In this document: in pieces, positions 1 through 64,000 of the stretch | How the letters are laid out: every line of letters begins with the position of its first letter | Numbering within the stretch: the stretch's first letter is position 1 | Source of the DNA: Micromonospora sp. R77 | GTDB lineage: Bacteria; Actinomycetota; Actinomycetes; Mycobacteriales; Micromonosporaceae | Assembly (NCBI RefSeq): GCF_022747945.1 | Contig: NZ_JALDST010000001.1 | Location: 3,596,001-3,660,000 of the forward strand | Length of the DNA stretch: 64,000 bases | Reading direction: 5' to 3' | The notes under the pieces: generated by a model | Seen by the model: only the letters and a program-made list of their open reading frames with translations | Database searches by the model: none | What the model was told of the DNA's origin: nothing | Program-made: the position numbers and the translations under genes

Positions 1-2
1 TC

Positions 3-302
3 GGGTTCGCGCTGCTGCTCGGCGGCTCGATCGCCCAGTACGTCGGCGGTCGGCTGCGGATCAACCCGGCCATGCTCTGGGGCTCGGTGATCGGTCTGCT
101 GACCGGTCTGGGCCTCGCCGCGCCGCTGCGCGACGGCGACGAGCCGGCACCGGCCAAACTTGTTACCAAGTTGGTGCTCGCGTTGCTGATCTTTGTCATG
201 GTCTTCTTCTCCCGTAAGCGGGAGTCCGTGGCCCGTGGCCACTTCCTCGCCATTGTCGGGTTGACCCTGGTCAACGCGGCTGTGGCGGTCTTCTGGCGGT
301 AG
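3..302 (+). CDS. Integral membrane protein, 3' part only
   Basis: The reading frame is already open at the left edge of the window, so only the last 99 residues are visible. They contain about three hydrophobic segments: around the first 15 residues, a Gly/Leu-rich helix after the Met at base 72, and LVLALLIFVMVFF. A basic loop (SRKRES) and a final helix ending VFWR follow. The frame stays open with strong G/C third-position bias up to the TAG at 300-302. I do not recognise the family. It is followed by about 260 bases without a gene before the nucleoside-transport operon, so it is probably a separate transcription unit. Confidence 0.6.
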   Translation, partial: GFALLLGGSIAQYVGGRLRINPAMLWGSVIGLLTGLGLAAPLRDGDEPAPAKLVTKLVLALLIFVMVFFSRKRESVARGHFLAIVGLTLVNAAVAVFWR

Positions 303-561
303 CGCTCCGACCAGCGGAAAGGCCGCGGGAAACCGGACGTTCGTGACACCGATCCGGAACGAGCACGACACGAAAAGTGATCTGGCCCACCCAAGGGTTA
401 CGTAGGGGTAACAGGCACTCAACAGTCGTGCACGATTGTCGGCCGGTGGGTGGGCGCGGGCGTACGCTCCCGTCCGTAACGTGGGACGCCGGCGGCGCAG
501 GGCAGGCCGGCTCAAGGGCTGCCACCGCTTTGAACGCGGTGTGCAATGGGAAGGAGACGTC
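303..561. other. Intergenic region upstream of the Bmp lipoprotein gene
   Basis: No convincing gene is present. A small inverted repeat, GTTAC-N6-GTAAC at 397-412, lies about 150 bases before the next start codon and could be an operator for the transport operon. No clear -35/-10 pair stands out. The last bases hold a good ribosome binding site, AAGGAG at 551-556. Confidence 0.35.
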
Positions 562-1650
562 TTGCGCTCTGTGCGTGGGATGCGGATCGCCTCCGCTTTC
601 GTGGCGGGTGGGCTCGTGCTGGGCGCCGCCGCATGTGGTGAGGCCCCCAAGGACGACAACAACGCCGGTGGCAACGGCGGCAAGAAGTACAGCGCCTGCA
701 TGGTGACCGACGTCGGCGGCATCGACGACAAGTCCTTCAACACCTCGGCCTGGAAGGGCCTGCAGGAGGCGGCGAAGGAGAACAGCAACATCGACGCCAA
801 GTACGTCGCGTCGAAGGCCGAGGCGGACTACGAGGTCAACCTCAACGGCTACGTCAACCAGAAGTGCGACTTCATCCTGGCCGTCGGTGGGCTGATGGCC
901 AAGGCCACCACCAAGGCCGCCGAGGCGCACAAGGACCAGCAGTTCGCGATCGTCGACGCGAACCCGGGCGTGGACAACGTCTACCCGATGCAGTTCGACA
1001 CCGCCCAGGCGGCCTTCCAGGCCGGCTACCTGGCCGCCGGGATGAGCAAGACCGGCAAGGTCGGCACCTACGGTGCCATCCCGATCCCGCCGGTCACCAT
1101 CTTCATGGACGGTTTCGTCGACGGCGTGGCCTACTACAACAAGGCCAAGAGCAAGAACGTCCAGGTGCTGGGCTGGGACAAGGCGACCCAGAAGGGTTCC
1201 TTCTCCAACTCGTTCACCAAGCAGGACGACGGCAAGAAGGTCTCCGACACCCTGGTCGCCCAGGGCGCGGACATCATCATGCCGGTTGCCGGTGGCGCGG
1301 GCCTCGGCACCACCGCCGCGGCCAAGGCCTCCGGCGGCAAGTTCTCGGTGATCTGGGTGGACGTCGACGGCTGCGAGAGCACCCCGGACTGCGCCGCGCT
1401 GCTGACCACCGTGGTCAAGAACATCCCGGACGCCGTCAAGGAGGCCGTGCTCAAGGCCGCCGGTGGCGAGAAGCTGGCTGCCAAGCCCGGCTTCGTCGGC
1501 ACCCTGGCGAACAACGGTGTCTCGATCGCCCCGTACCACGACTTCGACAGCAAGGTCCCCGCGGACCTGAAGGCCGAGGTCGAGAAGCTCAAGGCGGACA
1601 TCGCCGCCGGCACCATCACGGTCACCTCGAAGGCCCAGCCGACCAAGTGA
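562..1650 (+). CDS. Bmp-family (PnrA/NupN-like) substrate-binding lipoprotein of a nucleoside ABC importer
   Basis: A 362-residue extracytoplasmic binding protein, probably capturing purine or pyrimidine nucleosides for the transporter encoded next. I start it at TTG 562 because AAGGAG lies 5 bases upstream; GTG 571 and ATG 580 are alternatives in the same frame. The N terminus is a lipoprotein signal, with a basic start, a hydrophobic core and a lipobox-like GAAAC, giving a lipidated Cys near residue 25. The mature part carries the Bmp-family opening (CMVTDVGGIDDKSFN), the central AVGGLMAKATTKAA region and a late IWVDVDGCES segment. The family includes B. subtilis NupN and spirochaete PnrA/BmpA. 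The nucleoside specificity is inferred from the family and from the deaminase and phosphorylase genes nearby. Confidence 0.88.
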   Translation: MRSVRGMRIASAFVAGGLVLGAAACGEAPKDDNNAGGNGGKKYSACMVTDVGGIDDKSFNTSAWKGLQEAAKENSNIDAKYVASKAEADYEVNLNGYVNQKCDFILAVGGLMAKATTKAAEAHKDQQFAIVDANPGVDNVYPMQFDTAQAAFQAGYLAAGMSKTGKVGTYGAIPIPPVTIFMDGFVDGVAYYNKAKSKNVQVLGWDKATQKGSFSNSFTKQDDGKKVSDTLVAQGADIIMPVAGGAGLGTTAAAKASGGKFSVIWVDVDGCESTPDCAALLTTVVKNIPDAVKEAVLKAAGGEKLAAKPGFVGTLANNGVSIAPYHDFDSKVPADLKAEVEKLKADIAAGTITVTSKAQPTK

Positions 1651-1714
1651 CCATCCGTCCGGCCCTCGCGGTGGAAACATCGGCAGCGGGGGCCGGCGGG
1701 CACCAGGCATGACG

Positions 1715-1766
1715 ATCGGCCGCTCCGGCGTACGTGGGGAGACCCGCGACCGCCGGGGCGGCCGAT
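1715..1766 (+). terminator. Intercistronic stem-loop between the binding-protein and ATPase genes
   Basis: A 16-bp inverted repeat pairs 1715-1730 with 1751-1766 at 15 of 16 positions; the exception is a G-T type pair. The loop is 20 bases. It sits in the 204-base gap after the lipoprotein gene. Such structures often protect or partly terminate the message, so that binding protein is made in excess of the membrane components. Confidence 0.5.
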
Positions 1767-1854
1767 CCGCTCCACCCCTCGGCCGGCCCGCCCCGGGCGG
1801 CCGGCCAGGCAGCGGCTACGCTGCACACCCTCGCTCGCACTCCAGGAGGTTGCG

Positions 1855-3458
<1,604 letters not shown>

Positions 3459-3462
<4 letters not shown>

Positions 3463-4790
3463 GCAACCCGAACCCGGTGTCCGGCTCCCCGGACAAGGAG
3501 CCGGCGACCGAGGCGCAGGTGGCGGAGAGCGTGGGAGGCGGCACCGACCGTGCCGCGGCGATGACCGCCCCGAAGCGGCCCGACGAGGAGCCCCGTCCCT
3601 CGCTGGGCCGGCTGTTCCTGGACAATCTCTGGGCCGCCAACACGGTGACCGTCACCCTGCTGGCGCTGGTGCTGGCGATGGTGATCGGCGCGATCCTGAT
3701 CATCGTGTCGGATCCCGAGGTGCTGGCCACCTACGGCTACATCACCGCCCGCCCGGCCGACGCGCTGACCTCCAGCTGGACGGTGGTCAGCGAGGCGTAC
3801 GCGAACCTGTTCAAGGGCGCGGTCTTCGACCCGGAGGCCTCCGGTTTCACGGCGGCGCTGGGCCCGATCTCGGAGACCCTCACCTATACCGCGCCACTGG
3901 TCTTCACCGGCCTGTCGGTGGCGCTGGCGTTCCGCGGCGGCCTGTTCAACATCGGCGCCCAGGGTCAGGCCATCATCGGCGTCATCCTCGCCGCGGTCGC
4001 CGGCTTCGCGCTGCCGTTGCCCCCGGTGCTGCACCTGCTCGTCGCGCTGCTCGCCGGTGCGGTCGGCGGCGCGCTCTGGGGCTTCATCCCGGGCATCCTC
4101 AAGGCGCGCACCGGCGCCCACGAGGTGATCAACACGATCATGCTCAACTACGTCGCCGTCTACTTCCTGTCCTGGATCCTCGTCCAGAACGCGGTGAAGG
4201 ACCCGGCCCGGGCGGACGCGATCAGCAAGCCGGTCGAGTCGTCCGCCCAACTGCCCCGGCTGCTCGGCGCGGACCTACGGGTGCACGCCGGCATCCTGCT
4301 CGCGGTGCTCGCCACCTGGTTCGTCGCCTGGTTGCTCAACCGCTCCACGCTCGGCTTCGAGCTGCGGGCGGTCGGCGCCAACCCGGACGCCGCGCGGACC
4401 GCCGGCATCAGCGTCACCCGGACGTACGTGCTGATCATGGTGGTCGCCGGTCTGCTCGCCGGCCTCGGCGGCTCGAACATGGTGCTCGGCTCGACCGCGG
4501 ACGCGCTCACTCCGGAGGTGATCGCGCAGATCGGCTTCGACGGCATCCTGGTCGCCCTGCTCGGCCGGGTGAAGCCGTGGGGCGTGCTGCTCGCGGCGCT
4601 GCTCTTCGGCGCGCTGCAGGCCGGTGGCAACCGGATGCAGTCGTACTCGGGGATCTCGCTGGAGCTGGTCACCGTGCTCCAGGCGCTGATCGTCATCTTC
4701 ATCGCCGCACCGGCCCTGGTGAAGGCGATCTTCCAGCTCCGGGCCGCCCGCGCCGCCCGGTTGCAGACGAGCCTGGCGAAGGGCTGGTAA
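3459..4790 (+). CDS. Nucleoside ABC importer permease (NupP-like, BPD_transp_2)
   Basis: A 443-residue inner-membrane permease whose start overlaps the ATPase stop by four bases, implying translational coupling. A hydrophilic, charged N-terminal extension of about 45 residues precedes the membrane part, which has eight or more hydrophobic segments. Family features include the [13 protein letters not shown] motif after the first helices and the [13 protein letters not shown] stretch, both typical of NupP/YufP and RbsC-like permeases. It forms a heterodimeric channel with the next gene product. The Pro/Asp/Glu-rich N-terminal tail is longer than in Firmicute homologues. Confidence 0.88.
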
Positions 4791-4794
4791 GGCG

Positions 4795-6075
4795 ATGTCC
4801 ACCACCGCTGTCCCCGACGTCGCTGTCGCGACGGTCGACGAGGGCTTCTGGACCCGTACCCGCAAGGTCGGTGCGGTCCTGCTGGGGCTGGGCGTGCTGG
4901 CCGCCGTGCTCTTCGGTGCGCTCGCCACCGGCCAGGCGGCCCGCTTCACCCTCAGCGAGACCGAGGGCGGCGCGGCTCTGGAGATCAACGGCACGATCGG
5001 CGCGATCGCCTTCGGGATCATCGCGGCCGTGGCCGGCGCCGCCCTGCTCGCCGGGGTGCCGAAGCGCTGGTTCACGGTGCTGCTCGGCGTCGGGCTGCTC
5101 GCCTTCGTGCTGAGCTTCCTGTGCTGGCAGGTCTCCGCCGCTCCCGCCGGGCGTAACTTCATGCCGCTGGTCAACATCATCCGGGGCACCTTCGTGCTGG
5201 CCCTGCCGCTGATCTTCGGCGCGCTGGCCGGCGTGCTCTGCGAACGGTCCGGCGTGGTCAACGTGGCGATCGAGGGGCAGCTGCTGATGGGCGCCTTCAG
5301 CGGCGCGCTCTTCGGCAGCCTCTCCGGCAACGTCTGGGTCGGCCTGGTCGCCGCGGCGATCGGTGGCGCGTTCATCTCGCTGCTGCTGGCCGTCTTCGCC
5401 ATCCGCTACCTGGTCGACCAGGTGGTCATGGGCATCGTGCTGAACCTGCTGGCGGTCGGCGTCACCGGCTTCCTCTACGAGCGGCTGATGCAGACCGACG
5501 CGACGAAGTACAACAGCGCGCCGCGCTTCTCCAACTGGGAGATCCCGCTGCTGAAGGACATCCCGCTGATCGGGCCGGCGCTGTTCCGGGGGAACATCTT
5601 CCTCTATCTCGGCCTACTGCTGGTGCTCGTCATCCACATCGCGCTGTTCCGTACCCGGTGGGGTCTGCGGACCCGGTCGGTCGGTGAGCACCCCACCGCC
5701 GCCGACACGCTCGGCGTGAAGGTGCTCCGGCTGCGCTACCGCAACGTGCTGCTGGCCGGGCTGGTCGCCGGCGTGGGCGGCGCCTCCTACACCCTGGCGC
5801 TCTACTCGTTCACCAAGAACATGATCGGCGGTAAGGGCTTCATCGCCCTCGCCGCGCTGATCTTCGGTCGCTGGAGCCCGACCGGTGCCCTGCTGGCCGC
5901 GCTCTTCTTCGGCTTCGCCGACCAGCTCGCCACCTACCTGGGTGCGATCGGCAGCGGCATCCCCAGCCAGTTCCTGGCGATGCTGCCCTACCTGGCGACG
6001 ATCCTGGCGGTGGCCGGCCTGGTCGGCCGGGTCCGGGCGCCGGCGGCGGACGGCAAGCCGTACATCAAGGGCTGA
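4795..6075 (+). CDS. Nucleoside ABC importer permease (NupQ-like, BPD_transp_2)
   Basis: A 426-residue second permease, 4 bases after its partner. The N-terminal third, to about residue 125, is an extra hydrophobic block with three or four helices; the conserved permease core follows (LCERSGVVNVAIEGQ, then YLVDQVVMGIVLNLLAVG). The same order of lipoprotein, ATPase, permease, permease is found in nupNOPQ of Bacillus and in Streptomyces next to cytidine deaminase and thymidine phosphorylase. Here that continuation is interrupted by the block at 6087-11733. Two hairpins directly follow the stop codon. Confidence 0.88.
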   Translation: MSTTAVPDVAVATVDEGFWTRTRKVGAVLLGLGVLAAVLFGALATGQAARFTLSETEGGAALEINGTIGAIAFGIIAAVAGAALLAGVPKRWFTVLLGVGLLAFVLSFLCWQVSAAPAGRNFMPLVNIIRGTFVLALPLIFGALAGVLCERSGVVNVAIEGQLLMGAFSGALFGSLSGNVWVGLVAAAIGGAFISLLLAVFAIRYLVDQVVMGIVLNLLAVGVTGFLYERLMQTDATKYNSAPRFSNWEIPLLKDIPLIGPALFRGNIFLYLGLLLVLVIHIALFRTRWGLRTRSVGEHPTAADTLGVKVLRLRYRNVLLAGLVAGVGGASYTLALYSFTKNMIGGKGFIALAALIFGRWSPTGALLAALFFGFADQLATYLGAIGSGIPSQFLAMLPYLATILAVAGLVGRVRAPAADGKPYIKG

Positions 6076-6086
6076 CCAGGACCTGG

Positions 6087-6124
6087 CCGTGATGCCCGGC
6101 AGGCTGGTCGGCCGGGCATCACGG
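6087..6124 (+). terminator. Stem-loop terminator after the nucleoside importer operon
   Basis: A perfect 14-bp inverted repeat (6087-6100 with 6111-6124) and a 10-base loop, beginning 12 bases after the permease stop. There is no U-tract, which is usual for high-G+C actinobacteria. Confidence 0.7.
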
Positions 6125-6132
6125 TGAGCCAG

Positions 6133-6185
6133 GAGACCTCCGGCCCGGTGTGGGCGTCAGCACCGCACACCTCGCCGGAGGTCTC
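6133..6185. terminator. Second tandem stem-loop, possibly bidirectional
   Basis: A perfect 12-bp inverted repeat (6133-6144 with 6174-6185); GGTGTG/CACACC inside it can extend the structure. It lies between the plus-strand importer operon and the 3' end of the minus-strand SARP gene, so it can insulate both. Confidence 0.55.
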
Positions 6186-6257
6186 GCCTCGTCTCAGGCC
6201 GTCACGCCGTCGACAACGCTCATCGGCACGGCCCTGGCCAGGGGCCGCTGCGAAGCG

Positions 6258-7217
6258 TCAGGCCGCTCGGCCGGGCCGCGGCAGCCGTTCGACAGCTGCG
6301 CTCCGGTGGCCCGTTCCGATGAGTGAATAGGCCGCGCGGATGTGGGACATGGCCTCTTCGAGGTGGCGTACCAGCTCCGACTCGTGGCTCACCACGTTGT
6401 TGACGTGCGGTTGCATCGAGGCGAACGCCGACAGGTCGGTGTCGATCCGACCACGACGCGAGCCCGACGCGGGCGAAGGGGTGTCGGAGGCCAAGGCCTT
6501 CTGAATTCGCCGTTCCGCCCCTCGGGCCGCAGGCCCTGGGCGACTGCCGAAGTCTTCAGCCAGGCCCGTCGCGAAGGCGCGATAGGCGGCCAGGGCCTCC
6601 GGATACCGATGGCTCAGCAGCAGGGCGTCGACCAGTAGCACCAGGTAGCGTTCGTCCGCAGGATGCAGTCGGGTCTGACACCGCAGGTCTGCCACAGCCT
6701 CGTCCAGACGCCCCAACTCGATCTGCGTCTCGATCAACCGCTCGGTGGCGGCCGCCCGCAGTTCGTCGAGACGGTGTGCACAGGCCCGGAGCTCGACGCC
6801 GTCCATGCCCTCGAGTGCCGGGCCCCTCCACAGCGCGAGGCTGTCACGATACGTGGCGACCGCCGACTCCGCCCGGCCTGCGGCGAGGTGTTCGGCAGCG
6901 GTACGCAGGTCGCGCTCGAAACAGTGGGCGTCGATCTCGCCAGGATCCACGTTGAGTTGGTAGCCGCGCCCGCTCCGGCTGATGTCGACGGCGTCGGCTC
7001 CACCACCGAGGACCCGGCGGAGCATCGACATGCAGTTCTGGACCTGCTCACGAGCGGTTGCCGGAGGCCGCTCATCCCAAACGGCGTCGACCATCCGGTC
7101 GACGGACACACTCTTGTTGACGTTCGCCGCGAGCATGGCCACCAGCACGGTGGCGCGACGTCCTGTTACACCGGCTGTGTTCTCGACGCATGGAGCGCCC
7201 AGGATTCTGAAACGCAT
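6258..7217 (-). CDS. SARP-family (AfsR/DnrI-type) transcriptional activator
   Basis: 319 residues. Residues 1-90 match the OmpR-like winged helix of SARPs (MRFRILG at the start, SVSVDRMVDAVW, ATAREQVQNCMSMLRR, GRGYQL). Residues 95-245 form the bacterial transcriptional activation domain with helical-repeat character (CFERDLRTAAEHLAAGRAE, WRGPALEG, HPADERYLVLLVDALL). About 70 further residues form a tail I do not recognise. SARPs usually activate secondary-metabolite or other specialised operons by binding heptameric direct repeats with RNA polymerase. No biosynthetic cluster lies here, so the natural target is the minus-strand operon just upstream (10976 to 7421) or a distant locus; this is inference. 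A promoter is visible at 7263-7292. Confidence 0.88.
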   Translation of the reverse strand: MRFRILGAPCVENTAGVTGRRATVLVAMLAANVNKSVSVDRMVDAVWDERPPATAREQVQNCMSMLRRVLGGGADAVDISRSGRGYQLNVDPGEIDAHCFERDLRTAAEHLAAGRAESAVATYRDSLALWRGPALEGMDGVELRACAHRLDELRAAATERLIETQIELGRLDEAVADLRCQTRLHPADERYLVLLVDALLLSHRYPEALAAYRAFATGLAEDFGSRPGPAARGAERRIQKALASDTPSPASGSRRGRIDTDLSAFASMQPHVNNVVSHESELVRHLEEAMSHIRAAYSLIGTGHRSAAVERLPRPGRAA

Positions 7218-7262
7218 TGTCTTTCCCCCGTTGTGCCGGCTGTTACGGAACCGGCTCGAGCC

Positions 7263-7292
7263 ATCCTGCAGGCGGCCCTAACGGAGTGTCAA
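7263..7292 (-). promoter_or_regulatory. Promoter of the SARP gene
   Basis: On the minus strand a consensus -35 TTGACA (7287-7292) is followed after 18 bases by CAGGAT (7263-7268) as a -10. The -10 box ends 45 bases before the ATG at 7217. This is the best vegetative-type promoter in the window. Confidence 0.6.
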
Positions 7293-7350
7293 GATCTGCT
7301 CACGACGAAGAGGTCATTCGGGACGGAGGGTCCGAAGGGGGTGGATCGGC

Positions 7351-7386
7351 GTGAAGCGTGACCGGGTGCCCCCGGTCACGCTTCAC
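7351..7386 (-). terminator. Terminator of the M15-like operon
   Basis: A perfect 16-bp hairpin (7351-7366 with 7371-7386) with a 4-base loop, 35 bases past the stop of the gene at 7421. It separates that operon from the SARP promoter downstream on the same strand. Confidence 0.75.
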
Positions 7387-7420
7387 CCGGCGAACGGGTT
7401 CGACGAGATCCGGTCAGCGC

Positions 7421-8119
7421 CTACGACTGCTGTCGGGTGGCGAGGGTGGAAGCCGCCCGCCGACGACCGGGGGAGTAGATGTCGGCGGGGGTACCCGCTC
7501 CGTTGCCCGGCGTCGCGTCCCACGAGCCGATCTTCCGGGCCACGCGAAGCAGCCGACCGTCACCGGGTCGTACGTCGATCTGGAAGTGTCCTTCCTTCGG
7601 CCGGGCCCGGTGGTCGCCGCCCCAGCGAACGACACCCTCGCACTCGGCCAGAATGTCACGCACGACCGCCACCTCGTGGGCGAAGAAGCCGCCGCGTACC
7701 CCGGCCGGGTAACGGTCAGGCCAGATGGCGACGGCGGTACCCGAGAGGTAGTTCGACTCGTACGGAGCCGAGATCCGGCGGTTCGTGTGGTGGCCGGAGA
7801 CGGCACCCACCGTCACCGCGCTGATCTCGTAGTGGAACCTGCGCACCACGTGCAGCAGGACGGTCGCTACCTCACCGGTCAACAGGGCCACCGAGGCGTT
7901 GGACCCCTCCACGTGGTACGTGCGGGTGGCCGTCGAGCCGATCACCGGCCAACCGTTCTGCGAGGTGGCTCGGGTCCACGGCTGCCCGGCGGACGTCGCG
8001 GTCGGTGACGCCGCTGCGGCGGGACTGCCGGCGAGCGCGACGGCCCCCGCACCGGCCACCCCGGCGAGAAGAACATGGCGGCGGTGCCACCCGTTACCGG
8101 AGTTGTCAGACTCAATCAT
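7421..8119 (-). CDS. Tat-exported M15 peptidase-like protein lacking zinc ligands
   Basis: 232 residues from ATG 8119, which has AGGAG nine bases upstream; GTG 8161 is an alternative. A twin-arginine-type signal (RRHVLLAGVAGAGAVALAG, then AAAASP) predicts export. The C-terminal half resembles D-Ala-D-Ala carboxypeptidase/endolysin-type M15 domains: an SNxxSGTAxx motif followed by ECEGVVRWGGD and GHFQIDV. Family enzymes bind zinc through SxHxxGxAxD plus a late His. Here the first two ligands are Tyr and Ala (SNYLSGTAVAIW, checked in the DNA) and only the final His remains. It is therefore probably a non-catalytic peptidoglycan-binding or inhibitor protein. It is the last gene of a three-gene minus-strand operon. 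Confidence 0.65.
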   Translation of the reverse strand: MIESDNSGNGWHRRHVLLAGVAGAGAVALAGSPAAAASPTATSAGQPWTRATSQNGWPVIGSTATRTYHVEGSNASVALLTGEVATVLLHVVRRFHYEISAVTVGAVSGHHTNRRISAPYESNYLSGTAVAIWPDRYPAGVRGGFFAHEVAVVRDILAECEGVVRWGGDHRARPKEGHFQIDVRPGDGRLLRVARKIGSWDATPGNGAGTPADIYSPGRRRAASTLATRQQS

Positions 8120-8157
8120 GTGTTGGTACTCCTGGGCTGCTTGCCTGCGGATCGATG

Positions 8158-8574
8158 TCACAGCGAAGTGGGCGAGCCCCTACGGCGGCGCCGTACGAGT
8201 TGGACCGCCCCGATGAGCGCACAGCTGAGCGCACCGGTCAGCAGGAGGATGATGAGGGGATTGACGTAAGCGGGCACCATGTCGACGTACTCGGTGCACT
8301 TGCGTTCCAGCGGCCAGTACCGCGCGTGGCCGTGCATGCCGTCCCAGTTGTCGTAGCGGGACACGCATGCGTCCCGGGGACTCGCACCCCAGTACGCCTG
8401 CATGTGCACGAGGCCGAACAGGTACATCTCGCCGGCCGCCAGGAGAAGGTAGGCGGCCGTGCGTGTCCATCCCCTCGCCGGTCCCTCGATTCGGCGGGTG
8501 GCCCGATGCAGTGCACGGGCCGCCGGCAGAACGAGGACGAGCGCGGTGAACAGGACCATCGCCAAAGCGAGCAC
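8158..8574 (-). CDS. Small three-helix membrane protein of unknown function
   Basis: 138 residues from GTG 8574, with AAGGAG five bases upstream. Hydrophobic segments lie at residues 1-22, about 38-62 and about 105-130. The loop between helices 2 and 3 (about 63-100) is rich in aromatic and charged residues and has two Cys (DACVSRYDNW, ERKCTEY). The tail is strongly basic (RRRRRG). I do not recognise a family. It starts 17 bases after the large gene at 8592 and ends 38 bases before the M15-like gene, so the three are probably co-transcribed. A membrane anchor or immunity/export partner for its neighbours is a guess. Confidence 0.6.
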   Translation of the reverse strand: MLALAMVLFTALVLVLPAARALHRATRRIEGPARGWTRTAAYLLLAAGEMYLFGLVHMQAYWGASPRDACVSRYDNWDGMHGHARYWPLERKCTEYVDMVPAYVNPLIILLLTGALSCALIGAVQLVRRRRRGSPTSL

Positions 8575-8591
8575 GGTCGCTCCTTCTCGAG

Positions 8592-10976
8592 CTAACGCTG
8601 GGCGGCGCGCAGGCGTGCCATCCTGGCGTCCTGGTTGACCAAATTCTGGAGGGTGTCCACGTACCCCTTCAGGAAGGGGTCGAGTTTGCTGGCCGGTAGT
8701 GCGCTCGGCGGCAGGGCCCCCGAGGTCTCCAGCTGAACGGCGGCCGTCTTCAACGCGTCGGTCACGAGGTCGTGGGTGCCACAGAGCATGGTTCTCGCCG
8801 CGGTCGTCACGTCGGCGGTGCTGCCGTTGTAGCGCTTGGTGAAGAACTGCCGGAACCGGGTGAGGTAACCGGTGCCACCGAGGTGACCACGCAGGGCCGC
8901 CTTGACCGTCGATCCTCCGCGCAGTGCCTTGCCGAGCAGGTAGCCGTCGACGTCCTCCACCAGGTCACCGAAGCTGAAGGACGACACGACGTTGATCTTC
9001 GCAAGCCGATCCATGCAGAAGGCGTAGCCGGAGGCGTACTCGTCCTCGTTGTTCCACCAATCGGCGTAGAACGTGGTCAGGTCGCCACCCCAGCCGCCGA
9101 AGTCTCCGCGCCAACCGACGGAGCCGTTCGCCGTCAGACCGCCGCTGCCCTTCGCGTAGACGGCGCAGGCCGTGGCGGCGAGGTGGTCGACGTTGATCTC
9201 CACTCCGTAGCCGGGGTCGACGAAGATCGGTTGGCGCCGAGGACCGTTCGCCTGTGCATAGGACAGCCAGGACTGGTCCACGCCGGTGGTGTCGAGCAGC
9301 GTGTTCCAACCGCTCTTCTCACCGTCGTAGACGGGGTAGCGCAGGAAGTCCAGAACCAGCCGGTTGGGTTCACCCTTGGCGTACGCCACGGCGGTCGCCT
9401 GAAGTTGATCGATGTAGGTGAGGAACTGCTCGATCGGCGTACCGGTGGCACCGACGTTCTCGGCGCCCACGCCCGGGTCGCTGAAGGGGCGTTGGACGTC
9501 GCGATCGAGGTCGAACGAGTCGGTGCCCGTCGTGTAGCGGAATTCCTTGATCTGGTTGAAGGACCAGTTGGCGGGCATCGAGAAACCGAGGTTGCCGGAG
9601 AACCCCCACGACATTCCCGATACGAAGGAGTAGCGGGCATACGTCTCGTCGCTGACCCGCGAGCACACGTTACGTGATCCGTAGACGCCGGCGAGGTACC
9701 GCTTGCCCTGACTGGAGAGTCCTGCCTGCACGCCCCTGAAGTACGGGACGATGTTGCTCGTGATCTCCTCGTCCGTGGCGTCGTAGTCGACTGCGAAGTA
9801 GATGACGGTGCCCCGGTTGAACCCGTATCCGAGGGCTCGCGCGTGGGCACGTACCGCATGGCTGTAACCCTGCGAATAGGTGAAGTCCTCAAGGCCGCGG
9901 CCGTTGTACTGGGAGATCGGGAACATCCGCATTCCGCCGGCGAAGATGGCATTGAGTTCGCCGGGCTGAATTTCCTTCTGCAGACTCTTCGGCTCGTCCT
10001 CGTCGAGGTATCGTCCGACCGTGTAGTACCCGGATGCGACGAGAGCGCGGGCACGGGTCTCGCTGATGTGGTAGCGGGTGTCGCAGGCGTGCGCCGGCCG
10101 GTCCGGATCGCCCGTGGAGACGAGCAGCTGAGCCCACGTCTGGTAGTCGCCGCGTCCGTTGACGGTCAGGGCGGAGAATCGCTGGAACTCCCCGACGTAG
10201 GTGGCGAGCGCCGCGTCGAACACGCTCTTGAAGGTCGTGCTGTAGGAGCCCGTCGCGCTGAGCACCACGCCGTTGAAGACGCAGGCGGCGCTGAACAGCT
10301 GGACGAAGATGCCCGACGAGCCCTGGGCGACGGGGTGATCGCGCAGGCCCTGCTGCGTACCGGGGCCGAAGTTCCCGTTGACCTGGTCCTGCGGGATGCC
10401 GATCTCGTACTGGATCGCCTTCATCAGGGCCTGCTGCACGTCACGGGAGTAGTGGCCGTCACACGGCACGATGAAGAACGTCGACTTGCTGAGGTAACGG
10501 CCGTTGAGCCACCGTTGGATCTCCCGGACCTCGGGCCGGCCGCCGGAGAGCAGCACGTACGCGTCCATGGTCAGCAGAGACTTGAAGACCTTCGGCTGCA
10601 CGTCGGTGTTCGAGGCGTCCAGACCGGCGTCCGCCTTGAGCTGGGCGATGGCCGAGGCCGTGTCGGTGCCGTACACGCCGTCGCCGGGGCCGCCCCAGTA
10701 GCCCTTGCAGAAGAGCGCGTACTGGACAATGTTGACGATGTTCCCGTTGGTGGTGTCAGGGCCGATGTCGCCGAGCGTGGAGAGTCGCGACATGGTGGTG
10801 GGACCGAAGGCGTCGGACAGCACCTCGATCCCGAGTTCGTGCTGCAGTGCCCGGGTGAGGGAGTACATGGTGGCCCAACCGGTCTGACCGTTCTCCGGGC
10901 ACGGATTGTAGTACGGCACTGATTGGTAGGTGGAGTTCACCCACTTCTGGGCCTCCAGCACCTTGGCGTCTGCCAT
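8592..10976 (-). CDS. Large protein with duplicated peptidoglycan-binding-like repeats and a DUF1906 glycoside-hydrolase-like domain
   Basis: 794 residues. Residues 1-140 and 141-290 are diverged copies of one module: EAQKWVNSTY, ALQHELGI and FGPTTMSRL in the first match EIQRWLNGRY, AIQYEIGI and FGPGTQQGL in the second. These resemble peptidoglycan-binding-type repeats. Residues about 298-500 match the DUF1906 (Rv2525c-like) TIM-barrel family: ALVASGYYTVGRYLDED, FPISQYNG, VIYFAVDYDATDEEI, GVYGSRNVC and a closing SFDLDRD. The last 290 residues, rich in Trp, Gly and Asp around WRGDFGGWGGD, are unknown to me. There is no signal peptide, so export must be non-classical or the protein acts after lysis. 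G+C is lower than in the surroundings (33 of 60 in 9541-9600), suggesting transfer. It is the first gene of the operon. Confidence 0.75.
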   Translation of the reverse strand: MADAKVLEAQKWVNSTYQSVPYYNPCPENGQTGWATMYSLTRALQHELGIEVLSDAFGPTTMSRLSTLGDIGPDTTNGNIVNIVQYALFCKGYWGGPGDGVYGTDTASAIAQLKADAGLDASNTDVQPKVFKSLLTMDAYVLLSGGRPEVREIQRWLNGRYLSKSTFFIVPCDGHYSRDVQQALMKAIQYEIGIPQDQVNGNFGPGTQQGLRDHPVAQGSSGIFVQLFSAACVFNGVVLSATGSYSTTFKSVFDAALATYVGEFQRFSALTVNGRGDYQTWAQLLVSTGDPDRPAHACDTRYHISETRARALVASGYYTVGRYLDEDEPKSLQKEIQPGELNAIFAGGMRMFPISQYNGRGLEDFTYSQGYSHAVRAHARALGYGFNRGTVIYFAVDYDATDEEITSNIVPYFRGVQAGLSSQGKRYLAGVYGSRNVCSRVSDETYARYSFVSGMSWGFSGNLGFSMPANWSFNQIKEFRYTTGTDSFDLDRDVQRPFSDPGVGAENVGATGTPIEQFLTYIDQLQATAVAYAKGEPNRLVLDFLRYPVYDGEKSGWNTLLDTTGVDQSWLSYAQANGPRRQPIFVDPGYGVEINVDHLAATACAVYAKGSGGLTANGSVGWRGDFGGWGGDLTTFYADWWNNEDEYASGYAFCMDRLAKINVVSSFSFGDLVEDVDGYLLGKALRGGSTVKAALRGHLGGTGYLTRFRQFFTKRYNGSTADVTTAARTMLCGTHDLVTDALKTAAVQLETSGALPPSALPASKLDPFLKGYVDTLQNLVNQDARMARLRAAQR

Positions 10977-11232
10977 CTTTCACCTGTTTCCGTTGAAACG
11001 CGGCGGGGAATAGGTGCCGCCGACGGGGCGGATGCCTTCTAAGAGGCACCCTCGGTAATCGTCGGTGAAGCGTACTTTCGTTTTCCACCGCTGGATCATC
11101 GATTTCCCATCTCGCGCCGGTGGGCCGAAGGTGGCCGCACGATGTCCATTTGATGAGCGGCTCTTCTAGCCTCTGATCCAGCGACGTCACATCGGCGTCT
11201 CTGGTGTGAAGAAGTGGAAGGTGCACGACTCG
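10977..11232. promoter_or_regulatory. Divergent intergenic region between the large operon and the secreted-protein gene
   Basis: The 256 bases between two divergent genes must hold promoters for both. On the plus strand TAGCCT at 11167-11172 is a possible -10 for the secreted-protein gene. On the minus strand no strong pair is evident. I saw no clear heptameric direct repeats of the SARP type. Confidence 0.3.
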
Positions 11233-11685
11233 ATGCGTAATCGACGTATGGCCGGCGCGTTCGCCGCAATCGGGGCCATCGCGGGTCTGACGGCGGTCGT
11301 ACTGCCCGCCGGCCCGGCCTCGGCATCCTGCAGCACGGTGCAGTACGCCCACTACGAGGCGTCCGGGGAGCACGGCTGGAAGTTGATGGGTGACGGCAGT
11401 TGCAGCGAGCGGTGGGGACAGTTGGTGATCGACAGTACCTATCCGACCGCCCCGGGTTTCTCGATCAAGATCGAGCGTCAGATCAAGTCGCCGTACGGTT
11501 ACGCCACGCAGGCGGCGTACACGGCGACCTTCGGCAGTGGCGCCACGGGCTCCAAGAGCACCACCCACACGGCGAACAGCTCGGGTGACGCCGACCGCCA
11601 CCGCGTGTGCTGGGACTACGCCCACTACAACGGCTCCAAGTGGGTGCCGGACGGCAGCTGGACGTGCTCGGGCTGGTACTACTGA
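11233..11685 (+). CDS. Small secreted protein, unknown function
   Basis: A 150-residue precursor. From ATG 11233 there is a classical signal peptide (basic MRNRRM, hydrophobic core, cleavage after PASA), giving a mature protein of about 115 residues. GTG 11206 and GTG 11221 are possible earlier starts. The mature part has four Cys (CSTVQYAHYEA, GSCSERWGQ, RVCWDYAHY, WTCSGWYY), likely two disulfides, and many Tyr, Trp, Ser and Thr. The first and last parts share a short AHY-centred pattern. I do not recognise the family. It is divergent from the large operon and ends at a strong terminator. Confidence 0.65.
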   Translation: MRNRRMAGAFAAIGAIAGLTAVVLPAGPASASCSTVQYAHYEASGEHGWKLMGDGSCSERWGQLVIDSTYPTAPGFSIKIERQIKSPYGYATQAAYTATFGSGATGSKSTTHTANSSGDADRHRVCWDYAHYNGSKWVPDGSWTCSGWYY

Positions 11686-11693
11686 CAGTTGTG

Positions 11694-11733
11694 ACGAAGC
11701 GGCCGACGGAGCACTCTCCGTCGGCCGCTTCGT
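11694..11733 (+). terminator. Terminator after the secreted-protein gene
   Basis: A perfect 17-bp hairpin (11694-11710 with 11717-11733) with a 6-base loop, 8 bases after the stop. It also marks the right boundary of the accessory block. Confidence 0.75.
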
Positions 11734-11798
11734 GCTGTGTGCCGCCGCGTCGTCGGGCCCGCCGCAGCTCAGCCCCGGCATGCGGCAGAATCGGTGCC

Positions 11799-12506
11799 AT
11801 GGAGATCGACTGGGAGCGGCTGCGGGCCGCCGCCACCGAGGTGATGCGGCACGCGTACGTGCCGTACTCGAAGTTCCCGGTCGGGGCGGCCGCCCTGGTC
11901 GACGACGGCCGGATCGTGGTCGGCTGCAACGTGGAGAACGCCGGCTACGGCGTCACCCTCTGCGCCGAGTGCGGGGTGGTCTCCTCGCTGCACGCCACCG
12001 GGGGCGGCCGGCTGGTCGCCATGTCCTGCGTCGACGCCACCGGTGAACCGCTGATGCCGTGCGGCCGCTGCCGGCAGCTGCTCTGGGAGAACGGCGGCCC
12101 GGAGTGCCTGGTCGAGGCGAAGGGCGGGCCGCTGCGGATGGCGGAGCTGCTGCCGCACGCGTTCGACGTCGCCGACCTCGAGGCCGTGGTCGGCGGGACC
12201 CCGGTGCCGGTGGTGCCGGACCGGCTGGCCGCCTGGCGCGGGCGCGGCAGCGTCTTCGTCCACCCGGACCTCTCCGCCGGGCAGCAGGTCTGGACGGCGT
12301 ACTGGGAGCGGTCGGCCGGGGACACCGAGGGCGCCGAGACCGGTGTGCTGGAGGAGGGCCCGACCTGGGACGACCCGGCCGAGGCGATCACCTGGGGGTT
12401 GGCCCGAACGCCGCGCGTGGTGGTGGTGGACGCGTCGGGCACGATCTTCTGGGCCGGTGAGGGTGAGCCGCCGATGGAGATCCCTGTTCGCTGGTCTGCT
12501 TCTTGA
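11799..12506 (+). CDS. cdd: Cytidine deaminase with C-terminal extension
   Basis: Hydrolyses cytidine and deoxycytidine to the uridine forms in the cytosol, feeding the phosphorylase encoded next. The first 135 residues are a complete cytidine deaminase: VPYSKFPVGAA, CNVENAGYGVTLCAECG with the zinc Cys and catalytic Glu (CAE), and PCGRCRQLL with two further zinc Cys. The protein runs to 235 residues. About 95 extra residues (RGSVFVHPDLSAGQQV, WDDPAEAITWGL, then a strand-rich RVVVVDASGTIFWAG) are not part of the usual 130-140-residue enzyme. The start at ATG 11799 has no Shine-Dalgarno sequence; CAGAAT lies 7 bases upstream, so the message may be leaderless. In relatives this gene directly follows the nucleoside importer. 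Confidence 0.92.
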   Translation: MEIDWERLRAAATEVMRHAYVPYSKFPVGAAALVDDGRIVVGCNVENAGYGVTLCAECGVVSSLHATGGGRLVAMSCVDATGEPLMPCGRCRQLLWENGGPECLVEAKGGPLRMAELLPHAFDVADLEAVVGGTPVPVVPDRLAAWRGRGSVFVHPDLSAGQQVWTAYWERSAGDTEGAETGVLEEGPTWDDPAEAITWGLARTPRVVVVDASGTIFWAGEGEPPMEIPVRWSAS

Positions 12507-12516
12507 GCTGGGGGGC

Positions 12517-12582
12517 CGGGGCCGACCGTCCCCGGCTCCGGGCGGTCAGGCTTGATCCCTCCGCCGGGGACGGTCGGCCCCG
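12517..12582 (+). terminator. Long stem-loop between cdd and deoA
   Basis: A perfect 20-bp inverted repeat (12517-12536 with 12563-12582) and a 26-base loop, 10 bases after the cdd stop and 60 bases before deoA. It may terminate or attenuate read-through from cdd into deoA. Confidence 0.65.
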
Positions 12583-12642
12583 ACCCTCGGTGGTTGCGGC
12601 CGTCGGGCGGAATCTGCGATGACGACGAGGAAAAATCATCTG

Positions 12643-13923
12643 ATGAGTGCTTTCACGGCGGTTGATGTCATTCGGGCGAAGCGGGACGGCGGGGTGCTCT
12701 CCGACGCCCAGATCGACTGGGTGGTCGACGCGTACACGAAGGGGCTGGTGGCCGACGAGCAGATGTCGGCGCTGGCCATGGCGATCCTGCTGCGCGGCAT
12801 GACCGGGCCGGAGATCGCCCGGTGGACCGCCGCGATGATCGCCAGCGGCGAGCGGCTGGACCTGTCGTCCGTGGCCCGGCCCACCGTGGACAAGCACTCC
12901 ACCGGCGGGGTCGGTGACAAGATCACCCTGCCGCTCACCCCGCTGGTCGCCGCGTGCGGCGGCGCGGTGCCGCAGCTCAGCGGGCGCGGGCTCGGTCACA
13001 CCGGCGGCACCCTGGACAAGCTGGAGTCGATCCCGGGCTGGCGGGCGGCGTTGAGCAACGACGAGTTCATCGCCCAACTGCGGGACGTGGGCGCGGTGAT
13101 CTGCGCGGCGGGCGAGGGGCTGGCCCCGGCGGACCGCAAGCTGTACGCGCTGCGCGACGTCACCGGCACCGTGGAGGCGATCCCCCTGATCGCCAGCTCG
13201 ATCATGAGCAAGAAGATCGCCGAGGGCACCGGTGCGCTGGTGCTGGACGTGAAGGTCGGCTCGGGCGCGTTCATGAAGAACGTCGACGACGCCCGCGAGC
13301 TGGCCCGGACCATGGTCGAGCTGGGCGGAGCGCACGGGGTGCGGACGGTGGCCCTGCTCACCGACATGTCGACCCCGCTCGGCCTGACGGTCGGCAACGC
13401 GGTCGAGGTGACCGAGTCGGTGGAGGTGCTGGCCGGTGGCGGTCCCGCCGACGTGGTGGAGCTGACCGTGGCGCTGGCGCGGGAGATGCTCGACGCGGCC
13501 GGGCTGCCGGACGCCGACCCGGCGGCGGCGCTGCGCGACGGCCGGGCGATGGACGCGTGGCGGTCGATGATCCGCGCGCAGGGCGGCGACCCGGACGCCC
13601 CGATGCCGACGGCGAACGAGGTCGAGGTGGTGCGCGCGACCGAGGACGGGTTCGTCGCCGAGGTCGACGCGTACGCGATCGGGGTGGCCGCGTGGCGACT
13701 GGGTGCCGGTCGGGCGCGCAAGGAGGACCCGGTGAGCATCCCGGCGGGGGTGGTGCTGCACAAGCGCCCCGGTGATCCGGTCCGGGCCGGCGAGCCCCTG
13801 TACGAGCTGCGGGCCGAGCACGCGTCCCGGATCCCGGCGGCGCTGGCGGAGGCCGAGCGGGCGGTCCGGATCTCGCCGGACGCCCCCCGGGTGACGCCGC
13901 TGGTCATCGAGCGGATCGGCTGA
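12643..13923 (+). CDS. deoA: Thymidine phosphorylase
   Basis: Cleaves thymidine or deoxyuridine with phosphate to the base and 2-deoxyribose-1-phosphate. 426 residues from ATG 12643 (MSAFTAVDVIRAKRDGG), which fits the usual family N terminus; ATG 12619 would add eight residues. Motifs are the alpha-domain start, the phosphate-binding DKHSTGGVGDK, the SGRGLGHTGGTLDKLE signature, SSIMSKKIAEG and KVGSGAFMK. The C-terminal domain closes with PGDPVRAGEPLYEL. Deoxyribose-1-phosphate made here would go to the phosphopentomutase-like enzyme (41754) and DeoC (39008). GAGG 12 bases upstream is a weak ribosome site. Confidence 0.93.
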   Translation: MSAFTAVDVIRAKRDGGVLSDAQIDWVVDAYTKGLVADEQMSALAMAILLRGMTGPEIARWTAAMIASGERLDLSSVARPTVDKHSTGGVGDKITLPLTPLVAACGGAVPQLSGRGLGHTGGTLDKLESIPGWRAALSNDEFIAQLRDVGAVICAAGEGLAPADRKLYALRDVTGTVEAIPLIASSIMSKKIAEGTGALVLDVKVGSGAFMKNVDDARELARTMVELGGAHGVRTVALLTDMSTPLGLTVGNAVEVTESVEVLAGGGPADVVELTVALAREMLDAAGLPDADPAAALRDGRAMDAWRSMIRAQGGDPDAPMPTANEVEVVRATEDGFVAEVDAYAIGVAAWRLGAGRARKEDPVSIPAGVVLHKRPGDPVRAGEPLYELRAEHASRIPAALAEAERAVRISPDAPRVTPLVIERIG

Positions 13924-14030
13924 TCGATTCCGGTCTTGCGGTGCCGTGGTGCCGGCCACCCGGAACCGCTATCCTCCCTGCCCAGGGGGACCGACCGGCA
14001 TTGCGATGCGAGCAGACAGGGGCCTGAGCC

Positions 14031-14711
14031 TTGCGTGTATCCGCCCCCGATCCCCGGGCCGTCCGCGAGGCGAGCCTGGACGAGCTGGATCGGCTGGGGC
14101 TTCCCCTGCCGCCACCGCAGTTCCCGCTGGTCTGGGAGCCGGGTGACGAGATCGAGCTGCGCCCGATCGTCGAGATCGAGGCCAGGATCGCCGTTCTGCA
14201 CCTGATCCTGGCCCGGTGCTTCGGGATGCCACCGCAGGCGGCCATGACCTGGCTGCTCGGGTCGCACCTGGTCGACATGGTGACCCCGCCCGAGTGGCAG
14301 TTCGTGATGGGCGGCAAGGGCGACCACCGGTCGTTCGTGCTGCACCACGACGCGCTCTTCTCGCTCTGCTGGGTGCTCGGGTTGACCAAGGAACTGGACC
14401 CGACGGTGCCGGTGGACGAGCGGCTGGTGGAGCGGATGCCGCACATCCCGACGGGGGAGACCTTCGCCGACTGGCGGTCCCGGATCCTGGCCGCCCCGCA
14501 GCACCCGGCGGACGCGGCCGCCCTGCTCGACCTGCACTACTGCCTGGACTGGGCCTATCTGGAGACGGAGAAGGCGGGGCTGCGGCCGCCGGGGCTGGTG
14601 GACGCGAACGCGATCGGGCAGCGCCGGTGGGCGCTGGAGTGGGCGGTGGTCCTGCGCGGGCCGTACCACGACGAGCCGCCCGGGTGGGAAGAGGTCGACC
14701 TCTCCACCTGA
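14031..14711 (+). CDS. DUF4272-type conserved hypothetical protein
   Basis: 226 residues from TTG 14031. The layout resembles DUF4272 proteins: an N-terminal EIELRPIVEIEARIAVLHLIL helix, a central RSFVLHHDALFSLCWVLGL that matches the family's 'WRyEal..LlWALGl' stretch, and a C-terminal LLDLHYCLDWAYLETEKAGL...RRWALEWAV with a Trp-rich end. No catalytic motif or signal peptide is visible, so it is probably cytosolic. It lies 107 bases after deoA and 6 bases from the convergent methyltransferase gene. Function unknown. Confidence 0.7.
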   Translation: MRVSAPDPRAVREASLDELDRLGLPLPPPQFPLVWEPGDEIELRPIVEIEARIAVLHLILARCFGMPPQAAMTWLLGSHLVDMVTPPEWQFVMGGKGDHRSFVLHHDALFSLCWVLGLTKELDPTVPVDERLVERMPHIPTGETFADWRSRILAAPQHPADAAALLDLHYCLDWAYLETEKAGLRPPGLVDANAIGQRRWALEWAVVLRGPYHDEPPGWEEVDLST

Positions 14712-14717
14712 GCGCGG

Positions 14718-15614
14718 TCAGCGGGGCCGGTGCACGCCGAGCCGTACGGCGAGGGTCACGCCGACCGGCTCGGGCAGGGCGGCGATCCGGGCGCCGAGCC
14801 GGGCCGGGTCGGTGTGCCAGGCGCTCGGCCCCATCCCGACCAGGGTCGCCACCTCCGCCCGGCTGAGCATGAGCCCGGTCCGGTGCAGCTGGTGCGACTC
14901 CTCGGTGAAGTGCGCGGCGAGACTCCCCGCCACCCGGTCGGCCTTGGCCGGGTCGACGCGCAGCAGGTCGAGCGCGTCGACCAGTTCGGCGAGGTGGTCC
15001 TCGGCGGGGGTGACCACCAGCAACGCGCCGGCCGGGTCGAGCACCCGGTGGAACTCGGCGCCGTTGCGCGGGGCGAACACGTTGAGCAGCACGGTGGCGG
15101 AGGCGTCGGCCAGCGGCAGCCGCTGCCAGGTGTCGGCGAGCGCCGCGGCGGCCCGGGGGTGGGCGCGGGCCGCGCGGCGCAGCGCCGGCTTGGAGACGTC
15201 CAGGGCGAGACCCACGGCGTCCGGCAGCGCCGCCAGCACCGCCGCGAGATACCACCCGGTCCCGGCCCCGGCATCCACCACCAGGGGGTACGCGCCGCGG
15301 TCCGGCGGTGCTGCGGATGCGTACCCGATCTGCCGTGCGGCGGCGGCCAGCGCGGCGGCGACGGTGTCGTAGTGGCCGGCGGCCAGGAAGTCCGCACGGG
15401 CGGCCACCATCTCGGCGCTGTCCCCGCTGTGCGGGGCGCGGCCGGCGAGCAGGTTCACGTACCCCTGGCGGGCGACGTCGAAGCTGTGCCGGCGCGGGCA
15501 GGACAGGGCCCGCGCGGTGCCCGCGGTGGTCGCGGCGAGCGGCCCGGCGCAGATCGGGCAGCGCAGCCGGTCCACCACGCGGGGGTCCAGCTCGCCGGTC
15601 GCACTCCTGCTCAT
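14718..15614 (-). CDS. RlmA-family 23S rRNA (guanine-N1)-methyltransferase
   Basis: 298 residues. The N-terminal zinc finger (CPICAGPL, then CPRRHSFD) is the hallmark of RlmA enzymes that methylate G745 or G748 in 23S rRNA hairpin 35. It is followed by ARQGYVNLL, a Rossmann SAM site (VVDAGAGTGWYLAAVL), LDVSKPALRRAAR and LLNVFAPRNGAEFHRVL. Known relatives include E. coli RlmA(I) and the actinomycete RlmA(II) proteins TlrB and MyrA, which give resistance to mycinosylated macrolides. Which guanine is the target cannot be decided here; Gram-positive members are normally the G748 type. It stands alone, convergent with the DUF4272 gene and divergent from add. Confidence 0.88.
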   Translation of the reverse strand: MSRSATGELDPRVVDRLRCPICAGPLAATTAGTARALSCPRRHSFDVARQGYVNLLAGRAPHSGDSAEMVAARADFLAAGHYDTVAAALAAAARQIGYASAAPPDRGAYPLVVDAGAGTGWYLAAVLAALPDAVGLALDVSKPALRRAARAHPRAAAALADTWQRLPLADASATVLLNVFAPRNGAEFHRVLDPAGALLVVTPAEDHLAELVDALDLLRVDPAKADRVAGSLAAHFTEESHQLHRTGLMLSRAEVATLVGMGPSAWHTDPARLGARIAALPEPVGVTLAVRLGVHRPR

Positions 15615-15684
15615 CCGCCCATTGTCCCGGTGCGGACCGGCGCGGCCCCGGGCGGTCGGCTGCCGGCGCGGGCCCGGCGGTGAC

Positions 15685-15690
15685 TAATGT
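15685..15690 (+). promoter_or_regulatory. -10 box of add (leaderless type)
   Basis: TAATGT ends 6 bases before ATG 15697, which would put the transcript start at or next to the start codon. No Shine-Dalgarno sequence is present. Confidence 0.5.
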
Positions 15691-15696
15691 CGGAGC

Positions 15697-16773
15697 ATGG
15701 TCGCAATCTCGTACGAGGACATCGTCAAGGTCCCCAAGGCACTGCTGCACGATCACCTCGACGGGGGGCTGCGGCCCGCCACGATCGTCGAGCTGGCCGC
15801 GGAGATCGGCCACGAACTGCCCGCCACCGGTCCGGAGGCGCTCGGCCGCTGGTTCGTCGAGGCGGCCAACTCGGGTTCGCTGGAGCGCTACCTGGAGACG
15901 TTCGCGCACACGGTGGCGGTCATGCAGACCGCGCCCGCGCTGCGCCGGGTGGCCCGGGAGTGCGCGCTGGACCTGGCCGCCGACGGGGTGGTCTACGCGG
16001 AGGTCCGGTTCGCCCCCGAGCAGCACCTCGAGCAGAACCTGACCCTGGACGAGGTGGTCGAGGCGGTCGTCGCCGGCTTCGCCGAGGGCAGCGCGGAGGC
16101 CGCCGAGGCGGGCCACCGGATCCGGGTCGGCACCCTGCTCACCGCGATGCGGCACGCCGCCCGGTCGCAGGAGATCGCCGAGCTGGCGGTCCGGCACCGG
16201 GACACCGGGGTGGTCGGCTTCGACATCGCCGGCGCGGAGGCGGGCTTCCCGCCCACCCGGCACCTGGACGCCTTCGAGTACCTCCAGCGGGAGAACTTCC
16301 ACTTCACCATCCACGCCGGCGAGGCGTTCGGGCTGCCGTCGATCTGGCAGGCGATCCAGTGGTGCGGCGCGGACCGGCTCGGTCACGGCGTCCGGATCGT
16401 CGACGACATCACCCCCGGCCCGGAGCCGGTGCTCGGCCGGCTGGCCGCGTACGTGCGGGACAAGCGCATCCCGCTGGAGCTCTGCCCGTCGTCGAACGTG
16501 CAGACCGGTGCCGCCGCCTCGATCGCGGAACACCCGATCGGGCTGCTGCGCGACCTGCGGTTCCGGGCGACGGTGAACACCGACAACCGGCTGATGAGCG
16601 GCACGTCGATGTCGCGGGAGATGGCGCTGCTGGTGGAGGCCTTCGGCTATGGCTGGAAGGAACTCCAGTGGTTCACCATCAACGCGATGAAGAGCGCCTT
16701 CATCCCGTTCGACGAGCGGCTGGCGATCATCGACGAGGTGATCAAGCCGGCGTACGCGAAGCTGATCGGCTGA
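15697..16773 (+). CDS. add: Adenosine deaminase
   Basis: Converts adenosine and deoxyadenosine to the inosine forms in the cytosol. 358 residues with every family landmark: the zinc pair in [12 protein letters not shown], the purine-binding [12 protein letters not shown], the HAGEAFG zinc His with catalytic Glu, [20 protein letters not shown] and the late [15 protein letters not shown] carrying the zinc Asp. It belongs to the nucleoside salvage set around it, separated from deoA by two unrelated genes. Its stop codon abuts that of the convergent kinase-like gene with no spacer. Confidence 0.93.
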
Positions 16774-17379
16774 TCAGTGCCGGGTCGGGTGGCCGGCGAC
16801 CAGCGCGGCCACCCGGTGCAGCACCTCCCGGGCCCGGGCCGCCTCCGCGCCCAGCCCGGTCTGCCGGCGCAGCACCGCGGGCTCCGCGCGCAGCAGCGCC
16901 ACACCGCGGGTCAGCAGCACCCGGGGCGCCTTGCGCTGCTCGGCGAGGTCGCGGGCGAGCCGGCGGAGGAAGGTCGCCCCGCGGGGCCGGCGCAGCGCGT
17001 ACGCCCCGGCGAGCAGGCCCCGGCGGCGGCACTCCTCGACGATCTCGGCGGCAAAGATCCCTTCGGCCACGAAAAGTGGCGATCCGGCCACTTCGAACGG
17101 CCGGGTGGTCACCCGACGGTCCGCGCCGATCGCATAAACCGGCACATCGGCCTTGCCGTGGCGGGCCAGTCGGGCAATTGTTTCCACCGCCGCGTCGGAG
17201 TCCCAGGACAGGGGCGATTCCCAGTCCACCTGACCGTTTCGGCGCGGCAACGTAGGGTCATCGCCGTCCTTGTAGAAGTCGTCCAAACAGAGGACGGGAA
17301 GTCCGGTTCGTTGTGCTACATACGACTTTCCGGAGCCGGAAGGGCCAGCGAGCAGGACAACGCGATGCGGGTGTTCCAT
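16774..17379 (-). CDS. Uridine kinase-like P-loop NTPase
   Basis: 201 residues with Walker A GPSGSGKSYVA near the N terminus, LCLDDFYKDGDDP (the uridine kinase/phosphoribulokinase 'DDFY' motif), DWESPLSWD, PVYAIGADRR and PLFVAEGIFAAEIVEE. It fits the uridine kinase superfamily but is shorter than Udk and ends with a variable Arg/Ala-rich region. Phosphorylation of uridine or cytidine would suit the location next to add; another small-molecule substrate is possible. The start at ATG 17379 has AAGG very close (2 bases), so initiation may be inefficient. Confidence 0.75.
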   Translation of the reverse strand: MEHPHRVVLLAGPSGSGKSYVAQRTGLPVLCLDDFYKDGDDPTLPRRNGQVDWESPLSWDSDAAVETIARLARHGKADVPVYAIGADRRVTTRPFEVAGSPLFVAEGIFAAEIVEECRRRGLLAGAYALRRPRGATFLRRLARDLAEQRKAPRVLLTRGVALLRAEPAVLRRQTGLGAEAARAREVLHRVAALVAGHPTRH

Positions 17380-17571
17380 TACCTTCAGTGACTCCGGCCA
17401 GACGGATTGCGATCAAATTGCATCAACATCTCATCACACCTCCGGTGAGGGACAACCTGGGCTTTCTCTTTGCGGGGCGGCGTGATGGAATCTCGGAGGT
17501 CCGACCCGCCGGGTCGGTCGCTCGGCGTTGCCCAGGGCAACGTGCGGACGCTGTGATGCGAGGGCGGTGAC

Positions 17572-20500
17572 GTGAGCAAACGGCCAAAGACGGCGGGCTC
17601 CTTCCTGTCGCGGCTGAGTCGGCCCGCCAGCCGGCTCCGCGACATGCCGATCTGGTCCAAGCTCGGTCTGATCATGATCGTGCCGACCATCGCCACGGTC
17701 GTGGTCGGCACCAGTGGTCTGGTCGACCACCTGGAGACGCTCAACAGTGCCAACCGGACCGGGGACCTGGCCACCCTGATCGGCCGCTCGGGTGACCTGG
17801 TCGACACCCTCCAGGACGAGCGGACCGCCGCGGTCCTCTTCCTCGGGGCCAACGACCCGAAGAACGTGCAGGCCAAGGCCCAGTACCAGGAGGCGTACAA
17901 CCGGGCCGGCACCCGGGTGGACCAGGCCAAGAGCCCCTACCTGCAGCAGCGGGTCGAGATCGACGGCCTGCCGAAGAACTTCGAGACGCTGCTCGACAAG
18001 ATCGACGGCGACCTCACCAACCTGCCGGGCACCCGCAGCCAGGTCTTCAACGGCAAGCTCAAGCTGACCGACGCCAACTCGGTCTACGAGGGCCTGATCG
18101 ACGAGCTGCTCTCGGTCCGCGACTCGGCCACCCAGCTCGCCGGCGACAACGACCTGAGCGACCACATGCGAGCCGTCGCCGCGGTCGCCCGGGAGAAGGA
18201 ATACCTCTCCCAGCGCCGCGTGGTGGGCCACCGTGCGCTCGGCGCGAAGCAGCTCTCCCCGATCCTGCGGGACGACTTCATCGCCACCACGACCGGTCAG
18301 CTCCAGTCGCTGCAGAGCTTCCAGTCCGTCGCCACCCAGAGCGACCGCGAGTTCTACCAGCAGACCGTCGCCGGCTCCGACCTGCGCGAGGCGAAGCTCT
18401 ACAGCGACAAGATCGGCCAGAGCATCAACGGTGAGCTGACCGGCCTGCCCTTCGGGGCCGACCAGTGGGACGCCGCGATGGTGGCCAACGCCAAGCTGAT
18501 CCGTACGGTCGAGGCGCAGCTCGACGCCAACGTGGTGCGGCAGGCCGACCGGCTCCGCTCCGACGTGCAACGTCAGGTCTTCCTGGAGACCGGCCTGCTG
18601 CTGAGCATGCTGCTGCTGGCCATCCTCTTCGCGTACCTGGTCGCCCGCTCGATGGCGCGGTCGTTGCGCGACCTGCGTCAGGGCGCCCTCTCGGTGGCCC
18701 AGTACGGCCTGCCCCAGGCCGTCGCCCGACTGCGCGACCCGCAGGTCACCGGGCAGCTCTCCCCGGTCCAGCTGGCCAACCAGATCGCCGAGCCGCTGCC
18801 GGTCCGCAGCCGGGACGAGTTCGGCCAGGTGACCGAGGCGTTCAACGCGGTCCACCTGGAGGCCGTCCGGACCGCCGCCGAGCAGGCCGCTCTGCGGGCG
18901 TCCGTCGCGACCATGTTCGTCAACCTGGCCCGCCGCTCGCAGATCCTGGTCGACCGGCTGATCGGTCACCTCGACCGGCTGGAGCGCGGCGAGGAGGACC
19001 CGGACCGGCTGGCCGAGCTCTTCCAGCTCGACCACCTGGCCACCCGCATGCGCCGTAACGACGAGAACCTGCTGGTGCTCGCCGGTGCCGACTCCACCCG
19101 GGTGCAGCGCGAGCCGGCCGCCCTGATCGACGTGCTCCGCGCCGCCCAGTCCGAGGTCGAGCACTACACCCGGATCGAGTTCGGCGTCATCGACCGCGAC
19201 ATCGAGGTCTCCGCGCACGCGGTCAACGACCTGGTGCACCTGGTCGCCGAGCTGTTCGACAACGCCACCGCGTTCTCCCCGCCGGACTCGGCCGTCATGG
19301 TCGAGGCGCGGCGGGTCGGCGACCGGGCCTCCCTCTACGTCGAGGACCGGGGCATCGGCATCAGCCCCGATCAGCTCCACGACCTCAACGAGCGGCTCGC
19401 CACGCCGCCGCAGGTCGACGTGGCGGTCTCCCGGATGATGGGCCTCGTCGTGGTCGCCCGGCTGGCCTCCCGGCACGGCGTGAAGGTCGAGCTCCGGCCC
19501 GGCGTCGACCGGGGCACGGTCGCCGACGTCACCCTGCCCACCTCGGTCCTGGTGCCCCGCGCCCTCGCCGGCCGGGGACCGGGGGCTCCGGCCCTGCCCG
19601 CGGCCAACGGCCCGGCACCCACCTTCGGTGGCCAGCCGTCCGGTCCCGCCCCCAGCTTCGGCGGCCAGCAGCCGGCCGGCCCGACGCCCGCCTTCGGCGC
19701 CCTGGCGGCGCTCGGCCACGGCCCGAGCAACCCGCCGGGCCCGCGTCCGGGCGAGTCGGGCAACCAGGTGACCCTGGGCGGTCGTCCGTTCGACCCGGCC
19801 CCGCGCAACGGCTCGGGGACGCCGGTCTCCGGTGGCGCACCGCGCTCGATGCCGGCCTGGTCCGACCTGACCGGTGCCAGCGCCCTCAACGGCGGTGACC
19901 CGTTCACGCCGCGCCCCACCAACGGCCAGCCGATCGATCCGCTGCCCCAGCGGCGTAACCCCGGCGACGGCGACCCGGCGGCCACCGGCCAGCAGCCGGT
20001 GATCCCGGCAGCTGCCCAGCAGCCCGGAGGCGCGGCCCTACAACCCGCCGCCGGTCTCGGCGCCCCCGATCCCGCCGGTGTCCGCGCCGCCGTTGCCGCC
20101 GGTCTCCGGCGTCCCGGTCTCCGCCTCGCCGGTCTCCGGGCAGCCGGTCTCGGCCGCGCCGGTCTCCGGTCACCCCGTGTCGGCCGCGCCCGCCGGTCAG
20201 CCGGTCTCCGCCGCGCCCGCCCCGGGCCAGCCGGTCTCCGCGCCGCCCTCCTACGGCCAGCTGCCGCCGCGTCCGGCCCCGCCGGCACCCGCGCCCGGCG
20301 CCGCCGCACCGCCGGCCTGGCCGCCGGTGGCCGCCCCGGACCCGGCGACCCCGCCGGTGCCCGAGCGACTGTCGGCCGCCCTGGACATGACCACCGAGCT
20401 GCCCCGGATGCCGCGCGGCACCGAGAGCCCGGCCCCCGCCCCGCAGCCGGCCGCCAGCCGACCGCCGGTCGCGAACCGGCCGCCGGCCCCGCCGCAGCAG

Positions 20501-21223
20501 GCCCCCAACCGCCAGCGGTACGCGGACGAGACGATGGAGCTGCCGATCTTCCGGGAGCTCGAGTCGGCCTGGTTCCGCACCCGTCGGCCGGGGCCGGAGG
20601 AGGCCGCCACGCCGGCCGCCGCCCCGCAGCCGGCGAGCCCGCAGCCGACCGCACCGCAGGCCCCGCCGCAGCCCGGTGGTGCGGCCGCGACACAGCAGTT
20701 CGCCAGGGTCGACGCCGCCGGCCGGGCCGTCCAGCAGCCACCATCCGGGACGACAGGTAACACGCCGATGGCACACACCCCGACGGCCGGCGCCGCCGCG
20801 CGCGACAACGGCCCGACGACGAACGGGGGCACCCGCCCCGGGCTCGCCGACGCCCTGCCCAACCGGCGGACCCAGCCCCCGGCCGGTGGTTGGCAGACGG
20901 CGGCCGACGACGGCTGGCGCGCCGCCTCGGCGGCCACCGAGGTCCCGGTCGAGGCGACCACGCCGAAGGGCCTGCCCAAGCGGACCCCGATGGCGCAGCT
21001 CGTTCCCGGCGGCGTCGAGAAGCCGAGCACCTCGGTGCAGAAGCGGACGCCGGAAGGGGTCCGGGGCCTGCTCTCGGCCTACCATCGAGGCGTGCAGCGC
21101 GGGCGTACCACCCCCACCGACAGCAACTCGACCGGCCCGGAGGCGACTCCGGGTGGGCAGCAGTCCTCGCAGTCTGGCTCAGGCCCGGTGGCCGGGAGCG
21201 GGCAGAAGGAGCAACAAGGATGA
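17572..21223 (+). CDS. cvnA: Conservon sensor histidine kinase with NIT domain (frameshifted)
   Basis: Encodes a membrane sensor of about 1,216 residues once one base is removed. Order: TM1 (about 28-50), an extracellular nitrate/nitrite-sensing-type helical domain (about 60-320), TM2 (about 335-357), HAMP, the modified kinase core ([33 protein letters not shown]), then HATPase motifs [12 protein letters not shown] and [10 protein letters not shown] long Pro/Ala-rich tail closes with [14 protein letters not shown] and [14 protein letters not shown]. The frame is open from 17572, but the conserved tail is in the next frame from about 20025. Removing one C from CCC at 20023-20025 restores [12 protein letters not shown]. 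It is the first gene of a four-gene conservon and overlaps the next start by ATGA. The ligand is unknown. Confidence 0.85.
20087..20250 (+). repeat. Coding repeat encoding Pro-Val-Ser-rich units in the kinase tail
   Basis: Short imperfect repeats of CCGGTCTCCGG type encode units such as PVSG and PVSAAP, about eight copies, in the low-complexity linker of the conservon kinase. The frameshift at 20023-20025 lies just before it. Confidence 0.6.
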
Positions 21224-21624
21224 CAACTACGCAGGATCTCGGTTGGCTGCTCGCCAACTTCGCCGACCGGGTGCCCGGTGTCGCGCACGCGGTCGCCGTC
21301 TCCGCGGACGGCCTGCTCCTCGCGTCGTCCCGGGACCTTCCGCGGGACCGGGCCGACCAGCTGGCCGCCATCGCCTCCGGCCTGGTCAGCCTCACCCAGG
21401 GCGCGGCGCGCTGCTTCGAGGGCGGTGCGGTGCTGCAGACCGTCGTCGAGATGGACAACGGCTTCCTGTTCCTGATGTCCATCTCGGACGGCTCGTCCTT
21501 CGCGGTGCTCGCGGCGCGTAGCTGCGACGTCGGGCAGGTCGGGTACGAGATGGCCCTGCTCGTCGACCGGGTGGGTGACGCCCTGACCCCGCAGCCGCGT
21601 ACGGCTGTCGGGATGATGGGCTGA
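21220..21624 (+). CDS. cvnB: Conservon roadblock/LC7-domain protein
   Basis: A 134-residue cytosolic protein covering one roadblock/LC7 fold: [29 protein letters not shown], then a [20 protein letters not shown] helix and an [20 protein letters not shown] strand pair. In conservons such proteins act with the GTPase, probably as scaffold or regulator. AAGGAG lies 7 bases before the ATG, which overlaps the kinase stop. Confidence 0.92.
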
Positions 21625-21724
21625 TCCACGCGCCGACCGGTGGGTCAGGGGCGGCAACAAAAACGACAACGACGGGTTCCACCGACGCGAGCCGGTGCCG
21701 GGTACGAAGGAGGTGAGCGGCGAC

Positions 21725-22102
21725 ATGGCCGATCGTGACGAACCGACCGGAGCGTTGGTCCGTCCATACGCCGTCACCCGAGGTCGTACCCGTCCCCGGC
21801 TCGACATCGCGCTGGAGGCGCTCGTCGAGACGACGGTGCGCGGTCGGGCCGCTGCCAGTGGATCTGGCGGCGGCGGCCGGGAGCACCAGTACATCGCCGC
21901 GCTGTGTGACGGACGCGTGCAATCGCTCGCGGAGATCGCGGCGCGGATGCAACTTCCGCTCGGCGTGGCCCGGGTGCTCATCGCCGACATGGCGACGGAC
22001 GGCCTGGTCGCGGTCCACGAGCCGACCATTTTGGACGACTCCGATGACGCGGTGGGCACTGAACTGCTGGAGAGGGTGCTGAGTGGACTTCGCAGGCTCT
22101 GA
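21725..22102 (+). CDS. cvnC: Conservon DUF742 protein
   Basis: 125 residues. The family core is present: GALVRPYAVTRGRTRP near the N terminus, QYIAALCDGRVQSLAEIAARMQLPLGVARVLI (a winged-helix-like segment) and VLSGLRRL at the end. The ATG at 21725 has AAGGAGG 11 bases upstream; GTG 21713 overlaps that site and is less likely. Its last 20 bases overlap the next gene. It is assumed to bridge the kinase and GTPase; no enzymatic motif is visible. Confidence 0.92.
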   Translation: MADRDEPTGALVRPYAVTRGRTRPRLDIALEALVETTVRGRAAASGSGGGGREHQYIAALCDGRVQSLAEIAARMQLPLGVARVLIADMATDGLVAVHEPTILDDSDDAVGTELLERVLSGLRRL

Positions 22103-22697
22103 CATGTCGCACCGGCCGCCGGCCCCGAGCGGGCGCGTGACGTCGGCGAAGATCGTTATCGCCGGTGGATTCGGCGTCGGCAAGACGACGCTGGTCGGCT
22201 CGGTCTCGGAGATCACGCCGCTGACCACCGAGGCGATCATGACCTCGGCCGGCGTGGGCGTCGACGACACCCGGCAGGTGCCGGGCAAGACGACGACCAC
22301 GGTGGCGATGGACTTCGGTCGTATCTCGATCGACCGGGACCTGATCCTGTACCTGTTCGGTACGCCGGGTCAGACGCGGTTCTGGTTCATGTGGGACGAG
22401 CTGGTCCGCGGCGCGATCGGCGCCGTGGTGCTGGTCGACACCCGCCGACTGGCCGACTGCTTCGCCGCGATCGACTTCTTCGAGCACCGGCGGCTGCCGT
22501 ACCTGGTGGCCATCAACTGCTTCGACGGGATGCAGTACCACGACCCGCAGGACGTCCGGGACGCGCTGGCCATCTCCAGCGAGGTGCCGGTGGTCGCCTG
22601 CGACGCGCGGAACCGGGAGTCGACCAAGCACGTGCTGATCTCGCTGGTCGAGTACGTGCTGACCATGCGTCGTTCGCGGGCGGTCGCGCCCGCCTGA
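22083..22697 (+). CDS. cvnD: Conservon Ras-like GTPase
   Basis: 204 residues with P-loop GGFGVGKTTLVGS, a switch region TTEAIMTSAGVGVDD, the G3-like FGTPGQTRFWFMWDEL, VVLVDTRRLAD, and AINCFDG in place of the usual NKxD. These are typical of conservon ATP/GTP-binding proteins. It is thought to relay the kinase signal at the membrane. The start at GTG 22083 lies inside the DUF742 gene with GGAGAGGG just upstream; ATG 22104 is an alternative. It ends the operon at a hairpin. Confidence 0.92.
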   Translation: MDFAGSDMSHRPPAPSGRVTSAKIVIAGGFGVGKTTLVGSVSEITPLTTEAIMTSAGVGVDDTRQVPGKTTTTVAMDFGRISIDRDLILYLFGTPGQTRFWFMWDELVRGAIGAVVLVDTRRLADCFAAIDFFEHRRLPYLVAINCFDGMQYHDPQDVRDALAISSEVPVVACDARNRESTKHVLISLVEYVLTMRRSRAVAPA

Positions 22698-22708
22698 CCG
22701 GCGTGCTG

Positions 22709-22744
22709 AGCGCCCGGTGACCGCTCCGGCCGTCACCGGGCGCT
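22709..22744 (+). terminator. Conservon operon terminator
   Basis: A perfect 13-bp hairpin (22709-22721 with 22732-22744), 10-base loop, 12 bases after the GTPase stop. Confidence 0.7.
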
Positions 22745-22795
22745 TCCTGTTGTCCGCCCGCGAACTGCTGGCCGCCGGATGCCCGGTCGGGCCGC

Positions 22796-22821
22796 CCTGA
22801 GCCGGCCCGGTCCGGCTCAGG
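22796..22821 (-). terminator. Stem-loop at the end of the substrate-binding protein gene
   Basis: A perfect 10-bp inverted repeat (22796-22805 with 22812-22821), 6-base loop. One arm contains the stop codon of the minus-strand gene, so it is a likely terminator for that gene. Confidence 0.55.
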
Positions 22822-24043
22822 CGTGCCGGACCCAGGCGCCCTGCTCGACCCGGTAGACGCCGAGCGAGTCGCGTTCCATGCCGCCGTGCCGGATGGGGGC
22901 GAACGCGTACCCACCGGCGATGCCCTCGGTCACCTGCGTCTGCAGGTACGCCCGCAGCCGCCCCCGGTCGACGCTGCTGGCCAACCGGGCCGCCGTGACG
23001 AGCAGCTGGACGCCGTCCGAGGCGTACGGGGCGAAGCCACTGAAGCCGCCGTGCCGCTGCGCGTACCGGAAGATGAAGTCCCGACGGGCCAGCGCGGCGG
23101 TGGTGGCGGTCGTCAGGGTGGAGTTGCCGAGGCAGGCCGGGTGGACGGCGTACGCGCCCTCCACGGCGGCGGCGTTGCTGCCGGCCAGGGTGTCCTCGGC
23201 GACCGCCCCCGCGTCGAAGAAGAGCGGCCCACGGTAGCCGGCCCGGCGCAGCTCCCGCGCGGCGCTCCCGCTGTCCGGGGCGGTGCCCCAGACAACCACG
23301 CCCTCCGGGTCGCCCGACAGGGCCCGCTCGACCGCGCCGCTGAGGTCGGCCCCGGTACGCGGCAGGCGTACGGCCCGCTGCAGCTTCACGTCGGCGGCGC
23401 GGAGCGCACCGGTCATCGCCCGGACCCCGGAGTCGCCGTGCAGCCCGTCAGCGGCGAGCAGGGCCACCCGCTGCAGCTGCTGCGAGCCGATCAGCCGGGC
23501 CAGCCGGCGGGCCACGTCGGGGGCGTCCGGGGTGAGCTTGTAGACGTAGGTCCGCTCGGCCAGCGGCAGCACGAGGCCGTCGCCTGCGGCGAGCGAGAGG
23601 AAGGGGACCTGGAGCCGCTGGGCCACCCCGATGATGGCCATCGAGGTCTCCGCCAGGGTGCCGCCGAGCAGGGCGTGCACCTTCGCCTGGCGGGTCAGCT
23701 CGGTGGCCTGGCTGGCCGCCACCCGGGGATCGCTGCCGTTGTCCCGCACTTCCAGCCGTACGGTCCGGCGTAGGTTGCCGACCGGGATGCCGGTGGCGTT
23801 GAGCGACTCCACGGTGATCGCCAGCGCCCGCTCCTGGAGCACGCCCAGGGCGGCTCCCCGACCGGTCAGTTCCAGGCTGACGCCGATCACCAGTTCCTGG
23901 CCACCGGGTGCGGCGGTGCGGCCGGTGTCAGTCCCGGCCGAGCGGCCGGTCTGTCCGCAGGCACTGAGCAGCAGGCTGCTCGTCGCCGCGGTGAGGACGC
24001 CCCGCCGGGTCAGCGCGGAGGAATCTGTTACCGGTGTCGCCAT
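22817..24043 (-). CDS. Branched-chain-amino-acid-type (LivK-like) substrate-binding lipoprotein
   Basis: 408 residues from ATG 24043, with GGAAGG about 10 bases upstream. The signal combines a twin arginine (TRRGVLTAATSSLLLSAC) with a lipobox LSAC, so it is probably a Tat-exported lipoprotein. The mature part is a type I periplasmic-binding fold: ELVIGVSLELTGRGAALG, VRDNGSDPRVAASQATELTRQ, ALLGGTLAETSMAI, and the second lobe RVALLAADG and EGVVVWGTAPDSGSAARELR. No permease or ATPase for it lies nearby. The convergent conservon encodes a membrane sensor, so the lipoprotein may present a ligand rather than feed a transporter; that is inference. Confidence 0.82.
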   Translation of the reverse strand: MATPVTDSSALTRRGVLTAATSSLLLSACGQTGRSAGTDTGRTAAPGGQELVIGVSLELTGRGAALGVLQERALAITVESLNATGIPVGNLRRTVRLEVRDNGSDPRVAASQATELTRQAKVHALLGGTLAETSMAIIGVAQRLQVPFLSLAAGDGLVLPLAERTYVYKLTPDAPDVARRLARLIGSQQLQRVALLAADGLHGDSGVRAMTGALRAADVKLQRAVRLPRTGADLSGAVERALSGDPEGVVVWGTAPDSGSAARELRRAGYRGPLFFDAGAVAEDTLAGSNAAAVEGAYAVHPACLGNSTLTTATTAALARRDFIFRYAQRHGGFSGFAPYASDGVQLLVTAARLASSVDRGRLRAYLQTQVTEGIAGGYAFAPIRHGGMERDSLGVYRVEQGAWVRHA

Positions 24044-24176
24044 TGCCAGTCGCCTTCCCGCCCCGGCGACGTCCGCCGCCGGCTGTTCCGCGGGTATGCT
24101 CCCGGCCGCCACGACCCGGCGTCAAATTATCCGGGTGTGGGTAGGAACACGCAGGTGGAAGGCGGTGTGTGCCCAA

Positions 24177-25649
24177 TCAGGACCGGTAGCCGGCGGAACG
24201 GTACTCGTATTCCCGCTCGTCGTCCCGGTCGCCGGTGTCGCGACTGAAGTCCCAGCCGCCGGCGGCTTCCCGGCCCGGCCGGCCGCCCACCGCGAAACCG
24301 CCGATCTCCTGGCCACGGCGCCAGCCGCGGAAGTAGCCGGTGGTGTTCTCAGCCAGGCTGGCCGCGTTCCGGACGATCCGCAGTGGACGCTCCTCGCGCA
24401 GCGGGGAACCGGGAACCAGGTTGGCCTGCGGCACCCGCTTGGGCAGGCCCGCCGTGGTCTCCTCGCCCACCGCCGGCCGGGCCGCCTGCTCGGCGGCCTG
24501 CCAGCCCGTGTCGGCGGTGGTGGACCAGTCCAGTTCGGACTCCTCGGCATGACCGACGAACCAGGCGGACTTGGCCGCGGCGAAGATGAGCAGGTCGCCG
24601 TCGCCCTCGTCGGACACCGGCGGCGGCCGGTGCTCCTTCGGCGCGGGCCGTCGTTCCGCCGGGCCGCGCAACTCACTCCGCCCGGGGAACTCGCCCCGGC
24701 CGGGCAGTTCGCCCCGACCGGGCAGTTCGCTGCGGCCGGGCAGTTCGCTGCGGCCGGGCAGTTCGCTGCGGCCGGGCAGTTCGCTGCGGCCGGTCAGGTC
24801 GCCGCGACCGGGCAGTTCGCTGCGGCCGGTCAGGTCGCCCCGGCCGGTCAGGTCGCCCCGGCTGGGCAGGTCACTGCGGCCGGTCAGGTCGCCCCGGCTG
24901 GGCAGGTCACTGCGGCCGGGCGCGTCGGTGCGGGGGGTCGGGCGGCCGGTACGGGACGCCTCGTGGTCGACCAGCCGCAGCGGGGGAGCCTCCAGGCCCG
25001 GGTCGGTCGGCGGGTTCAGCCCGTCCCGCAGGGCCCGATCGGCCAGCGGCGGCGGCTCGACGAGCCGCAGCATCGGTGGCTCCTGCGGCAGGTCGTCGGC
25101 GAGCCACGGCGGGGTGACCCGCCCCTGGCCGGGATCGGTCGGCGAGTCCACCTTGCGCCCGGGGCGGTCGCCGTACCCGAAGGCGGGCGGGTCGGCCGGC
25201 GCGTCGGCCAGGTCTTCGTTGGTGTTGACCAGCGGCCAGTTGGCCCGCGAGCCGGGCGGCGCGGCCGGCGCGGACGGCTCCTGGCCGGGACGCGGGGCGG
25301 GCACCGGCACGCTGAGGTCGGTGGCGCTGAAGCCGCCGGTCGGCGGCGCCTGCTCCGGGGTGGTCTTCGGTCGCGGCGGGATGATGGTCCGCTGCCGTTC
25401 CGCCCGCGCGCTGTTGATCGCGGCGGTGGTCAGGGTGGGCCGGAACGGCTCGCCCGCCTCGGCCGGCGGGACGTTGCCGCGCTGTGCCGGCGCGATCGGG
25501 GTGATCCCGGGCGGCGGCGGGGGCGGCGCGGAGACCGGCCGGTTGGTCGGCGCGTCCACCCGGTGCGGCAGGCCCGGCTCGGGACGCGACGGTGGCGCGG
25601 AGGTCGGTCGGCCGGTGGCGGCGGCCGAGGTGACCGGGGCCGGGGCCAC
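24177..25649 (-). CDS. Pro-rich, repeat-containing protein with a conservon-kinase-like tail (C-terminal segment of a frame-disrupted gene)
   Basis: 490 residues from GTG 25649, which has no ribosome site. The first 230 residues are Pro/Ala-rich. Then come about 14 copies of a hexapeptide of the form R[SG][DE]LxG. The last 160 residues contain LLIFAAAKSAWF, STTADTGWQAAEQAA and GLPKRVPQANLVPG, which parallel the [25 protein letters not shown] and [14 protein letters not shown] of the conservon kinase at 17572. There is no kinase domain. It is in the same frame as the upstream gene, separated by one TAA. With one G removed at 25750-25753 and one base added at 25700-25704 the two join into a single protein of about 862 residues. 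Confidence 0.7.
   Translation of the reverse strand: MAPAPVTSAAATGRPTSAPPSRPEPGLPHRVDAPTNRPVSAPPPPPPGITPIAPAQRGNVPPAEAGEPFRPTLTTAAINSARAERQRTIIPPRPKTTPEQAPPTGGFSATDLSVPVPAPRPGQEPSAPAAPPGSRANWPLVNTNEDLADAPADPPAFGYGDRPGRKVDSPTDPGQGRVTPPWLADDLPQEPPMLRLVEPPPLADRALRDGLNPPTDPGLEAPPLRLVDHEASRTGRPTPRTDAPGRSDLPSRGDLTGRSDLPSRGDLTGRGDLTGRSELPGRGDLTGRSELPGRSELPGRSELPGRSELPGRGELPGRGEFPGRSELRGPAERRPAPKEHRPPPVSDEGDGDLLIFAAAKSAWFVGHAEESELDWSTTADTGWQAAEQAARPAVGEETTAGLPKRVPQANLVPGSPLREERPLRIVRNAASLAENTTGYFRGWRRGQEIGGFAVGGRPGREAAGGWDFSRDTGDRDDEREYEYRSAGYRS
24667..24918. repeat. 18-bp tandem coding repeat (hexapeptide array)
   Basis: About 14 imperfect copies of an 18-base unit related to CTGCGGCCGGGCAGTTCG. 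Each encodes RSELPG or RGDLTG on the minus strand. The period is a whole number of codons, so copy number can change without breaking the frame. Confidence 0.85.
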
Positions 25650-25742
25650 GGGCGGCGGCGCGACCGGGGCCGGGGCGACCGGCGGTGGGCCGAGCGGACG
25701 GGGGAGGGCGGCGCGGCAGGGCCGGAGACCGGCTCGGGGCGG

Positions 25743-26765
25743 TTACGCGCCCCACCGGCTCGGGCCGCCGGTGCGGACCGCCCGCAGGCCGGTGCCGGTG
25801 TTGTTCAGGGCGGCGGAGAGGTCGCTCACCTGCTCGCCGCGTCGGGCGGCGGCCCGTCGGCCGGCTGTCGGGGCCGGGGCGGTGAGCCGGGCGTGGAGCG
25901 CGCCGACCAGCGCTTCGCAGCCCGCGTCGCAGGCGCGGACCGCAGCGACGGCCTGGCGGACGGTCTCCGCCACCGCCGAGGTGAGCGCCCGGCTGACCGC
26001 GGCCCGTCGGGGCGTCTCGGAGATGGCGACCCGCAGCGCGGTGACCGCCTCGTCGACCTCGTTCTCGTCGGCCACCCCGTCGGCGACGAGGTGCGCCGCG
26101 ACGGCGTCCACCGCGACCGGGACCTCGCGGCCCCGGGCGGCGGTGCCGGTGAGCATGCCGGGCTCCGGCAGTGCGTCGAGGATGGCGAGGGAGACCGGCT
26201 CGGCCGGGTCCGGGTAGGCCCGGAGGGCGGCCGGGTAGAGCTCGCGCAGCACCTCGCGCAGCGCCACCGCTGCCGAGTGCCGGCCGCTGGCCAGCGCGGC
26301 GTGCGCGGAGAGGACCTGCTTGTAGCCGGCGAGGTCGCGGGGGGCGGGGAGGGTGACTGCGGAGAGCGCGCCGGCCTGCAGCGCCCGGGCCAGGCCGACC
26401 GCGCGGCGCTCGGCCTCCGGCGACTGCATCTCCTCCAGGGAGTCGTCGTCCGCGAAGCGCTCGGCGAAGTCGTCGACCGAGTCGTCGTCGGCGATCGCGA
26501 GTGGACGCCCCGCCGCGCTCAGCAGCGAGGTGACCGTGTGGTCGTCGCTGTCGGCCGCGATCGCCGCGCCGCTCGGGCCGCCCGACCGCTCCACGAGCAG
26601 CGCGACCAGCTGGGCGTAGCCACCCGGGTCGTCGCCGATCTCGCAGACATGCAGCAGACGGCCTGCGTCGTCGACCACAGCGGACGTCAGCGTCGATCCG
26701 GCCGAAGCCGGTCGGTCGGCCGGATCCGCCGAGGCCAGACCGCAGTACACGCGCACGAGCGCCAC
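25743..26765 (-). CDS. IS110-transposase-like domain protein (N-terminal segment of a frame-disrupted gene)
   Basis: 340 residues from GTG 26765, with GGGAGGAGGA a few bases upstream. The order of strands and helices follows the RuvC-like N-terminal domain of IS110/IS1111 transposases: RVYCGLAS, SAVVDDAGRLLHVCEIGDD, GGYAQLVALLVERSGG, AAIAADSDDHTVTSLLSAAG, EAERRAVGLARALQAG, ALREVLRELYPAAL and the closing SLAILDALPEPG. The expected first acidic residue (GxD) is CGL here, and there is no C-terminal transposase domain. It is therefore probably domesticated and catalytically dead rather than mobile. The frame ends at TAA 25743-25745, but a short indel correction continues it into the Pro-rich segment downstream. 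Confidence 0.6.
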   Translation of the reverse strand: MALVRVYCGLASADPADRPASAGSTLTSAVVDDAGRLLHVCEIGDDPGGYAQLVALLVERSGGPSGAAIAADSDDHTVTSLLSAAGRPLAIADDDSVDDFAERFADDDSLEEMQSPEAERRAVGLARALQAGALSAVTLPAPRDLAGYKQVLSAHAALASGRHSAAVALREVLRELYPAALRAYPDPAEPVSLAILDALPEPGMLTGTAARGREVPVAVDAVAAHLVADGVADENEVDEAVTALRVAISETPRRAAVSRALTSAVAETVRQAVAAVRACDAGCEALVGALHARLTAPAPTAGRRAAARRGEQVSDLSAALNNTGTGLRAVRTGGPSRWGA

Positions 26766-26830
26766 GGCGTCGTCCTCCTCCCGGGACACAGGGCTATCTT
26801 CTGCCAGAGACTGATGCTCCCCGCTCGGGG

Positions 26831-27757
26831 TCAGTCGCGCCAGTCCACGACAGCAGAGATCTTGCCGACAATGGTGCGCCAACCCAAACTTGCGGTTTGT
26901 GCCCCGATTTTCTTGAGTCGCCGCCGCCCCATGAAGCCGCCGATCCCGCCGTTGACGGTGGCCCGCAACGCCTCGTCCAGGTCGTCCAGGCTGGAGCCGG
27001 CGGAGAGCATGTCGAGCACGGCCGGTAGGCGCAGCGCGTACGCCAGGTCACGGGCGACCTCGCCGGCCTCGATCAGGAGCGCGGGGTCCCAGGTGTCGTG
27101 CCCGCCCCGCAGGTTCTCCACGACCAGGTCGAGCTCGTAGGCGTCCTCGTCCAGCGGCGCGATGTCGGCCGGTTCCACCCGTTCGGACAGTTCATTCCAG
27201 CTGTCCAGTTGAGACAGGTCGTTGGGTGCGCCGGACCGGATGAAGCTCACCAGCGACTCGGGCGTCTTGAACAGCAGCAGTCGGCCCCGGTGGCTCAGGA
27301 AGACCGGCACCTCCTCGTCGCCGGCCTCGTCGTCGTCGGCCTCGTCCTCGGTGTCGTCGTCCGCAGCCTCGTCGTCGGCCTCGTCGGCGTCCGCCTTGCG
27401 GCGCCCCTCGGGCTGCTCGTCCTCCTCGGCGGAGAGGGCGGCGAACTCCTCGTCGAGGATCACCACCTCCTCGTCGTCCTCGGTCTCGACGACCTGGCGG
27501 CGGGCCAGGAACGGGTCGTCCTCGTCGCGCTCGGCGACGTCGGTCGGGGTCAGCTCCCGCGCCGGCCGGTACGCCCGCAGGGTGAAGCCGCTGCCGGCGG
27601 GGAGGGCGATCTCCACCGGGTCGATCCGCAGCTCGTCCCAGAGCGCGCGGTCGGCGGCCGGACGGTCGACGTCGACCTCGTCTGCTGTGGCCGACGCGGT
27701 GGTGTCGTCGAGCTCGGGCTCGTCGGCGTCGGGCCGGTGGGGCGACTGGCGGGCCAC
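26831..27757 (-). CDS. Conserved acidic actinobacterial protein, unknown function
   Basis: 308 residues from GTG 27757, with GGAGG five bases upstream. The N-terminal third is plain. Residues about 90-185 are extremely acidic (long Asp/Glu runs around ADDDTEDEADDDEAGDEE). The C-terminal part looks globular: VPVFLSHRGRLLLFKTPESLVSFI, SQLDSWNEL, LRGGHDTWDPALLIEAGEVARDLAYAL, ending near VVDWRD. Similar actinobacterial proteins are sometimes labelled primosomal or primase, but I see no such motif. It lies 65 bases upstream of the IS110-like gene on the same strand, so they are probably co-transcribed. Confidence 0.7.
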   Translation of the reverse strand: MARQSPHRPDADEPELDDTTASATADEVDVDRPAADRALWDELRIDPVEIALPAGSGFTLRAYRPARELTPTDVAERDEDDPFLARRQVVETEDDEEVVILDEEFAALSAEEDEQPEGRRKADADEADDEAADDDTEDEADDDEAGDEEVPVFLSHRGRLLLFKTPESLVSFIRSGAPNDLSQLDSWNELSERVEPADIAPLDEDAYELDLVVENLRGGHDTWDPALLIEAGEVARDLAYALRLPAVLDMLSAGSSLDDLDEALRATVNGGIGGFMGRRRLKKIGAQTASLGWRTIVGKISAVVDWRD

Positions 27758-27891
27758 GCTGACCTCCGTGTGCTGTCGGATTGCCCACCCGGCGGCAGCT
27801 TCGGCCGCCGAGTGACTCTGGGCACATACCCTAGTGGTCGCCCCGGCACGTCCGGGACCGCACCCCGGTGGCGTGCCGCCCGGCCGACAAG

Positions 27892-27897
27892 TAGCGT
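27892..27897 (+). promoter_or_regulatory. -10 box of the PadR gene (leaderless type)
   Basis: TAGCGT ends 8 bases before ATG 27906; no Shine-Dalgarno sequence is present. Confidence 0.45.
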
Positions 27898-27905
27898 TAC
27901 TACGC

Positions 27906-28247
27906 ATGAAGGCGCAGGAGCTGCACGGACACCTGGACGCGCTGCTGCTGGCGGTCCTGGAACAGGGCGAGCTGCACGGCTACGCGATCATCGAGGCGCT
28001 GCGGGCGCGCAGCGGCGGCGCCCTCGACCTGCCCACCGGCACCATCTATCCGGCGCTGCGTCGACTGGAGCGCGCCGGCCTGGTGGCGAGCTCCTGGAGC
28101 ACGGTCAACGGGCGGGAGCGCCGGACGTACCAGCTGACCGAGGCGGGTGGGCGGGCGTTGGCGGGCGAGCGGGCCGGCTGGCGCGAGTTCAGCGCCACCA
28201 TCGGCCGCTTCCTCGGCACCACCCCACCCCCCACCGCCCCCGCCTGA
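27906..28247 (+). CDS. PadR-family transcriptional regulator
   Basis: 113 residues. A single winged helix typical of short PadR proteins: HLDALLLAVLEQGELHGYAIIEAL, GALDLPTGTIYPALRRLERAGLV, SSWSTVNGRERRTYQLTEAGGRAL. It normally represses a nearby membrane protein or transporter gene. The convergent gene at 28450 carries the permease-prefix domain that is usually paired with such PadR regulators. The last ten residues are Pro/Thr-rich. Confidence 0.9.
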   Translation: MKAQELHGHLDALLLAVLEQGELHGYAIIEALRARSGGALDLPTGTIYPALRRLERAGLVASSWSTVNGRERRTYQLTEAGGRALAGERAGWREFSATIGRFLGTTPPPTAPA

Positions 28248-28294
28248 CCCCGGCCCGGCCCGCCCGGCTCCCCCGCTCGAACTCTCCTCGCGAA

Positions 28295-28355
28295 GATCGT
28301 CTGCACGTCCCGGCAACGACACGCCGGAGGACCGCACCGCCAAGTGCAGACGATC
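28295..28355. repeat. Inverted repeat between convergent genes
   Basis: A perfect 12-bp inverted repeat, GATCGTCTGCAC (28295-28306) and GTGCAGACGATC (28344-28355), with a 37-base interval. The wide loop is unlike a simple terminator. It could be a bidirectional terminator, an operator pair or a dispersed palindromic element. Confidence 0.55.
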
Positions 28356-28357
28356 AT

Positions 28358-28432
28358 CCAGCCCAGCCCAGCCCTCAAGCCCAGCCCCCAGCCCAGCCCT
28401 CCAGCCCAGCCCTCCAGCCCAGCCCTCCGGCC
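28358..28432. repeat. CCCAGCCCT-type tandem repeat
   Basis: About eight imperfect copies of a 9-11-base unit (CCCAGCCCT or CCCAGCCCTCCAG) in the 202-base gap between the PadR gene and the convergent membrane-protein gene. Non-coding as far as I can see. Confidence 0.7.
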
Positions 28433-28449
28433 TGCGGGCTCCGGGAGAG

Positions 28450-29115
28450 TCAGGGGGTGGCGGCGAGCCAGAGCCGGGCGGCCCGGCCGAGCGCGACGTC
28501 AGCCGTGCCCACCAGCGCCGCCCCGATGATCATCGGCGGCCAGGTCAGGGCCTCGTCCCAGAGCGCGACCGACCAGGCGAAGACGCCGACCCCGGCCCCC
28601 GCCCCGAGCACGAGCACACCGGTCAGGCCCAGTCCCCAGGCGCGGACGACGGTGGGGACGTCGCCGCGCCGCGCCGACCACCCGGCGAGCGCCAGGCCGG
28701 CGAGGGCGAGCGCGGCGACCACCAGCCAGATCCAGTTCAGCGCGGCGGAGAGCAGCAGGTAGCCACCGGGTGGTCGGGGGCCGTCGCTCCAGCTCGACCC
28801 GCGCCAGGTGAGGTCGCCGCCGACGGTCAGCACCAGCGCCACCACCAGTGCGCGCCACGCCAGCCCACGCGACGCGCCGGCCGCCAACTCGGCCTGGTAG
28901 GCCGGCGCGAGCTGCGCCGCCGTGCCGAACTCGGCCACCGCCCGCCGCTCGGCCTCCGCCGGCGACAGGCCACCCTTCCGGTACGCCTCGGCGGCGTCCA
29001 GCAGCGCGTGCCGCGCCTCGGTCAGCAGGTCGGCCTTGAGTCGTGCCGGTCCGGACAGCCGCCCGGACAGCTCACGCAGCCGGTCCTGGACGCGTACGTC
29101 CTCGCAGCCCCCCAT
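28450..29115 (-). CDS. Permease-prefix-domain membrane protein
   Basis: 221 residues. Residues 1-70 form the alpha-helical 'permease prefix' segment (RLRELSGRLSGPARLKADLLTEARHAL, GLSPAEAERRAVAEFG). Four or five hydrophobic helices follow (ALVVALVLTVGG, YLLLSAALNWIWLVVAALALAG, GLTGVLVLGAGAGVGVFAW, a last one near PPMIIGAALVG). Genes of this type are usually paired with a PadR regulator, as here, and may sense membrane or envelope state. The start at ATG 29115 lacks a strong ribosome site. Confidence 0.78.
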   Translation of the reverse strand: MGGCEDVRVQDRLRELSGRLSGPARLKADLLTEARHALLDAAEAYRKGGLSPAEAERRAVAEFGTAAQLAPAYQAELAAGASRGLAWRALVVALVLTVGGDLTWRGSSWSDGPRPPGGYLLLSAALNWIWLVVAALALAGLALAGWSARRGDVPTVVRAWGLGLTGVLVLGAGAGVGVFAWSVALWDEALTWPPMIIGAALVGTADVALGRAARLWLAATP

Positions 29116-29170
29116 GCGCCCACCCTGCCACCCGGCCCCGGGCGGGCGCGTCCGGGAATTCCCCGGAGAA

Positions 29171-31018
29171 TCAGGGGTTCAGGGCCAGGTAGCCGCGTTC
29201 CGCCGCGGCCTGGAGCCGCCACTGGTCCCGGTACCAGCCGGGCTGCGCCACCAGCTCGTCGTGCCGGCCCCGCTGCACCACCCGGCCGGCGTCCAGCACC
29301 ACGATCTCGTCCAGCCCGGCCAGGCCGGTGAGCCGGTGGCTGATCAGCAGCACCGAGTGCCCGGCCGGGGTGGCGGCCAGCGCCGAGGCGAGCACCGTGT
29401 CGGCGGCGGCCGGATCGAGCCCCTCGGTGGGTTCGTCCAGCACCAGCACGCCCGGTGCGGCGAGCAGCGCCCGGGCCAGCGCGAGCCGCTGCCGTTGGCC
29501 GCCGGAGAGCTGTCCGCCCTGCTCGCCGACCACGGTGTCCCAGCCGGCGGGCTGGGCGCGTACCCAGTCCAGCAGTCCGGCTGCCCGGGCGGCGTCGGCC
29601 AGCGCCTCCTCGTCCGCCTGCGGGCGGCCGAGCAGCAGGTTCTCCCGCACCGTGGCGTGGAAGACGTACGCCTCGGCGAGCAGGCCGCCGATCGCCCGGG
29701 GCAGCTCCTCGGCGGGCCAGCCGGCCAGCTCGACCCCGTCCAGGGTGACCCGACCGGCGTCGGGCCGGACCGCGCCGGTCAGTACGCCGGCCAGGGTGCT
29801 CTTGCCGGCCCCGCTGGGCCCGACCACGGCGATCCGCCGTCCGGCGGGCAGGTCGAGGCTCACCCGGTCCAGGGCCGGCGCGGCCCCGGCCCGGTACCGG
29901 ACGAGCACCTCGTCGAACCGCACATGGTGCCCGCCGCCGACCGCCCCGCCGCCGACCGCCCCGCCGGGGACCGCCCCGCCGGGGAGTCGCTCGTTGGGGA
30001 CTGCCGCCCCTTCGGAGGCGACCAGCCCCGGGACGTCGGCGCCGGCGGCGGGGACCGGTGCGGTGGAGCCGGGGACCGGGGCGGGCTCGGTGAGCAGGTC
30101 GGCGACGCGGGCCAGCCCGGCGCGGAGCTGGGTGTGCTGGCGGGCGGCGCCGACCAGCGCGAGGGCGCTCTCGACGGCGGCGAGGGTGCCGACGGCCAGC
30201 ACCCCGACCAGCACCCCGCCGACCCCGGCGCGGAGCGCGACGAGCACCACGGCGGCGGCGGTGAGCCCGGAGACGAGCACCCCGGTCGCGTCGACCGCGA
30301 AGCCGGTGGCGGCGAGCCGGCGCTCCAGCCGGGCCAGCCGGCGGGCCCGACCCTCGGCGGTCGCCAGCGCCGTGCCGGTGGCGCCGAAGGCGGCCAGGTC
30401 GGCGGCCCCGTGGGTGAGGTCGACGGCGTCCACGGCGAGCGCCCCGCGCAGCGGGGCCACCTCGTCGGCGGCGCGGCGGGTGAGACCGGTGGCCAGCGCG
30501 GGCAGCGCCACCCCTGCGACCAGCAGTCCGGCCGCCAGGACGCCGGCCGCGGGCGGCGAGATCAGCGCGGCGACGCCGACGGCGAGCAGGCTGACCAGCG
30601 CGGCGGCCGCCCCGGGCACGAGCACCCGCAGCAGCAGGTCCTGGACGGCCTCTACGTCGGAGACGAGCCGGCTCAGCGCGTCCCCGGACCGCTGCCCGGT
30701 GTCCCGGCGGCCGGCCAGGGTGGCGAAGACCCGGGCCCGGACGTCGGTGATCATGCGCAGCACGGCGTCGTGGCCGGCGAGCCGTTCGGTGTAGCGGAAC
30801 ACGCCCCGGCTGATGGCCAGCGCCCGCACCGCGACGATCGCCACGGTCAGCCGGTCCAGCGGGGGACGGCCGGCGGCGCTCATCAGCAGCCAGGTGGCGG
30901 TGGCCATCAGGGCGAGCCCGGCGAACTCGGTGGCGGCGGCGAGCAGCCCCGCCCCGACCAGCCGCCCCAGATAGGGCCGGGCCAGCCGCAGCACCGCCCG
31001 TTCCGTCCGGCCGCTCAT
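29171..31018 (-). CDS. cydC: Thiol reductant ABC exporter subunit CydC
   Basis: 615 residues from ATG 31018, overlapping the CydD stop (ATGA). Six transmembrane helices in the first 310 residues, then the ATPase domain: Walker A GPSGAGKSTLAG, signature [15 protein letters not shown], Walker B VLVLDEPTEGLD and an H-loop near SHRLTG. A Gly/Pro/Ala-rich linker of about 50 residues with GGAVPGGAVGGG-type repeats separates the two. With CydD it exports glutathione or cysteine in proteobacteria to support cytochrome bd assembly; the actinobacterial substrate is unknown, since these cells use mycothiol. It is the last gene of the cydABDC operon. Confidence 0.92.
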   Translation of the reverse strand: MSGRTERAVLRLARPYLGRLVGAGLLAAATEFAGLALMATATWLLMSAAGRPPLDRLTVAIVAVRALAISRGVFRYTERLAGHDAVLRMITDVRARVFATLAGRRDTGQRSGDALSRLVSDVEAVQDLLLRVLVPGAAAALVSLLAVGVAALISPPAAGVLAAGLLVAGVALPALATGLTRRAADEVAPLRGALAVDAVDLTHGAADLAAFGATGTALATAEGRARRLARLERRLAATGFAVDATGVLVSGLTAAAVVLVALRAGVGGVLVGVLAVGTLAAVESALALVGAARQHTQLRAGLARVADLLTEPAPVPGSTAPVPAAGADVPGLVASEGAAVPNERLPGGAVPGGAVGGGAVGGGHHVRFDEVLVRYRAGAAPALDRVSLDLPAGRRIAVVGPSGAGKSTLAGVLTGAVRPDAGRVTLDGVELAGWPAEELPRAIGGLLAEAYVFHATVRENLLLGRPQADEEALADAARAAGLLDWVRAQPAGWDTVVGEQGGQLSGGQRQRLALARALLAAPGVLVLDEPTEGLDPAAADTVLASALAATPAGHSVLLISHRLTGLAGLDEIVVLDAGRVVQRGRHDELVAQPGWYRDQWRLQAAAERGYLALNP

Positions 31019-32697
31019 CGGCTCGCCTCGCCGGCGGGTACCGGGGTCAGCTCGGTGACCCGGCCGTCGGCGACCCGCAGGATCCGGTCGGCGTCCTCCA
31101 GCAGCGCCGGCCGGTGCGCGACCAGCAGCGCCGTCCGCCCCGCGACCAGTCGCCGGGTGGCGGCCAGTACGACGGCCTCGCTGGCACTGTCCAGCCGGGC
31201 GGTCGGCTCGTCGAGCAGCACCAGCGGGGCGTCCCGGAGGAACGCCCGGGCCAGCGCCACCCGTTGCCGCTGACCGCTGGACAGGCCGTGCCCGCGTTCG
31301 CCGAGCACGGTGCCGAGCCCGTCGGGCAGGGCGGCGACCACCTCGTCCAGTGCGGCGTCGGTGACCGCGCCGGCCAGGACGTCGTCGGGGGTGTCCGGTG
31401 CGCCGAGGCGGATGTTGTCGGCCAGCGTGGCGGCGAAGAGGTGTGCCCGCTGCGGCACCCAGGCGACCTGCCGGCGCCACTCGTCGAGGTCGACGTCGGC
31501 GAGGTCGACGCCGTCCACGGTCATCCGGCCGGCGGTCGGGGTGACGAAGCCGAGCAGCAGGCCGAGCAGTGTGCTCTTGCCGGCGCCGCTGGGCCCGATG
31601 ACGGCGATCCGCTCGCCGGGGCGGATGGTCAACGTGACGTCCCGCAGCGCGGTGGTCCGCTCGTACTGGACGGTCACCGACTCGAAGCGGATCTCGCCGC
31701 GACCGTCGGGCGCGGGCCGGGACCCGCCGGCGGCCCGGCCCTCGGCGGCGGCCGGGACGGCGGAGACGGTGAGCGCCTCGTCGAGCGCGGTCAGCCCCTC
31801 CATGCTGGCGTGGAACCGGCTGCCGGCGGCCCGCAGCGGCAGGTACGCCTCCGGGGTGAGCAGCAGCACCAGCAGCGCCGTGGAGAGGGTGATCCCGCCG
31901 CCGAGCAGCCGGATGCCGACCGGCACGGCGACCAGCGCCACCGAGAGGGTGGCGACGAGTTCCAGCACCAGGGCGGAGAGGAAGGCGATCCGCAGCGTCT
32001 TCATGGTGGCCTGGCGGTGCCCGTCGGCCATCCGGCGGACCACCTCGGTCTGGGCCCGGTGCCGGCCGAACGCCCGCAGCGTGGGCAGCCCGGCGACCAT
32101 GTCGAGGAAGTGCCCGCCGAGCAGGGCGAGCCGCCGCCACTGGCGTTCGGTGGCGGCCTGCGCCTGCCAGCCGAGCAGCGCCCCGAAGACCGGGATGAGC
32201 GGGATGGTCACCGCGATGATCAGCGCCGAGCTCCAGTCCGCGAGGACGATCCGGGCGAGCACGGCGATCGGCACGGTCACGCTCAGCACGAGCTGGGGGA
32301 GATAGCCGGTGAAGTAGGCGTCCAGGGCGTCCAGGCCGCGCCCGGCGAGGGTGGCGAGCTGGCCGGCCCGCTGGCCGGCGACCCAGCCGGGACCGTGCCG
32401 GCCGACCGCGCCGAGCAGGTCCGCGCGCAGCGCCGCCTTCACGGTGGCCGCGGCCCGGGCCGCGACGGTGCCCTGGGCCCAGCCGACCAGCGCGCGGGCG
32501 GCCACCGCCGCGACGCCGGCCAGCGCCGACCGGTGCAGCCGCCCGTCGACCGCGTTCGCCAGCACCGTCGCCAGGGTGGTGGCCTGCGCGACCACCAGCA
32601 GCGCGGTGAGCCCGCCGAGGACCGCGAGCACGGCGAGGTCGCGCCGGGCCGCGGGGACCCGGCGCAGCAGACGCGGGTCGAACGGGCGGCGGCTCAC
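31015..32697 (-). CDS. cydD: Thiol reductant ABC exporter subunit CydD
   Basis: 560 residues. The transmembrane half (about 1-310) includes the CydD-type stretch RLALLGGHFLDMVAGLPTLR. The ATPase half has Walker A GPSGAGKSTLLGLL, signature LSSGQRQRVALARAF and Walker B LVLLDEPTARLD. The GTG start overlaps the CydB stop and the stop overlaps the CydC start, so the three are translationally coupled. Needed for maturation of cytochrome bd. Confidence 0.92.
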   Translation of the reverse strand: MSRRPFDPRLLRRVPAARRDLAVLAVLGGLTALLVVAQATTLATVLANAVDGRLHRSALAGVAAVAARALVGWAQGTVAARAAATVKAALRADLLGAVGRHGPGWVAGQRAGQLATLAGRGLDALDAYFTGYLPQLVLSVTVPIAVLARIVLADWSSALIIAVTIPLIPVFGALLGWQAQAATERQWRRLALLGGHFLDMVAGLPTLRAFGRHRAQTEVVRRMADGHRQATMKTLRIAFLSALVLELVATLSVALVAVPVGIRLLGGGITLSTALLVLLLTPEAYLPLRAAGSRFHASMEGLTALDEALTVSAVPAAAEGRAAGGSRPAPDGRGEIRFESVTVQYERTTALRDVTLTIRPGERIAVIGPSGAGKSTLLGLLLGFVTPTAGRMTVDGVDLADVDLDEWRRQVAWVPQRAHLFAATLADNIRLGAPDTPDDVLAGAVTDAALDEVVAALPDGLGTVLGERGHGLSSGQRQRVALARAFLRDAPLVLLDEPTARLDSASEAVVLAATRRLVAGRTALLVAHRPALLEDADRILRVADGRVTELTPVPAGEASR

Positions 32698-33700
32698 CAG
32701 TACACCGGTGCCCTACCGTCGGTCCGTCCCCGGAACACCCACCAGCACATCGCCTGAAAGCCTAGTAGGGCCGGCAGGAGCGGCAGCGCGAGCCAGCCCA
32801 GCAGCCGCAGCGTGGGCCCGCTGGCGGCGGCCTCGGCGACGGTCAGCCCGGCGTCCGGCTCGACCATGGAGACCAGCACCCAGGGCCAGAGGGCCGCCCC
32901 GACCAGCACCACCGGCAGCGCCAGCGCCACGCCGGTGGCCGCGAAGGCGACGCCCGGCCGCCGCCTCCCGAGCGCCGCCGCGCCGCCAGCAACGCCGCCA
33001 CCAGCACAGACAGCAGGAGTACGGCGGCAGCCGGCTGCGCCACGGCGGCGCGTACCCGGTCGGAGAGCGCGCCGAGGAGGGCGGCCGTGCCGACCGCGGC
33101 GACCGCCACCGGGATCAGCCGTCGGGCCAGCCGGGCGACCCGGGCGGCGTCGGCGGCCGGGAGCCGGAGGGTGAGGAACGTCGCACCCTGCGCGGCGACC
33201 AGCGTCACCATCGCGAGCCCGGTGGCGGCGGCGAACGGGGTGAACAGGTGACCCAGCCCGGCGACGTGCCCGTCGGCCCGCAGCGGTACGCCCTGGAGCA
33301 GCCCGCCGAGCAGCGCGCCCCAGCCCAGCGCGGCGAGTGCACTGCCGGCCGTCACCACCCGGTCCCAGCCGGCCCGGGCCGCCCCGCCGGCCGGGCGGCT
33401 GCGCAGCTGCACGCCGGCGGTGACCAGGACGACGCCGACCAGCGCGCCGAGCACCGCCGGATAGAGCCCGGAGAGCAGTTCGCCCTCCAGGGTGGGGAAG
33501 GCCCCGAAGAGGATGCCGAGGGCCGCCACCAGCCAGACCTCGTTGCCGAGGAAGAACGGCCCGACGGCGGTGAGCGCGGTGCGGCGGGCGGCCGGCGTAC
33601 CGGCCCGGGTCAGCAGCAGCCCGACGCCGTAGTCGTAGCCGCCGAGGACCAGGTAGCCGGCGAGGAAGAGGCCGAGCAGGGCGTACCAGGCGAGTTCCAC
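32694..33700 (-). CDS. cydB: Cytochrome bd ubiquinol/menaquinol oxidase subunit II (frameshifted)
   Basis: Membrane subunit of the high-affinity bd oxidase, about 335 residues when corrected. It begins at GTG 33700 (VELAWYALLGLFLAGYLVLGGYDYGVG), with GAGGAGG upstream and 10 bases after the cydA stop. The N-terminal 245 residues read correctly to AALLAARRRS. The C-terminal 85 residues (GVAFAATGVALALPVVLVG to GRAPVYW) lie in another frame. Adding one base to the CCC at 32967-32969 joins them as RRRSGRRRPGVAFAATG. Since cydA, cydD and cydC are intact and overlapping, sequencing error is the likelier cause. Confidence 0.88.
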
Positions 33701-33710
33701 GATGCCCTCC

Positions 33711-34958
33711 TCAGGCGAAGACGGGGTCCGGGTGGGGGTCGGTGTCGGGTGCGGGGGGCCGGCCGAGGGCCGGGTCGGCGGCGCCCCGGGCGGCGTGCCG
33801 GGCGAGCAGCACCCAGTTGGTGCCGGCGAGGGCACCGAGCAGCAGGGTGAAGCCGATCAGCGAGGCGAGCATCACGCCGGGACCGACCGGGGAGACCGCC
33901 TGACCGGTGGGCAGCAGCCCGTACGCCACCCAGGGCTGGCGACCCACCTCCCGGGCGATCCAGCCGAGCAGCACCGCGACGAAGGGCAGCGGCAGGGCGA
34001 GCAGGATCAGCCAGAGCGGGAAGCGCAGCCGGATGATCGCGTCCCGGGCGAGCAGCGGCACCAGCAGCAGGCCGGCGAAGAGCGCGAACCCGATCAGGAT
34101 CATGAAGCCGAGCCCGACGCTGGAGAGCACCGGCGGGGTGTAGTCGCCGGGGCCGAACCGCGCGGTCCACCCGGCGACCAGCGCGTCCCGGCCGGGGCCG
34201 CCGCCGTACTTCGTCGGCTGCACCCGGTTGATCGGGCCGAACTGGGCGAAGCCGAAGCCGATCAGGAAGACCACCGAGACCGCGGCGGTGAGCACCCCGA
34301 GCCGCAGCGCCGTCCGGTGCAGGTCGAAGTCTGGGGTACGCCGGAGCAGGTGCCAGGCGCTCACCGCCGCCATCAGCATGCCGCCGGCGACCAGCCCGGC
34401 GGAGACCACGTGGCCGAGGGCGAAGCCGAGGGTGGGGTTGGTGAGCAGCGCGCCGAAGTCGGTGAGGTGGGCGACGCCGTCGCGCAGTTCGTAGCCGACC
34501 GGGTGCTGCAGCCAGGAGTTGGCCACCATGATCCAGAACGCCGAGGCGTACGCGGTCAGCGCCACGCCCCAGAGCAGCGCGAGGTGTACGCCCCGACGCA
34601 GCCGGTGCCAGCCGAAGATCCACATGCCGAGGAACGTCGACTCGAGGAAGAACGCGACCAGCGTCTCCATGGCCAGCGGGGCACCGAAGACGTTGCCGAC
34701 GTAGCGGGACAGCCCGCTCCAGTTCAGCCCGAACTGGAACTCCATCACGATGCCGGTGGCGATGCCGAGCACGTAGTTGATCACGTAGAGCTGGCCCCAG
34801 AAGCGGGTCAGGCGCTCGTAGACCGGCTTGCCGGTGACGAGGGCTGCGGTCTGCAGCCCCACCAGCAGGGTGACCAGACCCAGGGTGACCACCACGAAGA
34901 GGAAGTGGATCGAGGTGGTGGTGGCGAACTGGAGGCGGGCGAGGAGCAGGGTGTCCAT
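33711..34958 (-). CDS. cydA: Cytochrome bd ubiquinol/menaquinol oxidase subunit I
   Basis: 415 residues from ATG 34958, with GGGGAG eight bases upstream. It carries hemes b558, b595 and d and oxidises quinol at low oxygen. Visible landmarks: LARLQFATTTSIHFLFVVVTLG with the early heme His, GIVMEFQFGLNW, LESTFLGMWIFGWHRL, and the quinol-side loop containing NRVQPTKYGGGPG. The Q-loop region is short, as in other actinobacterial CydA proteins. The C terminus is a Pro/Asp-rich tail. First gene of cydABDC, immediately downstream of the M56/BlaI pair on the same strand. Confidence 0.93.
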   Translation of the reverse strand: MDTLLLARLQFATTTSIHFLFVVVTLGLVTLLVGLQTAALVTGKPVYERLTRFWGQLYVINYVLGIATGIVMEFQFGLNWSGLSRYVGNVFGAPLAMETLVAFFLESTFLGMWIFGWHRLRRGVHLALLWGVALTAYASAFWIMVANSWLQHPVGYELRDGVAHLTDFGALLTNPTLGFALGHVVSAGLVAGGMLMAAVSAWHLLRRTPDFDLHRTALRLGVLTAAVSVVFLIGFGFAQFGPINRVQPTKYGGGPGRDALVAGWTARFGPGDYTPPVLSSVGLGFMILIGFALFAGLLLVPLLARDAIIRLRFPLWLILLALPLPFVAVLLGWIAREVGRQPWVAYGLLPTGQAVSPVGPGVMLASLIGFTLLLGALAGTNWVLLARHAARGAADPALGRPPAPDTDPHPDPVFA

Positions 34959-35061
34959 GGTCGATCTCCCCACGGGTTGGCTCGCTTTAGATAGGCACCC
35001 TACACGTAAGATCGCTACCTATGGGGACCGCCGGTCGCCGGGTGGGGTGCGGACCGTGAGG
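34959..35061 (-). promoter_or_regulatory. Upstream region of cydABDC
   Basis: 103 bases, more A+T-rich than its surroundings. On the minus strand TAGGGT and TATCTA are possible -10 boxes. ATAGG (34991-34995) and CCTAT form an interrupted inverted repeat across the region, and CTACACGTAAG contains a partial CTAC/GTA dyad that loosely resembles the CTAC-N5-GTAG dyad just upstream of blaI. Evidence for a shared BlaI operator is weak. Confidence 0.35.
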
Positions 35062-35967
35062 TCAGCTCAGGAACATCGAGATCGGCATCGCGACCAGGGT
35101 GGCCGCCACCGTCAGCGCGGTCGCGCCGATCAACCGGGGCGGCCGGCCCGCCACCAGCAGTCGCCGCACCCGTACGTCCAGGTCGCGGTCGCCCAGGCCG
35201 AGCGTCCCGGCCGGGGTGATCCGGTCCCCGCAGGCGGCGAACCGGCGCAGCGCACCGGCCAGCGGCGCCTCGGCGTGCAGCTCGCGGGCCTTGTCGTCGG
35301 CGCGCATCTCGACCAGCAGCGCCACCCGCTCGTACGCCTCCCGGACCCAGCCGAACCACGGCAGCGCCCGGCAGAGCGCGGTGAACGGCAGCAGCACCAG
35401 GTCGTGCCGCTCCTGCGCGTGCGCCCGCTCGTGGGTGAGCACCGCCGCCAGCTCGGCGCGGTCCAGCAGGCTCAGCGTGCCGGCGCTGACCACCACCCGA
35501 GGCTTCATCCCCGGCAGGCAGTACGCCGCCGCACTCGGGTGGTCCAGCACCAGCGCGCCGGGCACCGTGGGGTCGCGGCGGGCGACCAGGGTGAGTAGGT
35601 CCCGGTGCCGGCGCTGGGCCCGTACGCTCGCGTGGACGCTGCGGACGGTCGTGGTGACCAGCACCGCGCCGATGCCGAAGCCGACCCCGACCAGCCCGAG
35701 GTGCACGGCGCCCAGCCCGGCCGGGAGGGTGCCGTGCAGCAGGTCGGTGGCGAGTGCCAGCAGTGCGCCGCCGGTCGGCCGGTCGTAGGCGGCCAGGCCG
35801 AGCGCCATCGGCACGCCCATCGCGGAGAGGCCGAGCGCCAGCCCGACCGCCTGCCAGCAGACGATGGCGACCCGGGGTGCGGCCCACGGCCAGGTGGAGT
35901 GGGACAGGGCCTGCGCGGTGAGATAGCAGGCCAGCATCGACGCGGCGAAGTGCAGGGCGTACGCCAC
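35062..35967 (-). CDS. M56-family (BlaR1-type) membrane metallopeptidase
   Basis: 301 residues from GTG 35967. Three N-terminal helices and a C-terminal one frame a cytosolic zinc-protease domain with the HExxH motif (VLTHERAHAQERHDL) and a downstream EMRAD that supplies the third ligand. YCLPGMKPRVVVSAGTL is the conserved strand before it. In BlaR1/MecR1 such a domain cleaves the partner repressor; here there is no penicillin-binding sensor domain. It follows the BlaI gene by about 10 bases, forming a sensor-protease/repressor pair directly upstream of cydABDC. Confidence 0.88.
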   Translation of the reverse strand: MAYALHFAASMLACYLTAQALSHSTWPWAAPRVAIVCWQAVGLALGLSAMGVPMALGLAAYDRPTGGALLALATDLLHGTLPAGLGAVHLGLVGVGFGIGAVLVTTTVRSVHASVRAQRRHRDLLTLVARRDPTVPGALVLDHPSAAAYCLPGMKPRVVVSAGTLSLLDRAELAAVLTHERAHAQERHDLVLLPFTALCRALPWFGWVREAYERVALLVEMRADDKARELHAEAPLAGALRRFAACGDRITPAGTLGLGDRDLDVRVRRLLVAGRPPRLIGATALTVAATLVAMPISMFLS

Positions 35968-35977
35968 GGTCGTCGCC

Positions 35978-36500
35978 CTACCGGTCCGTCGCCTCGTCGG
36001 CGGCGCGGGCCCGCCCGGCCCGGGGATCCCCGACGCGGTCGGTCAGCCCGGCCGGTCGGTCGGCGGGCCCGGTCGGCCCGGCCTGTCGCTCGGTGGACCC
36101 GGCCCGTCCCGCCGGTCGGTCGGCGGGCCCGGTCAGCCCGGCCGTCGGCACCCAGGGCGGCGCGCAGCACCTCGGCCTCGGTGCCGGTGACCGAGCGGGC
36201 GAAGCGCACCAGCGCGGCGTCCCGGCTGCCGCCCAGGTCGAGGGCGTCGAGCATGAGCTGGGCGATGTGCGCCTCGCGGCTGGCGGCCGGCCGGTAACGC
36301 CAGGCCCGCCCCTCGCGTTCGCGCTGCACCATGCCCTTGCCGGCGAGCCGGTCGAGCACCGTCATCACCGTCGTGTACGCCAGCTCGCGCCCGTCCAGCG
36401 CGTCGGCGACCTCCCGCACGGTGACCCCGTCCGACGTGCCCGGGACCACGTCCCACAACACGTCCATCACCGCCCGCTCAAGATCCCCCAACCGCGTCAC
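35978..36500 (-). CDS. blaI: BlaI/MecI/CopY-family transcriptional repressor (3' boundary uncertain)
   Basis: Starts at GTG 36500 with GGGGGT next to it. The first 115 residues are a clear BlaI winged helix: LGDLERAVMDVLWDV, VTVREVADALDGRELAYTTVMTVLDRLAGKG, WRYRPAASREAHIAQLML. After LRAALGADGR the open frame would run 460 bases into the M56 gene. One extra base near CCC 36137-36139 would instead give a 173-residue protein stopping at TAG 35978-35980, just before the M56 start. One missing base would stop it after about 122 residues, a common BlaI length. The tail lies in a 60-base direct repeat. It represses genes until cleaved by the M56 partner. Confidence 0.82.
36051..36142. repeat. Direct repeat with 60-base period in the blaI 3' region
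   Basis: A 33-base G+C-rich segment beginning GCCGGTCGGTCGGCGGGCC at 36051 recurs at 36111 with one mismatch. The period equals 20 codons, consistent with an in-frame coding duplication (GPADRPAG units). Confidence 0.75.
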
Positions 36501-36606
36501 ACCCCCAATCCTACCTCCCGTAGTAGACCCCCACCGCCCCACCCGACCCGCCCCACCCGACCCGCCCCATCCCGCCCCGCCTCGGCCTTCGAAGGGCCTC
36601 GAACAC

Positions 36607-36646
36607 GGAAAGAGTGGCCTCCGCCCACGCGGAAGCCACTCTTTCC
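36607..36646 (-). terminator. Hairpin after the aldehyde dehydrogenase operon
   Basis: An 18-bp stem with one mismatch (36607-36624 with 36629-36646) and a 4-base loop, 108 bases past the stop at 36755. The outer stem GGAAAGAGTGGC resembles that of the hairpin at 40800, so both may belong to one family of elements. Confidence 0.65.
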
Positions 36647-36754
36647 CTGAACCAGTGCGGATCTTGAGCGCACTCCCGCCCCGAAGGACAACGGGAGGCG
36701 GCCCTCAGCAGGGACTCAACGAGAGGCAACCCGGCTGACCGGACCCTCCACAGC

Positions 36755-37579
36755 TCACACCCCCTTGGGATGCCAGACCGTCTTCGTCTCCAACAGCACA
36801 GTCATCCGGCTGACCCCCGGACCGGCGAACCAGTCGTGGTCGGCCGGTGCGGGCCGGAGCACCCGCTTCAGGTTCTCCGCGGCCTTGACCTCCAGGTCGA
36901 CGGCCAGCTCGGCGTCGGTCACCCCGGTCAGGTCGATCGCGTTGACGTCCATGTGCGCGGCCAGCGTCGGCACCGTCTCGGTGATCCTCCCGGTGAGGAT
37001 GTTGACCACACCGCCGGGCAGGTCGGAGGTGGCCAGCACCTCGGCCAGGGTCACCGCCGCCAGCGGCGCCGCCGGGGAGGCGGCCACCACCACCGTGTTG
37101 CCGGTGACGATCGCCGGGGCGATCACGCTGACCAGGCCGAGCAGTGCCGGCTGCTCCGGGGCCACCACGGCCACCACGCCGGTCGGCTCGGGCGCCGAGA
37201 GGTTGAAGTACGGCCCGGCGACCGGGTTCGCGCCGCCGTACACCTGGGCGAGCTTGTCGGCCCAGCCGGCGTACCAGACCCAGCGGTCGATCGCGGCGTC
37301 GACCTCGTCGGCCGGCAGGCCGAGGGCGACGAACTGGTCGCGCCGGCCCTCCAGCATCTCGGCGACCCGGTAGAGGATCTGACCCCGGTTGTACGCGGTC
37401 GCCCCGGCCCACCCCTTCACGGCGGCGCGGGCGGCGACGACGGCGTCCCGCGCGTCCTTGCGGGAGGCCAGGGAGACGTTGGAGTCCTGCACGAGATACG
37501 ACCGTCCCGACTCACTGCGGGGGAACTTGCCCCCGATGAAGAGCTTGTACGTCTTGCGTACCGCGACCCGCTCAGACAT
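36755..37579 (-). CDS. Half-length aldehyde dehydrogenase-like protein
   Basis: 274 residues from ATG 37579, overlapping the upstream dehydrogenase gene by 8 bases. It matches the NAD-binding half of aldehyde dehydrogenases: YKLFIGGKFPRSESGRSY, VAARAAVKGWAGATAYNRGQILYRVAEML, YAGWADKLAQVYGG, PEPTGVVAVVAPEQPALLG, and IDLTGVTDAELAVDLE. The catalytic domain with the active-site Cys is absent, and the general-base Glu region (xLELGGK) is not recognisable. The open, coupled frame and intact start argue for a real short protein, perhaps a non-catalytic partner or regulator of the full-length enzyme, rather than a frameshift remnant. Confidence 0.75.
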   Translation of the reverse strand: MSERVAVRKTYKLFIGGKFPRSESGRSYLVQDSNVSLASRKDARDAVVAARAAVKGWAGATAYNRGQILYRVAEMLEGRRDQFVALGLPADEVDAAIDRWVWYAGWADKLAQVYGGANPVAGPYFNLSAPEPTGVVAVVAPEQPALLGLVSVIAPAIVTGNTVVVAASPAAPLAAVTLAEVLATSDLPGGVVNILTGRITETVPTLAAHMDVNAIDLTGVTDAELAVDLEVKAAENLKRVLRPAPADHDWFAGPGVSRMTVLLETKTVWHPKGV

Positions 37580-39002
37580 TGAGGTAGCCCTCCAGCCCGT
37601 GCCGGCCGCCCTCGCGACCGTAGCCCGACTCCTTGTAGCCGCCGAACGGCGAGGTGGGGTCGAACTTGTTGAACGTGTTGGCCCAGACCACCCCGGCGCG
37701 CAGCCGGTCGGCCAGCCAGAGGATCCGGGAACCCTTGTCGGTCCAGATCCCGGCCGACAGCCCGTACGGCGTGTTGTTGGCCTTCTCGACGGCCTCGGCG
37801 GGCGTGCGGAACGTGAGCACCGACAGCACCGGCCCGAAGATCTCCTCACGGGCGATCCGGTGCGCCTGGGTGACCCCGGTGAAGATGGTCGGCGCGAACC
37901 AGAAGCCCCGCTCGGGCAGCTCGCAGGCGGGCGACCAGCGCTCGGCGCCCTCGGCGGAGCCGGCGTCCGACAGCTCGCGGATCCGCTCCAGCTGGGCGGC
38001 CGAGTTGATCGCGCCGATGTCGGTGTTCTTGTCCAGCGGGTCACCGACCCGCAGCTGGGCCATCCGCCGCTTCAGCGACTCCAGCACCTGCTCGGCGACG
38101 TTCTCCTGGATCAGCAGCCGGGAGCCGGCGCAGCAGACGTGCCCCTGGTTGAAGAAGATGCCGTTGACGATCCCCTCGACGGCCTGGTCGACCGGGGCGT
38201 CGTCGAAGACGATGTTGGCGGCCTTGCCGCCGAGCTCCAGGGTGAGCTTCTTGCGGGTGCCGGCGACCGACCGGGCGATGGCCCGGCCGACCTCGGTGGA
38301 GCCGGTGAAGGCCACCTTGTCGACGCCCGCGTGCTCGACCAGCGCGCGGCCGGTGTCGCCGGCGCCGGTGACGATGTTGACCACGCCGGCCGGCAGGTCG
38401 GCCTGCTGGCAGATCTCGGCGAAGAGCAGCGCGGTCAGCGGGGTCGTCTCGGCCGGCTTGAGCACCACCGTGTTGCCGGCGGCGAGCGCCGGGGCGATCT
38501 TCCAGGCCAGCATGAGCAGCGGGAAGTTCCACGGGATGACCTGCGCGGCGACGCCGAGCGGCTTCGGGTCCGGCCCGAACCCGGCGTGCTCCAGCTTGTC
38601 GGCCCAGCCCGCGTAGTAGAAGAAGTGCGCGGCGACCAGGGGCAGGTCGACGTCGCGGGACTCCTTGATCGGCTTGCCGTTGTCCAGCGACTCCAGCACG
38701 GCCAGCTCGCGGGAGCGCTCCTGGATGATCCGGGCGATCCGGTACAGGTACTTGGCCCGGTCGCGGCCCGGCATCGGACCCCAGACCTGCTCGTACGCCG
38801 TCCGGGCGGCCCGGACCGCGCGGTCCACGTCCTCGGCGTCGGCCTCGGCGACCTCGGCGAGGACCTCCTCGGAGGCCGGGTTGATCGACTTGAAGCTGCC
38901 ACCGCCGGTCGGGTCGACGAACTCACCGTCGACGAAGAGCCCGTAGGAGGCTTTCAGGTCCACCACCGAGCGGGACTCGGGGGCGGGTGCGTACTCGAAC
39001 AT
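37572..39002 (-). CDS. NAD-dependent aldehyde dehydrogenase
   Basis: 476 residues from ATG 39002 (GTG 39005 is one codon earlier). It has the complete fold: VPWNFPL-type IPWNFPLLMLAWKIAPAL, FTGSTEVGRAIA, general base in LTLELGGKAANIV, the catalytic Cys in FNQGHVCCAGSRL, EEIFGPVLSV and PFGGYKESGYGRE near the C terminus. It starts 5 bases after the deoC stop. The obvious substrate is acetaldehyde released by DeoC from deoxyribose-5-phosphate, giving acetate. Specificity is inferred from context. Confidence 0.9.
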   Translation of the reverse strand: MFEYAPAPESRSVVDLKASYGLFVDGEFVDPTGGGSFKSINPASEEVLAEVAEADAEDVDRAVRAARTAYEQVWGPMPGRDRAKYLYRIARIIQERSRELAVLESLDNGKPIKESRDVDLPLVAAHFFYYAGWADKLEHAGFGPDPKPLGVAAQVIPWNFPLLMLAWKIAPALAAGNTVVLKPAETTPLTALLFAEICQQADLPAGVVNIVTGAGDTGRALVEHAGVDKVAFTGSTEVGRAIARSVAGTRKKLTLELGGKAANIVFDDAPVDQAVEGIVNGIFFNQGHVCCAGSRLLIQENVAEQVLESLKRRMAQLRVGDPLDKNTDIGAINSAAQLERIRELSDAGSAEGAERWSPACELPERGFWFAPTIFTGVTQAHRIAREEIFGPVLSVLTFRTPAEAVEKANNTPYGLSAGIWTDKGSRILWLADRLRAGVVWANTFNKFDPTSPFGGYKESGYGREGGRHGLEGYLNV

Positions 39003-39007
39003 CACGC

Positions 39008-39967
39008 TCAGTCCAGGGTGAAGTAGTCGGGACCGGAGTAGACGCCGGTCGTCAGCTTGGTGCGCTGCATGAGCAAGTCGTTCAGCAGGCTGGACGCGCC
39101 GAAGCGGAACCAGTCCGGGTCCAGCCAGTCCGCGCCGACGGTCTCGTTGACCATCACCAGGTACTTGATCGCGTCCTTGGTGTTCTTGATCCCGCCGGCC
39201 GGCTTCACGCCGACCTGCCGGCCGGTGGCGGCGCGGAAGTCGCGGACCGCCTCCAGCATCACCAGGGTCACCGGCAGGGTGGCCGCGACCGGCACCTTGC
39301 CGGTGGAGGTCTTGATGAAGTCGCCGCCGGCCAGCATGGCCAGCCAGGAGGCCCGCCGCACGTTGTCGTAGGTGGCCAGCTCGCCGGTCTCCAGGATCAC
39401 CTTGAGGTGGGCGTCCCCGCAGGCTTCCTTGGTCGCGACGATCTCGTCGTAGACCTCGGAGTAGCGGCCGGCCAGGAACGCGCCCCGGTTGATCACCATG
39501 TCGATCTCGTCGGCGCCGGCCTCGACGGCCGCCCGGACGTCGGCCAGCTTGATCTCCAGCGGGGCCTGGCCGGACGGGAAGGAGGTCGCCACGCTGGCCA
39601 GGTGGACGGCCGAGCCGCGCAGCACCTCGGCCACGTACGGGACCATCGCCGGGTAGACGCAGACCGCGCCGACGTGCGGGCAGGACGGGTCCGCCGGGTC
39701 GGGGCGCAGCGCCTTGGTGGCGAGCGCCCGCACCTTGCCGGGGGTGTCCGCGCCTTCCAGGGTGGTCAGGTCGACCATCCGGATCGCCAGGTCGATGGCC
39801 TGGGCCTTGGCGGTGGTCTTGATGGAGCGGGTGCCGAGCTGTGCCGCCCGCTGCTCCGCGCCGACCTGGTCCACGCCGGGCAGGCCGTGCAGGAAGGTCC
39901 GCAGAGCGGTCTCGGATCGTCCCAGCTCGGAGAGGTCCGACCGGGCCGACGTCGCTGTCGCCGTCAT
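39008..39967 (-). CDS. deoC: Deoxyribose-phosphate aldolase
   Basis: Splits 2-deoxyribose-5-phosphate into glyceraldehyde-3-phosphate and acetaldehyde. 319 residues from ATG 39967; ATG 39985 lies upstream of the -10 box and is rejected. Motifs: GAVCVYPAMVPYV, GADEIDMVINRGAFLAG, KVILETGEL, the Schiff-base lysine in GGDFIKTSTGK, and GVKPAGGIKN. The N terminus is about 60 residues longer than E. coli DeoC, as in other actinobacteria. First gene of an operon with two dehydrogenase-like genes; it completes the deoxynucleoside pathway with deoA and the phosphopentomutase-like gene. Confidence 0.93.
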   Translation of the reverse strand: MTATATSARSDLSELGRSETALRTFLHGLPGVDQVGAEQRAAQLGTRSIKTTAKAQAIDLAIRMVDLTTLEGADTPGKVRALATKALRPDPADPSCPHVGAVCVYPAMVPYVAEVLRGSAVHLASVATSFPSGQAPLEIKLADVRAAVEAGADEIDMVINRGAFLAGRYSEVYDEIVATKEACGDAHLKVILETGELATYDNVRRASWLAMLAGGDFIKTSTGKVPVAATLPVTLVMLEAVRDFRAATGRQVGVKPAGGIKNTKDAIKYLVMVNETVGADWLDPDWFRFGASSLLNDLLMQRTKLTTGVYSGPDYFTLD

Positions 39968-39974
39968 GCCCCGA

Positions 39975-39980
39975 ATACTA
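39975..39980 (-). promoter_or_regulatory. -10 box of deoC (leaderless type)
   Basis: On the minus strand TAGTAT ends 7 bases before ATG 39967. The box lies between two in-frame ATGs and decides for the second one. Confidence 0.5.
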
Positions 39981-40091
39981 CGCATCCGTGCGTCGCGTGA
40001 TCTTGGTCACGTTCGCTCGGTCGCGGACGCCACACACGTGAGCGGCGTCGCTGGTCACCCCGCACCCGCCGTGCCCCGGGCCGGGGACCGG

Positions 40092-40097
40092 TAGGTT
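40092..40097 (+). promoter_or_regulatory. -10 box of upp (leaderless type)
   Basis: TAGGTT ends 8 bases before GTG 40106; there is no Shine-Dalgarno sequence. Confidence 0.45.
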
Positions 40098-40105
40098 GAG
40101 CGATC

Positions 40106-40738
40106 GTGGACGTACACGTCATTGACCACCCGCTCGCCCAGTCGCGGCTGACCGCCATGCGGGACGCCCGGACCGACTCGTCGACGTTCCGGGCCGCGCT
40201 GCACGAACTCACCACCATGCTGGTGTACGAGGCCGCGCGCACCTTCCCCGTCGAGAAGTACCCGGTGCAGACCCCGGTCACCGGCACCGAGGGCACCCGA
40301 CTGGCCAACCCGCCGCTGCTGGTGCCGGTCCTGCGGGCCGGTCTCGGCATGGCCGACGCCGCGCTCGGGCTGCTGCCGGAGTCGTCGATGGGCTTCGTCG
40401 GCCTGGCCCGCGACGAGCAGACGTACGAGCCGCGCGCCTACATGGAGTCGCTGCCCCGGGACCTGTCCGGCCTGCCGGTGCTGGTCCTCGACCCGATGCT
40501 GGCCACCGGCGGCTCCCTGGAGCACTGCTGCCGGCTGCTCGCCGACCGCGGCTGCACCGACATCACCGTCCTCTGCGTGCTGGCCGCCCCGGTCGGCATC
40601 GAGCGCCTGGAGCGGTCCGGCCTGCCGCTGCGCCTGGTCACCGCCTCCATCGACGAGGGCCTCAACGAGCACAAGTTCATCGTCCCCGGCCTCGGCGACG
40701 CCGGCGACCGCCAGTTCGGCGGCATGCCCCGCTTCTGA
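40106..40738 (+). CDS. upp: Uracil phosphoribosyltransferase
   Basis: Makes UMP from uracil and PRPP, recapturing the base released by thymidine/uridine phosphorolysis. 210 residues, normal length. Motifs: the early [27 protein letters not shown], the PRPP-binding [17 protein letters not shown], and the uracil-binding C terminus [13 protein letters not shown]. It is divergent from deoC and ends 61 bases before a perfect 22-bp hairpin. Confidence 0.95.
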
Positions 40739-40799
40739 CCCCCACCCCGCCGTCCTCCCGCTCCCCGCGCTCCCCGCGCGCCGCTGCGGAAGCGCCAGT

Positions 40800-40849
40800 T
40801 TCACGGAAAGAGGGCCCATCCCGCCACGGATGGGCCCTCTTTCCGTGAA
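40800..40849 (+). terminator. upp terminator, perfect 22-bp hairpin
   Basis: Positions 40800-40821 pair perfectly with 40828-40849 across a 6-base CGCCAC loop. The outer arm TTCACGGAAAGAG resembles the hairpin at 36607. Confidence 0.75.
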
Positions 40850-40953
40850 TCGGCGCGGTGAACCGGCGGCGTGGTGGGGCGGCGGCGCGGTGGGGCGGCG
40901 TGGTGGATCGGCGTGGTGGGGCGCGTTGGTGCGCGAGGGGTGCGGGGAGGGGA

Positions 40954-40959
40954 TAGCCT
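40954..40959 (+). promoter_or_regulatory. -10 box of the GPP34 gene (leaderless type)
   Basis: TAGCCT ends 8 bases before ATG 40968; no ribosome site follows. Confidence 0.45.
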
Positions 40960-40967
40960 CTCGGGCC

Positions 40968-41645
40968 ATGACTGGTGTTGCGCTCGCCGAAGAGCTGCTG
41001 CTCCTCGCGTATGACGACGAATCCGGCAAGGCGACCATGCCGCGGATCAGCCTCGACCTCGGCATGGCCGCGGCGGTGCTGATCGAGTTGGCGCTGGCCG
41101 GGCGGATCGCGTACGCCGAGGGAAACCTGGCGGTGACCGATCCGGCTCCGGTCGGTGAGCCGATCATCGACGAGGTGCTGGCGCGCGTTGCCGCCGACAC
41201 CCCGCACAGCCCGTCGTCCTGGGTGCAGCGGCTCCGGCACGGCCTGCGCGACCGGATCCTCGGCGACCTGGTCGCCCGGGGCGTGGTGCGGGACGTCGAG
41301 GAGACCGAGCTGGGCTTCATCACCGTGCACCGCTATCCGGTGGTGGACGCCACGGTGGAGAAGGACACCCGGGACCGGCTCGCCGCCGCGCTGACCAGCG
41401 GTCAGCTCCCCGACGAGCGGACCGCCGCGCTGGCCACCCTGGTCGCCGTGCTGCGGATGGAACCGGCGCTCGGCCTGACCGGCACGGCGGCGGACGACGC
41501 CCGCCGCCGGCTGGAGGAGATCGCCAGCGGCGCCGGCTTCTCCGGCAACGTCAGCCTCGACGACTCAGTCGTCCGCCCCTCCATCGGCCTGGTCGTCGCC
41601 GCCCTCGGCCAGGCCGTCGACCAGGCCCTCGGCAAACGTCCCTGA
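40968..41645 (+). CDS. GPP34-family protein (bacterial GOLPH3 homologue)
   Basis: 225 residues spanning the all-helical GPP34 fold: LAEELLLLAYDDESGKA at the N terminus, LDLGMAAAVLIELALAGRI, SSWVQRLRHGLRDRILGDLVARGVV, RYPVVDATVEKDTRDRL and RPSIGLVVAALGQAVDQAL. Eukaryotic members bind phosphatidylinositol-4-phosphate on Golgi membranes. The bacterial role is unknown; actinobacterial genomes often carry several. It lies between upp and the phosphopentomutase-like gene, convergent with the latter. Confidence 0.88.
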   Translation: MTGVALAEELLLLAYDDESGKATMPRISLDLGMAAAVLIELALAGRIAYAEGNLAVTDPAPVGEPIIDEVLARVAADTPHSPSSWVQRLRHGLRDRILGDLVARGVVRDVEETELGFITVHRYPVVDATVEKDTRDRLAAALTSGQLPDERTAALATLVAVLRMEPALGLTGTAADDARRRLEEIASGAGFSGNVSLDDSVVRPSIGLVVAALGQAVDQALGKRP

Positions 41646-41686
41646 CCCCACCCCCCACCGGCCCCACCCGGGCCCTCAGCAGAGTC

Positions 41687-41738
41687 GATCATGGAGTTGG
41701 CGCGGAGAGCGATCTCCGACGCCGCCAACTCCATGATC
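41687..41738. terminator. Bidirectional hairpin between convergent genes
   Basis: A perfect 16-bp stem (41687-41702 with 41723-41738) starting GATCATGGAGTTGGCG, enclosing a second CGGAGA/TCTCCG stem. It lies between two converging genes, 41 bases after one stop and 15 bases from the other. Confidence 0.7.
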
Positions 41739-41753
41739 ACCGGGGGAAGTGGG

Positions 41754-43421
41754 TCAGAGGCCGAGGGCCTGGGCGATCTCGGCGCGCAGCGCCGTGATCG
41801 CGGCGTGCGCGCGGGTGCGGGCCGCCGGGACGTCGCCGTCCGTGACCGGTTCCACGACCTCGAGGTACGCCTTGAGCTTCGGTTCGGTGCCGGACGGGCG
41901 GATCACCACGCGGGCGGCGGCGGTGCGCAGGATCACCACGTCCGACTCGGGGAGCAGGTCGGTCGACTCGGTGACCGGCTGTCCGAGCAGGCTGACCGGG
42001 ACGGCGGCGCGCAGCCGGGTCATCATCTCCGCGATCAGCCGCAGGTCGTCGACCCGTACGGAGAGCTGGTCGGTGTGGTGCACGCCGAACTCGGCGGCCA
42101 GCTCGTCCAGCCGGTCGGTGAGCGTACGGCCCTGTGCCTTCAGCCCGGCGGCCAGCTCGGCGACGGTCAGCGCGGCGGTGATGCCGTCCTTGTCGCGGAC
42201 GTGCTCCGGGGCCACGCAGTAGCCCAGCGCCTCCTCGTAGCCGAAGACCAGCGGCTGCGCCCCGCCCCCGGCCCGCACGATCCACTTGAACCCGGTCAGC
42301 GTCTCGTCGTACGGCAGGCCCCGGGCAGCGCACATGGCCCGCAGCAGGGACGACGACACGATGGTGGTGGCGTAGAGGCCCCGCACGCCGCGGCGCATCA
42401 GGTGGTCGGCGAGCAGCGCGCCCACCTCGTCGCCGCGCAGCATCCGCCAGCCCGTGTCACCGGTCCGGACGGCCACCGCGCACCGGTCGGCGTCCGGGTC
42501 ATTGGCGATCGCCAGGTCCGCCCCGGTCGAGTCGGCGAGCGCCACCAGGTGGTCCACCGCGCCGGGCTCCTCCGGGTTGGGGAAGCTCACGGTCGGGAAG
42601 GCCGGGTCCGGCTCGGCCTGGTCCGGTACCACCCCCGGCACCGGGAAACCGGCCCGGGCGAACGCGGCGGTCAGCACCGCCGCCCCCACCCCGTGCAGCG
42701 GCGTGTAGGCCACGTTCAGGTCGCGGGGCCCGTCCGGGTCGATCACGGCGGCGGCCCGCGCCACGTACGACGCGACCAGGTCGTCGCCGAGCACCTCGCC
42801 CGCCGGACCGAGCGGCACCTCGGCGAGCGCGCCGACCGACCGGATCGCCGCCTCGATGCCGGCGTCGGCGGGCGGCACGATCTGCGCGCCGGCCCCCAGC
42901 TCACCGCCGAGCCGGGCACCCAAGTAGACCTTGTAGCCGTTGTCCTGGGGCGGGTTGTGGCTGGCGGTGACCATCACGCCGGCCACCCCGCCGAGGTGCC
43001 GCACCGCGTAGGCGAGCACCGGGGTGGGCAGTGGTCGGGGCAGCAGCAGCGCCGGCCGACCCGCGCCGGTGGCGACCTGGGCGGTCCGCTCGGCGAAGGC
43101 CCGGGAGCCGTGCCGGGCGTCGTACCCGATGACCAGCGGACCGGTGCCGCCCTGGGCGGCGAGCCAACCGACCAGCCCGGCGGCGGCCCGGGTGACCACC
43201 GCGAGGTTCATCCCGTTGGGGCCGGCCCGCAGCGGGCCGCGCAGCCCGGCGGTGCCGAAGGTCAGCGGCCCGGCGAAGCGGTCGGCCAGGTCCGGCGCGC
43301 TGCCCGGCAGCCGGTCGAGCACGTCACGCAGCTCGTCCCGGGTGGCCGGGTCGGGGTCGTCGTCGAGCCACCGTCGGGCCTGCTCGCGAACGTCGTCAAG
43401 GTCAGTGGTTTCCGCCGCCAT
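41754..43421 (-). CDS. Phospho-sugar mutase (phosphopentomutase/phosphomannomutase, PGM2-like)
   Basis: 555 residues. Alpha-D-phosphohexomutase fold: FGTAGLRGPLRAGPNGMN, the phosphoserine loop VMVTASHNPPQDNGYKVY, the metal loop IANDPDADRCAVAV, GYEEALGYCVAPEHVRDKDG in the sugar-binding domain, and the C-terminal RPSGTEPKLKAYLEV phosphate loop. Length and motifs match the PGM2 group, whose members interconvert pentose-1- and pentose-5-phosphates. With deoA upstream and deoC downstream in the pathway, phosphopentomutase is the most useful activity here. Substrate choice is inferred, not shown. Confidence 0.88.
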   Translation of the reverse strand: MAAETTDLDDVREQARRWLDDDPDPATRDELRDVLDRLPGSAPDLADRFAGPLTFGTAGLRGPLRAGPNGMNLAVVTRAAAGLVGWLAAQGGTGPLVIGYDARHGSRAFAERTAQVATGAGRPALLLPRPLPTPVLAYAVRHLGGVAGVMVTASHNPPQDNGYKVYLGARLGGELGAGAQIVPPADAGIEAAIRSVGALAEVPLGPAGEVLGDDLVASYVARAAAVIDPDGPRDLNVAYTPLHGVGAAVLTAAFARAGFPVPGVVPDQAEPDPAFPTVSFPNPEEPGAVDHLVALADSTGADLAIANDPDADRCAVAVRTGDTGWRMLRGDEVGALLADHLMRRGVRGLYATTIVSSSLLRAMCAARGLPYDETLTGFKWIVRAGGGAQPLVFGYEEALGYCVAPEHVRDKDGITAALTVAELAAGLKAQGRTLTDRLDELAAEFGVHHTDQLSVRVDDLRLIAEMMTRLRAAVPVSLLGQPVTESTDLLPESDVVILRTAAARVVIRPSGTEPKLKAYLEVVEPVTDGDVPAARTRAHAAITALRAEIAQALGL

Positions 43422-43470
43422 TGCCTCTTGATAGCACGGCGGCGGATCACCACTGACCGTCGGCCTCGAC

Positions 43471-45547
43471 TCAGTTGTCCCCGGAGAGCCGGAAGGAGGC
43501 GGCCATCGCGTCGAAGATCGGCCGGCTCGCGGCGAACCGGGCGTCGGTCGAGGAGAGGTAGAACGAGTAGACCTTGCCGTCCTTCACCACGCCCCGCCAC
43601 ACCCCGTGCCGCATGGTGTCGCCCTCGCCGCAGGTGTATTCCAGCTCGGCCGCCTGCCCACCCGCCAGTGGCTGCTCTTTCACCGACAGCTGCCGGTACG
43701 GCTGCGGACAGGTCTTGCTGGTGTCGCTCTTCGACTTGAGGTTCCGCGAGGCGAACTCGGCCCAGCTGATCGAGGTGCCGCCCCACTTCTCGGCGATGAT
43801 GCGGACCTTCCGGCCGCTGTCGTCCGGGTCGACGAAGTCGACGTACAGGCCGCCGGTCTGCCGCTCCCAGCCCTTCGGCACCTGCACGGTGATGCCCTTG
43901 GCCGAGTGTTCCTGCATCTCGACGCCGGGGTCGGCCGGTGCCGTCGCGGTCGGCAGCGACGTGACGATCGGCCGGGTCGGCTCGTCGTCGCCGCTGAACA
44001 TGACGACCGCGCCGATCAGCAGCAGCACCGCCACGCCGCCGGCCGCCGCGAGCTGGACCTTGCGGGGCCAGCCCTTGACGGTGCCGACCAGTTGGCCGGC
44101 GACACCCTTCGCCTTGCCGACCGCCCCGCCGGGCTGGGCGGGTGCGGTGCTCGGCGAGGTCCACGGCTGGCCGGTGCCCGGCACCGACCACTGGTTGCCG
44201 GCGTAGCCGCCGCCGATCCGCTGCGTCGCCTCCGGCGCGCCGCCCGGCACCCGCTGGGTGGCGTCCGGGTGCCCGCCGATGCGCTGGGTGGCGTCGGGGT
44301 GCCCGCCGCCGATCCGCTGGGTCGCGTCGGCCGGACCGCCGATCCGTTGGGTCGCCTCGGGTACGTCGCCGTAGACCCCGCCGGAGGACATCGCGCCGGT
44401 CGGGGTGTGCAGCGGGCCGGCCAGGGCGTCGGCGCTGGTCTCGTCGAGTGCGGCGGCTCCTGCGGCGGAGCGGCGGCGGGGCGTTCCCCCGGCGCAACGC
44501 GGCCAGCCGGTCGGTGAGCGACTCGCCGGGGCCGATCATCGCCCGGCCGCCGATCTGCCCGGTCGGCTTGGGTTCCGGCTTCGCGGCGGGCGGCGGGGGC
44601 GCGGCGGGCCGCTGCACCGGCACCACGGCGTACGGGTCGGTGACCGAGTTGACCGCGGTGGCGGTGCTGGTCAGCGGGCCGGCCAGCAGCTCGCGCAGCA
44701 TCCGGCGGGCGCCGTGCACGTCGAGCCGGCGGGCTGGGTCCTTCTCCAGCAGCCCCATCAGTACCCCGGTCAGCGCGCCGCTGCGCTGCGGCGTGGCCGG
44801 CGGGTCCTCGACCACCGCGTGCATGGTCTCGATCGGGTCGCCCTTGTCGAACGGGGGCCGCCCCTCCACCGCCGTGTAGAGCGTCACGCCGAGCGAGAAG
44901 AGGTCGCTGGGCGGGCCGAACTCCTGGCCCATCGCCCGCTCGGGCGAGATGAAGTGCGGCGAGCCGAGCACCATGCCGGGGGTGGTGAGCTGCACGTCCG
45001 TCGGCATCCGGGCGACGCCGAAGTCGGTCAGCACGCAGCGGCCGTCGGTGCAGATCAGCACGTTGGCCGGCTTGACGTCCCGGTGCAGTACGCCGATCGC
45101 GTGCGCCACCTCCAGCGCGCCGAGCAGCGCGATGCCGATCTTCGCGACCGCGCGCGGCGCCACCGGGCCGTCCTCGATCACCATGTCGGCGAGGCTGCGG
45201 GCGTCCAGCAGCTCCATCACGATCCACGGCCGGCCACCCTCGGTGACCACGTCGTACACCTGGACCACGGCCGGGTGCTGGATCGCGGCGGCGGCGCGGG
45301 CCTCGCGGAGGGTGCGCTCGTACATCGCGTCACGGTCGCTGGGGGCCAGCCCCGGCGGGAGGACGACCTCCTTGACCGCGACGTCGCGGCGCAGCAGCGT
45401 GTCTGTGGCACGCCAGACCGTGCCCATGCCACCGTTGCCCACCGGCGACCGCAGCGAGTAGCGACCACCGATGGTGGTGCCGGGCGCCGCGCGGCCGTTG
45501 GAGGGAGTGTTGACTGGTCCGCCGCTCCACGTCGGGATCTGAGTCAC
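43471..45547 (-). CDS. Membrane Ser/Thr protein kinase (frameshifted)
   Basis: About 691 residues when corrected, starting at GTG 45547. Kinase domain (about 28-290): glycine loop [16 protein letters not shown] lysine, [10 protein letters not shown] catalytic loop, DFGVARM, and [12 protein letters not shown] activation segment. A Pro-rich juxtamembrane region includes five ATQRIGG-type repeats, then a helix ([19 protein letters not shown]) and an extracellular domain of about 175 residues ([21 protein letters not shown]...) without PASTA repeats. The kinase half and the rest are in different frames. Removing one base from the C5 run at 44486-44490 gives [16 protein letters not shown] and joins them. 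Confidence 0.87.
44208..44362. repeat. Coding repeat of ATQRIGG units in the Ser/Thr kinase
   Basis: Five imperfect copies, 21-30 bases apart, encode [40 protein letters not shown] and EATQRIGGG on the minus strand in the juxtamembrane linker. Thr in each copy could be an autophosphorylation site. Confidence 0.7.
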
Positions 45548-45737
45548 AGAAAAGCCACCGGGGGATATCGAGGGGGCTGGGACACAACCCCCCTATCTTG
45601 CTGGTTCCGACGGCCGATGCGAAACCCGACGCGGCCGTCGATTGCCTACCGAACGGTACGTGGCCAGCCGTTCACCTCTCGTCGACCTGGGCGACGGGTG
45701 TGCGGTATCCCTCACCCATCGAAGCCCGCTCCCGTCC

Positions 45738-45743
45738 TACCAT
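45738..45743 (+). promoter_or_regulatory. -10 box of the mutase gene (leaderless type)
   Basis: TACCAT ends 6 bases before ATG 45750. Confidence 0.45.
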
Positions 45744-45749
45744 CCGTTG

Positions 45750-47333
<1,584 letters not shown>

Positions 47334-47797
47334 CCGACCCGCGCCGCGGCGCGGTGCGTGTGCGATTCCCCGAATGCGGGTAACCCGTTCGGGTGAACGG
47401 GACGGACAGCGTGTGCGGTCGCGTGCCGCGCTGTCGTGTAACCGTCGGGAGTCACCCGACCGCCCTCCGTTGTCGGGCAATTGTCGGACCGGCAGTTAAT
47501 TGCAGCGACTAATGCGACAATTCGGAACGACGGCCCGAAGTCGAGGGTTTATCTGGTGGGCCGTAGAACCGGTTACGCGTTGTAGGAGGTGTGGGGCAGA
47601 TGACAGCGTTCGACCGCGATCTACCTGCTGTCCCGCAGATAATCGACCCTTCCCACCAGGGCATTCACGAGGGGATTCGTGACGCTGTGCGGTCCGACCG
47701 CTACGCGAAAGATGTTGCGCAGCGTCACCGTCGGAGGTCTAGGCTGTCTGCTGTCCTGCCCGATGATCCATCCATCTCTAGTGATCGAGAAAACAAC
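47334..47797 (+). other. Region upstream of the M20 amidohydrolase gene
   Basis: Less G+C-rich than the genes around it. TTGTCGG is repeated at about 47472 and 47484. A strong AGGAGG at 47584-47589 precedes an ATG at 47600 that is in frame with the amidohydrolase, but the 66 codons between have only about 60% G/C at third positions, unlike real genes here. TTGCGC, 19 bases, TAGGCT near 47722-47755 could be a promoter for a start at GTG 47798. Whether 47600-47797 is translated is open. Confidence 0.35.
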
Positions 47798-49057
47798 GTG
47801 ACGAGTGCGTTGACGCTGCCCGTGAGCGGCCAATCGGCGTCGTCCTGGCCGGACGCGCCTTCCGGGTCCCAGCCGCTGCCGTTCGAGCTCGACCATCTGC
47901 TCGCCCTCCGGGTGCCGGGGCTGATCGCCACCCGCCGTCACATCCACTCCCACCCGGAACTGTCGGGTGAGGAGTTCGAGACGGCCGCGCTGATCGCCCG
48001 GGAACTCTCCCTGGCCGGGCTCAACCCGCGAATGCTGCCCAAGGGCAACGGCGTCATCTGCGACATCGACGGACGCCCCGACGGGCCGGTCATCGCCCTC
48101 CGGGCCGACATCGACGCGCTCCCGTTGACCGACCCGAAGGACGTGCCGTACCGCTCCACCGTGGAGGGTGTCTGCCACGCCTGCGGCCACGACGTGCACA
48201 CCACGGTGATGCTCGGCGTCGGCATGCTGCTGGCCCAGCTCGCCGACCTGGGCCAGCTCGACGGCCGGGTCCGGCTCATCTTCCAGCCGGCCGAGGAGAT
48301 CCTGCCCTGCGGCTCACTGGAGGTCATCGAGGCCGGCGGCCTGGACGACGTGGTGCAGATCTTCGCCGTGCACTGCGACCCGAACCTGCCGGTGGGCAAG
48401 GTCGGCCTGCGGGTCGGCCCGATCACCGCGGCGGCCGACAACGTCACCGTCCGGCTCACCGGCCCGGGTGGACACACCGCCCGCCCGCACCTGACCGTGG
48501 ACCTGGTCGACGCGCTGGGCCGGCTGGTCACCGAGGTGCCCACGCTGGTCAGCCGCCGGGTGCCGGCCAACAGCGGGCTGCTGCTGGTGTTCGGCCACGC
48601 CTCGGCCGGCACCCGTTACAACGTCATCCCGTCGGAGGCCTGCGCCGCCGGCACCCTGCGGGTGATGGACCGCGACACCTGGGAGCAGGCCCCCAAGATC
48701 GTCGCTCAGGTGGTCCGGGACGTCATCGCGCCCACCGGCGCGACGGTCGACCTGGAATATCTGCGCGGTCGGCCGCCGGTCAGCAACGACGCCCGGGCCA
48801 TCGGGGTGCTGACCGCCGCCACCGCCGCCGCGCTCGGCCCGGAGGGCATCGCGGAGACTCCACAGAGCATGGGCGGCGAGGACTTCTCCTGGTACCTGGA
48901 GCACGTGCCCGGCGCGCTCGCCCGCCTCGGCGTCGGCCGGGCCGGGCCCAACGTCGACCTGCACCGGGCCTCGTTCGACGTGGACGAGCGCGCCATTCCC
49001 GCGGGCGTACGCCTCATGGTGCAGACCGCGTTGCGGGCACTGGCGGCGGCGCGCTAG
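47798..49057 (+). CDS. M20D-family amidohydrolase (amino-acid-amide or aminoacylase type)
   Basis: 419 residues from GTG 47798; ATG 47600 would add 66 residues of atypical composition. Metal and catalytic motifs of M20D enzymes are all present: RRHIHSHPELSGEE, ALRADIDALPL, CHACGHDVHT, LIFQPAEE, the dimerisation-domain GPGGHTARPH, and MGGEDFSWYLE near the C terminus. Such enzymes hydrolyse N-acyl amino acids, hippurate-like amides or indole conjugates; the substrate cannot be told. Its last 44 bases overlap the 3' end of the convergent DUF4349 gene. Confidence 0.87.
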   Translation: MTSALTLPVSGQSASSWPDAPSGSQPLPFELDHLLALRVPGLIATRRHIHSHPELSGEEFETAALIARELSLAGLNPRMLPKGNGVICDIDGRPDGPVIALRADIDALPLTDPKDVPYRSTVEGVCHACGHDVHTTVMLGVGMLLAQLADLGQLDGRVRLIFQPAEEILPCGSLEVIEAGGLDDVVQIFAVHCDPNLPVGKVGLRVGPITAAADNVTVRLTGPGGHTARPHLTVDLVDALGRLVTEVPTLVSRRVPANSGLLLVFGHASAGTRYNVIPSEACAAGTLRVMDRDTWEQAPKIVAQVVRDVIAPTGATVDLEYLRGRPPVSNDARAIGVLTAATAAALGPEGIAETPQSMGGEDFSWYLEHVPGALARLGVGRAGPNVDLHRASFDVDERAIPAGVRLMVQTALRALAAAR

Positions 49058-49994
49058 GCAGCGGACCACCCGCCGGTCCGGTCGGCTGCGGCCCGACCGG
49101 CGGGGTGGGCCGACGCCGCGTGCCGCGGCGGCGCAGCACGACGACCAGCGCCGCCACCGGCAGGCCCAGCAGCACCAGCCAGGGCAGCAGCGCGCCGAGT
49201 ACGGTGAGCGCCACGGTCAGCGACGCGAGGAACGCCGACCAGCCACCGCGCAGCCCCGCCAGGAAGCCGGTCTCGCTCTTCTCGTCCTCCTCCGCCGGGG
49301 CGTCCTTCCCGACGAAGGTCACCGTGATGGTGGAGAGCGCGGTCAGGTCGGCCAGCCGGCGCTTCTTCGCCTCCAGCGACGCCAGGTCGGCCTCCCGTCG
49401 GCCCAGTTCGTTCTCCAGCGAGACGAGTTCGCTGGTCGAGTTGGCGCGGCCGAGCAGCTTCCGGGCGCTCTCCACCCGGGCCCGCTGACTGGTGATCCGC
49501 GCGTCCAGGTCGACGGTCTCCTCGGTGACGTCCTCGGTGTGCACCTCCCGCTGCTGCTGCCGGCCGAGCTTCGCCAGGTCGTCGACGACCGGGGTGAACT
49601 TCGCCGCCGGCACCCGCAGTTCCAGTTCGGCCCGGGCGTGGTTCTCGTCGCTGCGTCGCTGGTCCCCGCCGACGAAGCCGCCGGCCGCGGTGACCGCGAC
49701 GATCGCCGCCCGGGCGGCGGCCTCCACGTCGTCCACCTGTACCCGCATCGTGCCGGTGTAGATGATCGACCGCTGGTCGACCCGCAGGTCCGGCGCCTTC
49801 GCGCCGCCCTGCTCCGGTGCCCCGCCTGCGGCGCGACCGCCCCGGGCGGCGGCGTCCCCGGCGGGTGCCTCCGCGGCCGGCGCGGACCTGTCACGCGTCC
49901 CGCTGCTGCCGCCGCATCCGCCGGCGACCAGCACCGTCGACAGTCCCACCACCGCCAGGGCCACGGCCCTGCGGCGTCCACGTCGTACGCCCAT
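49014..49994 (-). CDS. DUF4349 lipoprotein
   Basis: 326 residues. A lipoprotein signal (MGVRRGRRRAVALAVV, lipobox VAGGC) is followed by a low-complexity Ala/Gly segment. The DUF4349 domain has IIYTGTMRVQVDDVEAAARAAI, GGFVGGDQRR and LELRVPAAKF, and a predicted coiled coil lies around VDLDARITSQRARVESARKLL and ENELGRREADLASLEAKKRR. A C-terminal helix (LPWLVLLGLPVAALVVVL) then anchors it, before a Pro/Arg tail. Function unknown; possibly an envelope-spanning structural protein. Confidence 0.85.
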   Translation of the reverse strand: MGVRRGRRRAVALAVVGLSTVLVAGGCGGSSGTRDRSAPAAEAPAGDAAARGGRAAGGAPEQGGAKAPDLRVDQRSIIYTGTMRVQVDDVEAAARAAIVAVTAAGGFVGGDQRRSDENHARAELELRVPAAKFTPVVDDLAKLGRQQQREVHTEDVTEETVDLDARITSQRARVESARKLLGRANSTSELVSLENELGRREADLASLEAKKRRLADLTALSTITVTFVGKDAPAEEDEKSETGFLAGLRGGWSAFLASLTVALTVLGALLPWLVLLGLPVAALVVVLRRRGTRRRPTPPVGPQPTGPAGGPLPSAPPPVPATRSAP

Positions 49995-50114
49995 CCCCGC
50001 TCCTATCCTCCACGCGCCCCGAGCCGGGGCCGATACGTCGGACGTGACGCGACACCGCGTCGGTTCCGGCAGACTGCGCTGAGGACATCACGATTCGATA
50101 ATCGAGGAGTCACG

Positions 50115-50744
50115 ATGCAGGTCACCAAGTACGCCCACTCCTGTCTGCGGGTGGAACACGACGGGGGAGTGCTCGTCGTGGACCCGGGAGTGTTCAGCGA
50201 CCCGGCGGCGCTGGACGGGGCGGACGCGGTGCTCATCACGCACGAGCACCCGGACCACGTGGACGTCGAGGCGCTGACCCGGGCGCTGGACCGGCGACCG
50301 GTCCCGGTCCACGGGCCCGCCTCGCTGACCGCGTTGCTCGGCGACGCCCGGGAGGCCCTGACGGTCGTCGGGCCGGGGGAGTCGTTCACCGCCGCCGGCG
50401 TGGCGGTCCGCACCTACGGCGGTCGGCACGCCGTCATCCACCCCGACATCCCGGTGATCGACAACGTCGGCTACCTGCTCAACGACGTGGTCTACCACCC
50501 GGGGGACTCGCTGGTCGTGCCCGAGGACGTCCAGGTGGACACCCTCTTCGCGCCGATCCACGCGCCCTGGTCGAAGTTCTCCGAGGTGGTCGACTTCATT
50601 CGGGCGGTGGCCCCGCGTCGGGCCTTCGCCCTGCACGACGGGCTGCTCAACGCCAACGGCTTCGGCGTGCTCGACCGGCAGTATACCGCCCTGTCCAGGA
50701 CCGAGTACCGGCGCCTGGAACCCGGCACCCGCGTCGACGCCTGA
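50115..50744 (+). CDS. Metallo-beta-lactamase-fold metal-dependent hydrolase (UPF0173-like)
   Basis: 209 residues from ATG 50115, with AGGAG six bases upstream. Motifs of the YtkL/UlaG-type MBL fold: KYAHSCLRVEHDGGVLVVDPGVF, ADAVLITHEHPDHVD (metal HxHxDH), TYGGRHAVIHPDIPV, NVGYLLNDVVYHPGDSL, APIHAPWSKFSE and FALHDGLLN. Substrate unknown. It is followed after 6 bases by the next plus-strand gene. Confidence 0.85.
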   Translation: MQVTKYAHSCLRVEHDGGVLVVDPGVFSDPAALDGADAVLITHEHPDHVDVEALTRALDRRPVPVHGPASLTALLGDAREALTVVGPGESFTAAGVAVRTYGGRHAVIHPDIPVIDNVGYLLNDVVYHPGDSLVVPEDVQVDTLFAPIHAPWSKFSEVVDFIRAVAPRRAFALHDGLLNANGFGVLDRQYTALSRTEYRRLEPGTRVDA

Positions 50745-50750
50745 CCGGCG

Positions 50751-51688
50751 ATGACCGGCCCGTCCCCGGAGCAGGTCCAGCAGCTCTACGCCACCCCGCC
50801 GGACCGGTTCGTCGCCGCCCGGGACGCCGCGGTCGCCGAGGCCCGCCGGGCCGGCGACCAGGCCACCGCCCGCCAGCTCGCCCGGCTGCGACGGCCCACC
50901 GTGGCGGCCTGGCTGGTCAACCTGCTGGCCATCCGCCGACCGGACCTGGTGGCCGACCTGGTGCAGCTCTCCGGGTCGCTCCGGGCCGCGCAGCGGGAAC
51001 TGCGCGGCGCCAAGCTGCGCGAGCCTCCGCGCAGCGCCGGGCCGTGGTGGGCGCGCTGGTGGCCGAGGTACGCAAGCTGGCCGCCGCTGAGCCCGCCGCC
51101 CCGCCCGCCGCGCGGCTGCCGCTGGCCGAGGTGGAGGCCACCCTCAACGCGGCGCTCTCCGACGCGGAGGTGGCCGAACAGGTCCGCGCGGGCCGGCTGC
51201 TCCGGCCCACGCACTACGCCGGCTTCGGTGAGGTGCCCCGACCCCAGCTGCGGCTGGTCACCGGGGGCACGGAGGAACCGCCCGTACCGGACCGGGCGGC
51301 CGGGCGGGCGGAGACCCGGCGGGCCCGGGACGAGCGGGCGGCCGAACGTACCGCCCGTGCCGAACGGGCGAAGCGGCGCCGGGCGTTGGAGCGGGAACTG
51401 GCGAAGGCCCGGACCGACCAGGAGCGGGCCGAGGCCGAGTTGACCGGGGCGGTCCGGTCCGAGCAGGAGGGCGCGGCGGCCCTGGACCGGATCGAGACGG
51501 AACTCGCCGAGCTGGAACGCCGCCGGGCCGTCGCCGAGCAGGAACTGAGCCGGACCCGGTTGGCCCGCCGCGCCGCCGAGCGGTCGGTCAGCCTGGCGCG
51601 CCGACGCACCGGTGAGGTCGAGGGCGCGGTCGAGGCGCTGGAGTCCGAAGAGGGGGCTGCCGCCGAGGGCGGTGAGCGGGCAGACTGA
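50751..51688 (+). CDS. Conserved actinobacterial coiled-coil protein (frameshifted)
   Basis: About 312 residues when corrected. The N-terminal part (YATPPDRFVAARDAAVAEARRAGD, LRRPTVAAWLVNLLAIRRPD, LRAAQRELRGAKLRE) is in one frame to base 51023. The rest (RRAVVGALVAEVRKLAAAE, then RPTHYAGFGEVPRPQLRLVTGG, then a long Glu/Arg/Ala coiled coil) is in the next. One G missing between 51023 and 51024 restores KLREASAQRRAVVG. Function unknown; the coiled coil is about 120 residues long. It lies 6 bases after the MBL-fold gene. Confidence 0.75.
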
Positions 51689-51750
51689 TCGACGATGGCT
51701 GACCACGTTGGACGGACGTCGTCCGCACCCCTGACCGAGGTCTCCGACGG

Positions 51751-52502
51751 ATGACCCCGGAACAGGTCGCCGCCGCGGGCAAACCCCTGGTGCTGGAGCT
51801 GGGCGAGGCGTTCGGTCGTTGTCCGGCCACGCTGCGCCGGGCGCGGCTGCTCGGGATCTCCGGCTGGGCGTTCTACATCACCGGCCGGGCCGGCGCGCTC
51901 GGTGACGTCCGGGCCGAGACGGCCGCGGCGGCGCTCGGCTTCATCGCCCCGGACGCGGTGGCCGACGGCTGGGACGCTGCCGCGCGTACGGTCCGGCCGG
52001 CGGAGGTGGCTGCCGCGAACCTGGCCGAGTGCTGCCGCTGGGGTGCGCAGCACCTGGCCGAGGTGCCGGGACTGCCGCGACTGGTCGGGCTGCTGGAGCG
52101 GGCGGTGGACGCGGCGGACGCCAGCGGCATGCCGCTCTTCGCCGCCTGGCGGCCATGCCGGTGCCGTTGGACGTGCCCGGCGCCCGGGCCGCGGTCGGGC
52201 TGCTGCGGCTGCGCGAGCACCTCGCCGGCGCGCACCTGTTGGCCGTCCGGGCCGGCGGGATGACCCCGCTGGAGGCGGTGCTGGCCGGGCCGGAGGGCGA
52301 GACGGGTGCGGCGGCCTGCGGCTGGCCGCCGCCGTACCCTCCGGTGGCCCCGTTGGTCCGGCGGCGGCTCTGGGCCGAAGCGGTGACCGACCGGCTCGCC
52401 TCGGCCGCGTTCCGCACGCTCGCCCCCGGCGAGGGGGCGGAGTTGATCGACCTGCTCACGGCCACCCGGCTGCACCTGCGCCGCCCCGGGACGCCGGGCT
52501 GA
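51751..52502 (+). CDS. SCO6745-family protein (frameshifted)
   Basis: About 250 residues when corrected. The helical family core is visible: LGEAFGRCPATLRRARLLGISGWAFYITGRAGALGDV, TAAAALGFIAPDAVADGWDAA, ASGMPLFAAWR in one frame to base 52150, then AMPVPLDVPGARAAVGLLRLREHLAGAHLLAV and the C-terminal LDLLTATRL-type helix in the next. One G missing in GG at 52151-52152 gives MPLFAAWRAMPVPLD. Function unknown; this group is often annotated as helix-turn-helix, but I see no clear DNA-binding motif. Confidence 0.78.
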
Positions 52503-52554
52503 CGCGCCGAAAATCGGCGGCGCGGGCGACGGGTGGCCTGTCAGGATCTGCGGC

Positions 52555-53520
52555 GTGACGCTTCCCGCCGGCTGGACCGCCCGCCGCCCCACGCTGGACG
52601 ACGTACCGGCGATCCTGAAGGTCGTGCACGCCGCCGACACCTTCGCCGTCGGCTACCCCGACTTCGACGCCGAGGACGTGACGGCCGTGCTGACCGCGCC
52701 GTTCTGCGACCCGGCGCGCGACTCGTGGCTGGTCACCGACCCGGACGGGGCAGTGGTGGGCTGGGCGATCGTGGACAACCCGACCGGGGTGGGCCGCGAG
52801 TGGGTGGAGGTCTACGTCGATCCGGAACGCGGCGAGGCACTGCGGGCCCCGCTGCTCGCCCGGCAGCTCGACCGGATCGCCGAACGGGCGGCCGAACGCG
52901 GTCTGCCCGGGCTCACCGTGCGTACCGGTGTGTACGCGCCGGAGACCCGCTGGGCGGCGGAACTGACCGAGGCCGGCTTCACCCGGCTCAAGCGCTACGT
53001 ACGGATGACCCGAACGCTCGCCGACCTGTCCGCCGAGCCGCCGCTCCCGGCCGGGGTGACGGTCCGGCCGCTGCGCGCCGACGACGAGACCGACCTGCGG
53101 GAGTTCCACCGGATCTACGACGCGGCGTTCCGGGACACCCTGGACTACGAGCCGCTCGGTTTCGACGCGTGGCGGCAGCGGCTCGGCCGGTCCGCCCCCA
53201 CCTGGGACGAGTGGTTCGTCGCCACGGTCGACGGGGTGCCGGCGGGGGTGCTCCAGTCCTCCGACCAGGCGCTCGACCAGAACACCGGTTGGGTGAGGAC
53301 CCTGTCGGTGCTGCCGGAGCACCGGCGGCGCGGAGTCGGGGCGGCCCTGCTCCGGCGGGCCTTCGCCGTCTATGCCGGGAAGGGCCGGACCGCCGCCGGG
53401 CTGGGTGTCGACCTCGCCAACCCGACCGCCCCGGTCACCCTCTACCGCTCGGTCGGGCTGCGCGAGGTGCGCTGGACCGACATGTACGAGCGGACCGTCC
53501 CCGCGGTCGGTGTGCGCTAG
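52555..53520 (+). CDS. Tandem GNAT-family N-acetyltransferase
   Basis: 321 residues with two GNAT folds. The N-terminal one (about 1-155) is degenerate: WVEVYVDPERGEALRAPLL in place of the acetyl-CoA loop. The C-terminal one (about 160-310) has the canonical WVRTLSVLPEHRRRGVGAALLRRAF with the RRRGVG P-loop and GLGVDLANPTAPVTLYRSVGLREV. The double fold resembles mycothiol synthase, but the usual MshD motifs are not obvious, so I do not call it mshD. The start at GTG 52555 has CAGGAT 7 bases upstream and no ribosome site. Confidence 0.85.
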   Translation: MTLPAGWTARRPTLDDVPAILKVVHAADTFAVGYPDFDAEDVTAVLTAPFCDPARDSWLVTDPDGAVVGWAIVDNPTGVGREWVEVYVDPERGEALRAPLLARQLDRIAERAAERGLPGLTVRTGVYAPETRWAAELTEAGFTRLKRYVRMTRTLADLSAEPPLPAGVTVRPLRADDETDLREFHRIYDAAFRDTLDYEPLGFDAWRQRLGRSAPTWDEWFVATVDGVPAGVLQSSDQALDQNTGWVRTLSVLPEHRRRGVGAALLRRAFAVYAGKGRTAAGLGVDLANPTAPVTLYRSVGLREVRWTDMYERTVPAVGVR

Positions 53521-53589
53521 GCGACCCGTTCCGGGGTCGGCCGCCGGTCGTACCCGGGGCGGGAGCAGACTGGTCGGGTGGGATACGCG

Positions 53590-54045
53590 CTACGCCGACG
53601 CGGTGCCGGTGGGGCGGGACCGCAGCTCGGTGACGTAGTCGTCCGGCGCGCCCGCCTTCTCCGCCGCGTTCGCGATCTCCGACAGGTACCAGGACGTCGG
53701 CAGGCCACCCTCGTACCCGTCGAAGACGTAGACCCAGGCGGTCACGTCGCCGTCCAGCGTCGAGACGCGTACCGTGATCTTGCGATAGGTCCCGGCGGTG
53801 ACGCCCTCGATCTCGTCGAGCTGCGCGGCGTCGTACGGGTGGATGTCGTAGAGCGCCACGAAGACCCGGTCGCCCGGAGACTCGACCACGGTGCTGACCG
53901 AGCCCTCCCAGCCGATGACGTCCTCGCCCGCGAAGGTGAGCCGCCAGCCCTCCAGCCAGCCGGTGCCCACCATCGGCGAGTGCGGGCAGTAGGCGCGCAT
54001 CCGGGCGGGGTCGAGGTTTGAGCCGTAGGCGGCGTAATGACGCAC
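53590..54045 (-). CDS. Gamma-glutamylcyclotransferase-fold protein
   Basis: 151 residues from GTG 54045. The family substrate loop YAAYGSNLDPARM is at the N terminus, followed by VGTGWLEGWRLTF, SPGDRVFVALYDI and the catalytic Glu region DEIEGVTAGTYRKI, with a VYVFDGYEGGLPTSWYLSEI C terminus. Such proteins cyclise gamma-glutamyl amines or peptides; the substrate is unknown. A -10 box at 54053-54058 suggests a leaderless message. Confidence 0.88.
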   Translation of the reverse strand: MRHYAAYGSNLDPARMRAYCPHSPMVGTGWLEGWRLTFAGEDVIGWEGSVSTVVESPGDRVFVALYDIHPYDAAQLDEIEGVTAGTYRKITVRVSTLDGDVTAWVYVFDGYEGGLPTSWYLSEIANAAEKAGAPDDYVTELRSRPTGTASA

Positions 54046-54052
54046 GGCGATG

Positions 54053-54058
54053 ACGATA
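54053..54058 (-). promoter_or_regulatory. -10 box of the gamma-glutamylcyclotransferase-like gene
   Basis: On the minus strand TATCGT ends 7 bases before GTG 54045. Confidence 0.45.
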
Positions 54059-54151
54059 GCCCGACGGACGGGTGGGGGAGAATACGACGGTGCGTGTCGA
54101 ACACGTTCGGGAGAAGAAAGTCACTGTGAGCACTGACGAGGGGCGAGCGTT

Positions 54152-55555
54152 GTGAGCCAGATCGTGATCATCGGCGGCGGACCGGCCGGGTACGAGGCCG
54201 CGCTGGTCGCCGCCCAGCTCGACGCCGATGTCACCGTCGTGGAGGCCGAGGGTGCCGGCGGCGCCTGCGTGCTCTCCGACTGCGTCCCGTCGAAGACCTT
54301 CATCGCCAGCTCCCAGGTGGTGACCGGCTACCGGGACACCGAGGAGTTCGGGGTGCACTCCGACGGTCTGGAGGCGGTCACCGTCGACGCCCGCACCGTG
54401 CACGAACGGGTGAAGCGGCTCGCGCTGGCCCAGTCCGCCGACATCCACGACAAGCTGGTCAAGGCCGGCGTGGAGTTCGTCGCCGGCAGCGCCCGGTTGG
54501 GCGAGGACGCCCTCGGTCACACCCACAGCGTGCTCGTCACCCCGACCGGCGGCGGCGAGGAGTACTCGATCGCCGCGTCGACCGTCCTGGTCGCCACCGG
54601 CGCGACGCCCCGCCAGCTCCCCACCGCCCTACCGGACGGCGAGCGCATCCTCACCTGGCGCCAGGTGTACGACCTGCCGGAGCTCCCCGAGCACCTGATC
54701 GTGGTCGGTTCCGGTGTGACCGGTGCCGAGTTCGCCAGCGCGTACCTGGCGATGGGCGTCCAGGTCACCCTGGTGTCCAGCCGGGACCGGGTGATGCCGC
54801 ACGAGGACGCCGACGCGGCGATGGCCATCGAGCGGGTCTTCCGCAACCGGGGGATGAGCATCCTCAACAACTCCCGCGCCGACGCGGTCCGCCGGATCGG
54901 CGACGGGGTCGAGGTGGTGCTCGCCGACGGCCGGGTGGTGGTCGGCTCGCACGCGCTGATCGCCGTCGGCTCGATCCCCAACACCGCCGACCTGGGCCTG
55001 TCCGAATACGGCGTCGAGCTGGCCCGGGGCGGCTACGTCACCGTCGACCGGGTGTCCCGGACCAACGTGCCGGGGATCTACGCCGCCGGCGACTGCACCG
55101 GGGTGCTGCCGCTGGCCAGCGTCGCCGCCATGCAGGGCCGGATCGCGATGTGGCACGCGCTCGGCGAGGCGGTCCGGCCGCTGCGGCTGCGTACCGTCGC
55201 GGCGAACGTCTTCACCGACCCGGAGCTGGCCACCGTCGGCGTCTCCCAGGACGAGGTGGACGCCGGCAAGGTCCCGGCCCGCCAGGTGATGCTGCCGCTG
55301 TCGGGCAACGCCCGGGCGAAGATGGACGACCTGGCCGACGGCTTCGTCAAGCTCTTCTGTCGCCCGGCCAGCGGTCAGGTCGTCGGCGGCGTGGTGGTGG
55401 CCCCCAAGGCCAGCGAGCTGATCCTGCCGATCACCATGGCGGTGGAGAACAACCTCACCGTCAACGAGCTCGCCCAGACCATCACCATCTATCCGTCGCT
55501 CTCCGGCTCGATCACCGAGGCCGCCCGCCAGCTGATGCTGCACGAGTTGGAGTGA
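54152..55555 (+). CDS. lpdA: NAD(P)H-quinone dehydrogenase, LpdA-like flavoprotein disulfide reductase
   Basis: 467 residues. FAD site IVIIGGGPAGYEAAL, redox loop GGACVLSDCVPSKTFIA with both Cys of a CxxxxC pair, NAD(P) site IVVGSGVTGAEFAS, and the FAD-contacting YAAGDCTGVLPLASVA. The C-terminal HPxxSE that lipoamide dehydrogenase uses as its acid-base pair reads YPSLSGS. It follows that this is the LpdA type (M. tuberculosis Rv3303c), which reduces quinones and is not part of pyruvate dehydrogenase. GTG 54152 has GAGGGGCG a few bases upstream. Confidence 0.9.
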   Translation: MSQIVIIGGGPAGYEAALVAAQLDADVTVVEAEGAGGACVLSDCVPSKTFIASSQVVTGYRDTEEFGVHSDGLEAVTVDARTVHERVKRLALAQSADIHDKLVKAGVEFVAGSARLGEDALGHTHSVLVTPTGGGEEYSIAASTVLVATGATPRQLPTALPDGERILTWRQVYDLPELPEHLIVVGSGVTGAEFASAYLAMGVQVTLVSSRDRVMPHEDADAAMAIERVFRNRGMSILNNSRADAVRRIGDGVEVVLADGRVVVGSHALIAVGSIPNTADLGLSEYGVELARGGYVTVDRVSRTNVPGIYAAGDCTGVLPLASVAAMQGRIAMWHALGEAVRPLRLRTVAANVFTDPELATVGVSQDEVDAGKVPARQVMLPLSGNARAKMDDLADGFVKLFCRPASGQVVGGVVVAPKASELILPITMAVENNLTVNELAQTITIYPSLSGSITEAARQLMLHELE

Positions 55556-55607
55556 CGGCCACCCGCCGCCGCCGGCCCCGGCCCGGGCCGGTCGCGGCGG
55601 GCCACCC

Positions 55608-56444
55608 TCAGCGGAACGCGTCGGCCCGGTCGGCGACCCATTCCGGGTACGACCGGGCGGGGTGCCCGGTGACCTGCTCGACCGTGTCGGTGACCTGCTC
55701 GGGTCGGTCGACGAAGGCGGCCCAGCCGGCCAGGGCCACCTCGGCGAACGCGGGATCACCGAAGGCGGCGGCCAGCATCTGCCGGGCCTCGTCGAGCGGC
55801 ATCTCCGACCAGCGCAGCTCCCGGCCGAGCACGCGGCCGATGGCGTGCACCTGCTCCTGTTGGGTCAGCGTGGTCGGCCCGCTCAGCACGTACCGGGCAC
55901 CGGCGTGGCCGTCGGAGGTCAGCGCTGCCACGGCCACCTCGGCCAGGTCCCGCTCGTGCACCAGCGACCGGGCCGCCCGCCCGTACGGCCAGCGCACCAC
56001 GTCACCGGCGCGGATCTGGTCGGCCCACATCAGGGTGTTGGCGGCGAAACCGACCGGCCGGAGGAAGGTCCACTCCGCGCCGGACGCCTCGACGGCCCGC
56101 TCGACGAGCGCCCAGAACGACTCCGGCTGGTCGGCGGCGCCCGGCGCAGAGAGGTAGACGATCCGGGGCACCCGGTCGGCGATCACCCGGGCCACCTCCG
56201 GTGCCGTCGTCCGGGCCACGGCGGGATCGGTGAACGGCCAGATCAGGAAGACCGCGTCCACGCCGACCAGGTGCGGCGCGAGCGACGCCGGATCCGCCAG
56301 GTCGGCGGCCACCACCTCGACCCCCGGCGGCAGCCCTGCCGTCGCCGGGTTCCGGCTGACCGCGCGTACCTTCTCGCCACCTGCCACCAACAGCGACACG
56401 ACCTGCCGGCCCACCGTGCCGGTCGCCCCCGTCACCAGGATCAT
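55608..56444 (-). CDS. NmrA-like NAD(P)-binding protein (atypical SDR)
   Basis: 278 residues from ATG 56444, with GAGGAGG upstream. Dinucleotide motif MILVTGATGTVGRQVV, then VRAVSRNP, GVEVVAADLADP, VFLIWPF, YLSAPGA and WTFLRPVGFAANTL, as in NmrA/azoreductase-like or quinone-reductase-like atypical SDRs. No catalytic YxxxK is evident. It may be a redox sensor or a reductase of unknown substrate. Confidence 0.87.
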   Translation of the reverse strand: MILVTGATGTVGRQVVSLLVAGGEKVRAVSRNPATAGLPPGVEVVAADLADPASLAPHLVGVDAVFLIWPFTDPAVARTTAPEVARVIADRVPRIVYLSAPGAADQPESFWALVERAVEASGAEWTFLRPVGFAANTLMWADQIRAGDVVRWPYGRAARSLVHERDLAEVAVAALTSDGHAGARYVLSGPTTLTQQEQVHAIGRVLGRELRWSEMPLDEARQMLAAAFGDPAFAEVALAGWAAFVDRPEQVTDTVEQVTGHPARSYPEWVADRADAFR

Positions 56445-56484
56445 CTCCGCCTCCTCGCCTGCGGGCCGCTGCCGGCCCGGTCGC

Positions 56485-57117
56485 TCAGACCCTAGGAGCT
56501 GAACCTTCCTTGAGGTCAAGGGCGGCACCGTGCCCCGCCCGGTCTCCCGGTCGGGCGAGCGTCGCCGCGACCACGGCGAGCAGGGCCACCTCGGTGAGGA
56601 GCAGCAGGCGTTCGACCAGCCCGATCAGCATCCGGTCACCGGGGTACGCGGACCAGGCCATCGCTCCCGCCAGCAGCAGACCGACCACGGCGAGGCCGCG
56701 GACCGGTCGGCCGCGGGCCGGCAGTCGCGGGGCGAGCAGCCAACCGGCCGACGGGAGGGCGAGGAAGGCGACCACGGAGGCGTACCGGTGCACGTAGGCG
56801 GCGGTGTCCATGGGCAGACCCGGCTCGTTGGTGGGTACCACCGCGGCAGTCACCAACCCGGCGGCCCAGACCGCGAGCAACAGACCCGCCGGCCCGCCGT
56901 ATCGGCGTACCGCGGGGATGAGCAGGGCGGTGGCCGCGGCGACCAACACCATCGCCACGTCGACCACCCCGCCCCGGTCGGAGACGGCGAAGTCGCTGAC
57001 GGTCAGCGACCAGGGATTCAGGTCCTCGTTCACCTCGAGGTGGCCGAGCACGACGAGGGTGGCCGCCAGGGCGATCCCACCGAGGGCCAGCAGGCCACGC
57101 ATCCGCGTTCCAGGCAT
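56485..57117 (-). CDS. DUF998-family membrane protein
   Basis: 210 residues from ATG 57117; GTG 57162 would add 15. Six hydrophobic helices are spaced as in DUF998: RGLLALGGIALAATLVVL, VDVAMVLVAAATALLI, GLLLAVWAAGLVTAAVV, YVHRYASVVAFLALPSAGWLL, GLAVVGLLLAGAMAW, and GLVERLLLLTEVALLAVVAATL. The conserved TNEPG and HRYASV stretches are present. Function unknown. Confidence 0.82.
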   Translation of the reverse strand: MPGTRMRGLLALGGIALAATLVVLGHLEVNEDLNPWSLTVSDFAVSDRGGVVDVAMVLVAAATALLIPAVRRYGGPAGLLLAVWAAGLVTAAVVPTNEPGLPMDTAAYVHRYASVVAFLALPSAGWLLAPRLPARGRPVRGLAVVGLLLAGAMAWSAYPGDRMLIGLVERLLLLTEVALLAVVAATLARPGDRAGHGAALDLKEGSAPRV

Positions 57118-57222
57118 GCCCCCAGCCTGTCGTCGCCGGCACCCGAAGCGGATCCGGGACACCCACCGACCCCGATCCCCGGGACGACCCCTAGGCAGCC
57201 GCTGCCGCGCCGACGACCTGGT

Positions 57223-57555
57223 TCAAGCGACGTTCAGGTGAATGTTGCCGATCCGAGCCACCACGTCGAGATGCCCACCCAGGCCGGTCACGTAGGCGCG
57301 CAGGGTCTCCAGGTTGGTGCTCTCCCCGTTCTCGATCTGACTGATCCTGGCCTGGGAGAGGCCTGCTGCCTCGGCGAGTTGGGTCTGGGTCACGCCAAGT
57401 TGCTTTCGGATCTCAGCGAGTTGGGCACCGCTGACCGCGGCGAGCATCTGCTCGCGCATTTCTCCGCGCCGCGCCACCCGCTCAGCGTCGTCCCACGCGG
57501 GATCCAGCTCCCGTGCTTTCGCCTTGACGTCCCGCCAGTCGGATCCACCGGTCAT
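57223..57555 (-). CDS. higA: HigA-type antitoxin (XRE helix-turn-helix)
   Basis: 110 residues. Helix-turn-helix GVTQTQLAEAAGLSQARISQIENGE in the C-terminal half, preceded by an acidic N terminus (DPAWDDAERVARR) that may bind the toxin. It overlaps the toxin stop by four bases and comes second, the usual HigBA order. It should repress the operon at the palindrome at 57928-57946. Confidence 0.9.
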   Translation of the reverse strand: MTGGSDWRDVKAKARELDPAWDDAERVARRGEMREQMLAAVSGAQLAEIRKQLGVTQTQLAEAAGLSQARISQIENGESTNLETLRAYVTGLGGHLDVVARIGNIHLNVA

Positions 57556-57920
57556 CGTTGGGCTTCCTTCAGGCTGATCAGGTGTTCCTGGAACCGTTCA
57601 TCCGCCAAGGGTATGGCCGTCCGGTACCAACTTTGCCATTGGCCGGACTTGTCGCCGGCAACCAGGAAAACCGCTTTCCGTAACGGATCGAACGCGAAGA
57701 TCATGCGCACCTCCGTCGAGCCGGTCGACCCGGGCCGCAGCTCCTTCATGTGGTGGAAGGCGCTGCCCTTCAAGCGGTCGACCAGTGGTCGGCCGAGCCC
57801 GGGACCGTGCTCCGACAGCAGGTCGATCGCCTCGGCGACCCGGTCTGCGGTGACCGAATCGACCGAGCACAGATCGAGAAACCATGCTTCGACCTCAGGG
57901 TGAAGTCTGACTTCCCACAC
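57552..57920 (-). CDS. higB: HigB/RelE-superfamily toxin
   Basis: 122 residues from GTG 57920. Gp49-type RelE fold: VRLHPEVEAWFLDL, RVAEAIDLLSEHGPGLGRPLVDRLKGS, HHMKELRPGSTGSTEVRMIFAFDP, KAVFLVAGDKSGQWQSWYRTAIPLADERFQEHL. The Arg and Lys of ELRP and DKSG occupy catalytic-type positions for ribosome-dependent mRNA cleavage. It is encoded before its antitoxin with translational coupling. Confidence 0.9.
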   Translation of the reverse strand: MWEVRLHPEVEAWFLDLCSVDSVTADRVAEAIDLLSEHGPGLGRPLVDRLKGSAFHHMKELRPGSTGSTEVRMIFAFDPLRKAVFLVAGDKSGQWQSWYRTAIPLADERFQEHLISLKEAQR

Positions 57921-57926
57921 CTGGTC

Positions 57927-57946
57927 AATATAAGAGCAGCTTATAT
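57927..57946 (-). promoter_or_regulatory. higBA promoter and operator
   Basis: ATATAAG-N5-CTTATAT (57928-57946) is a perfect inverted repeat. On the minus strand it overlaps TATATT (57927-57932), a -10 box ending 6 bases before GTG 57920. Binding of the antitoxin here would block transcription. Confidence 0.6.
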
Positions 57947-57979
57947 CGGATTAGGTGAAACACGCCGGTGGTCCGGTCT

Positions 57980-58588
57980 TCAGTCGACGGGGATCTCGGT
58001 GCGGGCGTTGCGGGCGGCGAGCGCCGTCATCGCCCAGCCCGCGCCCGCGAACCCGGCCGCCGCGGCCGCCCCGATGACCGCCAGCCGCCATGCCGACTCG
58101 GTCAGTGCCGTCCCGCCCAAATGCCCGACCAGCGTCCCGTACGCCGCCCAACCGGTCGCCGCCGCGCCCTCGTAGAGCAGGAAGAGCCGGTACGGGTAGC
58201 GGCTGCGGCCGGCCGAGAAGCAGGCCGCCATCCGGCCGCCGGGCACGAAGCGGCAGAGCAGGATCACCAGTGGTCCGGGCTCGCGCAGACCCCGGGTGAC
58301 CCGGCCGGCGACCCGGCGGGCCCGGCCCGGCACGGCGTGCCGGGGTGCCCGACGATCGGGGGCACCCCGCCCGAGCAGATAGCAGGCCAGGTCCCCGGCG
58401 AAGACACCGGCCGCGCCGACGGCGATGGTCAGCGGCAGGCTGAGCACGCCGTACACGGTGAGCGCGCCACTGGTGATCATGACGGCCTGGGTGGGGATGA
58501 CCGGTACGAAGGCGTCCGCGACCAGCAACCCGAGCAACGCCAGGTATGCCCAGGTCGGTGACACGATGTCAGTGAGTAGTTGGGCCAC
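57980..58588 (-). CDS. DedA-family membrane protein
   Basis: 202 residues from GTG 58588, with GAGG eight bases upstream; a GTG nine bases earlier is possible. Features of the DedA/SNARE-associated family: DAFVPVIPTQAVMITSG near the first helices, GDLACYLLGRGAPDRR, VILLCRFVPGGRMAACFSAGRSRYPYRLFL, and two final helices. Members are lipid or envelope transporters/scramblases (undecaprenyl-phosphate flippases in some). The exact role here is unknown. Confidence 0.87.
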   Translation of the reverse strand: MAQLLTDIVSPTWAYLALLGLLVADAFVPVIPTQAVMITSGALTVYGVLSLPLTIAVGAAGVFAGDLACYLLGRGAPDRRAPRHAVPGRARRVAGRVTRGLREPGPLVILLCRFVPGGRMAACFSAGRSRYPYRLFLLYEGAAATGWAAYGTLVGHLGGTALTESAWRLAVIGAAAAAGFAGAGWAMTALAARNARTEIPVD

Positions 58589-58945
58589 GACCGCCACCTC
58601 GACGAATTCCCCCGCTTGCCTGCCCCGAGCCTGGCCCCGTGTCCGGCGTCACCTCGGGCTGACCCGCCCCCGGGTGACGGCGCACACGGTGGGGCCCCGG
58701 ATTCACAACGACACCACGACACGGAACGTGACCGAATTTCGGTGTGCCGCGGAGCACGGTTCCGGACGGCGGATCCGCGTCGGGCGGCGTACCGTTGTCG
58801 GCGCGCGGCCCCACGGACGTCGGGTCCCCCGTTCCTGACGACCGGGCCGCCGCGGGTCGCCGGCAGGTCCCGTGCCGGCGGCCCGCCCCCTCTCCCTGGT
58901 CCCCGTCCCCGCCCGCTTGCCCGACCTGCTGCCGGCCGGCCATCC
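58589..58945. other. 357-base intergenic region
   Basis: It lies between the 3' end of the ABC exporter operon and the DedA start, both on the minus strand. A G+C-rich hairpin at about 58844-58884 (GGGCCGCCG/CGGCGGCCC with an inner GCCGGCA/TGCCGGC) is a likely exporter terminator. The DedA promoter should be in the part nearer 58600, but I see no clear box. No convincing gene. Confidence 0.4.
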
Positions 58946-60988
58946 TCAGCTCCCCACCGTCGTCTGCCGGGGGAGCGGGTCGGCCACCTGATCGGTGACG
59001 GGCGCGGTGAACTGCGACCGGTACAGGCGGGTGTAGGCGCCGTCGGCGGCGACCAGTTCCTCGTGGGTGCCCTGCTCGACGATCCGGCCGTGCTCCATCA
59101 TCAGGATCAGGTCGGCGTCGCGGATGGTGGAGAGCCGGTGCGCGATCACGAAACTGGTCCGGTCCGAGCGCAGGGCCGCCATCGCGCGTTGCAGCAGCAC
59201 CTCCGTCCGGGTGTCCACCGAACTGGTCGCCTCGTCGAGGATGAGCAGCGACGGCTCCGCCAGGAACGCGCGGGCGATCGTGATGAGCTGCTTCTCGCCG
59301 GCGCTGACGTTGCTGCCCTCCTCGTCGATCACGGTGTCGTACCCGTCGGGGAGGCTGCGCACGAAGCGGTCCACGTAGGTGGCCCGGGCCGCGGCGAGGA
59401 TCTCCTCCTCGGTCGCGTCCGGCCGCCCGTAGGCGATGTTGTCCCGGATGGTGCCGTGGAAGAGCCAGGTGTCCTGGAGCACCATGCCGATCCGGCCGCG
59501 CAGCTCGTCCCGGGGCATCGCGGTGATGTCCACCCCGTCCAGGGTGATCCGGCCGGAGTCCAGTTCGTAGAAGCGCATGACCAGGTTGACCAGGGTGGTC
59601 TTGCCGGCGCCGGTCGGACCGACGATGGCCACCGTGTGACCGGGCTCGGCCACCAGGGACAGGTCCTCGATCAGCGGGGTGTCCGGGTCGTACCGGAAGT
59701 GGACGTGCTCGAACTCGACCCGGCCGGTGACCCGGGCCGGCGCGGCGGCCGGGTCCGGGCTCTGCTCGTCGGCGTCGAGCACGGCGAAGACCCGCTCGGC
59801 GGAGGCCACCCCGGACTGGAGCAGGTTCGCCATCGAGGCGACCTGGGTGAGCGGCTGGGTGAACTGCCGGGAGTACTGGATGAAGGCCTGCACGTCGCCG
59901 AGGGTCATCGTCCCGGAGGCCACCCGCAGGCCGCCGACCACGGCGATCGCGACGTAGCTGAGGTTCCCGACGAACATCATCGTCGGCATGATGATCCCGG
60001 AGATGAACTGGGCGCTGAAGCTGGCCTGGAACAGCTCCTCGTTCTTCGCCGCGAAGGCGGCCTCCACCTCGCGCTGCCGGCCGAAGACCTTGACCAGCTC
60101 GTGGCCGGTGTAGGCCTCCTCGATCTGGCCGTTCAGCTCGCCGGTGTGCCGCCACTGGGCGATGAACCTGCGCTGCGACCGCTTGGCGATGAGCTGGGTG
60201 ACGACCATCGACAGCGGCACCGCCACCAGCGCGACCAGCGCCAGCAGCGGCGAGATCCAGAACATCATCGACAGCACGCCGACCAGGGTCAGCAGCGAGG
60301 TGAGCAGCTGGCTGAGGGTCTGCGCGAGGGTCTGCGAGATGTTGTCGATGTCGTTGGTGACCCGGCTGAGCAGTTCCCCGCGGGGCTGCCGGTCGAAGTA
60401 GGGCAGCGGCAGCCGGTTCAGCTTCTCCTGCACCTCGGCGCGCAGCCGCAGCACGGTCTCCTGCACCACCCCGTTGAGCAGCCAGCCCTGCGCCCACATG
60501 AGCACGCTGGCGGCCAGATAGAGCGCGAGGGTCAGGGCGAGCACCCGGCCGAGGGCGGCGAAGTCGATGCCGGCCCCGGGCACCACGCCCATCCGGGTGA
60601 GCAGGTCGGCGAAGTTGTCGTTGCCGGCCGCCCGGGCCGCCGCCGCGGCCTGCTCGGTGCTGGTCCCGGCGGGCAGTTGCCGGCCGATCACCCCGCTGAA
60701 GATCAGGTCGGTGGCGTGCCCGAGGAGCTTCGGCCCGGCCACGCTGAGCCCGACGCTGACCACGGCCAGCGCGATCACGGCGGCGAGCCGGAACCGGTGC
60801 GGTCGCAGCCGGCCGAGCAGCCGCCGGGCCGACGGCCCGAAGTTCATCGACTTCTCCGCGGGCATCGCGGCGCCCATCCACGGCGGGCCGCCGATGCGCC
60901 GACCGGCGGCCGGCAGCCGCGTCGGCACCGCCGCCTCCGCCGCCTGCTTCTGACCGGGTACGCCGTCCCGGCCGTTCCTCGCGCTCAT
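58946..60988 (-). CDS. ABC exporter subunit with canonical ATPase site
   Basis: 680 residues from ATG 60988. A charged N-terminal extension of about 70 residues, six helices ([18 protein letters not shown] onward), then the ATPase: Walker [14 protein letters not shown], signature [16 protein letters not shown], Walker [12 protein letters not shown] with the catalytic Glu, and AHRLST H-loop. With the overlapping partner gene it forms a heterodimeric type IV exporter, likely for drugs or lipids, under the MarR regulator at the head of the operon. Confidence 0.92.
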
Positions 60989-62718
60989 GCCGGCACCTCC
61001 GCCGTCTGCTGGGACGACACGATCTCGGCGTACGTCGGGCAGCTCGCCAGCAGTTCCTGATGCCGTCCGATGCCGACCACGCTCCCGTTCTCGAGCACGA
61101 TGATCTGGTCGGCGTCGACGATCGTGGAGACCCGCTGGGCCACGATCACCACCGCCGCGTCCGCGGTGACCGGCCGCAGCGCCGCCCGTAGTCGGGCGTC
61201 GGTGCTGAGGTCGAGCGCCGAGAACGAGTCGTCGAAGAGATAGATCTCCGGCCGCCGGACCAGGGCCCGGGCGATCGCGAGCCGCTGCCGCTGACCGCCG
61301 GAGACGTTCGTGCCGCCCTGCGCGATCGGGGCGTCCAGCCCGCCGGGCATCGCGGTCACGAAGTCCCGTGCCTGGGCGATCTCCAGCGCCTGCCAGAGTT
61401 CCTCGTCGGTGGCGTCCGGGTCGCCGTACCGGAGGTTGCTGGCGACCGTGCCGCTGAACAGGTACGGCCGCTGCGGCACCAGCCCGATCCGCCGCCACAC
61501 CTCGTCCGGTTCCAGCAGCCGGACGTCCACCCCGTCGACCAGCACCGCGCCGGCGGTCGGGTCGACCAGCCGGGGGACCAGCGTGAGCAGGGTGGTCTTG
61601 CCGGCGCCGGTGGAGCCGATGATGGCGGTGGTACGTCCCGGGCCGGTCCGGAACGAGACGTCGTGCAGCACCGGCGCACTCGCCCCCGGGTACTGGAAGG
61701 TGACGTTCCGCAGTTCCAGTTCGGCGCGCCCGGTCACCGCCAGCACCGGATCCTTCGCCGGCACCACCGACGACTCGGTGTCCAGCACCTCGACGATGCG
61801 TTCGGCGCAGACGGCCGCGCGGGGCACCATCATCAGCATGAAGGTGGCCATCATGACCGCCATCAGGATCTGCATCAGATAGGCCAGGAACGCGGTGAGC
61901 GCGCCGACCTGGATCTGGCCGGCGTCCACCCGGTCCGCGCCGAACCAGAGCACGGCGACGCTGGAGGCGTTGAGCACCAGCATCACGATCGGGAAGATCA
62001 GCGCCTGGAGGCGGCCGATCCGCAGCGCGGTGGCGGTCAGGTCGGCGTTCGCGACCCCGAAGCGGCGGGTCTCGTACGGCTCGCGGACGAAGGCGCGGAC
62101 CACCCGGATGCCGCTGATCTGCTCGCGCAGCACCCGGTTCACGGTGTCGATCCGGGTCTGCATGAGCCGGAAGCCCGGCATCATCCGCCGGATCACCAGG
62201 CCCAGCGCGATCGCCAGCACCGGCACGCTGACCAGCATCAGCCAGGAGAGCCCGAGGTCGGTACGGAGCGCCATCACCACCCCGCCGACGCTCATGATCG
62301 GCGCGGAGACCAGCATGGTGCAGCTCAGCAGGACCAGCATCTGCACCTGCTGGACGTCGTTGGTGTTCCGGGTGATCAGCGAGGGTGCGCCGAAGCGGTT
62401 CACCTCCCGGGCCGAGAACCGGTTGACGTGGCCGAAGATGGCCGCCCGGACGTCCCGCCCGAAGCCCATGGCGGTCCGCGCGCCGAGATAGACCGCGGCG
62501 ATGGAGCAGGCGATCTGGAGCAGGCTGACCAGCAGCATCCACCCGCCCGTACGCATGATGTAGCCGGTGTCGCCGCGGGCGATGCCCCGGTCGATGATGT
62601 CGGCGTTGAGGCTCGGCAGGTAGAGCGAGGCGATCGTGCCGACGAACTGGAGCAGCACGACCCCGGCCAGCACCCGCCGGTACGGGCGCAGCCGGTCGCG
62701 GAGCAGACGGATCAGCAT
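60985..62718 (-). CDS. ABC exporter subunit with degenerate ATPase site
   Basis: 577 residues. Six-helix domain, then Walker [12 protein letters not shown], signature [15 protein letters not shown], and Walker [12 protein letters not shown], where Asp replaces the catalytic Glu. One weak and one strong site is typical of asymmetric exporters such as TM287/288 and BmrCD. Its start overlaps the MarR stop by 7 bases and its stop overlaps the partner start (ATGA). Confidence 0.92.
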
Positions 62719-63239
62719 GGACAGCCCCCCGGTGTGGTGTCGTCGGTGGAATCCCGCTCACTGTTCAACCTGCGCAGGTCCCCCTCGGACATGGTCGTGA
62801 TCACTTCGATCAGGAACTCGCGGATCACCTCCTTCTTCGCCGGGTCGGCGTCGACGGAGGTGAGCGGGCGATCGCTGTGGATCATGTCGATGAGGGTGCG
62901 GGTGTGTTCCCGCCCCTTGTCGGTGAGGGTCAGCTGGACGGTGCGCCGGTCGGCGCTGTCCCGGCGACGTTCGACGAAGCCGTCGCGTTCCAGGGTGTCG
63001 ACGATGCCGGTGAGGGTGGCGGGCCGGACGAAGCAGCGTTCGGCCATCTCCCGGTGGGTGCTGTCGCCGACCCGGGCGAGGATCAGCAGCACCCGCATGC
63101 CGGCCGAGGTGAGCCCGTGGTGCTCGGTGAGGTAACGCCCCCAGCCCTGTTCGACGACGTGACCGGCGATCGAGAGCAGTCGGCCGAGCGGCGCCTGACG
63201 CACCAGGTCGGGGAAGCTGACGAGCGGTTCCATCTTCAC
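62712..63239 (-). CDS. MarR-family regulator of the ABC exporter operon
   Basis: 175 residues from GTG 63239, chosen because a TAATCT box ends 7 bases upstream. Winged helix: [59 protein letters not shown], as several matching segments in order. The C terminus ends in Cys-Pro-Cys. It heads the operon with both exporter subunits, so autoregulation relieved by a transported compound is likely. Confidence 0.9.
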
Positions 63240-63246
63240 GGACGTC

Positions 63247-63252
63247 AGATTA
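63247..63252 (-). promoter_or_regulatory. Promoter of the MarR/ABC exporter operon
   Basis: On the minus strand TAATCT (-10) ends 7 bases before GTG 63239, and TTGGGG lies 17 bases upstream as a possible -35. Confidence 0.5.
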
Positions 63253-63296
63253 GCTCCCGGACCGTAAGGCCCCAAACTATTTTCCGGCGGGACGGC

Positions 63297-63824
63297 TCAG
63301 TCGCGGGGGGTGGGCCGACGTCCGGCGGCGGGGTCGTCCGGGGCGGTGGCGATGTAGTCGCGCATCACCTCGGCGACCTCGTGCAGGAACGCCGCGGTGG
63401 CCGCCGCCTGCTCCGGGGTGAGCCGGGCGACCGCCTGTTCGACCCCGGTCAGCATCGGCCGCAACGCCGCCAGCACCTCGGTGACGGCGTGCTCGGTGAC
63501 CTGGAGCGAGAGCCGACGCCGGTCGCTCGGGTGTGGTGCCCGCTCGACGTGACCGGCCTGCACCAGGCGGTCGACCAGGGTGGTGGCCGAGGCGGACCGG
63601 ATGCCGAGCCGGTTGCCGAGTTCCACCGGCCCGAGCGGGTCGGTGCTGGAGACGAGGTGGTCGATGGCGGCGGCGTCGGTCATGCCGATGCCGAGCCGCC
63701 GGGCCAGCGCCGAGCGGGTGTCCCCGGCGATGCGGAGCACCTCGCGCAGCGCGCGGGCGGCCTCGCTGCTCGTCGGCGGGCGGCCCGCCGGTGGCGGTCC
63801 TGCGGTTGACGAAACCCCCTCCAT
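63297..63824 (-). CDS. MarR-family regulator divergent from an MFS exporter
   Basis: 175 residues from ATG 63824. Winged helix: GIGMTDAAAIDHLVSSTDPLGPVELGNRLG, SASATTLVDRLVQAGHVERAPHPSDRRRLSLQVTE, followed by a helical dimerisation region and a Pro/Arg tail. TAGCTT at 63831-63836 is a -10 box 6 bases from the start. The shared intergenic palindrome suggests that it controls the MFS gene and itself. Confidence 0.9.
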   Translation of the reverse strand: MEGVSSTAGPPPAGRPPTSSEAARALREVLRIAGDTRSALARRLGIGMTDAAAIDHLVSSTDPLGPVELGNRLGIRSASATTLVDRLVQAGHVERAPHPSDRRRLSLQVTEHAVTEVLAALRPMLTGVEQAVARLTPEQAAATAAFLHEVAEVMRDYIATAPDDPAAGRRPTPRD

Positions 63825-63846
63825 GGGTAAAAGCTAGCAGGCCGGG

Positions 63847-63865
63847 TAGCTAGAAAATCTAGCTA
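63847..63865. promoter_or_regulatory. MarR operator palindrome
   Basis: TAGCTAGA-AAA-TCTAGCTA (63847-63865) is a perfect 8-bp inverted repeat between the divergent MarR and MFS genes. GCTAGC at 63833-63838 is a further half-site-like element overlapping the MarR -10 region. Confidence 0.65.
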
Positions 63866-63882
63866 AAGTCGAGGAGGTCGTG

Positions 63883-64000
63883 ATGCGGAGCGACGGACGC
63901 GGACGCTGGTGGGGGCTGCTCGCCATCAGCCTCGGCGTGGCGATGATCATCGTGGACGCCACGATCGTGAACGTCGCCGTACCGCAGATCATCCGGGACC
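63883..64000 (+). CDS. MFS multidrug exporter (EmrB/QacA type), 5' part only
   Basis: 39 codons before the window ends. ATG 63883 has GAGGAGG five bases upstream. A basic N terminus is followed by the first helix (WWGLLAISLGVAMIIVDATIVNVAVP) containing the DxTIVNVAxP motif typical of 14-helix DHA2 drug:proton antiporters. Divergent from and probably repressed by the MarR gene. Confidence 0.85.
   Translation, partial: MRSDGRGRWWGLLAISLGVAMIIVDATIVNVAVPQIIRD

Follow-up and report, generated by a model that had tools for sequence, protein, structure and literature searches.

A Micromonospora insertion slot holding a candidate Tat-escorted, TelC-type envelope toxin cassette next to a SARP gene

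Results

A five-gene block between a nucleoside permease gene and cdd

The window analysed here is a 64,000-nucleotide stretch (G000:C1:3596001-3660000) of the 7.1 Mb Micromonospora genome G000. Between the second permease gene of a nucleoside ABC transporter and cdd it contains five genes: a SARP gene, a three-gene operon and a gene for a 159-aa secreted protein. The block is the resident of an insertion slot, and we consider it an even proposition that its operon is a TelC (lipocone)-type envelope toxin/immunity cassette whose toxin-like protein is escorted by a Tat partner, with the SARP probably acting as its switch. The features of the region are as follows.

4795..6075, + strand: second nucleoside ABC permease (PF02653), left flank of the slot; present in 121/121 genomes of the genus including G000
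6087..6124: hairpin 3' of the permease gene, 14-bp stem, z -4.65
6133..6185: second hairpin, beyond the 3' end of the SARP gene, 20-nt arms 90% complementary, z -4.9 (+ strand) and -6.3 (- strand)
6258..7217, - strand: SARP-type regulator, 319 aa; PF03704 (BTAD) E 1e-28, PF00486 (Trans_reg_C) E 4e-6
7351..7386: hairpin closing the three-gene operon, between operon and SARP gene, perfect 16-bp stem, z -6.4
7421-10976, - strand: three-gene operon, its genes separated by one 17 bp gap and one 4 bp overlap
7421..8161, - strand: Tat-signal M15/VanY/LAS-fold protein, 246 aa, without zinc site; proposed Tat escort
8158..8574, - strand: 138-aa three-TM protein with external Cys/Cys/Asp/Asn loop (3TM-CCDN); proposed immunity protein, from family candidates and the published description
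8592..10976, - strand: 794-aa leaderless toxin-like protein with PG-binding repeats, GH25-type barrel and TelC-like C-terminal domain (domain and fold comparison)
8622..9446, - strand: TelC-like C-terminal domain, residues 511-785
9465..10100, - strand: Rv2525c/GH25-type barrel, residues 293-504
10977..11205: divergent promoter region with the operon on one side and the 159-aa gene on the other; candidate SARP target
11206..11685, + strand: secreted four-Cys orphan protein, 159 aa, signal-like N terminus (homologue search)
11694..11733: right-edge hairpin, perfect 18-bp stem, z -8.8
11802..12506, + strand: cytidine deaminase, right flank of the slot; found in 121/121 genomes of the genus including G000

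A sequence-only reading had given the same gene content, strands and coordinates (SARP gene and operon on the minus strand, 159-aa Cys protein gene on the plus strand), and all were borne out; what it lacked was the toxin domain of TelC type, the absence of a leader together with the Tat partner, and the recurrent insertion slot. It had also placed terminators at both edges. The hairpins are real, since none of 200 shuffles folded as well as any of the three edge hairpins (6087-6124, 6133-6185 and 11694-11733). No clear T run was present however in any of the four block hairpins, and a consensus terminator scan of positions 5500-12500 detected none at the block edges (3 sites, versus 2.1 expected). 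A sigma-70 scan gave nothing useful, and PADLOC returned no match for the five proteins.

The block has a G+C content of 66.6%, as compared to 72.7 ± 3.2% in 186 overlapping chunks of equal size taken from 20 stretches of the source genome and the remainder of the window, 9 of which were equally low. The lower G+C content claimed for the block is therefore confirmed, but the segment cited for it, with 33 of 60 bases, is on its own weak evidence, as 139 of 6,660 60-nt windows were as low. Third-position G+C was 0.78-0.88 in the block genes versus about 0.95 in four flanking genes. The 234-aa cytidine deaminase is covered by the cdd model at residues 2-127 only and thus has a C-terminal extension of about 105 aa; matches in the genus reach residue 227-234, in a single piece in 120 of 121 genomes and in two pieces in G171.

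The permease-cdd site is a recurrent insertion slot

The permease and cdd genes were located in 120 same-genus genomes; genome G067, which came from the search with the 794-aa protein, lies outside this sample. The gap between the two genes had a median of 109 bp, and was below 50 bp in 40 genomes, below 300 bp in 103 and at least 1,000 bp in 9. The adjacency that had been expected is thus the rule, and as the gap is short in 103/120 genomes the block counts as inserted when compared with most members of the genus. In the genomes with wide gaps the cargo varies, which identifies the site as a recurrent insertion slot. Presence of the block at one place in all relatives, which would have spoken against an accessory origin, was not observed: the full block was found in none of the 120 sampled genomes. 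The 794-aa protein was matched in 15/160 genus genomes including G000, in some of them partially. Among named species, M. wenchangensis and M. vulcania have relatives of it with 90% and 89% identity. These results support the view of a sporadic, envelope-directed accessory block with a SARP gene and no biosynthetic genes.

Among the 120 genomes, close relatives of block parts were present at the slot in two only. In G105 a SARP gene (69% identity) and a 159-aa relative (48%) enclose cassette scraps, colinear remains of the 246-aa and 794-aa genes with 80%, 76% and 77% DNA identity over 65, 68 and 56 bp. In G073 a SARP gene (49%) and a 159-aa relative (48%) accompany a PG-binding protein with a signal-like start and a 1,554-aa Golvesin_C protein that matches GDSL weakly and bears a NucA/NucB nuclease domain at its C-terminal end. 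A SUKH-like gene, scoring slightly below the Pfam cut-off, lies beside the latter, and the pair looks like a second polymorphic-toxin cargo. G105 is hence a case of cassette decay at the slot and G073 one of cargo exchange. The G067 slot contains a SARP gene (51%), the same three-gene cassette and, at the place corresponding to the 159-aa gene, which it lacks, a gene for a 173-aa DUF2690 protein (E 6e-10) with a signal-like start.

The slots of G082, G104, G125 (frameshifted) and G090 (truncated) hold a long Golvesin_C protein without nuclease tip and a gene for a 299-322-aa partner, and gave no SARP match. The Golvesin_C/GDSL protein has 1,334-1,340 aa in G082 and G104 (L126/L128), and the G073 copy (L125 2244-6908) adds a tip of about 210 aa. 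A distant SARP-like frame (31%; L130 1238-1930) is present at the slot of G113, and ordinary-looking genes, MFS-like and GAPDH-like from translations read by eye, at those of G093 and G153.

The claim that the block is a self-contained unit holds in part. The cassette of GH, 3TM and Tat-partner genes is a unit in many actinobacteria, but there without a close SARP; the SARP and 159-aa genes form a second layer, which also surrounds other cargo (G073) and cassette scars (G105). Either all three cassette genes or the two constant ones were found in Streptomyces, Saccharothrix, Actinokineospora, Amycolatopsis, Kibdelosporangium, Geodermatophilus and others. Besides the cassette genes, only ABC ATPases and one regulator type recur in at least six of 52 named loci.

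The 794-aa protein has a TelC-like tip and no leader

The 794-aa protein combines PG-binding repeats with the Rv2525c barrel, the architecture of PGBD-Rv2525c-TelC conflict operons. The TelC sequence profile gave no match to it, and the Pfam scan detected no LXG domain. Passages of the Lipocone paper (PMC12419801) describe for lipocone/TelC domains a conserved His in helix H2, an Asp in H4 and another Asp six residues downstream. In the TelC-like domain H598, D671 and D677 are conserved in 31/31 alignment rows and would correspond to these three residues, judged by the alignment pattern, not by superposition. Across the loci encoding relatives of this GH protein, the C-terminal domain varies or is missing; under the rule used, the GH match itself was absent at L102 and L141. 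On an unannotated fecal phage scaffold (L164, MT836466.1) there is a gene whose product is related at 34% to residues 1-493. The database entry P0149, which is related to the L142-type protein, is filed under the chytrid fungus Borealophlyctis, with contamination possible; fungi are mentioned too in the passages of PMC12419801.

By a strict pattern, 98 of 120 close proteins start directly with the first PG-binding motif; among the other 22, inspection by eye shows this start in 14, and the remainder are truncated or extended. None of the 120 carries a Tat signal. At 110/127 loci an ORF with a Tat signal was present within the next 800 nt of the GH gene, as compared to 6/103 and 12/187 ORFs in the controls. 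Removal of duplicates (L249, L135, L221 and L228) left 123 distinct loci, and the misses were rechecked singly. A VanY-like partner was found at 104 of them, with a readable Tat-like signal in 103 (the frame of the L095 partner shows none), and an unrelated partner of about 350 aa with a Tat signal at 9, so that such a signal is readable in trans at 112/123 loci. Three loci encode a GH protein with its own Tat signal and no Tat partner, and seven have neither. At L099 the Tat ORF counted was in the wrong frame and the true partner passes; a cis-Tat call at L082 was dropped as a spurious upstream frame. The signal in cis also occurs in the protein database, where at least 19/120 relatives of the cis form carry it, a lower count because the rule overlooked the evident Tat signal of P0137.

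An untagged protein is thus encoded beside a Tat-tagged partner, as in hitchhiker pairs. From the leaderless start, the extracellular-type domains, the Tat partner or cis signal and the fact that Rv2525c is a Tat substrate, we infer that Tat carries the GH protein, via its own signal or that of the partner, with the caution that partner swap and cis form each represent one single change on the tree. Pfam detected nothing in the ~350-aa partner of L134, and its equation with the protein that the eLife paper describes as having a 'pair of Ig domains' is therefore only a guess. At L250, L251 (G711) and L281 (G727) small Cys proteins with signal-like starts replace the Tat partner downstream of the GH gene; they resemble the 159-aa protein by eye only.

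The VanY-like partner has lost its zinc site

By its fold, its ChiX match (the best PDB sequence match of the family) and its Tat signal, the 246-aa protein fits the secreted VanY-superfamily partner of the conflict operons. The positions of the zinc ligands and catalytic acid are occupied by Y138/A145/K189/H192, a combination that does not match an active M15/VanY (LAS) site. The complete His/Asp/His set with catalytic acid was present in only 1 of 104 VanY-like Tat partners, that of L277, a count resting on a profile alignment with gaps in some rows. In the structural alignment of 38 chosen members, Lys occupies the position equivalent to ChiX Asp120 in 36. In view of the ligand counts, the initial notion of peptidase activity in the 246-aa protein was abandoned; the L277 (G671) partner is possibly an ancestral-type active form. 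The peptidase domain of a mycobacteriophage lysin A (Theia gp6; phrog_1512) aligns with residues 65-243 (E 5e-9, 33.5% identity) and retains H/D/D/H, in contrast to Y/A/K/H in the 246-aa protein, which moreover carries a Tat signal. The VanY-like protein may accordingly be described as a putative inactivated escort with phage-lysin kinship.

A membrane protein as candidate immunity factor

Two of the three TM segments of the 138-aa protein pass the hydropathy rule and the third is recognized by eye. The protein and its family have the C..C..D..N loop of the 3TM-CCDN partner, as described in passages of PMC12419801. Pfam gave nothing of use on this or the 159-aa protein. A membrane gene was present at 58/98 loci encoding a GH protein with a C-terminal domain, versus 0/25 of those where this domain is missing; L277 is included through a separate 123-aa hydrophobic ORF, the ORF with at least two TM segments scored there being really the VanY-like partner. 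At loci with a non-TelC C-terminal type the membrane protein is a different one in 10/18 (L277 via the separate ORF), and 37/80 TelC-type loci have no 3TM gene. That the membrane gene tracks the C-terminal domain is what a toxin tip with its immunity protein would show, but it is not significant once relatedness is counted, because there are only 3 independent contrasts.

SARP and 159-aa genes

The Pfam scan assigns the regulator to the SARPs by its Trans_reg_C and BTAD domains. SARPs are switches of antibiotic clusters, and their targets carry heptamer direct-repeat operators. Region 10977-11205 has 4 heptamer repeats with 11-bp spacing, both strands counted, as compared to a mean of 0.55 in shuffles; comparison of repeats revealed no motif common to the promoter regions of the window, G067, G105 and G073. 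Within 10 kb of the cassette, SARP relatives were present at 4/53 named loci and were weak (34-37%). The close SARP is therefore a Micromonospora addition to the cassette. It probably switches the cassette on, perhaps together with the 159-aa gene, alongside secondary metabolism. A literature search found no publication joining Streptomyces antibiotic regulatory protein with polymorphic toxin.

At the search sensitivity used, the 159-aa protein had five relatives among 5.8 billion proteins, and all four named ones are from Micromonospora; weak matches (29-30%) lie outside the slot in G080 and G113. Its assignment to DUF2690 was not supported: there was no profile match, and the likeness is limited to a 9-column tail.

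Discussion

Proposed mechanism and alternatives

We propose that the 794-aa protein would be synthesised without a signal peptide and would exit folded through Tat, bound to the zinc-less, Tat-signal VanY-like escort. Outside, the PG-binding repeats and GH25-type barrel would grip the wall or open it, the TelC-like domain would cut lipid II of rival cells, and the producer would be shielded by the three-TM protein, whose Cys loop faces outward, the adjoining SARP probably giving the on-signal.

The 794-aa protein might instead be a domesticated autolysin or lipid II recycling enzyme of development or sporulation with no anti-bacterial role. We regard this as unlikely, though it is the strongest of the alternatives: the cassette is common to many developing actinobacteria, the GH25 fold is endolysin-like and a SARP gene adjoins, but the sporadic occurrence in the genus, the variable or missing C-terminal domains and the NucA/NucB-tipped protein and SUKH-like gene carried by the slot elsewhere fit it poorly, and the eLife 2025 authors interpret the operon, in the passages concerned, as a conflict system (PMC12419801). 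Release through the three-TM protein in a holin-like (Type 10) manner, with the VanY-like protein working in the wall only, is the least probable explanation. It recalls Serratia, in which, according to parts of PMC5778951, ChiW is a three-TM membrane protein, ChiX an M15 peptidase and ChiB and ChiC lack signals, and ChiX is the structure closest in sequence to the 246-aa family. However, the scan used detected no membrane gene at 65/123 loci, of which 59 still have a Tat partner gene. Moreover, the same source reports that ChiX requires Asp120, replaced by Lys in nearly all aligned family members, and has no obvious signal peptide, whereas the family has a Tat signal.

Recent acquisition of everything from the SARP gene to the 159-aa gene as a single mobile unit seems to us only marginally less improbable. 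The low G+C content and the scarcity of the block, complete in no sampled relative and represented on site by close parts only in G105 and G073, would agree with it. Against it, G067 has the same order at the same site apart from the 159-aa gene, G105 has scars, the 794-aa proteins of G000 and G067 have diverged much as the flank has (78% identity versus 84% for the permease), the block has no integrase gene and no flanking direct repeats among those listed, and elsewhere the cassette travels without a close SARP. The horizontal entry put forward in the sequence-only reading does not have to be recent, given that this arrangement, whole or as remnants, is found at the site in G067 and G105 too.

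Beyond the window, and somewhat more tentatively than for the cassette itself, an actinobacterial class of envelope toxins may ride Tat on a dead, phage-lysin-related VanY-like escort, elsewhere on another Tat protein or a cis signal, with Micromonospora swapping these and unrelated toxins in one slot beside a dedicated SARP. If so, polymorphic toxins would have a further export route next to T6SS, T7SS and CDI, with Tat piggy-back letting folded leaderless toxins leave Gram-positive cells. This would also explain how the signal-less 'glycoside hydrolase domain-containing' family (at least 2,083 matches, E <= 0.001) acts on the wall, and would link SARPs to protein-based antagonism, as regulators serving protein weapons.

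Comparison with known systems

The cassette type is already known, having been predicted in 2025: passages of the eLife Lipocone paper (PMC12419801) describe operons of PGBD, Rv2525c-like and prok-TelC domains with 3TM-CCDN and a secreted VanY peptidase, which agree with the window in domain architecture, in both partners and in belonging to Actinomycetota. They label the VanY partner a secreted peptidase, whereas the window family has a Tat signal and has lost its zinc ligands. In the main text of that paper 'tat' appears twice, both times in references, and 'leaderless' is absent; these passages make no mention of lost zinc ligands or a SARP slot.

TelC of Streptococcus intermedius is, according to parts of PMC5555719, an LXG toxin exported by the T7SS that acts outside the cell and is paired with the immunity protein TipC. 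The 794-aa protein has conserved acid residues at a C terminus that may share the TelC fold, but it has PG-binding and GH25-type domains and another putative immunity protein. A search of the literature for TelC with twin-arginine returned T7SS papers only, judged by title or abstract. Rv2525c of Mycobacterium tuberculosis (4pmr), a Tat substrate according to parts of PMC4038636, is a 234-residue chain explained by the barrel and, unlike the 794-aa protein, has no PG-binding or TelC-like part. The Serratia ChiWXYZ system shares a small three-TM protein, an M15-fold protein and leaderless glycoside hydrolases, but ChiX is an active enzyme without obvious signal peptide and the 246-aa protein is Tat-tagged and inactive-looking; the active endopeptidase of Type 10 systems thus has no counterpart here. 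In Tat hitchhiker complexes such as hydrogenases (passages of PMC10924467) and PaoABC (from an abstract) an untagged subunit likewise crosses with a Tat-tagged partner; the hitchhikers named in these sources are cofactor enzymes, whereas the window case would be a toxin-like protein. To these systems the present analysis adds the conserved Tat partner of a leaderless toxin-like protein, the putative inactivated VanY-like escort, and a slot with decay in G105 and exchange in G073.
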